Below, piece by piece: positions 1 to 38,338 of a stretch of DNA of 38,338 nucleotides. The stretch is taken from the NCBI GenBank assembly GCA_013214355.1, contig JABSSL010000047.1, positions 1-38,338 of the forward strand, written 5' to 3'. Position numbers and translations under genes: made by a program. This DNA comes from Saprospiraceae bacterium (lineage in GTDB: Bacteria > Bacteroidota > Bacteroidia > Chitinophagales > Saprospiraceae). Position 1 is the first letter of the stretch, and the number at the start of each line of letters is the position of its first letter. A model generated the notes under the pieces. The model did not search any database and had not been told where the DNA came from. It was given only the letters and a program-made list of their open reading frames with translations.

Positions 1-37
1 AATTTAAAAGCAACGCTCTTCAAGCACTTGATTTTCT

Positions 38-2125
38 GTGCTACTAGAGCTGCCTAAAATGCTAAAGTCGAGCTTAGAAATAGAGGAAGTTGTGGTAAGA
101 GCCAATAAAAAGGCCAGCGTGGAAAGCGTGCAGATGGGCGTTGATGCTTTAAAAACGGAAACGATCAGAGAGTTGCCGAGTTTGTTGGGAGAGGTGGATA
201 TTGTGCGCTCGGCCTTATTGTTGCCAGGTGTGCAAACCGTTGGGGAGTTTTCTTCTGGAATCAATGTCCGCGGAGGGGGAGCGGATCAAAACTTGGTCTT
301 GTTGAATGGCGCACCTGTTTTCAATGCTTCACACCTCTTTGGTTTCTCATCGTCTTTTAGTCCAGACGTGATTGAAGGCTTCGAATTGTACAAAAGTTCT
401 ATCCCGGCAAAATATGGAGGTCGTATTTCTTCGGTTTTGGATATCCAAATGAAGGAAGGCGACATGGACAAGTGGTCGATCAAGGGAGGGATTAGTCCCG
501 TAACGAGCAGAATTACCGTGGAAGGGCCTATCCAGAAGGATAAAAGTTCGCTGATTGTCAGTGGTAGAAGTACGTATTCCAACTGGATTTTGAGCCGCTT
601 GAGAAATGCATCTTTCCGTAATAGTAGAGCGGATTATTCCGATCTTACAGCACACTACAAAACACGTCTTGGTCAAAACGATTACCTGGATATATCAGCT
701 TATCTCAGCAATGATGCCTTTCAATTGAATGGCGATACGACTTTTGCCTATCAAAATAGAAATGCAACCATCAATTATCGCAAAGCTTTCGGGGAGAAGC
801 TGTTTGGCACCTTCTCGGGTATTTACAGCCAGTACCAATTTAAGGTAAAAAGTGAAGCGCAGCCGATTTCAAGTTTTGATCTTTCCTACCGCATTAATTA
901 CACAGAAGGGCGGGCGCACTTTTCCTACGCGCCAACAGATAAACATCAGATCAATTTCGGTTCTAACTTGGTGTTCTATCAGCTTGATCCGGGGCAGATT
1001 CAACCCATTTCGTCGGAGTCTGTGGTGAGCGCCAAAGAATTAGAGCAAGAGCGAGCCTTAGAGGGTAGTATCTACTTCAGTGATGAATGGACCGTCAGTG
1101 ACGATTTCTCGGTTAATGCAGGCATCCGCTTCACCCAGTACCTCTATCTCGGACCACAAAGCGTTTTCAATTATCGGCCTAATGCTGCTCGGACGGAACA
1201 AAATATCATAGGGACTACGGAATTCGGAAACGGTAAAATAGTGCAGCGCTATGGAGGACCAGAGTATAGGCTTTCCTTGCGCTATTCGTTAGACGTCAAC
1301 ACTTCCATTAAAGCCGCTGTCAATCGCAACCGGCAATACTTGAGTATGTTATTCAATTCTGCGACAGTATCGCCAACTGCTACTTGGAAGTTGTCTGACC
1401 AGCATATTTTACCGCAAACGGGAGATCAAATTTCCTTGGGCATTTACCGCAATTTCCAGGATGATCAATGGGAGCTATCCCTGGAAGGCTATTACAAGCA
1501 AATACAGGATATGCTGGATTACAAAGCTGGCGCTGATTTGCTGCTCAATGACAATCTCGAAACGGAAGTGGTCAATGGAGAGGGCCAGGCTTACGGCTTG
1601 GAGTTTTTGGTCAGGAAAAATGGGAGAAAACTCAATGGTTGGTTGAGTTATACCTATTCAAGAACTCGGTTTCGGACACAAAGTCCTTTCTCACAGGATC
1701 AGATTAATCGTGGCGAGTGGTTTCCGACAAATTTTGATAAACCGCATGATCTGAGCTTTGTCAGCTACTATAAGTTTTCGCGCCGCTTCAGTTTTTCCAC
1801 CAACTTAGCCTATAGCACTGGACGCCCCATTACCATTCCGGTGGCTAAATATCAATTTGCTAATGGAGTACGCTTGCAATATTCCCAAAGAAACGAGTTC
1901 AGAGTGCCTGACTACTTCCGTTGGGACATCTCTCTGAATCTACAAGGAAACCATAAGAAGAAAAAGTTTGCACATAATTCCTGGTCCCTATCAGTTTATA
2001 ATTTGACCGGTAGGAGAAATGTCTATTCCATCTATTTTGTTAGTGATGGCACGGAGGCGCAAGGCTATAGATTATCCATTTTTGGTCGGCCATTCCTAAC
2101 CTTAACGTACAATTTCATTTTATGA
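38..2125 (+). CDS. TonB-dependent receptor, N-terminus missing (plug and barrel)
   Basis: Outer-membrane TonB-dependent receptor that would import a ligand using TonB energy. What is visible begins with the EEVVV strand that normally joins the carboxypeptidase-like domain to the plug. The plug follows (GEVDIVRSALLLPGV, NVRGGGADQNLVLLNG, KYGGRISSVLDI), then a beta-barrel ending in LTLTYNFIL. The signal peptide and the roughly 100-residue N-terminal domain present in the paralogue at 8041 are absent. The only start in this frame is GTG at 38, and stops lie in frame at 29-31 and 5-7. Reading frame 3 (positions 3-35) would join this frame if the T run at 32-35 had one extra T, so a frameshift or a base-calling error is likely; a naturally short product is less likely. 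The downstream DUF4249 gene overlaps by 4 bp (ATGA), indicating translational coupling. Ligand unknown. Confidence 0.88.
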   Translation: MLLELPKMLKSSLEIEEVVVRANKKASVESVQMGVDALKTETIRELPSLLGEVDIVRSALLLPGVQTVGEFSSGINVRGGGADQNLVLLNGAPVFNASHLFGFSSSFSPDVIEGFELYKSSIPAKYGGRISSVLDIQMKEGDMDKWSIKGGISPVTSRITVEGPIQKDKSSLIVSGRSTYSNWILSRLRNASFRNSRADYSDLTAHYKTRLGQNDYLDISAYLSNDAFQLNGDTTFAYQNRNATINYRKAFGEKLFGTFSGIYSQYQFKVKSEAQPISSFDLSYRINYTEGRAHFSYAPTDKHQINFGSNLVFYQLDPGQIQPISSESVVSAKELEQERALEGSIYFSDEWTVSDDFSVNAGIRFTQYLYLGPQSVFNYRPNAARTEQNIIGTTEFGNGKIVQRYGGPEYRLSLRYSLDVNTSIKAAVNRNRQYLSMLFNSATVSPTATWKLSDQHILPQTGDQISLGIYRNFQDDQWELSLEGYYKQIQDMLDYKAGADLLLNDNLETEVVNGEGQAYGLEFLVRKNGRKLNGWLSYTYSRTRFRTQSPFSQDQINRGEWFPTNFDKPHDLSFVSYYKFSRRFSFSTNLAYSTGRPITIPVAKYQFANGVRLQYSQRNEFRVPDYFRWDISLNLQGNHKKKKFAHNSWSLSVYNLTGRRNVYSIYFVSDGTEAQGYRLSIFGRPFLTLTYNFIL

Positions 2126-3321
2126 GAAGGATTATATATGCTGCCGTACTTGCAGTTTCGGTTTGGAACTGTGTGGACCCTTTTGAGCCAGAGGTGGGGG
2201 AATATGAGAGCACCTTGGTCGTAGATGGGATTTTTAGTAATAGCGAAGAGCCATCCACGGTCTATTTGTCGAGATCATTTGATTATCAAGCACTGGAAGC
2301 TCCGGTCATTACTGGGGCGGAGGTGATGATTGAAGACGATCAAGGAAATACAACGACGCTGGAAGAGATAAAGGAGGGGGCCTATCAAACGAATCCTGCT
2401 ATTTTCCCGGGCCAAGTCGGACGAACGTATCGCTTATTGATCAAGACACCTGATGGCAATCAATTTGAGTCAGACTGGCAACTCATGAAGGCGGCTCCAG
2501 AGATTGAGACAATTGAGGCTGAAGCTATGGAACAAGAACCGGATAATCCACTACTGAGCGTTGTTCCTGGCTTACAATTGTACCTCAGCACTGGAGACCC
2601 GGAAAACAATACACGTTACTACAGGTGGGAGTTTGTAGAAACCTACGAATACTTGCTTCGACATCCTCCGTTTATTGGAGTAGAATTCGGCTCCCCTCCA
2701 GGTGGCGGAGACGATTTCATTTTTGACATCGTAGGGGATGATTTTGAAGGTTTTCGCTGCTGGAAAACAGAAGAATCACAGCAAATTTTTGTGGCTACTA
2801 GCGAAAATCTCACAGAAGATGTGATTGCAGATTTTCCCCTCATTTTCCTCAGCAACAAAACGCCGCGGCTCGCCTACCGCTACAGTATCTTAGTGAAGCA
2901 ATATGCCATTACCAAAGCAACCTATGAATTCCTAAATACAGTCAAAGAAATAAATCAAACCACTGGCAGTCTGTTTGATGCCATCCCGAATGAAGTGTTT
3001 GGAAACATTCGTAGTTCGGATGGGAAAAACATTCCGGTGCTGGGGTACTTTAGTGTGGCTGGAGTAAGCACGAAAAGAGCCTTCTTCGATCGCCAGGATA
3101 CGCCATTTGTTAAGTTCCCGCCCCTTGGCCCCGAGTGCCTTAATGATACGCTTCCCTTGAGTTTTATTCCCTTGGATCGGAAAGTAAATGGGAGCGATTG
3201 GATACTCTATGATTATCATGTGAATGATGCTGGCACACGGATTGGCTACTTACTATCTAAGCCACCCTGTACGAGTTGCGCTGGAAATGATGCTACTAAT
3301 GTTGAACCAGATTTTTGGTAG
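2122..3321 (+). CDS. DUF4249 family lipoprotein
   Basis: A 399-residue DUF4249 protein. These are Bacteroidota lipoproteins found next to TonB receptors; a role as a receptor partner or surface lid is inference. A short hydrophobic N-terminus is followed by Cys17 (VSVWNC), a weak lipobox. The body opens with the typical STLVVDGIFSN strand, has alternating beta segments (TGAEVMIEDDQGN, YRLLIKTPDG), and carries a CTSCAG pair near the C-terminus. The start ATG overlaps the stop of the upstream receptor as ATGA, so the two are almost surely co-translated. A perfect hairpin follows 20 bp downstream, suggesting the operon ends here. Confidence 0.85.
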   Translation: MRRIIYAAVLAVSVWNCVDPFEPEVGEYESTLVVDGIFSNSEEPSTVYLSRSFDYQALEAPVITGAEVMIEDDQGNTTTLEEIKEGAYQTNPAIFPGQVGRTYRLLIKTPDGNQFESDWQLMKAAPEIETIEAEAMEQEPDNPLLSVVPGLQLYLSTGDPENNTRYYRWEFVETYEYLLRHPPFIGVEFGSPPGGGDDFIFDIVGDDFEGFRCWKTEESQQIFVATSENLTEDVIADFPLIFLSNKTPRLAYRYSILVKQYAITKATYEFLNTVKEINQTTGSLFDAIPNEVFGNIRSSDGKNIPVLGYFSVAGVSTKRAFFDRQDTPFVKFPPLGPECLNDTLPLSFIPLDRKVNGSDWILYDYHVNDAGTRIGYLLSKPPCTSCAGNDATNVEPDFW

Positions 3322-3341
3322 CTATAAGCAGATAACTAGCG

Positions 3342-3374
3342 GTCAGAGGGCTTCGCTGATAGAAGCCCTCTGAC
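3342..3374 (+). terminator. Perfect 13-bp hairpin after receptor/DUF4249 operon
   Basis: GTCAGAGGGCTTC pairs perfectly with GAAGCCCTCTGAC across a 7-nt loop (3355-3361). It sits 20 bp after the DUF4249 stop. There is no clean T-tract, so it may act as a weak terminator or an mRNA 3'-end stabiliser. Confidence 0.7.
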
Positions 3375-3464
3375 GATCCTTGAGATCTGTTTTCTGTCCT
3401 ATACTATCTTCCATCCGCTCCCTCTCCAGAAAGCCAAACCCGATCAACTAGAAGTACATCACAC

Positions 3465-5210
3465 ATGACAAGAATATCCTACATCAGTGCCCTTTGCTTG
3501 AGCAGTTGTATCATGTTAACGGCTCAGTCATCCTCAGATTTAGCGGTGACAAGGCTTGAACAGTTTGTGCCAGAACACATTTGGATTCATACGGATCGTC
3601 AATTGTATGTGAGTGGAGAAACGATCTGGTTTAAACTGTACAATTTCGATACAAGTAAGCAGCAACTCACTGATTTCAGCAAGGTAGCCTACCTGGAGTT
3701 GATCGATCAGCAGGGCTTAGCTGCTTCGCAAATTAAAGTTGGCCTGGTGGATGGCACCGGACAGGGCTCCATAGAACTCTCCGAAGCCTTGCCAAATGGT
3801 CGGTATACCCTACGGGCCTACACGCGAGCTATGCGTAATCTGGGAGCCTCTGCGTTTACGAGTCTTTCGCTCATCGTCTTACGCCCTGGACAAGCCATTG
3901 CCAAAACACCGGAGGAGCAACTAGAATTATCAGCCACTAAGTCCTTATCAGCCCCTAGTACCACCACTACTGGCGAACGCCGTTTACAAATAGGAATTAC
4001 CTCTTCCATAACTGATTTCCCTCAAAGAAGTCAGGGAACTTTTGAAGTCACTACTACAGATGCGAAGGGAGCACCTGTTGCTGCCCAACTGTCTGTTTCT
4101 ATCGCTTTGCCAAGATTGCAGAACAAATGGATTGATCTTGAAATTCCTTCAAACCGTAAACCTATCAGTACAATTGATTTTCTCCCTGAAAAGGAAGGGT
4201 TGGTATTGGAAGGGAAGGTGATTAATGCACAATCCAAGGAAGCATTGGCAAAGGCGAGTGTTTATCTAGCTTTCCCTGGTAAGACGGCATTAGTATACGG
4301 GGCGGAGACAGATGAATTTGGCCGTTTTCAATTTCTATTGCCAGAATTATATAGCCTGCGCCAGCTTGTCATTCAAGCTATTTCCAGGGATGAAGTACCC
4401 GTAAAGATTGAGATAGCAGAAGAATTCCATGCTACCCAAGTCATCGATACAAGTCAGTTTTCTATTCCCTTAGCTTGGGAAGAGATGGCCGAGACGGCTT
4501 TAATCAATGCCCAAGTGGGAAAAGCTTACCAGGCTTTCGAACTAACTCCCGAGTATACACTTAAAAACCCATTCTTGGACGTTCCTTTTTTCGGTGAACC
4601 CGATGCGCAATATCGCCTGGATGACTATACCCGATTCCCACTCCCGGAATTCTTTTTTGAAGTTGTCACGGAGGTTTCTGTTAGAGGTAAATTTGGTCAA
4701 GAAAGATTGGAAATCAACAATTCCTGGACTTCTCCAAAAAACAAATTAGGCCCCTTGCTACTGGTTGATGGTGTGCCAGTTTTTGATCAGGCATCATTCC
4801 TAAAACTCAACAATAAGCTGATCGAGTCTACCGAGATCGTTAGTGACCCCTTTTGGCTTAACCCACATTATTATCAGGGAGTTATTCAGATCTCCTCCTT
4901 TGAACAGCAAGCCTATTCTTTCGTTACACCAGCCGCAGCCCTGCAGCAATCGTACCTAACACTTTTACCAGAACGAAACTTCTTGGCCCCTGATCACGTA
5001 ACCCAAGATGATAGCCCACTGCCAGATTTTCGAAATACCCTCTACTGGAATGCAAGCGTTCAAACCGATGCAGCAGGGAAAGCACAGCTTACCTTCACTA
5101 CCTCGGATGCGATTGGAGAATATGAAATTGAGGTATTAGGTGTTTCAGAAATGGGAATAAAAGGTAGTGGTTCAAAAAGGATTAATGTAGTCAAAGCGAT
5201 TGATAGATAG
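3465..5210 (+). CDS. Secreted macroglobulin-like / plug-like protein
   Basis: A 581-residue exported protein with signal peptide 1-20 (ending MLTAQ). Residues about 36-140 resemble the MG2 domain of bacterial alpha-2-macroglobulins (EHIWIHTDRQLYVSGETIWF; LPNGRYTLRAYTR). Residues 245-320 form a carboxypeptidase-regulatory-like beta-sandwich (LEGKVINAQSKEALAKASVY, TDEFGRFQF). Residues about 430-490 look like part of a TonB-receptor plug (LLLVDGVPVFD; QGVIQISSF). Residues 527-575 form a final strand-rich domain (VQTDAAGKAQLTFTTSDAIG). There is no barrel and no thioester CxEQ motif. Such proteins are common in Bacteroidota; their function is not established. It lies between a receptor operon and a porin and may be an envelope accessory. 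I see no terminator after it. Confidence 0.72.
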   Translation: MTRISYISALCLSSCIMLTAQSSSDLAVTRLEQFVPEHIWIHTDRQLYVSGETIWFKLYNFDTSKQQLTDFSKVAYLELIDQQGLAASQIKVGLVDGTGQGSIELSEALPNGRYTLRAYTRAMRNLGASAFTSLSLIVLRPGQAIAKTPEEQLELSATKSLSAPSTTTTGERRLQIGITSSITDFPQRSQGTFEVTTTDAKGAPVAAQLSVSIALPRLQNKWIDLEIPSNRKPISTIDFLPEKEGLVLEGKVINAQSKEALAKASVYLAFPGKTALVYGAETDEFGRFQFLLPELYSLRQLVIQAISRDEVPVKIEIAEEFHATQVIDTSQFSIPLAWEEMAETALINAQVGKAYQAFELTPEYTLKNPFLDVPFFGEPDAQYRLDDYTRFPLPEFFFEVVTEVSVRGKFGQERLEINNSWTSPKNKLGPLLLVDGVPVFDQASFLKLNNKLIESTEIVSDPFWLNPHYYQGVIQISSFEQQAYSFVTPAAALQQSYLTLLPERNFLAPDHVTQDDSPLPDFRNTLYWNASVQTDAAGKAQLTFTTSDAIGEYEIEVLGVSEMGIKGSGSKRINVVKAIDR

Positions 5211-5504
5211 CAAATAGAAAGCCTAGTGCAAATTACACCATGCGTTTTCATGGCTGATTTTTTGTCTCAAAGTACTTGTAGACACGATGAGCTCATATAG
5301 CTACGAAATACATTAAACTTCATCTCCATCGCCACTTCCATCGCCAATCCTCCCGTCCCCTTATGGTAAGTAGGTTAAGGCTATTCACTACTCCGAAATA
5401 TTCAACTTATTCTTTTGTAACTGCTTAGAGCAAAGCGGCCGAAATGCGTAACCGTCTCAAGTGCCAAATAGTTACAGACCCTTAACATTTCAAGAATAAC
5501 ACTT

Positions 5505-6863
5505 ATGAAACAACTTATTCGGCTATTGACCCTATACACCTTTTTTCTCGGTTTACCCTCGACTACCCTTACCCAGGAAGCCCAACTGACCCCACAAGTT
5601 CAAAAAATCCAAGAGACTCAAAATGCTAGGTTGAATTCAAATGTCCGGGAAAACCAGGGAAAATCGGAAGTTGACGACTCTTACAAACCACTATTGGTGA
5701 AATTATCGCCAGATGGAAAAAAATATGCTCGTTTTATCGTCTGGCACCAGCATTGGTTACAGACCAATAACCTAGCAGAGGAAGGGGCTGCGCTGCGATT
5801 CACCAACAGCATTCGCCGCTCGCGTATGATGGTGTATGCACAGGTGTCTCCGAATTTCCTAATCCTAACCCATTTTGGCTTGAACAACTTGACACCTACC
5901 AATATCACTTCTTTGGGCAATGATGGAGATGCGGCGCAATTCTTTCTACACGAGGCCTGGGTGGAGTATAAAGTTACCCATAACAATGCCTTGTTTCTCG
6001 GTGGGGGGCTGCATTACTGGCGAGGCCTGACTCGCTTCGCGAGCCACGGAACCTCCACCTTTATGACTTTCGATCATCCTCGGCCTTTTATCCATTGGCA
6101 CAGCTCAGCTGTTACCGATCAATTCAATCGCCATCTGGGTATTTATGCTAAAGGTCAGATTAAAGGATTCGATTATCGGTTGGCCATGAATAACCCCGGC
6201 AGGAACGGCCTACAGCAACATTTCGGCGACGAAGATGTCAGTTTGGTCTACAATGGTTTTGAGCACTCGGACAAAAATGGCAATCCCGTCGGAAACACCC
6301 TCATAGAAGGCTACTTCCGTTATAACTTTTGGGATAAAGAATCCACCTTCATCCCTAATACGACGGGAACTTATATAGGTCACAAAAAAGTGCTAGCCAT
6401 CGGTGGTGGTTTCTTCGCGCATCCCCATGGCATGTATAACCAGGCCGATGGCGAGCACGGAAATATCTTCCACTATGCTGCGGACGTCTATCTGGATACG
6501 CCTCTATCGCAAGACGATTGCCTTAATATTTATGCTGCACTGATGAAATTTGACTACGGTAGGAACTTTGTTAGTCGCTGGGTCGGAACTGGTACGGGTT
6601 TCTACGGGCAGCTGGGCTACAAGTTGCCTCGCTCCCGCTTTATGCCTTATATGGCCCTACAATCAGCCAGCTATGAAGGGCTAAATGAAGCTATTCAGGT
6701 GCTGGACTTTGGCCTGAATTATTTTCTTAACGGGCACAATGCCAAATTTACACTGGAGTACCATTCTGTACTAAACGACGGCCGAGAGAGTGGCTTCAAT
6801 CCGGTGACCGGTGCCCCTTTCGACCTAAGAATAATCCGTCTACAGGCTCAGGTTGCGTTGTAA
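5505..6863 (+). CDS. Porin-like outer-membrane beta-barrel protein
   Basis: A 452-residue protein with an N-terminal signal peptide (LLTLYTFFLGL... ending near TLTQ, residue 24). A polar Gln/Asn-rich linker follows (residues 25-55), then alternating amphipathic strands typical of an outer-membrane barrel (YARFIVWHQHWLQTNN, VYAQVSPNFLILTHFG, FFLHEAWVEYKV). It resembles Bacteroidota proteins annotated as porins. Substrate is unknown. The barrel is rich in aromatic residues and His (FIHWHSS, HPHGMYNQ). It stands alone, with 294 bp upstream in which I see no clear promoter, and it converges on the phosphotransferase gene at 6919. Confidence 0.7.
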   Translation: MKQLIRLLTLYTFFLGLPSTTLTQEAQLTPQVQKIQETQNARLNSNVRENQGKSEVDDSYKPLLVKLSPDGKKYARFIVWHQHWLQTNNLAEEGAALRFTNSIRRSRMMVYAQVSPNFLILTHFGLNNLTPTNITSLGNDGDAAQFFLHEAWVEYKVTHNNALFLGGGLHYWRGLTRFASHGTSTFMTFDHPRPFIHWHSSAVTDQFNRHLGIYAKGQIKGFDYRLAMNNPGRNGLQQHFGDEDVSLVYNGFEHSDKNGNPVGNTLIEGYFRYNFWDKESTFIPNTTGTYIGHKKVLAIGGGFFAHPHGMYNQADGEHGNIFHYAADVYLDTPLSQDDCLNIYAALMKFDYGRNFVSRWVGTGTGFYGQLGYKLPRSRFMPYMALQSASYEGLNEAIQVLDFGLNYFLNGHNAKFTLEYHSVLNDGRESGFNPVTGAPFDLRIIRLQAQVAL

Positions 6864-6918
6864 CTATGATAAAGCTTTTCCAATGCGATTGGAGTGAGTA
6901 GCACTCGATAATTCAGTG

Positions 6919-7821
6919 TCAAGTACTTGTCATTGGCCTATACCAGTTTGGAATGGTGATGGAAAAATCATTGAACCAACCCATAACTACTTTTGTCTGT
7001 TGCAGCAAAGTTTGGACTTCGGCTGGTCCATAGTCAATGGCCCAGGGGACCGCTCCGATTTGATTTACAGCGATATACAAGGCCATTAATTCAAAAAAGA
7101 GGTGGGTTGGTGCTTTATTGAAATAGCCGTCGATCTGCCCGGAAGCGAAGGCAGGACTCTTATCTGCCGTCCAGGTGATTCGATTGAACTCATCCCAGGG
7201 GTCGCCAAAGTCTAAGCGATTGAAATCAATGACTGCCAAGCGTTGATCAGGCCCCAAAAGCATGTTGCCAATATGGTAATCACCATGGTGGAAGCATTGC
7301 GGTCGAGTCGCAACTTTTGAACGATGAGTAGCGATAAAATCAAGTAGCTTATCGGAACCGTTAAAATCTATTCTACAGTCCCTGAAAAGCCTCAGTTTCT
7401 TGTCGATTTTTTGTTGAAAATAAGTAGGCCAGGGCGGGTGTTCTACCGGTGCAGGTATTTGATGAATCTGCTGTAAGAGCTGTCCGGCCTCTAAGCCCAG
7501 TTGATATTGTTGTTCCACGGGAAGATGGTGGAGCACTGGTCCTAATTCGACCCCTTCCACCCAGCTAAATAGACGATAAGTCTTTTGACCTTGTGCGCAT
7601 ATGCCGGCCTCCAGGAAATCCGGTAGGGCGAGCCCATTGTGCGACAACTGTTGCAGTGCATCGTAAAGCTCCTTCTCTTTTGCTAGATCTTCCTTAGCCG
7701 ATAGCCGCAACAGGTATTGTGAACCATTCCGAGCTTGAATATGGAATTTCTCATCATGGGACCAACCTTTGGTAATGGGAGTGATTTTTTCCCAGTCTTC
7801 GCAACCTGGAATTCCGTGCAT
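6919..7821 (-). CDS. APH-family phosphotransferase (kinase fold)
   Basis: A 300-residue protein of the aminoglycoside phosphotransferase / choline kinase superfamily. It has the catalytic loop HGDYHIGN (H179, D181, N186) and the metal-binding aspartate in VIDFNR (D199), plus the N-lobe strand YLLRLSAKED and FSWVEG hinge-like segment. The substrate cannot be read from sequence. Many environmental members act on small metabolites, so an antibiotic-resistance role should not be assumed. It is monocistronic on the minus strand, convergent with the porin and divergent from the receptor at 8041. The ATG at 7821 is the first in frame and gives a full-length domain. Confidence 0.85.
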   Translation of the reverse strand: MHGIPGCEDWEKITPITKGWSHDEKFHIQARNGSQYLLRLSAKEDLAKEKELYDALQQLSHNGLALPDFLEAGICAQGQKTYRLFSWVEGVELGPVLHHLPVEQQYQLGLEAGQLLQQIHQIPAPVEHPPWPTYFQQKIDKKLRLFRDCRIDFNGSDKLLDFIATHRSKVATRPQCFHHGDYHIGNMLLGPDQRLAVIDFNRLDFGDPWDEFNRITWTADKSPAFASGQIDGYFNKAPTHLFFELMALYIAVNQIGAVPWAIDYGPAEVQTLLQQTKVVMGWFNDFSITIPNWYRPMTST

Positions 7822-8040
7822 GGAGGGGGTGTTCGTTCAGAAAATTAAAAGTGTGGCAGCAAATATAGCGGTAAAAGCCAAGAATGCTATGAAGTAGATA
7901 TACGGTTGCTAGGATCAACATGCGAGAAAGATTTTGTAAATTTTCGGTACGGTTAAATAATAATTGATACATTAGAGACAAAGACTACTTTGAAAAGGCG
8001 ATGTGAAAGCTCAGCCTCCTTCTGTACACAACATACGGTC

Positions 8041-10416
8041 ATGAAGATCAAAATACCCTTAGTGTTGCTCTTAGGCTTCTCTGTACTGACCTTACCTGCC
8101 CAACGAACAATTTCTGGCCTAATCAAAGCCGAAGACAATCAAGAAAGACTACCCTTTGCTGATATTATTGTAAAAGACACGGATCAAGGTACCACCACCA
8201 ACGTGGATGGTTATTTTTCCTTGATCGATGTACCGGAAACCGCCTTGACCCTCCAGGTTCTATACGTGGGGTATACTCCCATGGAAATATCTATTGCAGC
8301 AGGTACGGCTGACATCAAGAATTTAGCGATAGAGCTTTCCACTGGAGTATTGCTCGATGAAGTAGTCGTATCTGGCAAGTCCTTCAAAGTAATGAATGCC
8401 TCAGATGGGATAAGTACCGTGCAGCTATCCCCTGCTCAGCTGGCCTTACTTCCCAATGTTGGAGAAGTAGACATTTTTCGATCTTTACAGTTACTGCCCG
8501 GGGTGAGCGGTAGCAATGAGAGTTCTTCTGGTTTGTTTGTTCGTGGTGGTACGCCGGATCAAAACCTGGTCTTATTTGACGGTATGACGGTATATAATGT
8601 CGATCACTTTTTCGGCTTCTTCTCCGCTTTTAATGCAGATGCGGTAAAAGATGTGAAATTGTACAAAGGGGCTTTCCCTGCCAAATATGGCGGGCGATTG
8701 TCAAGTGTGGTAGATCTAACCGGTAAAACTGGAGACCCCAACAAGGTGCATGGGAGTGTAGGGCTTAATTTACTCAACGCTAAAGCCAGTGTACAAATTC
8801 CTTTGTTCAAAAAAGGCTCTCTTTCCTTTAGTGGTCGACGATCCTATACCGATATCATCAGAAGTGATCTATATAAGAATATTTTTAGCGTCTTCACACA
8901 AACCGATAGGCCTCCTGAAATTGCAGGATTGGAGGTGAATACGGTGGAACCTGATTTCTACTTCTTTGACTTCAATAGCAAGTTGAGTTTTAACCCAACG
9001 GAAAAGGATGTGGTGGCTTTTTCCTTTTACACGGGAGCAGATCACCTGGAAGAATTCAATGACATCCGCTTGGAGAGAGGCATGGAACCCACGATACTGA
9101 TTGAACTAGACGTAGATGAGAACAGAGACTGGGGAAATACCGGACTTAGTGGCAAATGGTCCCGGCAGTGGAATGCAAAATGGTATTCCAATTTATTGGT
9201 CGCTTCCTCCAATTACTTCAGTGAGTACAAACGAGATGTAGATATCTTGGTTACCTTGGTAGAACGCGACACCGTTGTGGTAGATCGAAATACATTGGGG
9301 TTTGAAGACAATGATGTGAGAGATCTTACATTCAGGCTGGACAACGAGTTGCAGCTAACGAGCAAACATAAACTCGAGTTTGGGGCTTGGGCCACGCTGG
9401 CTGAGGTAGATTACAAGTTTGTGCGTGATGATACCCTGACCATCCTAGATTTGCAGCAGGAGGCCCAATATTATGCTGGATACCTGTCAGATACCTGGGA
9501 GCCTTTTCCTGACTTGTCTATTAGTGCCGGAGTCCGGGCAACTTACTATGATTTGAGCAAAGAAATCTACTGGGCACCCCGCTTTTCCTTTCAATACAAG
9601 CTTACGGATCGCATCAAGCTTAAAGGAGGCTATGGCAAGCACTATCAATTTGTCAATCGAATTGTCAATGAAAATGTCACTGAGGGGTCCAGAGATTTCT
9701 GGTTGTTGGCGGATGATGATCTAGTGAAAGTTAGTAATGCTGAACATTTTGTGCTAGGCGCTGCCTATGAAACCGCGGACTATATTTTTGATGTGGAGGC
9801 CTACCGAAAGGATTTATCCAACCTGGCCGAATTCTCCTTGCGCTTCCAGCGAAATGATATAGATCTTGATCAGTTATTCTTCTTAGGTACAGGCTATGCG
9901 CAAGGCATCGAATTTCTATTACAAAAGAAAAGAGGCGCCTATACCGGCTGGGCCACGTATACACTGGCAAGGGTCCGAAATACCTTTCCGGGAATTAACA
10001 ATGGGTTCGAATTTTCGGCCTTGCACGATCAGCGGCATGAGTTTAAGACGGTCCATTCCTACGAATATGAGAACTGGCGATTGGCCGCCACTTTGGTGTT
10101 TGCTTCGGGTAAACCCTTTACGGAGCCAGCAGGACAATATTCCATCGAACTTTTGGATGGGCAAACCAATAATTACATTAGTGTCGGAGCCAAGAATGCC
10201 TCGCGCTTGCCGGCTTATCATCGCCTGGATGTTTCTGCTCATTACGTGGAGAAAATTGGCAAGTATGAGCTGGATTTTGGCTTATCTATCTTCAATTTAT
10301 ATGATCGACAGAACACCTGGTATCGAGAATATGATTTTACGGATAAACCACCGGTTATATCTGAGGTACGATATCTTGGCATGACTCCAAATATAAGCGC
10401 TCAGATCAAATTTTAA
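8041..10416 (+). CDS. TonB-dependent receptor with carboxypeptidase-like domain
   Basis: A 791-residue outer-membrane receptor. I chose the ATG at 8041 because it starts a canonical signal peptide (MKIKIPLVLLLGF...LPAQ); the longer frame from TTG at 7990 adds 17 polar residues ahead of it. Residues 20-105 form the carboxypeptidase-regulatory-like domain (FADIIVKDTDQGTTTNVDGY). EVVV at about 107 leads into the plug (GEVDIFRSLQLLPGV, FVRGGTPDQNLVLFDG, KYGGRLSSVVDL), followed by the barrel to the C-terminus (ISAQIKF). It is paralogous to the first receptor in the window, with very similar plug motifs. It is followed after 34 bp by a DUF4249 lipoprotein and probably forms an operon with it. Ligand unknown. 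Confidence 0.93.
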   Translation: MKIKIPLVLLLGFSVLTLPAQRTISGLIKAEDNQERLPFADIIVKDTDQGTTTNVDGYFSLIDVPETALTLQVLYVGYTPMEISIAAGTADIKNLAIELSTGVLLDEVVVSGKSFKVMNASDGISTVQLSPAQLALLPNVGEVDIFRSLQLLPGVSGSNESSSGLFVRGGTPDQNLVLFDGMTVYNVDHFFGFFSAFNADAVKDVKLYKGAFPAKYGGRLSSVVDLTGKTGDPNKVHGSVGLNLLNAKASVQIPLFKKGSLSFSGRRSYTDIIRSDLYKNIFSVFTQTDRPPEIAGLEVNTVEPDFYFFDFNSKLSFNPTEKDVVAFSFYTGADHLEEFNDIRLERGMEPTILIELDVDENRDWGNTGLSGKWSRQWNAKWYSNLLVASSNYFSEYKRDVDILVTLVERDTVVVDRNTLGFEDNDVRDLTFRLDNELQLTSKHKLEFGAWATLAEVDYKFVRDDTLTILDLQQEAQYYAGYLSDTWEPFPDLSISAGVRATYYDLSKEIYWAPRFSFQYKLTDRIKLKGGYGKHYQFVNRIVNENVTEGSRDFWLLADDDLVKVSNAEHFVLGAAYETADYIFDVEAYRKDLSNLAEFSLRFQRNDIDLDQLFFLGTGYAQGIEFLLQKKRGAYTGWATYTLARVRNTFPGINNGFEFSALHDQRHEFKTVHSYEYENWRLAATLVFASGKPFTEPAGQYSIELLDGQTNNYISVGAKNASRLPAYHRLDVSAHYVEKIGKYELDFGLSIFNLYDRQNTWYREYDFTDKPPVISEVRYLGMTPNISAQIKF

Positions 10417-10450
10417 TCTTCCTGGCAACTGCAAAATAAATGGTGAAAAA

Positions 10451-11290
10451 ATGAGGAATTATCTTTTATATGGCCTGTTCCTGAGTGTCTTATTCATGTC
10501 CTGTGAAGAGGAGAACCTAAATAACATCGCTGAAAATCAGTTTGTCGTGGAGGCATTTCTCTACGCCAATGAAGCCATCGACGATATTCGCATAAAAACC
10601 ACCTTTCCATTGGCTGATGAAGAGGATACCTCGAGCCCTATCAATGATGCCGAGGTTACCCTCATAAAAGGAGGAGAACGTTTCCTCCTAGAGCCAGCTG
10701 GTGATCAGGGATTCTATTATTATCCGGGAACGGATGTACAGGTCGAAACTGGAGATTTGTTCCAACTAGAGGTTATCCATAATGGGATCACGGCAAGGGC
10801 AGAGACCATGGTTCCAACACCAACTACCGGACTGCAGATATCACAGGATTCCATCAAAGTTCCTCAATTGCCTTTTAGTGCGGGTAGAGAAGCCATTGTG
10901 GAGGCTATACGGGCATTTTTGTTGAGTTCTAGTATTGTTGCCAACTGGGATAATCCTAATCAAGACCTCTATTTTATGGTCGTGGAAAGTGTGAAAGATA
11001 CCATCGACCCCATATTCCCCGGTGCTGTCTTGGATGCGCTAGAGCGATTTAGATTCGTTTCCGAACCCACGGACGAGGCTTCCTTAGAGTTTCTAGCAGG
11101 CACTCTGGTCTCTTTTGGGACCTATGCAGTCAAGGTCTATCATATCAATCAAGAGTACGCACAGCTGTACGAAAACCGCCAACAAGATTCGCGGGACCTG
11201 AATGAGCCTCCCTCCAATGTGGAAAATGCCCTGGGCGTTTTTTCGGCCTTCAATAGTCAGGAGGTTTATTTTGAGGTTGTGAGGGAATAA
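10451..11290 (+). CDS. DUF4249 family lipoprotein
   Basis: A 279-residue protein with a clear lipoprotein signal: hydrophobic stretch LLYGLFLSVLFM then SC (Cys18) followed by EEEN. The body shows the DUF4249 pattern (NQFVVEAFLYANE, INDAEVTLIKGGE, LFQLEVIHNG). It is about 120 residues shorter than the DUF4249 protein at 2122. It follows the receptor at 8041 after 34 bp, repeating the receptor-then-DUF4249 order. Likely a surface or periplasm-facing partner of that receptor (inference). It ends 13 bp before the convergent gene at 11304. Confidence 0.82.
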   Translation: MRNYLLYGLFLSVLFMSCEEENLNNIAENQFVVEAFLYANEAIDDIRIKTTFPLADEEDTSSPINDAEVTLIKGGERFLLEPAGDQGFYYYPGTDVQVETGDLFQLEVIHNGITARAETMVPTPTTGLQISQDSIKVPQLPFSAGREAIVEAIRAFLLSSSIVANWDNPNQDLYFMVVESVKDTIDPIFPGAVLDALERFRFVSEPTDEASLEFLAGTLVSFGTYAVKVYHINQEYAQLYENRQQDSRDLNEPPSNVENALGVFSAFNSQEVYFEVVRE

Positions 11291-11303
11291 AATGAATGGG
11301 AGA

Positions 11304-12116
11304 CTATTTCTTCCAGAAACGGAGCCATTTTCGCCAGAACCCTAAGCCCCTTTTTCTGGGAATGGCTTGTTGAACGGAGTTCTTGTAGCCTTCCACCGCT
11401 ACAGTGATTTTCTTTTTATCCCGATTGCTAACAATGATGCCAGATCTACCCGGGATATTGGAGGGTATCTCCTCAAATTTCCCGATTTGCTGCATAACTT
11501 CCAAAATACGTGTTCCATCTTCGTACGGGATGAAGATAGGGACAGGAAGAGTAATATATTCGGGGCTTGACAATATATATTTACTGAAAAAATAAGGATC
11601 CAACTCCCCAAATTCTTCTCCGAAAGTCAAGGGGACTTCAATATATTGATCTGTAGTTTGATGGCTAAAGGCGCAATGAAAGCCATGAAGATAAAATTCC
11701 CATGCTCCCATTTTGCCGGTTGTCGGGTAGGCCTTCTTACCATAATATGCATTGAGGCTCAGGAGAGGGAAATCCGGAGTGAATGGGATGTTGAAAGTAC
11801 GGACCAACTGTCTAATCAATTTTCCAGCAAGCTGACCATAGTCTTGTGCACATTGTTCAAAGAAGTCCTGATGGGCTATGATCTCCTCATCCGTGATCAG
11901 TTTTAGGCATTGAATGATTGGTTCCGAGGTGTGGATGCCGATCGAAAAATCAGGTAGACTATGTTTCCATTTCGCGCCGGTCCGCTCTCGCTCATCTATC
12001 ACGGCTGCACCAAAAATAAATTTCCAGTTGATACCCCGAGGAAGTTGAGCTATGGAGTCTATACCTGGTATATCAGCTATTTTCTCGATTTGAGAGATTC
12101 TCTCCTTAGGCTCCAT
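11304..12116 (-). CDS. Uncharacterised protein, overlaps GyrI-like gene
   Basis: A 270-residue protein of no family I can name with confidence. I start it at ATG 12116 (MEPKERISQIEK) because the 63 codons upstream in this frame are an out-of-frame reading of the GyrI-like gene. It then overlaps that gene by 11 bp and has AGAGGGA just upstream. No signal peptide or transmembrane segment. The central part has WEFYLHGFHCAFSH followed by a strand and FGELDPYFFSKYI, a pattern reminiscent of DUF6896-type proteins (weak resemblance). The C-terminus is strongly basic (RKRGLGFWRKWLRFWKK), which could bind nucleic acid or membrane. Co-transcribed with the GyrI-like gene. Confidence 0.6.
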   Translation of the reverse strand: MEPKERISQIEKIADIPGIDSIAQLPRGINWKFIFGAAVIDERERTGAKWKHSLPDFSIGIHTSEPIIQCLKLITDEEIIAHQDFFEQCAQDYGQLAGKLIRQLVRTFNIPFTPDFPLLSLNAYYGKKAYPTTGKMGAWEFYLHGFHCAFSHQTTDQYIEVPLTFGEEFGELDPYFFSKYILSSPEYITLPVPIFIPYEDGTRILEVMQQIGKFEEIPSNIPGRSGIIVSNRDKKKITVAVEGYKNSVQQAIPRKRGLGFWRKWLRFWKK

Positions 12117-12594
12117 TCCCTCTAGGTTTAATGGGAATCCAATATTCCTCCTCAGCTTCTGGATTGTTCTTAATCCCTTTAGAATCCAAGCGTTCGAAAT
12201 GTGGTCTATCGTCAAGTATGAAATTGGACTTTGGCATCCACTGTGTAAAGATGTACTGAAAAATACCTGGATCATGGGTTCCATTGGCAGGCTTGAAGAT
12301 GGCATATTCTCCCCCCACCAAATGGAATACCTCCATCTCTCGAGGAATATCCTTCACTTCGTCCACCTCCACTAAAGCCCATTTGATGAATTCAGTAGCG
12401 GGATGGAAAGACAGGAAGTATCTTGCTGGATAAACGCGAAGATCATATACAATTTGACCTTTTAGTCCTTTGACTTCATTACGCCTGGGCATGAATGATC
12501 GGAATAAGTCGCCGGTTCTATTACTAGTAAGGGACATAGTCAGGTTCTGACCAACAAAAATCTTTGGGGAGAGCGTTTCAAATCGCGGTTCCAT
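12106..12594 (-). CDS. GyrI-like small-molecule-binding domain protein
   Basis: A 162-residue stand-alone GyrI-like / AraC effector-binding domain. Typical features are FVGQNLTMSL at the start, the paired strands YPARYFLSFHP and FHLVGGEYAIFKPANGT, and the C-terminal pattern QYIFTQWMPKSNFILDDRPHFERLD. The family binds small hydrophobic or cationic ligands, or inhibits gyrase in E. coli. Here there is no DNA-binding domain, so it is probably a ligand-binding or partner-inhibiting protein. It is the first gene of a two-gene minus-strand unit, and its stop lies inside the next gene. Confidence 0.8.
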   Translation of the reverse strand: MEPRFETLSPKIFVGQNLTMSLTSNRTGDLFRSFMPRRNEVKGLKGQIVYDLRVYPARYFLSFHPATEFIKWALVEVDEVKDIPREMEVFHLVGGEYAIFKPANGTHDPGIFQYIFTQWMPKSNFILDDRPHFERLDSKGIKNNPEAEEEYWIPIKPRGNGA

Positions 12595-12753
12595 AGAGCA
12601 CTACGTTTTTACAGGCAATATCGGTGGAAATTTTGGCCGATGCAACGAGGCTAAGCCGACACCAAAGTATGAAAGATTATCGATACAGATTTTGTAAACT
12701 AATCCGTTTCTTTTTCTAGGAAGAGGTATATTGCGTGCTATAGTTAAATTAAC

Positions 12754-12967
12754 TCATGCTCTCTTCAATTTTGCAAGGTAGATGACCCACTCTAACAATA
12801 AGATTTCGCCTATATCTGTGGCTTTGTATTTTGGAGGAAACGTATGTGCATTTCCCGTCCTATCCAACAAAATGAGCCATTTAACTGGCCATTCCAATTC
12901 ATTCTTGAAGACAAGATAAAATCCACTGCTAGGTAACCAAATGATTGCGCTATCATGGGAAAGTCAT
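12754..12967 (-). other. Possible gene relic in a 360-bp intergenic stretch
   Basis: Between the GyrI-like gene (start 12594) and the membrane protein (12955) one minus-strand frame is open for about 70 codons, ending in TGA at 12756-12754. Its translation is protein-like (WPVKWLILLDRTGNAHTF, GEILLLEWVIYLAKLKR) but has no ATG or GTG start, and it is cut upstream by a stop just inside the 12955 gene. It could be the tail of a decayed gene, or chance. Nothing else is evident in 12595-12954. Confidence 0.2.
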
Positions 12968-14208
12968 TTATTGCATTTTTGATCATTGGCCTAATTGTCG
13001 TTGAGACCCTTTGTAATACGCTCTATATCAATGAAGAAGATTATGACCCGGCTTGTGCTAGCATAACCTATTTTGTTGTGGGCATCTTCATTGCACTCCT
13101 GCCCTTGATACGAGTCAAACCAGATACGGAATGGTACATTCCCACTTGGGTAGTCCGCGGAGTGAAAATCCTCGGATTGAGCTTGATAGGTTGGTTCTTA
13201 TACGTAGAGGCTACTAAGGTTTTTGCTAAAGTGCCAGTGGATTATCGATGGGCAGATATGCTTCCCATCATGAAAATCATGTGTGAACGATTGGTGGAGG
13301 GTAAAGAGGTATATGCCATTATTGAACAGATCTGGGGTGGAATAGAACCGATCTACTTACCAGCAATTTGGCTGCCTTTACTACCCGCTACCATGATGGA
13401 AGTGGATGTACGATGGACCGCCATGCTACTGTTTATGGGAGCACTTATATTCTGTGTATCGACTCGTCCCAAACTCAAAATACCAAATCAGCAGAATTTC
13501 GTTTCCGTACTGACCCTAGTGCCACTAGTAATACTCATTCACCACTGGATGATCTACGAGTCGCGTTTCTTTTCTATGACTGAGGAGAGTATCGTTGTTT
13601 TCTACTATCTTTTTTTAGCTTACTCTATAGCGAGGAAGAATCCTACACTGATTGCCATTGCCTTAAGTCTCTGCATGCTTAGCCGCTACTCCTTAGCACT
13701 TTGGGCAGTGATTTACGTTTTGTATGAATTAGTCTTGGGGGATCGAAAAGCTGCAATTAAGATGATTTGGGTCGGTGGGCTTTGCTCTCTGTCCTTACTC
13801 TTCATCACGCAAGCCATTTGGCATCTTGATATTTTTCTCGGCCTTCCTGCCAATTATCTAGATGCCATTGTTAATGAGGAGCATAAGTTTGGTGCTCTGG
13901 TACAGCAGGGCTTGGGTTTAGCCAAGTTTTATGACTACGCGGATCTCTCTCGATTGAACCAACTCTTTCTGTATTCCGCCATTTTGAGCCCTCTTATTGC
14001 CTTTACCAGCTATCATTTCTTCAAAGCCCGCGTCAACAAGGAACTCTTTTTGCTTTGTTCGCTTAAGCTTAGTTTGGTCTTATTTTATAATACCTTGATT
14101 ATGCCCTTCGTGTATTTGTTTTTCACCTCTACCCTATTTTCCCTAGCGCTACTGAATTACTATCTTGATTATCATCGTCCGGTATCGATTGTCCCAAGAA
14201 AAGCTTGA
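12955..14208 (+). CDS. Polytopic membrane protein, possible GT-C-like glycosyltransferase
   Basis: A 417-residue integral membrane protein with roughly nine to eleven hydrophobic segments (for example FIAFLIIGLIVVETL, YFVVGIFIALLPLI, FVSVLTLVPLVILI, LLFITQAIW). The first periplasmic-type loop contains RWADMLPIMKIMCERLVEG and EPIYLPAIWLPLLPA. This layout resembles DUF2029/GT87-like polyprenyl-phosphate-sugar glycosyltransferases, but I see no decisive acidic catalytic motif, so the enzymatic call is tentative. The C-terminus is basic (RPVSIVPRKA). It appears monocistronic. Confidence 0.6.
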   Translation: MGKSFIAFLIIGLIVVETLCNTLYINEEDYDPACASITYFVVGIFIALLPLIRVKPDTEWYIPTWVVRGVKILGLSLIGWFLYVEATKVFAKVPVDYRWADMLPIMKIMCERLVEGKEVYAIIEQIWGGIEPIYLPAIWLPLLPATMMEVDVRWTAMLLFMGALIFCVSTRPKLKIPNQQNFVSVLTLVPLVILIHHWMIYESRFFSMTEESIVVFYYLFLAYSIARKNPTLIAIALSLCMLSRYSLALWAVIYVLYELVLGDRKAAIKMIWVGGLCSLSLLFITQAIWHLDIFLGLPANYLDAIVNEEHKFGALVQQGLGLAKFYDYADLSRLNQLFLYSAILSPLIAFTSYHFFKARVNKELFLLCSLKLSLVLFYNTLIMPFVYLFFTSTLFSLALLNYYLDYHRPVSIVPRKA

Positions 14209-14379
14209 TGAAAAAATTACGCTATTTGCCTTGCCTACAAAAGTGAGTTGTACCAAGATCATGCACAGCATTTTGCATCACCTTGAGGTTTCATGATCAA
14301 GTGAAGCCTGCTAATTTTCGGGAATAGAGTGATCACCGACTATCTTTAGCCAGTCTTTTAAGGTTTCAATGAAAGTAAT

Positions 14380-14889
14380 ATGAAAGTGAGTGAAATTATT
14401 CAGGAACTTCAGGCTAATGGAGCAATATTCAGAAATCTATTAGAAGGTGTTCCACTACCTTTACATCGTTGGAAGTCCCATCCTGAAACTTGGTGCTTAT
14501 TGGAAATTGTTTGCCATTTACATGATGTAGAAGGAGAAGATTTTCGAGATCGCCTTCGGCATACCCTGGAAACGCCGGATGAAGTCATGCCTTCCATATT
14601 CCCCAATGAATGGGTGCAAGAAAGAAAGTACCTAGAACAAGATTTACTAACTCAACTGAATGCCTTCTTGAAGGAGAGAGATCAATCTATCCAATGGCTA
14701 TTGTCTTTGCGTACTCCAAAATGGGATAACGTGTATCAACATCCTGATTTCGGACCCTTGTCAGCTCAACTATTTTTACACAACTGGTTGGTACACGATT
14801 ATCTACATATTCGGCAAATATTGAAGGTTAAGTACGCGTATCTAGATCAGAGTGCGCCCGTTGATCTTAGCTACGCTGGGAATTGGTAG
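14380..14889 (+). CDS. DinB-fold (YfiT-like) putative metalloenzyme
   Basis: A 169-residue four-helix-bundle protein of the DinB superfamily. The metal-binding histidines are visible: H46 in VCHLHDVEGED, and H139 and H143 in WLVHDYLHIRQI. WCLLEIVCHLHDVE and LHNWLVHD are the usual signature helices. Family members include mycothiol- or bacillithiol-dependent transferases and many uncharacterised proteins, so the reaction is not predictable here. It stands alone between the membrane protein and the convergent regulator gene. Confidence 0.85.
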   Translation: MKVSEIIQELQANGAIFRNLLEGVPLPLHRWKSHPETWCLLEIVCHLHDVEGEDFRDRLRHTLETPDEVMPSIFPNEWVQERKYLEQDLLTQLNAFLKERDQSIQWLLSLRTPKWDNVYQHPDFGPLSAQLFLHNWLVHDYLHIRQILKVKYAYLDQSAPVDLSYAGNW

Positions 14890-14968
14890 AGGGAATTGAC
14901 TCCATAGGTGAGGTAATCACAGAATTGATGAGAGAAAATGTCCTTCCCCGGAGGCCAGTGCTTGAGAT

Positions 14969-15883
14969 CTAATCCGTGACCAGCTTATAGCCCACTCCAC
15001 GGATATTGACGATCTTAACACTTTCATCGGCCTCAAACTTCTTCCGCAACTTGGATATAAACACATCTAAGGTTCTGCCGATATAGGCTCCCTCATCACC
15101 CCAAACCTTGCGAAGAATGACTTCTCTTTCTAGTGGCGTATTAACAGCGGTATGGAGTAAGGCTAGGAGTTCTGCTTCTTTGTTTGATAATTCGACTTGT
15201 TGATCTCTAAAGGAAAGCAATCTGTTTTTGGTATCGAAGGTGGAGGCGCCGATGGAGATTAAGTTGGGGTTGTCAGGCGGTCGATTTCTTCTGAGGATAA
15301 AGAAACCAACAAGCCCTAAAAAGCCTAGTAATGGAAGAAGGAAGCGAGCTATATTTGAGGAGGTATTACCCGTGGACAATTCTGCCATTTCCTCAGTTAG
15401 GTTGTTTTCATTAGACTGTGTTTGAAAACTGAAGCTATCTAGTATGGTGATATGTAGTTGATAGCTACCCACTGGATAGGCTCTTCCGATACAAGGAATC
15501 ATGTCAGGATATGCATTTCTGATCACATAGCTGTATACCACTTCCTCTGTTTCACCATCCACCATTTCAACTAAATAATCAGGTGCAATGCTGGACTCAT
15601 TCATGACTCGATCAATTACATTAACCAGGTCACGGGGATCAAAAGCGAACTCAAATTCGAAGGAGATTTGATACTGCTGATCGATTTGTTCAATCGGAAG
15701 CACTCGAGAAGTACTGTCGCCCCAACACTTCAATAGTTCGTGGCCAATCAAACGCATAGCAACAGCTGTACGTTTCTCACTGATATCTGTGCTTTGGGAG
15801 ACCTGTGCTCCCGAGGGGGTGAAGCTGACTAGTAACACAAATACCAGATATTTACAACGATCCATTAACTGTTCTTTACTCAT
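14969..15883 (-). CDS. Membrane-anchored winged-helix (OmpR-type) regulator
   Basis: A one-component transmembrane regulator of 304 residues. Residues 11-26 are a signal peptide or first membrane segment (KYLVFVLLVSFTPSGA). About 28-175 is an extracytoplasmic sensor of unknown fold with Cys53 and Cys131. About 179-197 is a transmembrane helix (FLLPLLGFLGLVGFFIL) followed by RRNR. About 208-304 is an OmpR/PhoB-type winged helix (LSNKEAELLALL, REVILRKVWGDEG, RTLDVFISKLRKKF, VKIVNIRGVGYKL). The order is the reverse of ToxR, with DNA binding at the C-terminus. ATG at 15883 is the first start; ATG at 15865 (MDRCKYL) fits better if the -7 element at 15888 is used. Divergent from the TonB-domain gene, with phased repeats in between that are the likely operator. 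Confidence 0.88.
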   Translation of the reverse strand: MSKEQLMDRCKYLVFVLLVSFTPSGAQVSQSTDISEKRTAVAMRLIGHELLKCWGDSTSRVLPIEQIDQQYQISFEFEFAFDPRDLVNVIDRVMNESSIAPDYLVEMVDGETEEVVYSYVIRNAYPDMIPCIGRAYPVGSYQLHITILDSFSFQTQSNENNLTEEMAELSTGNTSSNIARFLLPLLGFLGLVGFFILRRNRPPDNPNLISIGASTFDTKNRLLSFRDQQVELSNKEAELLALLHTAVNTPLEREVILRKVWGDEGAYIGRTLDVFISKLRKKFEADESVKIVNIRGVGYKLVTD

Positions 15884-15887
15884 GCTG

Positions 15888-15895
15888 CAAATCTA
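15888..15895 (-). promoter_or_regulatory. Bacteroidota -7 element for the winged-helix regulator
   Basis: On the minus strand this reads TAGATTTG, a full match to TAnnTTTG. No good -33 TTG lies about 20 bp upstream. Transcription would begin near 15881, inside the first ATG, which favours ATG 15865 as the start. Confidence 0.4.
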
Positions 15896-15930
15896 TTGCT
15901 TTAGGATAGCTTTTGCCTGTCTGAACACTC

Positions 15931-15958
15931 AATTTACCCCCAATTTACACTAATTTAC
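15931..15958 (+). promoter_or_regulatory. Three phased AATTTAC repeats, candidate OmpR-type operator
   Basis: AATTTAC occurs at 15931-15937, 15942-15948 and 15952-15958, spaced 11 and 10 bp, so all face the same side of the helix. OmpR/PhoB-family winged helices bind such tandem direct repeats. The array lies in the 174-bp divergent region between the winged-helix regulator and the TonB-domain gene. Confidence 0.55.
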
Positions 15959-16057
15959 ACTTGTTTAGGGAAGATCAGCGGGGTATGGTGCTACCTTTGA
16001 ACCTGTACTTATAAAGGAATTGTACGTATTTTGATCATTGTTGGTTAATATTGCTGT

Positions 16058-16813
16058 ATGAAAATTTATTTGGCCTTACCGATCTTGCTACTATTGGGGC
16101 TTTCCTATACGGGAGTAGCTCAAAATGACTTCCCTATAGAAGTAGAATATGAAGTGAATAAGGTGTATCCTCCCCTGTCCATTGGGAAAGCTGGACTACA
16201 GGAAGTTCAGACTTTGCTGGATCTCAATAAGCATTACAAAGCTGCCTGGATCCGGGAATATCTCTCCGTGGAGGTGGTGACTATCCAAGGTGGGAAGATT
16301 AGGAAGGCCTTAGGGGAAAATGAAAGATTTAACGCGGCACAAAAAGAGCTGATGGCTAATGCGGATGTGCACGAGGATATTGTGGTAAATGTCCAATATA
16401 TTCCAGAAAACACCTTGAAGCATAATGACCCGAAAGATCTCAGTTTTGCCGTAAGTATAAATCCCGAAAAGGAGGCGGCCTTCCCCGGTGGAGAAGCAGC
16501 GCTGCTAAGCTATCTAAAGTCGAATGCCATTGACAAGATTCCCGAAGGGACTTTCAAAGGCTACGCCCTCACCGCCATCCAATTTACGGTAGACGAAGAA
16601 GGCCGCATCATCGATGCGCAAACCTTCTGGCCATCAGAAAATGAAAAAATAGACAAGCTCCTCCTGGAGACGATTTGCAATATGCCCAACTGGGAGCCTG
16701 CCCAATACGCCAATGGCCGAAAAGTCAGGCAAGACTTAGCATTAACCGTCGGAAATATGGAAAACTGTGCTGTTAATATGATCAACATCGGGAAAGGCCC
16801 TGCCAGTAATTAA
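16058..16813 (+). CDS. Secreted TonB C-terminal-domain protein
   Basis: A 251-residue protein with signal peptide 1-21 (PILLLLGLSYTGVAQ). Residues 142-232 form a TonB C-terminal-like domain (FPGGEAALLSYLKSN; AIQFTVDEEGRIIDAQ; NMPNWEPAQYANGRKVRQ). Unlike classical TonB there is no retained N-terminal membrane anchor or proline-rich spacer. It may act as a soluble periplasmic adaptor rather than an energy transducer. Cys207 and Cys237 could form a disulphide. It is divergent from the membrane-anchored winged-helix regulator and is a likely target of it. Function in the cell is inferred only. Confidence 0.8.
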   Translation: MKIYLALPILLLLGLSYTGVAQNDFPIEVEYEVNKVYPPLSIGKAGLQEVQTLLDLNKHYKAAWIREYLSVEVVTIQGGKIRKALGENERFNAAQKELMANADVHEDIVVNVQYIPENTLKHNDPKDLSFAVSINPEKEAAFPGGEAALLSYLKSNAIDKIPEGTFKGYALTAIQFTVDEEGRIIDAQTFWPSENEKIDKLLLETICNMPNWEPAQYANGRKVRQDLALTVGNMENCAVNMINIGKGPASN

Positions 16814-16915
16814 CCCAAGTTGCCATGAATGAGCGCAAAAAAGGCAGTCTAGAGCTGGGTTTTTGCCGCAAGTATCTGACGCATTCGGATACCTTAGCAT
16901 GATTTGCAACTTACA

Positions 16916-17896
16916 TTAGTTAATAGTAATGCTAACATTCCCCACCTTGTGTCCTAACCCCACGTAGGCATGCGCCGCTTGTATCTCTTCCAACGGATAG
17001 GTTCTGTCCATCACTATTTTTAGCTTATCCTCTTCTACCAACTGGGTTAAGTAAGTCATTTCCTCAGCGGTAATCTTCGGACTATTAGCCATGATAATCC
17101 GTTTTTGGCTGCTAAGGCGCGTCCAAAGCATTGATAAGCTAGGTAAAGGGGAGGCAATATTGAGGTAGGCCCCTTTGGGTCTCAGGTGTTTAACAGCGAC
17201 GGAAAAAGGCAGTTTGGCAACTGCGTCAAAAATGAGATCATATCGTTCCAGTTTATCTCGAAAGTAAGTATCTGTATAGTCTAGCGTTTTATCCGCACCG
17301 AGTGATTCTAGCAAGGGGTGATTTTTAGCGGAGGAAACACTGGTAACTTCAGCACCAAATAATTTGGCCAATTGTACCGCATATGTCCCTACGCTTCCGG
17401 ACGCGCCATAGATCAGAACCTTCTGCCCAGGTTTAACCTCCGCTTTGCGAAGAAAGTGTAGGGCTGTATGTGCGCCAATAGTGATCGCAGCTGCTTCGGT
17501 ATGTGAAACGGTAGCTGGCTTATGTCCTAAAATGGAGGAAGCTGGGAGACAAACATACTCGGCATAACCGCCCCATTTATCCATAGAAGAGCCAAAGACT
17601 TCATCTCCCACCTTGTAGGTGTTAACCTCCTTTCCTACTGCCTCAATCTCGCCGGATAACTCTAGCCCTAAAATGCCCTGCCTCGGTTTAAACAGGCCGA
17701 GGGCCAGTCGAACAGGTAGCCACATCGATCTAGGTACGGTAAAGCTCCGAATTCTAAAATCTGCTACGGTCACAGTCGTAGCTTGTACCTTGATCAAGAC
17801 TTCATTCGATTTTGGGATAGGCTTGTCGATGGTTTGCATTTGTAGCACCTCAGGTGTGCCGTAGGCGGTACATATGACTGCTTTCATTGTTGTCAT
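16916..17896 (-). CDS. MDR-family NAD(P)H oxidoreductase (quinone reductase-like)
   Basis: A 326-residue medium-chain dehydrogenase/reductase. It has the N-terminal GroES-like domain (LGLELSGEIEAVGKEV, residues 77-91), a glycine-rich Rossmann motif GASGSVG at 164-170, and a C-terminal PLEEIQAAHAYVGLGHKVGNV. The structural zinc-binding cysteine cluster is absent, which points to the zinc-free quinone oxidoreductase branch rather than zinc alcohol dehydrogenases. The start is either ATG 17896 or ATG 17887, three codons later. Monocistronic; convergent with the gene at 16058. Substrate unknown. Confidence 0.87.
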   Translation of the reverse strand: MTTMKAVICTAYGTPEVLQMQTIDKPIPKSNEVLIKVQATTVTVADFRIRSFTVPRSMWLPVRLALGLFKPRQGILGLELSGEIEAVGKEVNTYKVGDEVFGSSMDKWGGYAEYVCLPASSILGHKPATVSHTEAAAITIGAHTALHFLRKAEVKPGQKVLIYGASGSVGTYAVQLAKLFGAEVTSVSSAKNHPLLESLGADKTLDYTDTYFRDKLERYDLIFDAVAKLPFSVAVKHLRPKGAYLNIASPLPSLSMLWTRLSSQKRIIMANSPKITAEEMTYLTQLVEEDKLKIVMDRTYPLEEIQAAHAYVGLGHKVGNVSITIN

Positions 17897-18064
17897 TGCT
17901 TTTTTTTAGGCAAGTTGCATACTGCTCGAGCCTAATGCATTGACTTAGGTTAAGATCGCTACATGCCTGGCTACCCCCCCCGCAAAGTCTACTGCTAAAT
18001 GGGATACTAGCTCTCCGGTATTGATAAATAAGTTTTATTTATGGATTCTATCAGAAATATAAAT

Positions 18065-18094
18065 TTTGTTTTATGATAAAAGCGACCATCTTTG
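18065..18094 (+). promoter_or_regulatory. Probable promoter of the isocitrate dehydrogenase gene
   Basis: TTTG at 18065-18068 and CATCTTTG at 18087-18094 are separated by 18 bp, close to the Bacteroidota -33/-7 arrangement (one mismatch to TAnnTTTG). The start site would be near 18101, leaving a short 15-nt leader before ATG 18116. Confidence 0.42.
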
Positions 18095-18115
18095 CAGCAA
18101 AAATTACCACCACGT

Positions 18116-19552
18116 ATGAAAAGAATTACAATTGCCAAAGGTGACGGAATAGGTCCAGAAATCATGAATGCCGTGCTAGATATCCTAGCCGCAGCCGATG
18201 TGAATCTAAGCTATGATGAAATTGAGATTGGAGAAAAAGCCTACCTCGGGGGCCACTCCTCCGGGATATCTCCTGATAGCTGGGATAAAATCAGGAAAAA
18301 CAAGGTGTTGCTGAAAGCGCCTATTACCACCCCTCAAGGTGGCGGCTATAAGAGCCTGAATGTGACTATGCGAAAAGCGCTGAATCTATTTGCGAACGTT
18401 CGCCCCTGTCGAAGCTTCCATCCCTATGTAGAAACAAAACACCCTAAGCTAGACATCGTTGTTATCCGGGAAAACGAGGAAGATCTTTACGCAGGAATTG
18501 AGCATCAGCAGACCCCAGAGGTGGTTCAATGCTTGAAGTTAATTAGCCGCCCCGGCTGCGAGAAAATCATTCGATACGCCTTTGAATATGCCAAGACCTA
18601 CAACCGTAAAAAGGTTACCTGCTTCACTAAGGATAATATCATGAAGCAAACGGATGGTCTTTTTCATAAGGTATTTGATGAGATCGCGCCTGAGTATCCC
18701 GAAATCGAAACGCAACATATGATTATCGATATCGGAACAGCGAGATTGGCGGATACTCCGGAAGACTTTGATGTGATTGTGGTGCCTAACCTTTACGGTG
18801 ATATCATTTCAGATGTGGTGGCACAGATCACCGGTTCAGTAGGGCTAGCTGGTTCTGCTAATATCGGCATGGGTGTGGCGATGTTTGAAGCCATCCATGG
18901 ATCTGCTCCTGATATTGCGGGAAGTGGAATTGCTAATCCTTCCGGCTTGTTACAGAGTGCCATTATGATGCTTAATCATATTGGAGAGAATGTAGCAGCT
19001 GCTCGTATTCAGAATGCTTGGTTAAAGACGCTGGAAGAAGGCTTGCACACGGCGGATATTTTCAGTGAATCTCAAAGCCAGCAAAAGCTTAGTACAAAAG
19101 CCTTCACTGAGGCGGTAATTGCTAATCTAGATCAAGACCCTAAGGTCCTACAACCTGTACAACCCCTAGTAAATAGCCAGATCGTACTACCTAGCTACCA
19201 AAGAAGACCTCAGCCTCGCAAAGATCTGTTAGGAGTAGATGTCTTTGTGGACTGGGCAGGAAGTAATCCCGACGACTTGGCAGCTCGACTACGTTCCATT
19301 GAAACGGATCACTTGAGTCTGTCTATGATCACCAATCGGGGAATTAAGGTATGGCCCAATGGTTTTGACGAAACCTTCTGCACAGATCACTGGCGATGCC
19401 GATTTCAGACAAATACAGAGCGTCCTGTCCATAAAGCAGAAATCCTGGCTCTACTAACTCGAGCAGAGGAGAAGGGAATTGATACGATTAAGACGGAGAA
19501 TTTGTATGCCTTTGATGGCCGTGCTGCTTTTTCCCTTGGACAAGGACAGTAG
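18116..19552 (+). CDS. icd: Isocitrate dehydrogenase, long form with C-terminal extension
   Basis: Converts isocitrate to 2-oxoglutarate in the TCA cycle. 478 residues from ATG 18116; the upstream TTG at 18092 adds eight residues and I reject it because the promoter runs into it. Substrate and active-site motifs are visible: SLNVTMRKALNLFANVRP, IRENEEDLYAGIEH, KDNIMKQTDG and NLYGDIISDV. The C-terminal extension of about 120 residues (VDVFVDWAGSNPDDLAARL to the end) marks the Thermus/Rickettsia-like type. The cofactor loop reads HGSAPDIAGSGIANP, with D266, I267 and A273 where E. coli's NADP enzyme has K344, Y345 and V351, which suggests NAD preference. Single-gene unit with its own promoter and a terminator hairpin downstream. 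Confidence 0.93.
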   Translation: MKRITIAKGDGIGPEIMNAVLDILAAADVNLSYDEIEIGEKAYLGGHSSGISPDSWDKIRKNKVLLKAPITTPQGGGYKSLNVTMRKALNLFANVRPCRSFHPYVETKHPKLDIVVIRENEEDLYAGIEHQQTPEVVQCLKLISRPGCEKIIRYAFEYAKTYNRKKVTCFTKDNIMKQTDGLFHKVFDEIAPEYPEIETQHMIIDIGTARLADTPEDFDVIVVPNLYGDIISDVVAQITGSVGLAGSANIGMGVAMFEAIHGSAPDIAGSGIANPSGLLQSAIMMLNHIGENVAAARIQNAWLKTLEEGLHTADIFSESQSQQKLSTKAFTEAVIANLDQDPKVLQPVQPLVNSQIVLPSYQRRPQPRKDLLGVDVFVDWAGSNPDDLAARLRSIETDHLSLSMITNRGIKVWPNGFDETFCTDHWRCRFQTNTERPVHKAEILALLTRAEEKGIDTIKTENLYAFDGRAAFSLGQGQ

Positions 19553-19605
19553 GTAATAGAAATCCAGTTTTTCCTACCATATAATACCAAATTAATTGAC
19601 TAGTG

Positions 19606-19626
19606 GGAGGCTCCTGAGGGGCCTCC
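19606..19626 (+). terminator. Hairpin terminator after isocitrate dehydrogenase
   Basis: GGAGGCTCC pairs with GGGGCCTCC (nine pairs, one G-T) around a TGA loop, followed by TTGTTTATT. It lies between the convergent genes icd and the DNA glycosylase. Confidence 0.75.
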
Positions 19627-19647
19627 TTGTTTATTAGGAGAGCTAGG

Positions 19648-20271
19648 TTACTGCTGACTCAAAGGGGCCAGATGTAGCAGATACTTCACGGCCGTAGACC
19701 GATGTGGAGCCCAATTGTTGGCTATGGTGCGCATGGACGTAAGTAGGTTGTCTTGGGGAGAGATTTCGTAAAATGCTTGCATCCTTTTCTTTAAGTGAAA
19801 ATCTTGCGCGGGGAAGATGTTAGGATACTCCAGCGTATAAAGCAAGATCATGTCTACAGTCCAGTTACCAATGCCACGAATTTCGCTAAGCTGTTTGCGA
19901 ATTTCTTCTTCTTCCTTATTGTGCCAATCCACTTCTTTTTCCTGAAAGAAGCGCAGTACCGCAGCTAAGGTTTCATATTTTCGATGGGATAATTTTAACT
20001 TAGACAATATCTTCGCCTCGAACAATTCAAAGCTATCTAACGTAAGCTCGGTCAGACCCAATTCAGCCAACCATTTAGAGAACCTATGTCTGGTACTTCG
20101 GTAATGAATTTGCTGCTCTATCACACAGCTGACTAGATCATTAAAAACATTTCCAGTAGAGGGTATCTCTGGATACTGCTGTTGTTGTATTATGGCAGCT
20201 AAGACCTCATCTGCTTTCAGTAATTGGCTGAGGATGGCTGCCTTTGATGCCTGGTTTTTTTCTAGTGGCAT
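19648..20271 (-). CDS. DNA-3-methyladenine glycosylase II family (HhH-GPD)
   Basis: A 207-residue base-excision repair glycosylase of the AlkA-like HhH-GPD superfamily. The helix-hairpin-helix is LSEIRGIGNWTVDMILL and the catalytic aspartate is in FPAQDFHLKKRM (D157 from this start). CVIEQQIHYRS is the conserved first-helix signature. It excises alkylated bases from DNA. I start at ATG 20271 (MPLEKNQ), which has AGAAAGG just upstream; the frame stays open to a TTG at 20310, which would overlap the dehydrogenase pseudogene. It lacks the N-terminal beta-domain of E. coli AlkA, as many short homologues do. Confidence 0.85.
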   Translation of the reverse strand: MPLEKNQASKAAILSQLLKADEVLAAIIQQQQYPEIPSTGNVFNDLVSCVIEQQIHYRSTRHRFSKWLAELGLTELTLDSFELFEAKILSKLKLSHRKYETLAAVLRFFQEKEVDWHNKEEEEIRKQLSEIRGIGNWTVDMILLYTLEYPNIFPAQDFHLKKRMQAFYEISPQDNLLTSMRTIANNWAPHRSTAVKYLLHLAPLSQQ

Positions 20272-20303
20272 GCCTTTCTGTGGTTTTTGTACAACTATTC
20301 CAA

Positions 20304-20607
20304 TTACCAAGGTACCTCCTCTCCCTTTTCGGCATCCCAGTAAATACCACTCTGGAAATCTTTTTCGGCAAAAGACCAGATTCGCTTTGCTGATTCTTCT
20401 GGGCTAAGCCTGGCATGGATATTATCCCTGGTGATCTCGGTACGGACCCAACCAGGATGGATGCTGGCGATTTGAAGTTGATTCCCAAGTCTATTGGTGA
20501 GTATTTTACCATATGTCGTGTACCTCGAAATCATTCTTTAGCAATAGCTCAGCCAAGGCTCGACCTATGCCTTTGTAGGCGGCAGTTACGATCGCTGTTT
20601 TTTGCAT
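20304..20607 (-). pseudogene. Short-chain dehydrogenase broken by internal deletion
   Basis: The first 29 codons from ATG 20607 encode the SDR start, MQKTAIVTAAYKGIGRALAE, with the glycine-rich cofactor loop. The frame stops after about 33 codons. A second frame from about 20530 encodes a normal SDR C-terminus: TNRLGNQLQIASIHPGWVRT, EESAKRIWSFAE, SGIYWDAEKGEEVPW, stop at 20304. The central 100-130 residues, including the catalytic Ser and Tyr-x-x-x-Lys, are missing. The junction lies near 20510-20530. The two pieces are colinear and adjacent, so this is one gene with a large out-of-frame deletion. It sits between the glycosylase and the DUF5916 gene, all on the minus strand. Not functional as an oxidoreductase. 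Confidence 0.82.
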
Positions 20608-20621
20608 GAAAAGTACTTATG

Positions 20622-22784
20622 TTACAATCGGAAGTTATATCGAGCTTTCAGCAATACTTGTTGATTGATAAGTTCCCACCTTTCCAGCCCATCCAACGTA
20701 TTGTGGTTAATCACTAAGAAAATTTCGCCTTGTGGTAGGAAGATCCAGTGTATTCTGGCGTTAATTCCTAGGCTTTTAGTATCCGTATCATATTGAATGA
20801 AACTGTTCAACTGTAAATCTGGCGAGGCATTGAAGCGAACGCGTAACCCTAACAGGGTTTGATCAAAATCTCCAAATGGTAGTCGGCCTACATTATGAGT
20901 GCCAATAAATTCAAAGGTCAAGATACTGGCTGGGTTCCAATTGAGACTCGCTTCGTATTCACTCAATCGCCCCTCGTAAAAGGTCCCAAACCACCAAGTC
21001 AATTGACCGTTAAGCTTCCGTTTTGCGGCTAATTCTGCCTCCAAACGGTAGCGGTTGAAATGATACTCCCCAGCGGGAATATCAATGTCATCGGCGATGC
21101 CAAAAGGTTCTATCAGTCTTTCGCCGCGCGGCATATAGTTCACCTCAAAACGGTCCCCGCTTTCCATTCGCCAATTGATCGGAGCTGTAAACACGCGGTA
21201 GGATTCCCACCTACCTTGTAAATCGGTGATGTAGAAGAGGAATAACTGGTTCCGCATCTGGCGGAGCCACTTCCAGGAAGGTCTAGGAGCAAAGGTCATT
21301 CCTGCTCGCCAGCTGTGGATTCCTCGTCTAGGCACAAAGCCGAGAGAGGGATCAAAGGCATCACCTATTCGGAGATAGGTAAGTGCGACGTCCCAGATAT
21401 CATTAGGGTAATCGACCTTAAAAGCAATAGCGGATTGGTCTCCCTCTAAGTCCATCCGATCCGTGTACATACCTGACACGCCTACCAAGAAGTTTTTGTC
21501 ACCTTGGAAGCGGGTAGTTTGGTAGGTAAAATCAAGACCGGAAGTAAAACTACTACCTCTGCTTTGGGGATCTCCAAAGGTGCCGATGAAGCCGACAGAA
21601 GATTCTTTTAGAACATTCTGTTTTACTCGAACTACGCCGAGGGTTGATCCAGGGAGTTGCTCGCCTTCCAAGTCCAGTGATCGGGTTTGCATAGTTAAAC
21701 CGCCAAATGCCGTTTTTCCTACACGGCCGTTGAGTTTGGCCCCTGCTAGAATCGGTACGGCATTGCCACTGTATAAGCCAATTCTTCTGCTGAAAAACGG
21801 GATAATATTTCTACTTAACCCGAAGCCAAATTCGAAGATATCTGCACCTTCTAGGAAAAAGGCTCGCTTCTCTGGGAAGAAGAGGGGAAAGCGCGTCAAA
21901 TTGGTTTGACGGGTATCAACCTCAGTTTCTGCGAAGTCCGTGTTGGCGGTGATCGTAGCTACGATGTTAGGGCCAATTCGCTGGTTTACGTCAAGACTGG
22001 GGTCCAGTGTCATATTATAGTTTCCATCCTCTATCTTGCTAGCATTGGCGATGATTGAGGGGCGAGCATTTAGCCCTAGTCCATAATTAAAATCAGGAAG
22101 ATTCGTCAATAACCCAGCTCGGCTCGTTTGGATAAACCATTGATCACGCCGAATATTAGTCCAGCGGATAGTTTCCTGGAATCGTTGTATGCGCCTTTCA
22201 ATGTTGAATCCCCATTCCCTTAGCCCCTTTTTGAAGGAAAAACTCTGAATCGGTAGGCGAATTTCCAAAGACCAACCTTCACTATGTATCTGCGTTTTAG
22301 CTTCCCAGATGGCATCCCAGGCTTCATTTTCAGATTCTCCTCGGTTTGAAACCAAAGCATCATAGCGTGCACCTCCAGCATTCACCGCTAGTATGATACC
22401 TGATTGCCCGTCGAGAAATGGGTCAATTACCAGCCGGATGTGATCCTCATTATCTAGTTCTACATCCCGCAATTTTGAAAAATTTACGATGCCAGATGGA
22501 TCATCATCGAAACACTCAATTCCAATGATGAGGAATCTGGGACTCGCCAAAACCCTAACACGAGTTTTCCCAGATGGTGTACCTCCTTCTTCCGGTACCA
22601 CGGTCTGGAATTGTTCTAGTACAGGAGCCTTTTCCCAGGCAGGATCCGAAAGGTTTCCATCCAAGACAAAATCTCCTTCCAATTTTCCTGCGGCAAGTGC
22701 AGGGCGACTTTCCTCTTGTGCATTGATCGGATGGGTGCAAATAGATAGCAGTAAACAACAGACTAGTAAGCGTAACATTTTCAT
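20622..22784 (-). CDS. CBM9-like / DUF5916 outer-membrane protein
   Basis: A 720-residue exported protein with signal peptide 1-22 (LLVCCLLLSICTHPINA). Residues about 36-215 match the carbohydrate-binding family 9-like domain (LDGNLSDPAWEKAP, EDHIRLVIDPFLDGQ). Residues about 225-720 form the DUF5916 region, predicted as a beta-barrel (FPEKRAFFLEGADIFEFG is the usual signature). The C-terminus is strand-like, ending in ARYNFRL. Ligand and role are unknown; the family is widespread in Bacteroidota. The start is 15 bp from the end of no other gene on this strand, so it has its own promoter, which I could not define. Confidence 0.85.
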   Translation of the reverse strand: MKMLRLLVCCLLLSICTHPINAQEESRPALAAGKLEGDFVLDGNLSDPAWEKAPVLEQFQTVVPEEGGTPSGKTRVRVLASPRFLIIGIECFDDDPSGIVNFSKLRDVELDNEDHIRLVIDPFLDGQSGIILAVNAGGARYDALVSNRGESENEAWDAIWEAKTQIHSEGWSLEIRLPIQSFSFKKGLREWGFNIERRIQRFQETIRWTNIRRDQWFIQTSRAGLLTNLPDFNYGLGLNARPSIIANASKIEDGNYNMTLDPSLDVNQRIGPNIVATITANTDFAETEVDTRQTNLTRFPLFFPEKRAFFLEGADIFEFGFGLSRNIIPFFSRRIGLYSGNAVPILAGAKLNGRVGKTAFGGLTMQTRSLDLEGEQLPGSTLGVVRVKQNVLKESSVGFIGTFGDPQSRGSSFTSGLDFTYQTTRFQGDKNFLVGVSGMYTDRMDLEGDQSAIAFKVDYPNDIWDVALTYLRIGDAFDPSLGFVPRRGIHSWRAGMTFAPRPSWKWLRQMRNQLFLFYITDLQGRWESYRVFTAPINWRMESGDRFEVNYMPRGERLIEPFGIADDIDIPAGEYHFNRYRLEAELAAKRKLNGQLTWWFGTFYEGRLSEYEASLNWNPASILTFEFIGTHNVGRLPFGDFDQTLLGLRVRFNASPDLQLNSFIQYDTDTKSLGINARIHWIFLPQGEIFLVINHNTLDGLERWELINQQVLLKARYNFRL

Positions 22785-23043
22785 CAGTGCAAATTTCGCT
22801 AGGGAGAGAAGCTCGGGCTTTTGCTGAAAGATAGGAATAATTGTGACGAGAGCGGGTGCTTTGTTTCCATATCTAGTCTTTTAGCAGGAATAAACCCTCG
22901 AAGTGGGAAAACATTTGAATCTAGCCGTGACGGAGTCAGATGAGCACATTTACAGGCAAAATAAGAATGGCTTGTGGGGAATTCAGGAAAAAATACGGAT
23001 CTTACTCCCTACTATTTTCAATTAAATCCTTCAACTTAGAATT

Positions 23044-23865
23044 ATGGCTGTAAAGAATCCTCCTGGAATCGAAAAGATGCTTTCCTATCCTGCCTTTGAT
23101 ACGGTGGAAGAGAAGCGATTGTATTTGAAAAGAATATTGACCGGGGCGTTTCGAATCTTCGGAAAATTTGGTTTTGCAGAGGGGGTAGCTGGACATATTA
23201 CTTGTAGAGACCCGGAGCACACAGACTGCTTTTGGGTGAATCCTTTCGGTGTTTCCTTCCGACAGATGAAGATGTCTGATCTCATCTTGGTAAATGAGGA
23301 GGGAGAGGTGGTAGCTGGAAAGCATCAAATGCTAAATAAGGCTGCTTTTGCCATTCATTCAGCTATACACAAAGCCCGTCCTGATGTAGTTGCTGCGGCG
23401 CACTCACACAGCCTTTACGGCAAAACTTTTTCTGCTTTTGGAAAATTGCTAGACCCATTGACGCAAGATTCCTGCATCTTTTATGAAGATCATGGCTTGT
23501 TTAATGAATACACGGGAGTTGTAGGGGAATTAAGTGAAGGAGAGAAAATTGGGAAAGCGCTCGAAGATAAGAAAGCGGTAATCCTCCAAAACCATGGCCT
23601 GCTCACAGTTGGGCATAGCATTGAAGAATGTATATTTTGGTTTGTTACGATGGAGCGTACTTGTCAGTCGCAAATTTTGGCTGAATCTACAGGTAATGAA
23701 TTGGTTAAAATCGACCATGAGACTGCTGCCAAGACTAGAGACTATGAGGTCGGATTTCCCCTAGCCGGGTACTTTAGTTTCCAGCCAATGTGGCAAGATA
23801 TTGTTAAGGAGCAGCCAGACTTCATGGATATTCACGAGCCTGAATCAAGCCTAGTGCTAGCTTAA
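23044..23865 (+). CDS. Class II aldolase/adducin family protein
   Basis: A 273-residue protein with the class II aldolase fold. The zinc ligands are visible as H120 and H122 in AAHSHS and H184 in LQNHGLLTVG; GVAGHITCRDP (48-58) is the phosphate/substrate-binding loop. The N-terminus (residues 18-40) resembles the longer adducin-like members, which include decarboxylases and unassigned aldolases. No substrate can be assigned. It is followed after 13 bp by a DUF1330 protein and probably shares a transcript with it. Confidence 0.85.
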   Translation: MAVKNPPGIEKMLSYPAFDTVEEKRLYLKRILTGAFRIFGKFGFAEGVAGHITCRDPEHTDCFWVNPFGVSFRQMKMSDLILVNEEGEVVAGKHQMLNKAAFAIHSAIHKARPDVVAAAHSHSLYGKTFSAFGKLLDPLTQDSCIFYEDHGLFNEYTGVVGELSEGEKIGKALEDKKAVILQNHGLLTVGHSIEECIFWFVTMERTCQSQILAESTGNELVKIDHETAAKTRDYEVGFPLAGYFSFQPMWQDIVKEQPDFMDIHEPESSLVLA

Positions 23866-23878
23866 ATTTACGGTTAAT

Positions 23879-24292
23879 ATGCATTTGACAAATCAAGTAA
23901 TGGCCACTACTGAGGTGTTCGTGGACTTTATCCAAAACTATCCATCTGGAACACCCCTGGTCATGTTGAATATCCTGAAGTTTAAGGCAAGAACGGATGA
24001 TGGAGAAGAAACGGGGGAAGAAGCCTATACTCGTTACGGACAAAATGTCGCTCCCCTTCTTGCCAAGGTCGGAGCTAAGATTCTTTGGGGTGGAAATGTA
24101 AAACGGACCTTGATCGGAGATCTTGAGGTTCAGCCAGATCGAATTTTAGTCGTCTACTACCCTTCCAAAGAAGCCTTCGTTGCCATGTCTACCTCCGAAG
24201 ACTACGCTAAAATTGGCGGCGACCGAGAAAAGGCGTTGGAATATGGAGGACTGATCGTGACGGAAACAATGGACTTTATGTCTAATCTGTAG
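23879..24292 (+). CDS. DUF1330 family protein (dimeric alpha/beta-barrel)
   Basis: A 137-residue cytoplasmic protein. It has the DUF1330 pattern: PLVMLNILKFKA, then YTRYGQNVAPLLAKVGAKILW, then ILVVYYPSKEAFVAM, ending in ALEYGGLIVTETM. This is a ferredoxin-like fold seen in monooxygenase-like and stress-related proteins. Function is unknown. It lies 13 bp after the class II aldolase-like gene, so co-expression is likely. Confidence 0.78.
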   Translation: MHLTNQVMATTEVFVDFIQNYPSGTPLVMLNILKFKARTDDGEETGEEAYTRYGQNVAPLLAKVGAKILWGGNVKRTLIGDLEVQPDRILVVYYPSKEAFVAMSTSEDYAKIGGDREKALEYGGLIVTETMDFMSNL

Positions 24293-24618
24293 ATATCCAG
24301 ATTCAATTATCCTAGCCTTTTAGAGCTAGCCAGACTGGCCAAAGAATTGATACTCCAAGGGAAAGTACATGCCCATGGAGTAACTTCTATTAGCGCATTT
24401 TCCCTTCCTACATCCATCTAAGACCATCGCTTTACCGCAAGGAAAGTTTCGGCCTATCCGATGCGCTCAAGTTTTCCTCAACAAGGTCGCCAACTTAGCA
24501 TTTGTTTTACACTAAACTCAACATCTTAAGTTGGTATATTATTAGGATTCTGATCGTCTGAACAGAATATTTAGTACTTTAATTTGGAGTAATCAGATGA
24601 AAAGATGGAAATATGTAC

Positions 24619-24648
24619 TTGCAGTAAATAAAAATACTATTATATTTG
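24619..24648 (+). promoter_or_regulatory. Probable promoter of the large TonB receptor
   Basis: TTG at 24619-24621, 19 bp, then TATATTTG at 24641-24648, a full match to the Bacteroidota -7 element. The leader would be about 124 nt. It lies in the 486-bp AT-rich gap 24293-24778, where I see no gene. Confidence 0.5.
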
Positions 24649-24658
24649 ATCTCATTCC

Positions 24659-24674
24659 TAGGTTTAAAAACCTA
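24659..24674. promoter_or_regulatory. Palindrome TAGGTTT-AA-AAACCTA in receptor leader
   Basis: A perfect 7-bp inverted repeat around AA, beginning about 10 bp after the -7 element of the receptor promoter, a good position for a repressor site. Its half-site TAGGTT is shared with the palindrome beside the TetR gene at 30613. Confidence 0.35.
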
Positions 24675-24778
24675 AAATTAAGCCCAATAATAATATTTGA
24701 AATCCTACCCAGTACTGTTAAGCATAGCATTAGATTATCAGACTTTACACTCTATACTAGCACTTAAACATACTTCAA

Positions 24779-27658
24779 ATGATACAAAAATTACTTGCTT
24801 CAGTAGTACTGCTCGTCTTTGCTACATTTATGCTTCAGGCTCAAAACACCATTAGTGGTACGGTTACGGATGCTGAAACTGGAGAACCCTTAATTGGGAC
24901 CAATATTCTTCTTTCCGGTACCGCAACGGGTACTACCACGGACATCAATGGAAAGTTCTCTATTTCCAATGATGCACCTTTTCCTTGGACCCTGGATGTC
25001 AGCTATACCGGATATGCATCGCAGGAAATTGAGGTAGCTAATGCCTCTAGCTCTATTACTATTCAATTGGTACCTGGGGCAGTGATTGGTCAGGAAGTAG
25101 TTATTTCTGCATCACGTCGCCGCGAAAAAGTCCAGGAAGCACCCGCTTCTATTACGGTACTAAATGCTAGAAAACTGGAAGCCTCTCCCAATGATAACCC
25201 AGTAAGAAATTTGATCAATGCACCAGGTGTAACTATCCAGCAGCAATCGGCTGCACGGATTAACATTCAGTTACGTGGTGATGGAGGCTTGTTTGGATCT
25301 GCTTCCTTCCCAATTCTGGATTACCGGTCCTTGGTAGGCCCAGGTCTAGGTACCTTTGATAATCTAAATTCTCCGCTGAATAACATTGATATTGAGCGAA
25401 TTGAGGTGGTCCGAGGTCCTGGTTCTGCACTATATGGTCCTGGCGTAACCTCTGGGGTAGTTCACTTTATCAGTAAATCCCCAATCGATAAGCCAGGTTC
25501 TACCATCCAGTTGATTGGGGGGGAGTTATCGACTTTTGGCGTCGCCGCAAGACATGCCACTAAGGTGTCAGATAAGTTTGGCTTTAAAATTAATGCAGTC
25601 TACAAGCGAGGTGGTGAATTCACGCTGGATCCAAATGATGAGCGAGATGCCCAGCAGATTGCTTTATTCCAGCCCACTGTATCAGAACCTGCTGTAACCA
25701 ATGGCGTGGTGGACGCTACCAAACCAGGTCGCCAACTCTTAAATCAAAATGACCTTGACCCAGATGGTGATGGTAATTTTATGCAGGATTTCTGGAATCA
25801 AACCGTATTTACAACGGCCTTTGAGTTCAGACCTCAGGATGATCTATCAATAAATGTGGCAGGTGGTTTTAACAATGCTTCAGCGGTTTTCTATAATAGT
25901 CAAGGAGAAGGCCTTTCTCAAGCTACGGAAACCTGGGCCCAGGCTCGTATGCAAAAAGGTGGCTTTTTTGCTCAAGCCTTTTACTTGAGAAACAATGGAG
26001 GCTCTGATGAAAAGCCGACCTTCTTGTATCAAACTGGAAACATTACCACTATCAACCGGGAGCAGATTGAGGCGCAATTGCAATACAATTTCGATCTTCC
26101 AAATTTCCTAAACTCTAATTGGACGGCTGGTTTTGACTACAGAAATTCCACCGCAGATACCAGAAACTTTGTATACGGCCGGAACGAAGAGGATGATGAT
26201 TTCGGGATTGCAGGTTTATATCTACAGACCAAATTGGAGTTAGACAAAAAATTGGATTTAGTCTTGGCAGCCAGGGGAGACCGCTTCAATTTTACGGATG
26301 AAAATGCCTTCTCTCCGAGAGCCGTATTGGTTTATAAACCTTCTACTACGCACACCATGCGTTTTGGCTATAACCAAGCTTGGGGCGCGCCTTCACAGCT
26401 ACAAGTGAATATTGATTTCCCGGTATCTTCCCCGGTACCTGGTGCTTTCGATATCTGGTTGTTGGGTAATAAAGAGGCACAGACCTTCGCGGCCAATCCA
26501 GAGATCAAGTGGAATGGTCTATTGCCTTTCCCGAATGTTCCCGTAGGTACGCCTGGAATGCCGCTAGGCTTTGTCCAAGGTGCCGTGACGGCTGCCGCTG
26601 GAGCTGATATCTTGGCTCAGGTCGCTGCTGGTTTAGTTGCCGCAAACCCAACCCTTGAAGCCCTCATTCCAGCTATCAATGCTTTTTTGACTAACCCTGC
26701 CAATTTTGCGGATGGTACAACTGGATCATTGTTGGGCATTAACCTATTCAACCAACAACCGCTAGGAACTTCCAGCGCTCCTGCCGCTGCCTTGAGAAAA
26801 GAGACAACTTGGGAATTTGGCTACAAAGGTTTAATTGCCAATAAACTGGCGGTTTCTTTAGATATCTACAATCGAGAGATTGATGGTGCTACTCTTTTTA
26901 CCGCTATCAGCCCTTCTTATGGACTCTTAGGTCTGGATCAGATGGGTACTGATTTAGGTGCGGGAGTGGCTGCCAAATTAACCCCATTTCTAGTTGATGA
27001 GTTAACGAAACTGGGGCTTGATATTAACACAGCAACTGTTACGGCTGGCCAAGTTGCTGCTGCCTATGGAGCAGGTTATACAGCTGGCGGCAACGCTTTT
27101 GCAGATGGGATCGCTCCTTTGGCCAACGGCTTTATTTTAGGTGCGGTCGAGACGCAAGAGGTTCCAGATAATGGCGTAACTCACGTAGCGGCAGGCTATC
27201 GTACCTTTGAAGAATATAGCTATACCGGTGTTGACCTGGGGTTGGAATACTACGTAGATGAAGATCTTTCCTTCTTTGGAAACTATTCCTATATCTCTGA
27301 AAATATCTTTAACCCAGTGATTAGAGGAACGGACGGTGCTACAGAAATGACTTCAATTTCTGCGCCTTTGAATAAGTTTAGACTCGGTGCTAACTATGCG
27401 CCTGAATTGGGTTTCCGAGGCAATTTGGCTTTTCAACACGATGATTCCTACACCGTCTTCCTGGGACAGTTTTCTGGAGACACAGATGTGCGGAACTTAG
27501 TTGACCTTGGTCTCGGGTACAAATTTGATAACGGCCTAAGTATCGATGTTTCAGCTCAAAACTTGTTTGGAACGGAATACCGATACTTCCCAGGCTTCCC
27601 CAAAATTGGGCGAAGAACGCTAGTTACATTGACGTATAATTTCGGACAAGATAAATAG
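24779..27658 (+). CDS. TonB-dependent receptor with hydrophobic insertions
   Basis: A 959-residue outer-membrane receptor. Signal peptide 1-21 (VVLLVFATFMLQA), carboxypeptidase-regulatory-like domain about 24-100 (ISGTVTDAETGEPLIGTNIL), plug about 112-240 (VRNLINAPGVTIQQ, IERIEVVRGPGSALYGPGV), then the barrel to the C-terminus (LVTLTYNFGQDK). Two insertions are unusually rich in Ala, Gly and Leu: about 597-645 (GAVTAAAGADILAQVAAGLV) and about 725-786 (AKLTPFLVDELTKLGL, AGQVAAAYGAGYTAGG). They look like amphipathic helices in surface loops, as might suit a hydrophobic ligand. An acyl-CoA synthetase follows 565 bp downstream. Ligand not known. Confidence 0.92.
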   Translation: MIQKLLASVVLLVFATFMLQAQNTISGTVTDAETGEPLIGTNILLSGTATGTTTDINGKFSISNDAPFPWTLDVSYTGYASQEIEVANASSSITIQLVPGAVIGQEVVISASRRREKVQEAPASITVLNARKLEASPNDNPVRNLINAPGVTIQQQSAARINIQLRGDGGLFGSASFPILDYRSLVGPGLGTFDNLNSPLNNIDIERIEVVRGPGSALYGPGVTSGVVHFISKSPIDKPGSTIQLIGGELSTFGVAARHATKVSDKFGFKINAVYKRGGEFTLDPNDERDAQQIALFQPTVSEPAVTNGVVDATKPGRQLLNQNDLDPDGDGNFMQDFWNQTVFTTAFEFRPQDDLSINVAGGFNNASAVFYNSQGEGLSQATETWAQARMQKGGFFAQAFYLRNNGGSDEKPTFLYQTGNITTINREQIEAQLQYNFDLPNFLNSNWTAGFDYRNSTADTRNFVYGRNEEDDDFGIAGLYLQTKLELDKKLDLVLAARGDRFNFTDENAFSPRAVLVYKPSTTHTMRFGYNQAWGAPSQLQVNIDFPVSSPVPGAFDIWLLGNKEAQTFAANPEIKWNGLLPFPNVPVGTPGMPLGFVQGAVTAAAGADILAQVAAGLVAANPTLEALIPAINAFLTNPANFADGTTGSLLGINLFNQQPLGTSSAPAAALRKETTWEFGYKGLIANKLAVSLDIYNREIDGATLFTAISPSYGLLGLDQMGTDLGAGVAAKLTPFLVDELTKLGLDINTATVTAGQVAAAYGAGYTAGGNAFADGIAPLANGFILGAVETQEVPDNGVTHVAAGYRTFEEYSYTGVDLGLEYYVDEDLSFFGNYSYISENIFNPVIRGTDGATEMTSISAPLNKFRLGANYAPELGFRGNLAFQHDDSYTVFLGQFSGDTDVRNLVDLGLGYKFDNGLSIDVSAQNLFGTEYRYFPGFPKIGRRTLVTLTYNFGQDK

Positions 27659-28223
27659 TCCAAACAAAGGCTCGGTTTTCGGAAGACTGAATGGTAAGGA
27701 TGAGCGAAACTGAGCCTAAGGATAGCGAAATACTGGTAGACAGAGTTGCTTGGATACAGTGATGTTGAATGCGCTGTATCTAAGCACTCAATATAACAAA
27801 GGACAACAAGGCATACAGGAGATATACCATTACAAGCTGGTCTCAGTTGTTATTGATGGAATTCTGATAATGCCTTGCACTCCCTACCTCAGCCCGCTTG
27901 CCTCCCCCGTAACAATATCACACCTCCAGCTGACTTCAAATCCATTGCTCCCAATGGGTGTGTCGGAAGCAGGTAGCTTTGGCGTAGTTGAACCCATCGC
28001 CCGATCTTCTTTGTATGGACATGACTTTCGCAAAGGATTGCAGCTGCTCAAACAACTAACAAACAAGCCTTTGGTACCCGTAATTTTGAGTTTAGATGAT
28101 GTTAATTTTATAACTGATGCGAAGTGGGAAGGAATATTTCCATCGCCACTTCGCTCAGTAGCTCTACTATGTACGGGAATGTTATATTATTTCCTATATT
28201 GAAGGAGAATCCAAGTTATCTAC
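27659..28223. other. 565-bp gap without a convincing gene
   Basis: A weak long-range stem (AGGCTC at 27668-27673 with GAGCCT at 27712-27717) just after the receptor stop may form part of its 3' end. One 150-codon plus frame beginning at a TTG (27750-28202) is open, but it has no signal peptide, recognisable motif or credible start, so I do not call it. No clear promoter for the synthetase at 28224 was found. Confidence 0.5.
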
Positions 28224-29885
28224 ATGAAAAAGTTCAATTTTAAGTTTTATCATTGGGAAAAGACCACCCCAGATGCTCCATTTCTTAGACAACCGTTTGG
28301 TGATAAATGGGAAGTTTATACCTGGAAAGAAGCTGGGGAGATGGCTAGAAAAGTAGCTACTGGATTGCACTCTTTAGGGTTTCCACCAAAGAGTCACATC
28401 GGTTTGGTCTCCAAGAATTGTCGAGAATGGGTCATTGCCGATCTTGCCATTATGATGGCTGGCTACGTTTCGGTCCCTTTCTATCCTACCCTCAAGGCTG
28501 ATTCGGTCGGGCAATTGATAGAAGCAGGAGATGTGAAGGCCCTCTTTGCAGGGAAACTCGACGATTGGGAAGGTATGAAAGATGGTGTGCCTGAGGGTAT
28601 GCCGGTGATACGTTTTCCTCATTACAAAGGCTGTTCGGAGATCAAAGAGGGGACGGATTGGTACGAGTTTATGGATCAATTTGAACCGATGGAGGGAGAG
28701 ACTACTGCGGAGTTGGATGACATTTGGACCATCGTGTTTACCTCTGGAACCACGGGTACGCCAAAGGGAGTGGTGTTGACTTACGGTGCCTTACAGAGCA
28801 CGGAACAAGTCATTGAAGATAACAACCACCTACAGGTATCATTGGAAGGAGACAATCAGTTTTTCTCTTTTCTTCCGCTAAATCATATTGCGGAGCGTGT
28901 GGTAGTAGAGAATACCTGCTTTAAGTATGGGGGTATCATTTCTTTCGCAGAATCGCTCGAAACTTTTGCTAAGAACCTGCAGGAGACGCAGCCTAGTCTA
29001 TTCTTTGCTGTTCCACGGATCTGGACCAAGTTCCAACTGGGCGTATTAGCAAAGATGCCCCAAAAACGACTTAATTTGTTGCTGAGCTTACCCATCATAT
29101 CTGGGATTGTCAAGAAGAAGCTGAAGGCGGGATTGGGGATGACCAATGTACGAGGATGTCTCACTGGAGCGGCATCTATCCCAGAATCTACTAAAAATTG
29201 GTTTAGAAGACTAGATATACCTATCGCAGAAGGTTATGGAATGACGGAAAACTGCGCCCTTTGCAGTTGCTTAGAAGCGAAAGACATCCTACCTGGATCA
29301 GTAGGTAAAGCTCTGCCTGGGGCAACCATTAAGATCCACCCTGAAACGAAGGAGATCCTCATGAAGGCACCCTATGTGATGCGTGGCTATTATAAGGATG
29401 CAGAGAAAACGGCGGAGACGATCCAAGATGGATGGTTGCATACGGGTGACCAGGGCCGATTGGATGAAAATGGTAATCTATTTATCACAGGCCGGGTGAA
29501 AGATACTTTTAAAACGGCTAAAGGGAAGTTTATCGCTCCGGCTCCAATTGAATGGCATTTTGCCCAAGATGCTGATATTGAGCAGATCTGTATCCTAGGA
29601 TTAGGCTGTCCGCAACCAGTAGCTTTGGTCGTTCCGTCTGAAATTGGAATGGCAAAACCTAAAGAGACCTTGAAGGAAGGATTACAATCGACCTTGCAAC
29701 AAGTCAATAAGCAGTTGCCCAACTACCAAAAGGTGTCTACCATTATCGTAGCCAAGGATGCTTGGAGTATAGAGAATGGGTTCCTAACACCTACTTTGAA
29801 AGTGAAACGCAACGTTCTAGGACAACGTTACAAGGATTTGTTGATGTCTTGGCATGAAGACCAGGAGGCCGTACTCTGGGAATAG
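28224..29885 (+). CDS. AMP-forming acyl-CoA synthetase (long-chain type)
   Basis: Activates a carboxylic acid to its CoA thioester with ATP. 553 residues. The P-loop-like motif is TIVFTSGTTGTPKG at 169-182, the adenylate motif GYGMTE at 337-342, then YKDAEKTAETIQDGWLHTGD and the hinge GRVKDTFKTAKGKFIAP near 423. The sequence is of the long-chain fatty acid-CoA ligase branch common in Bacteroidota, somewhat shorter than the typical 590 residues. It follows a hydrophobic-loop TonB receptor and is convergent with a TetR gene, so uptake and activation of a lipid-like substrate is a reasonable inference. Confidence 0.9.
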   Translation: MKKFNFKFYHWEKTTPDAPFLRQPFGDKWEVYTWKEAGEMARKVATGLHSLGFPPKSHIGLVSKNCREWVIADLAIMMAGYVSVPFYPTLKADSVGQLIEAGDVKALFAGKLDDWEGMKDGVPEGMPVIRFPHYKGCSEIKEGTDWYEFMDQFEPMEGETTAELDDIWTIVFTSGTTGTPKGVVLTYGALQSTEQVIEDNNHLQVSLEGDNQFFSFLPLNHIAERVVVENTCFKYGGIISFAESLETFAKNLQETQPSLFFAVPRIWTKFQLGVLAKMPQKRLNLLLSLPIISGIVKKKLKAGLGMTNVRGCLTGAASIPESTKNWFRRLDIPIAEGYGMTENCALCSCLEAKDILPGSVGKALPGATIKIHPETKEILMKAPYVMRGYYKDAEKTAETIQDGWLHTGDQGRLDENGNLFITGRVKDTFKTAKGKFIAPAPIEWHFAQDADIEQICILGLGCPQPVALVVPSEIGMAKPKETLKEGLQSTLQQVNKQLPNYQKVSTIIVAKDAWSIENGFLTPTLKVKRNVLGQRYKDLLMSWHEDQEAVLWE

Positions 29886-29909
29886 GAGCCCGTCTTGGAG
29901 GTTAGGTAG

Positions 29910-29928
29910 CAGGAGAAGCCATCTCCTG
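29910..29928. terminator. Hairpin between convergent synthetase and TetR genes
   Basis: CAGGAGA and TCTCCTG pair perfectly around a 5-nt loop, 24 bp after the synthetase stop and 3 bp from the end of the TetR gene. No T-tract on either side, so termination is only likely. Confidence 0.4.
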
Positions 29929-29930
29929 TT

Positions 29931-30554
29931 CTACAATCTCAGGTAACTGTTCCTTAAGGATATAAAAAGGCTTTGGCCCTTCTCCGTTAAATAGGGATAA
30001 TGGAACTCCCAGACCGCTAACATAACATCGGATAAGCTTACTTTTTCTTTGCCGAGGGCCTCGCGTTCGGCAAGCCAGGAATTAAGAATACCCCATATGT
30101 TCCGTGCAAAAATTTCGTAATGGCCGTCGTGAGGTTCAGGAAGTACCAGTCCCTTACCCACGGCAAGATATAGGCCATTTTTGGCGAAACTCTGCACGTG
30201 TTGCATTTGCGTTTCGAATACTTGCTTGCTCTCTGGAACTAAGGCAATAACCTCGAGAATATCTCGATAAAAGAAACGATTTCCGATCTGAAACTTCAAG
30301 TAATCTTTAATCACCGTCAGATAGTCATCCTGCTTGGCAATGGCTAAGCTAGAAGTGCTGGCTTCTTTCAATTGTTCTTCCATTAATTGCAGTACTCCAG
30401 CCATCAAATCTTTCTTCAGGGGATAGTGATAGGAAAGATTGCCAGGGCTAATGCCCGCTTCTTGTGCTATGTCTTGGAGTCGCACATTGCTTACGCCTTT
30501 CCGGTTGAAAAGGGGGATAGCCTTGGATAGGATTTTCTTCTGGGTCTTTTTCAT
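29931..30554 (-). CDS. TetR/AcrR-family transcriptional regulator
   Basis: A repressor-type regulator, 207 residues from ATG 30554 (MKKTQKKILSKAIPLF); the frame opens ten codons earlier at ATG 30584. The N-terminal helix-turn-helix is standard (RLQDIAQEAGISPGNLSYHYPLKKDLM). The C-terminal ligand domain is about 150 residues with helices rich in aromatic residues and no assigned ligand. It is divergent from the DUF1254 lipoprotein gene at 30638, and a TAGGTT-CTT-AACCTA palindrome in the short gap is the best candidate operator. It may also control the neighbouring acyl-CoA synthetase. Confidence 0.88.
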   Translation of the reverse strand: MKKTQKKILSKAIPLFNRKGVSNVRLQDIAQEAGISPGNLSYHYPLKKDLMAGVLQLMEEQLKEASTSSLAIAKQDDYLTVIKDYLKFQIGNRFFYRDILEVIALVPESKQVFETQMQHVQSFAKNGLYLAVGKGLVLPEPHDGHYEIFARNIWGILNSWLAEREALGKEKVSLSDVMLAVWEFHYPYLTEKGQSLFISLRNSYLRL

Positions 30555-30612
30555 TAACCGTCGGTGTTTGCCCTTATAGAACAAGTCAGGAATTGAATAA
30601 GTTCTTTTAAAT

Positions 30613-30627
30613 TAGGTTCTTAACCTA
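30613..30627. promoter_or_regulatory. Candidate TetR operator, TAGGTT-CTT-AACCTA
   Basis: A perfect 6-bp inverted repeat with a 3-bp centre in the divergent gap between the TetR gene and the DUF1254 gene, ending 10 bp before the latter's ATG. Position and symmetry suit an autoregulatory TetR site. Confidence 0.45.
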
Positions 30628-30637
30628 CTCAACAGAT

Positions 30638-32083
30638 ATGCAACTAAAACGCTTTTGTAAGGCCTTTGTGCTCCTTTCTTTCCTTTTCTTCCAGGCTTGT
30701 CAGGGAGATGAAGCTACTGTTCAAACACCCGAAGGAGAAGTGACCATGAATACAGATGAATTGCTGAAAACCGTCGGTGAGATCTATGCTTTTGGTTACC
30801 CCTTGGTATTAATGGACATGACCAAGCGAGTTGTTACCAATACGGAAGTCCCCCACCCCACTCGTCCCCGCGCACCCATCAACCAACTGGGCCACTTTCG
30901 CGAATTCCCAGATCATACTTTGACCGCTGTCGTCAAGCCGAATGTCGATACTTATTACTCCATTGCCTGGCTAGATTTAGGACAAGGACCGCAGGTATTG
31001 TCCATGCCTGCCACTGAACGTTATTATCTTTTACCTTTCATGGATGCCTATTCCAATGTATTTGCATCTCCTGGTACTCGAACGACCGGGACACAGGCCC
31101 AGAAGTTTCTGGTTGTTGGTCCAAACTGGGATCAAGAAGTTCCAGATGGATTTACCCTGATCAAAGCCCCTACGGAAATGGTTTGGATGCTTGGGAGAAT
31201 TCAGGTTAATAGTGAGGAAGACGGTGCCACTACAGTCCGTGCCATTCAAGATAGCATGCAGTTGGTCCCTTTTAGTGCGTATGGACAGCCAAATTACGTG
31301 GCGCCAAAGGGTAAAGTGGATCCGGAGTTTCAAGCAACAACTCCCGTCAAAGCCCTTCGGGAATTGGACTTAAACAGCTATTTTAATCGGCTTTCGGATT
31401 TGATGGTTCAAAACCCACCTGCTGTTCGAGATTCAGGGATGGTTAGAAGCATGGAGAAGTTAGGGCTGGAAGCAGGGAAACCTTTTGAGTTGAGTAGTGA
31501 TAATCTAATCCTACGCACTAAGCTCAAGGTTCTTCCAGAGTTTATCCACAAAAGGATGGAAAAGAGACGTGCCGAGCCGGATACCAATTTGTTGAGTAAT
31601 GGCTGGTCTATTGCTACCGCAGGAATTGGGGAATACGGAACGGAATACCTGCGGAGAGCATTTATCAACTTCATCGCCTTAGGAGCGAATTTGCCAGAAG
31701 ATGCAGTATACCCCAATTTGGTCTACGATATTAATGGGGATCCGATGAATGCGAAGCGCCGTTATCAAATTCATTTTGAAGCAGATCAGTTGCCTGCGGT
31801 CAATGCTTTTTGGTCACTCACTGTGTATAATGCTGATGAGTTTCTGGTAGAAAATGAATTTAAGCGCTATGCATTGGGGGATCGCGATGCCCTCAATTAC
31901 AATGAGGATGGATCTTTGGATCTGTATATTCAAGCCGCTCCTCCTCCTGAGAAGGATAGAGTAAATTGGTTGCCAACGCCAGAAGAAGGCCAGTTTTTTA
32001 TGACTTTACGTCTGTATTGGCCTGAGCCAGAAGTGCTTAGTGGAGAATGGTTGCCACCTCCGGTAATTCCGGTAAAGGAATAA
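30638..32083 (+). CDS. DUF1254/DUF1214 lipoprotein
   Basis: A 481-residue exported protein with lipobox FLFFQAC (Cys21). The N-terminal DUF1254 half runs about 45-180 (IYAFGYPLVLMDMTKRV; LTAVVKPNVDTYYSIAWLDL; SMPATERYYLLPFMDAYSNV). The C-terminal DUF1214 half runs about 350-465 (AKRRYQIHFEADQLPAVNAF; WSLTVYNADEFLV; LDLYIQAAPPPEKDRVNWLP). This pair of domains is common in bacterial envelope proteins without a known biochemical role. It is the first gene divergent from TetR and is probably followed in the same transcript by the hot-dog-like gene 51 bp downstream. Confidence 0.9.
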   Translation: MQLKRFCKAFVLLSFLFFQACQGDEATVQTPEGEVTMNTDELLKTVGEIYAFGYPLVLMDMTKRVVTNTEVPHPTRPRAPINQLGHFREFPDHTLTAVVKPNVDTYYSIAWLDLGQGPQVLSMPATERYYLLPFMDAYSNVFASPGTRTTGTQAQKFLVVGPNWDQEVPDGFTLIKAPTEMVWMLGRIQVNSEEDGATTVRAIQDSMQLVPFSAYGQPNYVAPKGKVDPEFQATTPVKALRELDLNSYFNRLSDLMVQNPPAVRDSGMVRSMEKLGLEAGKPFELSSDNLILRTKLKVLPEFIHKRMEKRRAEPDTNLLSNGWSIATAGIGEYGTEYLRRAFINFIALGANLPEDAVYPNLVYDINGDPMNAKRRYQIHFEADQLPAVNAFWSLTVYNADEFLVENEFKRYALGDRDALNYNEDGSLDLYIQAAPPPEKDRVNWLPTPEEGQFFMTLRLYWPEPEVLSGEWLPPPVIPVKE

Positions 32084-32134
32084 TTCGTTTGAACTTCTTC
32101 AAAGAGATTACTTTATATTCGCGTTCATTACATA

Positions 32135-33061
32135 ATGCAACACATGGAGGCTAAATACCATACCCCTTTAGTTTTATCAGGACCTTTTCGACAACCTAAG
32201 CAGATGCTTTTGGAACAAGAATATGGAGGGCATAAATCTCTACATGACGGTGGAGTGGCAACGGATCTTGGATTAAAAGATGCCCCGATTGAAGGCCCTA
32301 CGCATTTTAGTCAATTTGTCCCACTTTTGGTGAAAATTTGGGGTAAGGAATGGTATGAAAGCGGTTGTTTTTCGGCTCACTTTTTAAATATGGTGGTAGA
32401 AGGGGAAGAGGTGAAGGCCTTTGTGGAATGGCCTGAGGAAGGTCAGACCAGGACTCGATGCTGGGCAGAAAAGGCCGATGGTAGCCTGGTCTTGGAAGCT
32501 AGTGCCAGCCTTGGCAATACCGATGCCACCCTGCTTGATCAGCGTATGGCTAAACTCCGGCCAATTAATAAGTTGGTCATTTTGGAAGATTTAGCGGTGG
32601 GACAACAAGGGAATAAAGAGGAGGAGGTGATGATGGAAGCTAATCAACACATGGGTAAACTCTATCCTTTTTCTCTTTCGCAAAAACTAGACAATATCAC
32701 TGAAAGCTCGCCTTTTTATACAGATGCTAACCAATCACTATGGGACCGCGAGATCATTCCCCTTGAAATGGTTAGTGTGTTGAGTATGTATACCTTTCAC
32801 GAGGCGGGATTTGTGGTGAAACAACCTTCCATAGGCTTATTTGCTGATTTGGAGATCCGCATGATTAAGGGGCCACTGCTAGTGGGTGAAACCTATAAGG
32901 TTCGCCGAGAAATCGTAGCGCTGGGCGAAAGCCGGAGAACGGAGGGCTTTTGGACGAGAAGTCAGATCCTTGATGAAACAGGTCAGGAAATCCTTGCTGA
33001 GGTCCTCCTTCATCAAGCTGTTTTTAAACACTCCTATCCAGATTATCCGACAACAACTTAG
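32135..33061 (+). CDS. Probable double hot-dog (MaoC-like) protein
   Basis: A 308-residue cytoplasmic protein. The N-terminal segment DGGVATDLGLKDAPIEGPTH followed by FSQFVPLL, and the central strand WYESGCFSAHFLNMVVEGEE, resemble the N-terminal half of MaoC-like double hot-dog hydratases. The second half has VVKQPSIGLFADLEIRMIKG and a closing LAEVLLHQAVF strand. The catalytic Asp-His pair of MaoC hydratases is not clearly placed, so activity is uncertain. It follows the DUF1254 gene by 51 bp. With the acyl-CoA synthetase nearby, an acyl-thioester substrate is possible. ATG 32144 is an alternative start. Confidence 0.6.
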   Translation: MQHMEAKYHTPLVLSGPFRQPKQMLLEQEYGGHKSLHDGGVATDLGLKDAPIEGPTHFSQFVPLLVKIWGKEWYESGCFSAHFLNMVVEGEEVKAFVEWPEEGQTRTRCWAEKADGSLVLEASASLGNTDATLLDQRMAKLRPINKLVILEDLAVGQQGNKEEEVMMEANQHMGKLYPFSLSQKLDNITESSPFYTDANQSLWDREIIPLEMVSVLSMYTFHEAGFVVKQPSIGLFADLEIRMIKGPLLVGETYKVRREIVALGESRRTEGFWTRSQILDETGQEILAEVLLHQAVFKHSYPDYPTTT

Positions 33062-33191
33062 ATTGGCGTAATTGCAAGGCGCTATAAATGAACAAGTTAG
33101 AGGTTGTTTTCTTACCTGCTATATGGTCCTCCCATACCTATTTCCCAATGTAAGTATGTGTTAGCTACTTAAACTTCAGATAATATTTACC

Positions 33192-33206
33192 TGCAATGTT
33201 GTTGCA
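33192..33206. promoter_or_regulatory. Palindrome box A (TGCAAT-GTT-GTTGCA)
   Basis: First of four copies of TGCAAY-N3-GTTGCA. Its right arm overlaps the -33 TTG (33202-33204) of the promoter at 33202-33232. Begins 39 bp before box B. Confidence 0.6.
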
Positions 33207-33232
33207 AAAGAGCTATGATAAAAGTATATTTG
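33202..33232 (+). promoter_or_regulatory. Promoter TTG-N20-TATATTTG under boxes A and B
   Basis: TTG at 33202-33204, 20 bp, TATATTTG at 33225-33232, a full -7 match. Predicted start near 33239. Box A covers the -33 and box B the -7, so a bound repressor would block it. Confidence 0.6.
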
Positions 33233-33247
33233 CAACAATGTTGCGTT
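33229..33247. promoter_or_regulatory. Palindrome box B (TTTGCAAC-AAT-GTTGCGTT)
   Basis: Second copy of the palindrome; the left arm shares TTTG with the -7 element TATATTTG. One mismatch in the right arm (GTTGCG). Confidence 0.6.
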
Positions 33248-33355
33248 AATCAGTGGTTGCACAAATACATTAACGTGACGTTGTAAAGATTTTTTAATAG
33301 GTAGTAAACTTTCGGGGTGCTAATTATGGGCATAATTGGCACCCCTTAGCTTATT
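33239..33355 (+). ncRNA. Candidate small RNA with terminal hairpin
   Basis: From the predicted start near 33239 the transcript would hold a 5' stem-loop (CGTTAAT 33244-33250 with ATTAACG 33269-33275), about 37 nt of AU-rich single strand (33277-33313), then the strong hairpin at 33314-33345. No start codon opens a reading frame in it. This is the usual architecture of a regulatory sRNA; a leader with an attenuator is the alternative, as the next gene begins at 33672. Confidence 0.4.
33314..33345 (+). terminator. Strong 14-bp hairpin, likely sRNA terminator
   Basis: GGGGTGCTAATTAT pairs with ATAATTGGCACCCC (one G-T) around GGGC, followed by TTAGCTTATT. There is no coding gene directly upstream on this strand; the hot-dog-like gene ends 253 bp earlier. 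Confidence 0.6.
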
Positions 33356-33534
33356 AAGGGATCTGTCTCTTCTACGCTCACAAATAAATTGCTCACAAGT
33401 CAAGTATCCAGCCTAGCCGATTTTATCCACATCTAAGCAGCAGCCGTAAATCTAATTTATTCCTCTATTCTAAGGTAGCCTTTGCTAATCATACATCCTC
33501 ACCAGCTTGGTTCGTTTTTTGGACTCTAGATCAG

Positions 33535-33565
33535 TTGGTTTTGTTTAACTATTGGTATACATTTG
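33535..33565 (+). promoter_or_regulatory. Promoter of the DUF3299-like lipoprotein
   Basis: TTG at 33535-33537, 20 bp, TACATTTG at 33558-33565, a full -7 match with the same spacing as the promoter at 33202. Leader about 100 nt. Rest of 33356-33671 shows nothing else. Confidence 0.5.
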
Positions 33566-33671
33566 GAGTAACAAATAGTGGGCAAGTTTTTAATATATGG
33601 AGGACCATGAGCATAGCAGAACTAGACCTTCATAGGCCCTTGCAATAACATACTAAAACGAAACTATTTGC

Positions 33672-34367
33672 ATGAGACCTAGTTTCTACCTTTCTGGGCT
33701 ACTATTTTCTGTTCTTTTCGGGCTTTTGTTATCGTCGTGTTTAGGAGATAGCCAAAAGGCGATGAATGGTGGTGCTGCCGCCGAACAGCAGTCAGATAGT
33801 ATCCGACTTACCAACCCTTCAGAGCTTGCTGGAAACACTCCATCCTCCGGAGGGCAACCGGAAGATTCTACCATTTATAAATGGGACGATCAGATTTTTG
33901 ATTGGGTTGAAATTGGAGAATTGGAAAGACTCAATCACCCCTCCAATAATTTAACGATAGATATTGATGTAAATAATCCCACTGAAGTGCGTTGGGAAGT
34001 TCTGATGAATATACTGTATCAGTTGAAATACTATTCAGAACTAGACCTGTCAATATTTGCTCCTGTTTTTGGTCCAAATTTAGAAAGACTGGATGGTCAG
34101 ACCGTAGTGATTGACGGATATATATTGCCGATTGATGAAGAACAAGGAATCTGGGCGTTATCCGCTTTTCCCGTTGCTTCTTGTTTTTTCTGTGGGCAAG
34201 CAAGCCCATCTTCTGTTATCAGTATTTACTTTAGTGAAAACCAGGGGCGAACCCGATATGCAACTGGAGACAGGCTTTCGTTAACGGGTACTTTGACCTT
34301 GAATCACGATGATCCCGTAGAACTTTACTACATACTGAAAGAGGCAGAAGGAAGATTACTGCAGTAG
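33672..34367 (+). CDS. DUF3299-like lipoprotein
   Basis: A 231-residue exported lipoprotein (LFGLLLSSC, Cys23). The linker 26-75 is Ser/Gln/Asn-rich. The C-terminal domain (about 135-230) has VVIDGYILPIDEE, then SCFFCGQASPSSVISIYF, then GDRLSLTGTLTLNHDDPVEL, the layout of DUF3299. The CFFCG pair (two Cys three apart) could bind metal or redox-react. I recall DUF3299 proteins beside zinc-responsive transport genes in Pseudomonas, which I could not check here. It lies between the two pairs of TGCAAY-N3-GTTGCA palindromes, with its own promoter at 33535. Confidence 0.7.
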   Translation: MRPSFYLSGLLFSVLFGLLLSSCLGDSQKAMNGGAAAEQQSDSIRLTNPSELAGNTPSSGGQPEDSTIYKWDDQIFDWVEIGELERLNHPSNNLTIDIDVNNPTEVRWEVLMNILYQLKYYSELDLSIFAPVFGPNLERLDGQTVVIDGYILPIDEEQGIWALSAFPVASCFFCGQASPSSVISIYFSENQGRTRYATGDRLSLTGTLTLNHDDPVELYYILKEAEGRLLQ

Positions 34368-34520
34368 TGATAATTATATTTTTGATCCGGTTCAGCGAGA
34401 TCGTCAGTTTATGGGAAAGCTTACTTTAACGCAGCAGTTTTAAGCCGTTCTAGATGAAGATCCCATGGGACTACATTGTCCTGAAACCAAGTCTAGGGTC
34501 TTCGGTCGAATGATAATTAC

Positions 34521-34553
34521 AAAAGGGTACACCTATATCACATGTACCCTTTT
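34521..34553. terminator. Bidirectional terminator between convergent genes
   Basis: AAAAGGGTACA pairs perfectly with TGTACCCTTTT around an 11-nt loop, giving T4 tails on both strands. It lies between the DUF3299-like gene and the small minus-strand gene at 34612. Confidence 0.78.
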
Positions 34554-34611
34554 GAATAGTAGGCTAAGTACTCTTCTTTGGAAAGCGAGCGCTAGCCGAA
34601 TTTTAGCTCCA

Positions 34612-34902
34612 TTATCCGTTCCGCTCTTTGCTTTGAGCTGAACGCATTCCTCCGCCTTGACCGACTCTGCCTGATGTGGTCATTGTACGCCATCCCCCCG
34701 TATCTGTACTTTTGGCTTTGGCTAGGATACCTCCGCCTTCTGTACCATTACTGGCTATGCCCGATATGCGCCAGCCTCCCGTGTCAGTACTGTCTCCTTT
34801 CAAGGCTAAACTCCCATTGCCCGTGCTTCCATTCGAATAAGAGAATCCTCCTACTGCCAGTGCCAGGCAAGATAGCAGCAGAACTTGTTTTAGTAATTTC
34901 AT
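34612..34902 (-). CDS. Small secreted protein with STDTGGWR repeats
   Basis: A 96-residue protein with a good signal peptide (VLLLSCLALAVGGFSYS, residues 7-23). The mature part carries two copies of a unit opening with STDTGGWR (residues 38-45 and 65-72) and closing in a Gly-rich stretch (EGGG; GQGGG), 27 residues apart. The tail is charged (SAQSKERNG). I recognise no family. It has a plausible minus-strand promoter at 34958 and a shared terminator at its 3' end, so it is likely a real monocistronic gene. A surface or matrix role is possible, with no direct evidence. Confidence 0.6.
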   Translation of the reverse strand: MKLLKQVLLLSCLALAVGGFSYSNGSTGNGSLALKGDSTDTGGWRISGIASNGTEGGGILAKAKSTDTGGWRTMTTSGRVGQGGGMRSAQSKERNG

Positions 34903-34957
34903 ATTTGAGGTTTGTAGGGTTGGTTAGAAAATAATGTGCAGCAATCATATGGCGACA

Positions 34958-34965
34958 CAAACATA
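34958..34965 (-). promoter_or_regulatory. -7 element for the small secreted protein gene
   Basis: Minus strand reads TATGTTTG, a full TAnnTTTG match, in very AT-rich DNA. The -33 is poor. Leader would be about 49 nt. Confidence 0.38.
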
Positions 34966-35197
34966 TAATTTATTTTTCAATTTAAAAGTTCCCTGTGACT
35001 GCTTTTTTTTGGTTAGAATATTTTCTTGAAATCTATACAGGAGCCGTATGCAATGAAAGTGGGTAACTAAGTGTATCCATCAGCAGGAACTTATTTTCTG
35101 TAAATTTCCTTTCTGAGAGTGATAAGTCGGATAAGCAACCAAAGTGCAGATTCTATTTGGTGTTCTCAACACAGCGAAAGGAAATAAAAGGGGATAT

Positions 35198-35692
35198 ATG
35201 AAAATACTCATCTTTGGCCCACCAGGTGCTGGTAAATCTAAGCTCGCTTTTGATCTTGGCAAGAAAATGGAGCTGCCCGTTTTTCACGTGGATCATTATT
35301 TCTTTAAGGGACCGGACATTCATGTTCCGGTAAAGGAAGCTATGAAAGAGCTGAAGACCGCGCTACCTGATGACAATTGGGTCATAGAGGGTAATCACGG
35401 AGCTGTGCTATCGTTTCTCACTATGCGGGCAGATCATACTATTGTACTCCAGGTATCTCCATTAATCTGTCTATTTCGTGTGTATAAGCGATACTTGCAG
35501 CAGGACCCTCAGCTTAAGCGGGCTATATCGGAGGGTTGGGAAGAAAAGATGAGTTGGCAGTTTACTTGGTTTATTTTGCGACTTTTTCCCAAAAATTTTG
35601 CGAAACAAAAGCGACAAATCCAGGAGATAGCCATCGGGAAGGTGCATCTAGTTAGGAACGCTAAGCGCTTTGACTTGCACCTATTGCAATAA
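35198..35692 (+). CDS. Adenylate kinase-like P-loop NTPase
   Basis: A 164-residue protein starting at ATG 35198, preceded by AAAAGGGG; the frame opens 18 codons earlier with residues that do not fit the fold. Walker A is GPPGAGKS (7-14). The small size, the following KLAFDLGKKMELPVFHVDHYF and the W-V-I-EGNH segment match the adenylate kinase / DNA topology-modulation (FlaR-like) group of nucleotide-binding proteins. Phosphoryl acceptor unknown. It ends in a perfect hairpin overlapping no gene. Its relation to the palindrome-controlled genes around it is only positional. Confidence 0.8.
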   Translation: MKILIFGPPGAGKSKLAFDLGKKMELPVFHVDHYFFKGPDIHVPVKEAMKELKTALPDDNWVIEGNHGAVLSFLTMRADHTIVLQVSPLICLFRVYKRYLQQDPQLKRAISEGWEEKMSWQFTWFILRLFPKNFAKQKRQIQEIAIGKVHLVRNAKRFDLHLLQ

Positions 35693-35719
35693 GTCAGCAC
35701 TGTTTAAGCCAGTGCTGAC
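35693..35719. terminator. Perfect 10-bp hairpin after the P-loop gene
   Basis: GTCAGCACTG pairs with CAGTGCTGAC around TTTAAGC, starting at the base after the stop codon. It also lies just beyond the 3' end of the convergent gene at 35735. No T-tract. Confidence 0.6.
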
Positions 35720-35734
35720 CAAGGTTGCTTTCAC

Positions 35735-36508
35735 TTATTGCTTCAAGTACTTGGCTCGACCTATTGTCAAGACATTATCCTCTCCGGGCCATAAAAAAGC
35801 CGGGTATCTTTCTTTGTTTCCATTTTGAGACTTCAATTCTAGGTAAAAGCCATCCAGTGTAAAAGTCCCCCTTGCCTGAGAGGAACTGGTCCCCGTTGCA
35901 CCCCCAGCGTTGTACTGTAGTTCACTTTGGCTACTAGTGCCGACGGTGCCTATGTAGTCAAACTGGTTCGGGGAACTGAAACGAATCGCTGTTTCCTTAC
36001 TGATGATGGTGGAGGCTTGTCCCGGCATATTCAGGGTTCCTCCGGAGGCATGTTTGTAGGTGCCCAACAGTTGTTTAGCAGTAAGCGGTTCAAGCGGCTG
36101 GTAGAAAAGGGTTTTACTTTGTCTCCAGCCTTGCTTTTCTGCTTTCAAGGTTCGATCGGCTTGAATGGAGTTAATGGCAGCTAAAGTCGGCCAATGCAGT
36201 TGTAGTACTTTACCTTGTTTTTCCCAACTTCCCTTAAATTTTGCAGGTACATGGGATAGATCCGCTGCGTGCAGGTGGTTTAAATCCAGATCCTTTGGTA
36301 AGGTCTTTAGGGCCGTTCCATCCGGTAATAAGATGAGATAACGCGTCACCAACTTGGGGCCAGTGCTGTAGAACATCATTTTGCTAGCTACATAGATTTC
36401 GAAATTAGCAGTGGTAATGGTAGTAGGTTCTGTCTGCTTAGGCCATAGGTATAGACCTACTGCGGCACTGATCACCAGGAGTGACCAATAGCTTGAGAAG
36501 ATTTTCAT
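35735..36508 (-). CDS. Single-pass membrane or secreted protein, unknown
   Basis: I start this at ATG 36508 (MKIFSSYWSLLVISAAVGLY), giving 257 residues with an N-terminal membrane segment or signal anchor; the frame opens 35 codons earlier without such a feature. The body has about ten short strands (FEIYVASKMMFYSTG, YLILLPDGTALKTLP) and a Gly/Ser/Thr-rich stretch (QYNAGGATGTSSSQARGTF). It ends in FLWPGEDNVLTIGRAKYLKQ. No family recognised. It is on the minus strand, opposite to its neighbours. Confidence 0.6.
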   Translation of the reverse strand: MKIFSSYWSLLVISAAVGLYLWPKQTEPTTITTANFEIYVASKMMFYSTGPKLVTRYLILLPDGTALKTLPKDLDLNHLHAADLSHVPAKFKGSWEKQGKVLQLHWPTLAAINSIQADRTLKAEKQGWRQSKTLFYQPLEPLTAKQLLGTYKHASGGTLNMPGQASTIISKETAIRFSSPNQFDYIGTVGTSSQSELQYNAGGATGTSSSQARGTFTLDGFYLELKSQNGNKERYPAFLWPGEDNVLTIGRAKYLKQ

Positions 36509-36689
36509 GTCGAGTGATTTAATTTGATTTTCGGTTGGGTCAAATATCAGGAGCTTCTGAAGGCGAAGCCTACTTTTTAGGTGAAAGGAGGCCATCCTTC
36601 GACGAGGGTACAAGTGCAGGCTTTGGTGGATATATATTCCTAATGAAAAACTAATGTCGGCTGGTAATCAAATCTTTAGATGAGTTGTA

Positions 36690-36795
36690 GGCAAAAAAAA
36701 GGGGCTCGCTCAAAGAGCAGAGCCCTACCAGATACAACTTAAAACTTTCTTTTCCAAAAAGTATAATGATGTAAAAGTATTCAATTTGCAACAGT
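36690..36795 (-). ncRNA. Possible small RNA from box C to the terminator
   Basis: Implied by the orphan terminator. A degenerate -7 (TTAATTTG, plus positions 36800-36807) overlaps box C; transcription from about 36795 would give about 100 nt. No good -33 was found. The start is speculative. Confidence 0.28.
36693..36726 (-). terminator. Intrinsic terminator on the minus strand with eight T
   Basis: On the minus strand GGGCTCTGCTC pairs with GAGCGAGCCC (ten pairs, one bulged A, TTT loop) and is followed by T8 (36693-36700). No annotated minus-strand gene ends to its right, so it must end a short transcript starting between 36727 and about 36920, where box C lies. Confidence 0.75.
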
Positions 36796-36805
36796 GTTGC
36801 AAATT
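36783..36805. promoter_or_regulatory. Palindrome box C, perfect 10-bp arms
   Basis: Arms AATTTGCAAC and its exact complement around AGT, the best of the four copies. It lies 113 bp before the repeat-protein start and 56 bp to the right of the orphan minus-strand terminator. Confidence 0.68.
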
Positions 36806-36850
36806 AAATTCCTGGTTTTTCAAGCTTTCAGACTTTTTTTGCAGCTAGGC

Positions 36851-36858
36851 TACATTTG
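36851..36858 (+). promoter_or_regulatory. -7 element of the repeat-protein gene
   Basis: TACATTTG, a full TAnnTTTG match; the TTTG is shared with box D. The -33 is weak. Leader about 54 nt. Confidence 0.5.
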
Positions 36859-36873
36859 CAATCTTGTTGCATT
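36855..36873. promoter_or_regulatory. Palindrome box D (TTTGCAAT-CTT-GTTGCATT)
   Basis: Fourth copy, 70 bp after box C and lying on the -7 element of the downstream gene, as box B does at 33229. Confidence 0.58.
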
Positions 36874-36918
36874 TGATAAAATTCCTTAACTTGCGCCATT
36901 CATTTGAAAAATCAAAAT

Positions 36919-38338
36919 ATGACTATGAAGCAACTGTACCAAAGTTTGCCATTCATTCTTTTATTCCTATGCCCTTTTTTCCTACAAGCTCAGCTTAGCC
37001 AAATTACGGAGGTAACCCTAACCTTTACTCCATCTAGTGGCTCTGCTATCACGGCTACGGCCACCGATGCAGGAAGTGGACTAGTAGTGGATGGGCCTAT
37101 TACCCTGTCTGAAAGTACAGATTATACACTTGACATTGCCTTAAGAAATGTAGCACAGAATACTGATATTAATGCTGAAATAACCGCTAATCCAGAGCGA
37201 TATCAATTTTTCTTTGAGACGCCTGGTAGTATTATCTCCGGCGATATAGCTTATGGTGATACCGATGCAAATAGCCTACCCGTTGGCCTTGCCAGTTCCT
37301 TCACGTCCGAATGTGTCGAAGCGGATGGTGCGACTGGAAGTTTGCGCATCCTACTTAGTGACCTGATGAGTGATAAAATGGCCAACTCCGTCATCACGGA
37401 TGGTACGGCACAGTTCGATTTAACTTGGACAGTGAATGTAGCTGATGCTCCAGACGCCCCTCCCTGTGAGAATGAAGAAGAGATTATCACTAACGTAATC
37501 TTGACTTGGACGCCAGTAGGTGGAGGAGATCCAGTTGTAGCGACAGCTACGGATCCAGATGGTGAAGGTGTGATGGATTTGATGGTAGATGGTCCGATCA
37601 ACTTGTTAGAAAGTACAGAATACACTTTGGCAGTACGCTTACGTAATGAAATCGAAGGCGAAGAGGTGACGGACGAAATTATGGAAGAGGATGATGAGCA
37701 TATGTTCTTCTTCGCGTTCACCGATGAGATTTTCCTATCACCAGCAGGAGACGGTAATATTGATAACCGTGAAGATCCGGTGAACTATAATGACCAAGAT
37801 GAGAACGGATTGCCTGTAGGTCTTTCCACAAGTTGGACCACCGAGTGTGGCGAAGAGAGTAGCACTGGTTCATTCCGTATTGTCTTGAAGCACCAGCCTG
37901 ATATCAAATCAGCTACTTCTACTGCTGATGATGGCGGAACGGATATAGATTTAACTTTTACGGTGAATGTAGCAGAGGATCCTGATGCACCACCCTGTGA
38001 GAATGAAGAAGAGATTATCACCAATGTAATCTTGACGTGGACGCCAGTAGGTGGAGGAGATCCAGTTGTAGCGACAGCTACGGATCCAGATGGAGAAGGT
38101 GTGATGGATTTGATGGTAGATGGTCCGATCAACTTGCTAGAAAGTACAGAATACACCTTGGCAGTACGCTTACGTAATGAAATCGAAGGGGAAGAGGTGA
38201 CGGACGAAATTATGGAAGAGGATGATGAGCATCAGTTCTTCTTTGCCTTTACGGATGAGATATTTTTATCTCCAGCAGGCGATGGTAACATTGATAATCG
38301 CGATGATCCTGTGAATTACAATGATTTTGACGAGAATA
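36919..38338 (+). CDS. Large acidic secreted repeat protein, 3' end cut by window
   Basis: An open frame from ATG 36919 (or ATG 36925) to the window end, at least 473 residues, with no stop. Signal peptide about 1-28 (LPFILLFLCPFFLQA). The rest is tandem domains of about 177 residues. Domain 1 (31-181) is divergent; domain 2 begins at 182 and domain 3 at 359, both opening PPCENEEEIITNVILTW. Each has TWTPVGGGDPVVATATDPDG, STEYTLAVRLRNEIE, the acidic cluster EEVTDEIMEEDDEH and AGDGNIDNR. The acidic/His cluster could bind metal. Similar repeats are, from memory, in proteins annotated in Bacteroidota as type 1 periplasmic binding fold superfamily, often near TonB receptors. Under control of boxes C and D. 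Confidence 0.82.
   Translation, partial: MTMKQLYQSLPFILLFLCPFFLQAQLSQITEVTLTFTPSSGSAITATATDAGSGLVVDGPITLSESTDYTLDIALRNVAQNTDINAEITANPERYQFFFETPGSIISGDIAYGDTDANSLPVGLASSFTSECVEADGATGSLRILLSDLMSDKMANSVITDGTAQFDLTWTVNVADAPDAPPCENEEEIITNVILTWTPVGGGDPVVATATDPDGEGVMDLMVDGPINLLESTEYTLAVRLRNEIEGEEVTDEIMEEDDEHMFFFAFTDEIFLSPAGDGNIDNREDPVNYNDQDENGLPVGLSTSWTTECGEESSTGSFRIVLKHQPDIKSATSTADDGGTDIDLTFTVNVAEDPDAPPCENEEEIITNVILTWTPVGGGDPVVATATDPDGEGVMDLMVDGPINLLESTEYTLAVRLRNEIEGEEVTDEIMEEDDEHQFFFAFTDEIFLSPAGDGNIDNRDDPVNYNDFDEN
37462..37701 (+). repeat. 240-bp direct repeat, copy 1 (domain 2)
   Basis: Differs from 37993-38232 at seven positions (97% identical), all synonymous. Identity begins at CCCTGTGAG and drops after GATGATGAGCAT. 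Confidence 0.9.
37993..38232 (+). repeat. 240-bp direct repeat, copy 2 (domain 3)
   Basis: Second copy, 531 bp (177 codons) after the first. Flanking sequence between copies is clearly more diverged than the repeat core, suggesting recent duplication or gene conversion. Confidence 0.9.

Follow-up and report, generated by a model that had tools for sequence, protein, structure and literature searches.

Four palindromic boxes lying in two promoter pairs, A/B and C/D, are very probably the operators of Zur, a zinc-sensing repressor of the Fur family that would govern two envelope proteins of a Saprospiraceae bacterium. They lie in a 38,338-nucleotide stretch of one contig, here called the window. 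This reading rests on the enrichment and conservation of the motif, on the genes found near it, on the overlap of operators with promoters, and on the DUF3299 fold of one of the two proteins. When zinc is present, Zur dimers would occupy A/B and C/D, and since their half-sites include the −33 TTG (box A) and the −7 TTTG (boxes B and D), RNA polymerase would be kept off. Upon zinc starvation, Zur would be released and two envelope proteins would be made: a DUF3299/ZrgE-like lipoprotein, formerly encoded behind a merC gene that is now a relic, and a type IX-exported surface protein composed of repeated acidic domains. The repeated domain, named REP here (acidic, with DxDGxG and EExxEHxFFF motifs), may bind zinc outside the cell and pass it to a TonB receptor. 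We infer from the combined evidence Zur binding to the boxes, a response of both promoters to zinc, zinc binding by REP, and zinc as the cargo of the receptor.

The boxes had originally been noticed from the sequence alone, and all four proved real (Table 1), A, C, and D having exact cores and B a single mismatch. The predicted fusion with promoter elements also held: TATATTTG and TACATTTG overlap boxes B and D, respectively, and box A covers the −33 TTG of the promoter that contains B. Box C lies 70 bp 5′ of D, outside the core of D's promoter. Within the window, every match to the core with zero or one mismatch belonged to A to D, as had been claimed; with up to two mismatches, there were 16 matches on both strands versus 6.3 ± 3.6 in 100 shuffled sequences, 2 of which reached 16. 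Promoter fusion was also seen more widely, as TAnnTTTG occurred at 36 of 91 box sides reading TTTGCA versus 54 of 709 TTTGCA words elsewhere. Moreover, 17 of 31 close box pairs were spaced 37 to 40 bp apart, and 33 of 41 boxes chosen by pattern were located outside genes.

Table 1. Features of the two putatively box-controlled loci in the window
Feature	Position	Strand	Remarks
Box A	core 33192-33206	.	Exact to TGCAAYNNNGTTGCA; exact core TGCAATGTTGTTGCA
Box A right half, TTG	33202-33204		−33 TTG of the A/B promoter, 20 bp before B's −7 element
−7 element TATATTTG	33225-33232	+	TTTG shared with box B
Box B	core 33231-33245	.	One mismatch, GTTGCG
Leader element	33288-33353	+	66 nt; contains the hairpin; found in 3/4 genus genomes
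Leader hairpin	33314-33345	+	14 pairs, GGGC loop, z −5.9
merC relic	33383-33604	+	Stops and deletions
DUF3299-like (ZrgE-like) lipoprotein	33672-34367	+	231 aa, CFFCG motif
Box C	core 36787-36801	.	Exact; perfect palindrome, 10-bp arms 36783-36805
−7 element TACATTTG	36851-36858	+	TTTG shared with box D
Box D	core 36857-36871	.	Exact
Exported tandem REP array	36919-38338	+	Extends beyond the window, where a T9SS sorting tail follows
Single REP domain chosen for searches and structure modeling	37474-37998	+	pLDDT 89.1, pTM 0.86

The core was scanned alongside its reversed pattern as a control. In the source genome, the exact core occurred at 12 places versus 0 for the control (84 versus 17 with up to one mismatch), and 59 relatives contained 198 versus 9 exact cores, with at least one in 51 of the 59. 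Two genomes of the same genus, G001 and G002, keep boxes A/B with identical 39-bp spacing, the boxes being conserved where the flanks diverge, and the close relative L209 retains C/D, likewise 70 bp apart, with a single mismatch in D. The cultivable Neolewinella antarctica (L229) is also among the carriers of the boxes. When the A/B region was searched as DNA in 61 genomes, the sole match outside the source genome was 61 bp long, lay in G035, and proved to be another box pair. Over the phylum, the strict core was present in 55 of 247 genomes and absent from 192, with four or five copies in a few (G111, G245, G253, G330, and G362); the domain-based search with REP described below was more informative than this count.

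A number of the genes behind the boxes are of types known from zinc-starvation regulons. Exact boxes in the source genome precede genes for two ZigA-like COG0523 GTPases (560 and 565 bits; cutoff, 600), a PRA-CH/HisI-type protein, two MerC proteins, a DUF1826 protein, and a CobW-type operon containing a Fur-family gene (the copy on contig C208). One-mismatch boxes are found before a CysRS gene and directly upstream of a TonB receptor gene (C208:56797), and TonB receptors are also located behind boxes in relatives. In one relative (G108), a boxed gene encodes a protein resembling metal-independent carbonic anhydrase (123 bits; cutoff, 350). Judged from sequence, genes for zinc handling and zinc sparing thus have putative palindromic operators in their promoters, as in a Zur regulon, but not every boxed gene fits: several boxes of the source genome stand before genes for FAD oxidoreductases and S9 and S41 peptidases, which have no known role in zinc biology, and only 6 of 13 regions fetched by pattern held a zinc-type gene by hand-assigned labels. 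Of 29 DUF3299-like loci, only 5 held a box. The genome scan called for in the original prediction bore fruit for zinc-type genes, TonB receptors, and a Fur-family gene but not for znuABC uptake genes: across the 3.8-kb locus of the single znuA-like gene of the source genome (contig C112), no box was found even when two mismatches were allowed.

As had been noted, no Fur-family gene lies in the window; the genome contains four Fur-family matches, with candidates on contigs C200 and C208. When Fur-family proteins adjoining boxes in relatives were compared, the C200 protein was the closest in 7 of 8 cases and tied in the other, and the C200 gene has no box nearby. None of the Fur-family proteins tested reached the curated Zur cutoff (PRK11639, 32 to 39 bits versus 167), which weakens the claim of an Escherichia coli-type Zur but not that of a protein acting as Zur; on C200, PerR and Fur models scored about as high as the Zur model. 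The genome thus encodes a candidate Fur-family regulator with links to the boxes, and the proposal of one Fur-superfamily repressor, probably responding to zinc, on both pairs is supported by the genome scan.

From A/B, the gene order is leader, decayed merC, and DUF3299-like lipoprotein. The leader hairpin, possibly a terminator or attenuator, is kept in G001 and G002, with T-rich tails in both and one pair broken in G002. The leader element is single copy in the source genome, an Rfam search returned only two subthreshold miRNA matches, and a covariance model run on 195 genomes outside the genus found 8 at an E value of ≤0.1 per genome versus about 20 expected by chance (rough E values). In G002, an intact 140-aa MerC is encoded at the position of the relic, and boxes, leader, merC, and DUF3299-like gene form one array; the original prediction is corrected in that a decayed merC separates the A/B promoter from the lipoprotein gene. 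The DUF3299-like identity stood by fold and not by Pfam score. The best PDB fold for the lipoprotein model (pLDDT, 79.5) was PA4066 (4HSP; E value, 8.5e-4; probability, 1.00; TM score, 0.48 by target), followed by OB-fold proteins with E values of 2e-3 and worse. PF11736 (DUF3299) gave no match to the window lipoprotein up to an E value of 5, short of the gathering score, and gave below-cutoff E values of 0.03 to 0.04 for a paralogue (C208) and a relative (G024). By its model, the lipoprotein thus shares the PA4066 (DUF3299) fold. In some relatives, genes labeled by eye as an ABC ATPase and a permease adjoin the DUF3299-like gene.

The protein behind C/D is a type IX cargo: a Por_Secre_tail (PF18962; E value, 5.5e-10) is encoded in the 3′ part of its gene, and such tails also occur in two relatives. 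Apart from this tail, no Pfam domain was detected in the array. A single REP domain had a subcutoff NCBIfam match to the Riean_0653 family (E value, 0.046), no PDB relative by sequence, and no PDB fold below an E value of 1e-3; fold matches above that level were mostly Ig-like and other beta domains. Proteins of this kind go under the designation "type 1 periplasmic binding fold superfamily protein." Within REP, DxDGxG is invariant and E68, E72, and H76 are nearly so. Only 1 of 72,556 plasmid records, from Bernardetia, contained the domain. In many Bacteroidota, REP instead occurs as a small protein whose gene neighbors that of a TonB receptor, with the same boxes. Among 78 REP loci found by the domain alone in Saprospiria, Cytophagales, and Flavobacteriales, 59 held a box with up to one mismatch (3 of 78 for the reversed control), and 69 held a gene for a ZnuD/heme-type TonB receptor, which in 68 of the 69 was adjacent. 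A box was located within 200 bp upstream of the REP gene in 40 of 73 loci (control, 0 of 73) and no more than 600 bp before the receptor gene in 42 of 63 (control, 0 of 63). We tentatively propose, with a little less than even confidence, that REP is a new extracellular zinc-binding module: in its small-protein form, it would partner the ZnuD/heme-type receptor in a Zur-controlled outer membrane zinc importer of these three groups, and here it would have been multiplied into a T9SS-secreted, zinc-gathering surface array, with Zur operators built into the −33 and −7 promoter elements.

Other readings of the boxes were weighed. AT-rich promoters commonly contain TTGCAA words, which would suit palindromes that arose by chance or as a repeat element without a regulatory role; given the reversed-control counts, the location of most boxes outside genes, the position and spacing rules, and the conservation amid diverged flanks, we attach almost no credence to this. 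The boxes might instead serve a Fur-family protein that senses a different metal (nickel/cobalt as Nur, manganese, or iron), as known Nur boxes include some with TTGCAA half-sites, a HupE/UreJ-type gene lies close to a box, the TonB receptors resemble heme receptors, and the model scores on C200 hardly discriminate. Nevertheless, such a sensor is improbable, since the ZigA-like GTPases, the HisI and CysRS copies, and DUF3299 fit zinc sparing and handling, and in the available part of a study of Desulfovibrio the same core precedes znuABC-zur (PMC545781).

Conservation of the leader raised a further reading, in which transcripts from the A/B promoter are mainly short, structured, and stop at the hairpin and the lipoprotein gene has its own promoter near positions 33535 to 33570. 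The hairpin is strong and kept in G001 and G002, where it has T-rich tails, and a promoter-like TTGG..TACATTTG lies upstream of the lipoprotein gene. This stretch, however, aligns with part of the merC coding region, which is uninterrupted in G002, where the whole locus is one array, and the leader is found beyond the genus no more often than by chance; we therefore regard the short-RNA reading as unlikely. A stronger contender, though still on the improbable side, accepts Zur operators and holds that REP and its receptor handle heme, calcium, or another ligand. The invariant DxDGxG resembles calcium sites and could bind calcium, and heme-receptor models scored above ZnuD in 7 of the 8 receptors scanned, including that of the source genome. 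Against it, both REP and receptor genes are boxed in many groups, and E68, E72, and H76 are nearly invariant. Zur control of both envelope proteins is thus retained as the best explanation.

In the literature searched (open-license PMC papers), we found no description of outer membrane zinc uptake in Bacteroidota and no paper on a Zur box or regulon of this phylum or on the REP protein. Two Zur reviews contain no word starting with "Bacteroid," and although both Zur and Bacteroidetes come up in PMC3087516 and PMC6613475, the portions seen contain no Zur site from the phylum. The operator motif points to zinc-starvation genes across a large group, and our data provide, in addition, a candidate Zur and, together with its linked receptor, an undescribed surface domain. 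Compared with the ZUR box predicted from two sites in two Desulfovibrio genomes (Rodionov et al. 2004, PMC545781, in part), the core ATGCAACNNNGTTGCAT is identical; there it lies upstream of znuABC-zur, whereas here the set is larger and from Bacteroidota, with promoter-embedded pairs, other targets, and a znuA without a box. COG0523 GTPases and zinc-enzyme paralogues, the gene types seen here, also lie behind the predicted Zur sites of PMC2770081, which names Firmicutes, Proteobacteria, and Cyanobacteria in the sections consulted and does not contain the word Bacteroidetes. The predicted link between DUF3299 and zinc was borne out by the Vibrio parahaemolyticus Zur regulon table (PMC9817125, in part), which includes the DUF3299 gene zrgE of the operon zrgABCDE; the DUF3299 fold (as in PA4066) and a zinc-starvation regulon are in common, but in the window the gene follows a merC relic, and its product is too distant for the Pfam model. 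All 8 receptors scanned scored on the ZnuD model NF038289 (54 to 134 bits), but none passed its cutoff of 950, and that of the source genome (54.5 bits) scored best on a heme-receptor model. A likeness in outline, by description and not by sequence, is seen with ZepA of Anabaena, a Zur-linked exoprotein proposed, in the part of PMC10957091 available, to catch zinc for an outer membrane receptor; ZepA has a PEP-CTERM tail, whereas the proteins described here have a T9SS tail or consist of a single small domain, with a tandem array in the window and a linked TonB receptor.

Boxes A to D all lie where the original prediction had placed them and, as it had stated, the window holds no further copy, matches with at most one mismatch being confined to these four. 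In the source genome (11.19 Mb, 224 contigs, the window being bases 1 to 38338 of contig C167), the exact palindromic core occurs at 12 places, versus 0 for the reversed pattern used as a control; with at most one mismatch, the counts are 84 versus 17. Across 59 relatives, the exact core was found 198 times versus 9 for the control, with at least one copy in 51 of the 59 genomes. Among 41 loci picked by pattern alone, the window's own three included (12 from the source genome, 29 from relatives), 33 boxes are intergenic, and a gene starts within 500 bp of 30 of these 33. A genome outside the window's class (G330) carries five exact boxes in 11 kb.

Coordinates of boxes, elements and genes in the window and in other sequences
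Feature	Sequence	Position	Strand
Box A	window	33192-33206	
Box B	window	33231-33245	
Leader element TTTTAATAGGTAGTAAACTTT with 14-pair hairpin, GGGC loop	window	33288-33353	
Hairpin	window	33314-33345	
merC relic	window	33383-33604	
DUF3299-like lipoprotein gene	window	33672-34367	+
Box C	window	36787-36801	
Box D	window	36857-36871	
REP array gene (continues past the window end)	window	36919-38338	+
TonB receptor gene	source genome, C208	56797-59205	
Five-box cluster	G330, C1	1522887-1533405	
Single-domain REP gene	L127	8678-9256	+
S8 peptidase gene	L019	4568-8587	+
Carbonic anhydrase-like gene	L129 (G108)	491-964	+
His-rich protein gene	L291	6855-7574	-
Similar His-rich protein start	L155	9394-10050	

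Bacteroidota promoters carry a −33 TTTG or TTG and a −7 TAnnTTTG. In the A/B promoter, the TTG comes from the right half of box A and the TTTG from the left half of box B, with a 20-bp spacer. Among 157 distinct boxes in the loci examined, TA was correctly placed at 36 of 91 sides reading TTTGCA, compared to 54 of 709 TTTGCA sequences elsewhere in 50 loci. Moreover, 17 of 31 distinct box pairs no more than 120 bp apart are spaced 37 to 40 bp (in one of the 17, a box also belongs to a nearer pair), which fits an 18- to 21-bp promoter spacer; the 70-bp C/D spacing is an exception.

Exact boxes in the source genome precede genes encoding two ZigA-like COG0523 GTPases (scoring slightly below the model cut-off), a HisI-type PRA-CH protein, two MerC proteins and a DUF1826 protein, and a C208 operon encoding a CobW-type GTPase, a DUF3299-like protein and a Fur-family regulator. 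One-mismatch boxes precede a cysteinyl-tRNA synthetase gene and, ending 65 bp before its start, a TonB receptor gene on C208. This receptor is the genome's sole close relative of the box-linked TonB receptors (57% identity to that of relative G112); a second match shows 26% identity. Other boxes precede genes for FAD oxidoreductases, S9 and S41 peptidases and a PepSY membrane protein, which do not fit the zinc reading, and the search for a box at the znuA-like gene found none, which counts against it.

We also mapped 40 regions from relatives, labelling genes by phmmer. Thirteen (L141 to L153) were fetched for the pattern, three of them because box pairs had been noticed; among the matches listed, six (L141, L143, L147, L149, L151 and L152) have a zinc-type gene and seven have none, several boxes of these seven sitting within genes. 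The remaining regions were picked for protein families of the window, and there, among the matches listed, boxes precede TonB receptor, ZigA, MerC, DUF3299-like and Fur-family genes. In G108, a metal-independent carbonic anhydrase-like gene, scoring under its cut-off, directly follows a box pair.

The source genome has four Fur-family matches. The C49 protein looks like Fur, while the C200 protein, with a His-rich stretch, a CxxC and a further CxxC at its C terminus, is taken as the candidate Zur: among the eight Fur-like proteins encoded next to a box in the mapped regions, it was the closest for seven and tied for one. Neither the C200 nor the C208 protein reaches a curated model cut-off, and no box was found in the vicinity of the C200 gene. 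Altogether, we consider it very probable that Zur controls both window promoters.

G001, a member of the same genus, conserves the A/B boxes, their 39-bp spacing and the 66-nt leader element, although much else has diverged. One leader stem pair is altered on both sides in G001, and one is broken in G002. The element and hairpin occur in three of four genus genomes, and the hairpin's surroundings fold with a z of −5.9; beyond the genus, hairpin matches were not above chance, and an Rfam search of the element gave no family above threshold. The hairpin may terminate or slow transcription. G002 has these boxes and this leader upstream of a gene for an intact 140-aa MerC, which is followed by the DUF3299-like gene; in the window, this merC survives as a decayed relic carrying stops and deletions, and the G001 copy is likewise broken. 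Thus, the original unit was boxes, leader, merC and DUF3299-like gene.

The lipoprotein model (pLDDT 79.5) best matched the DUF3299 protein PA4066 (E 8.5e-4, TM 0.48 by target), with OB-fold proteins ranking close behind. A table of Vibrio parahaemolyticus zinc-limitation genes, as excerpted from PMC9817125, includes the DUF3299 gene zrgE. An exact or one-mismatch box lay no more than about 1.5 kb from the match in 5/29 DUF3299-like loci and 11/29 REP loci, versus 0/29 for the reversed control in each. In L291, at the end of a contig, the gene for a protein beginning with many DHEGDHDHDH repeats immediately precedes that of a DUF3299-like paralogue; L155 has a similar His-rich protein start.

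The C/D transcript codes for an exported protein made up of repeated domains (REP) of about 175 aa and a type IX secretion (T9SS) tail. Across 27 REP domains, D27, D29, G30, G32, D107, D109, H140, P142, G154 and D157 are invariant and E68, E72 and H76 nearly so. Pfam gave no domain besides the T9SS tail, and a PDB search with the domain found no relative; its confident, all-beta model had no significant match among solved structures. Of the nine next-best loci of the REP search (L090 to L098, with L093 and L097 running to a contig end), six carry an exact or one-mismatch box; L096 is a seventh, the longer region L129 having a box at the gene start. In a Saprospiraceae MAG (L209), C and D are conserved 70 bp apart, D with one mismatch. 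The single-domain REP protein in L127 matches the Riean_0653 family below cut-off; a Riemerella member of this family affects haemolysis, according to an excerpt of PMC7881567. In L019, a short lipoprotein gene and then a gene for a 1339-aa S8 peptidase with fn3, GEVED and a T9SS tail lie downstream of a REP array.

GTDB contigs were searched with the REP domain alignment, using a single peptide pattern from the EExxEHxFFF stretch. This gave 358 stretches encoding REP relatives, the best 80 of which, representing 78 loci, were retained; several are from genomes met earlier (e.g., L210 is G112), and a few genomes contribute two. Among these best 80 of 358, exact boxes occur in 51/78 loci and, when one mismatch is allowed, boxes occur in 59/78 (Saprospiria, 14/18; Cytophagales, 33/40; Flavobacteriales, 6/12; unassigned Bacteroidota, 4/5; other, 2/3), versus 3/78 for the reversed control. 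In 69/78, there is also a gene for a TonB receptor belonging to the box-linked family (phmmer E ≤ 1e-20); in 68 of these 69, it lies on the same strand and no more than 400 bp away.

We tentatively propose, at somewhat less than even probability, that the REP domain binds zinc and serves the TonB receptor; the main alternatives are that the ligand of domain or receptor is calcium or haem. Eighteen receptors from box regions align over their length. All eight receptors scanned, the source genome's own included, match the ZnuD model far under its cut-off, and for seven of the eight a haem-receptor model scores higher, which favors haem, so that zinc as cargo rests on regulation. That regulation, in contrast, argues for zinc: among the best 80 of 358 stretches, with loci too near a contig end omitted, the 200 bp upstream of the REP-domain gene contain a box in 40/73 (control, 0/73), as do the 600 bp preceding the receptor gene in 42/63 (control, 0/63). 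Independent support for zinc comes from Desulfovibrio, where the palindrome ATGCAACNNNGTTGCAT was predicted as the ZUR box upstream of znuABC-zur in two genomes, as given in an excerpt of Rodionov et al. (2004; PMC545781); its core is identical to that of the boxes described here.
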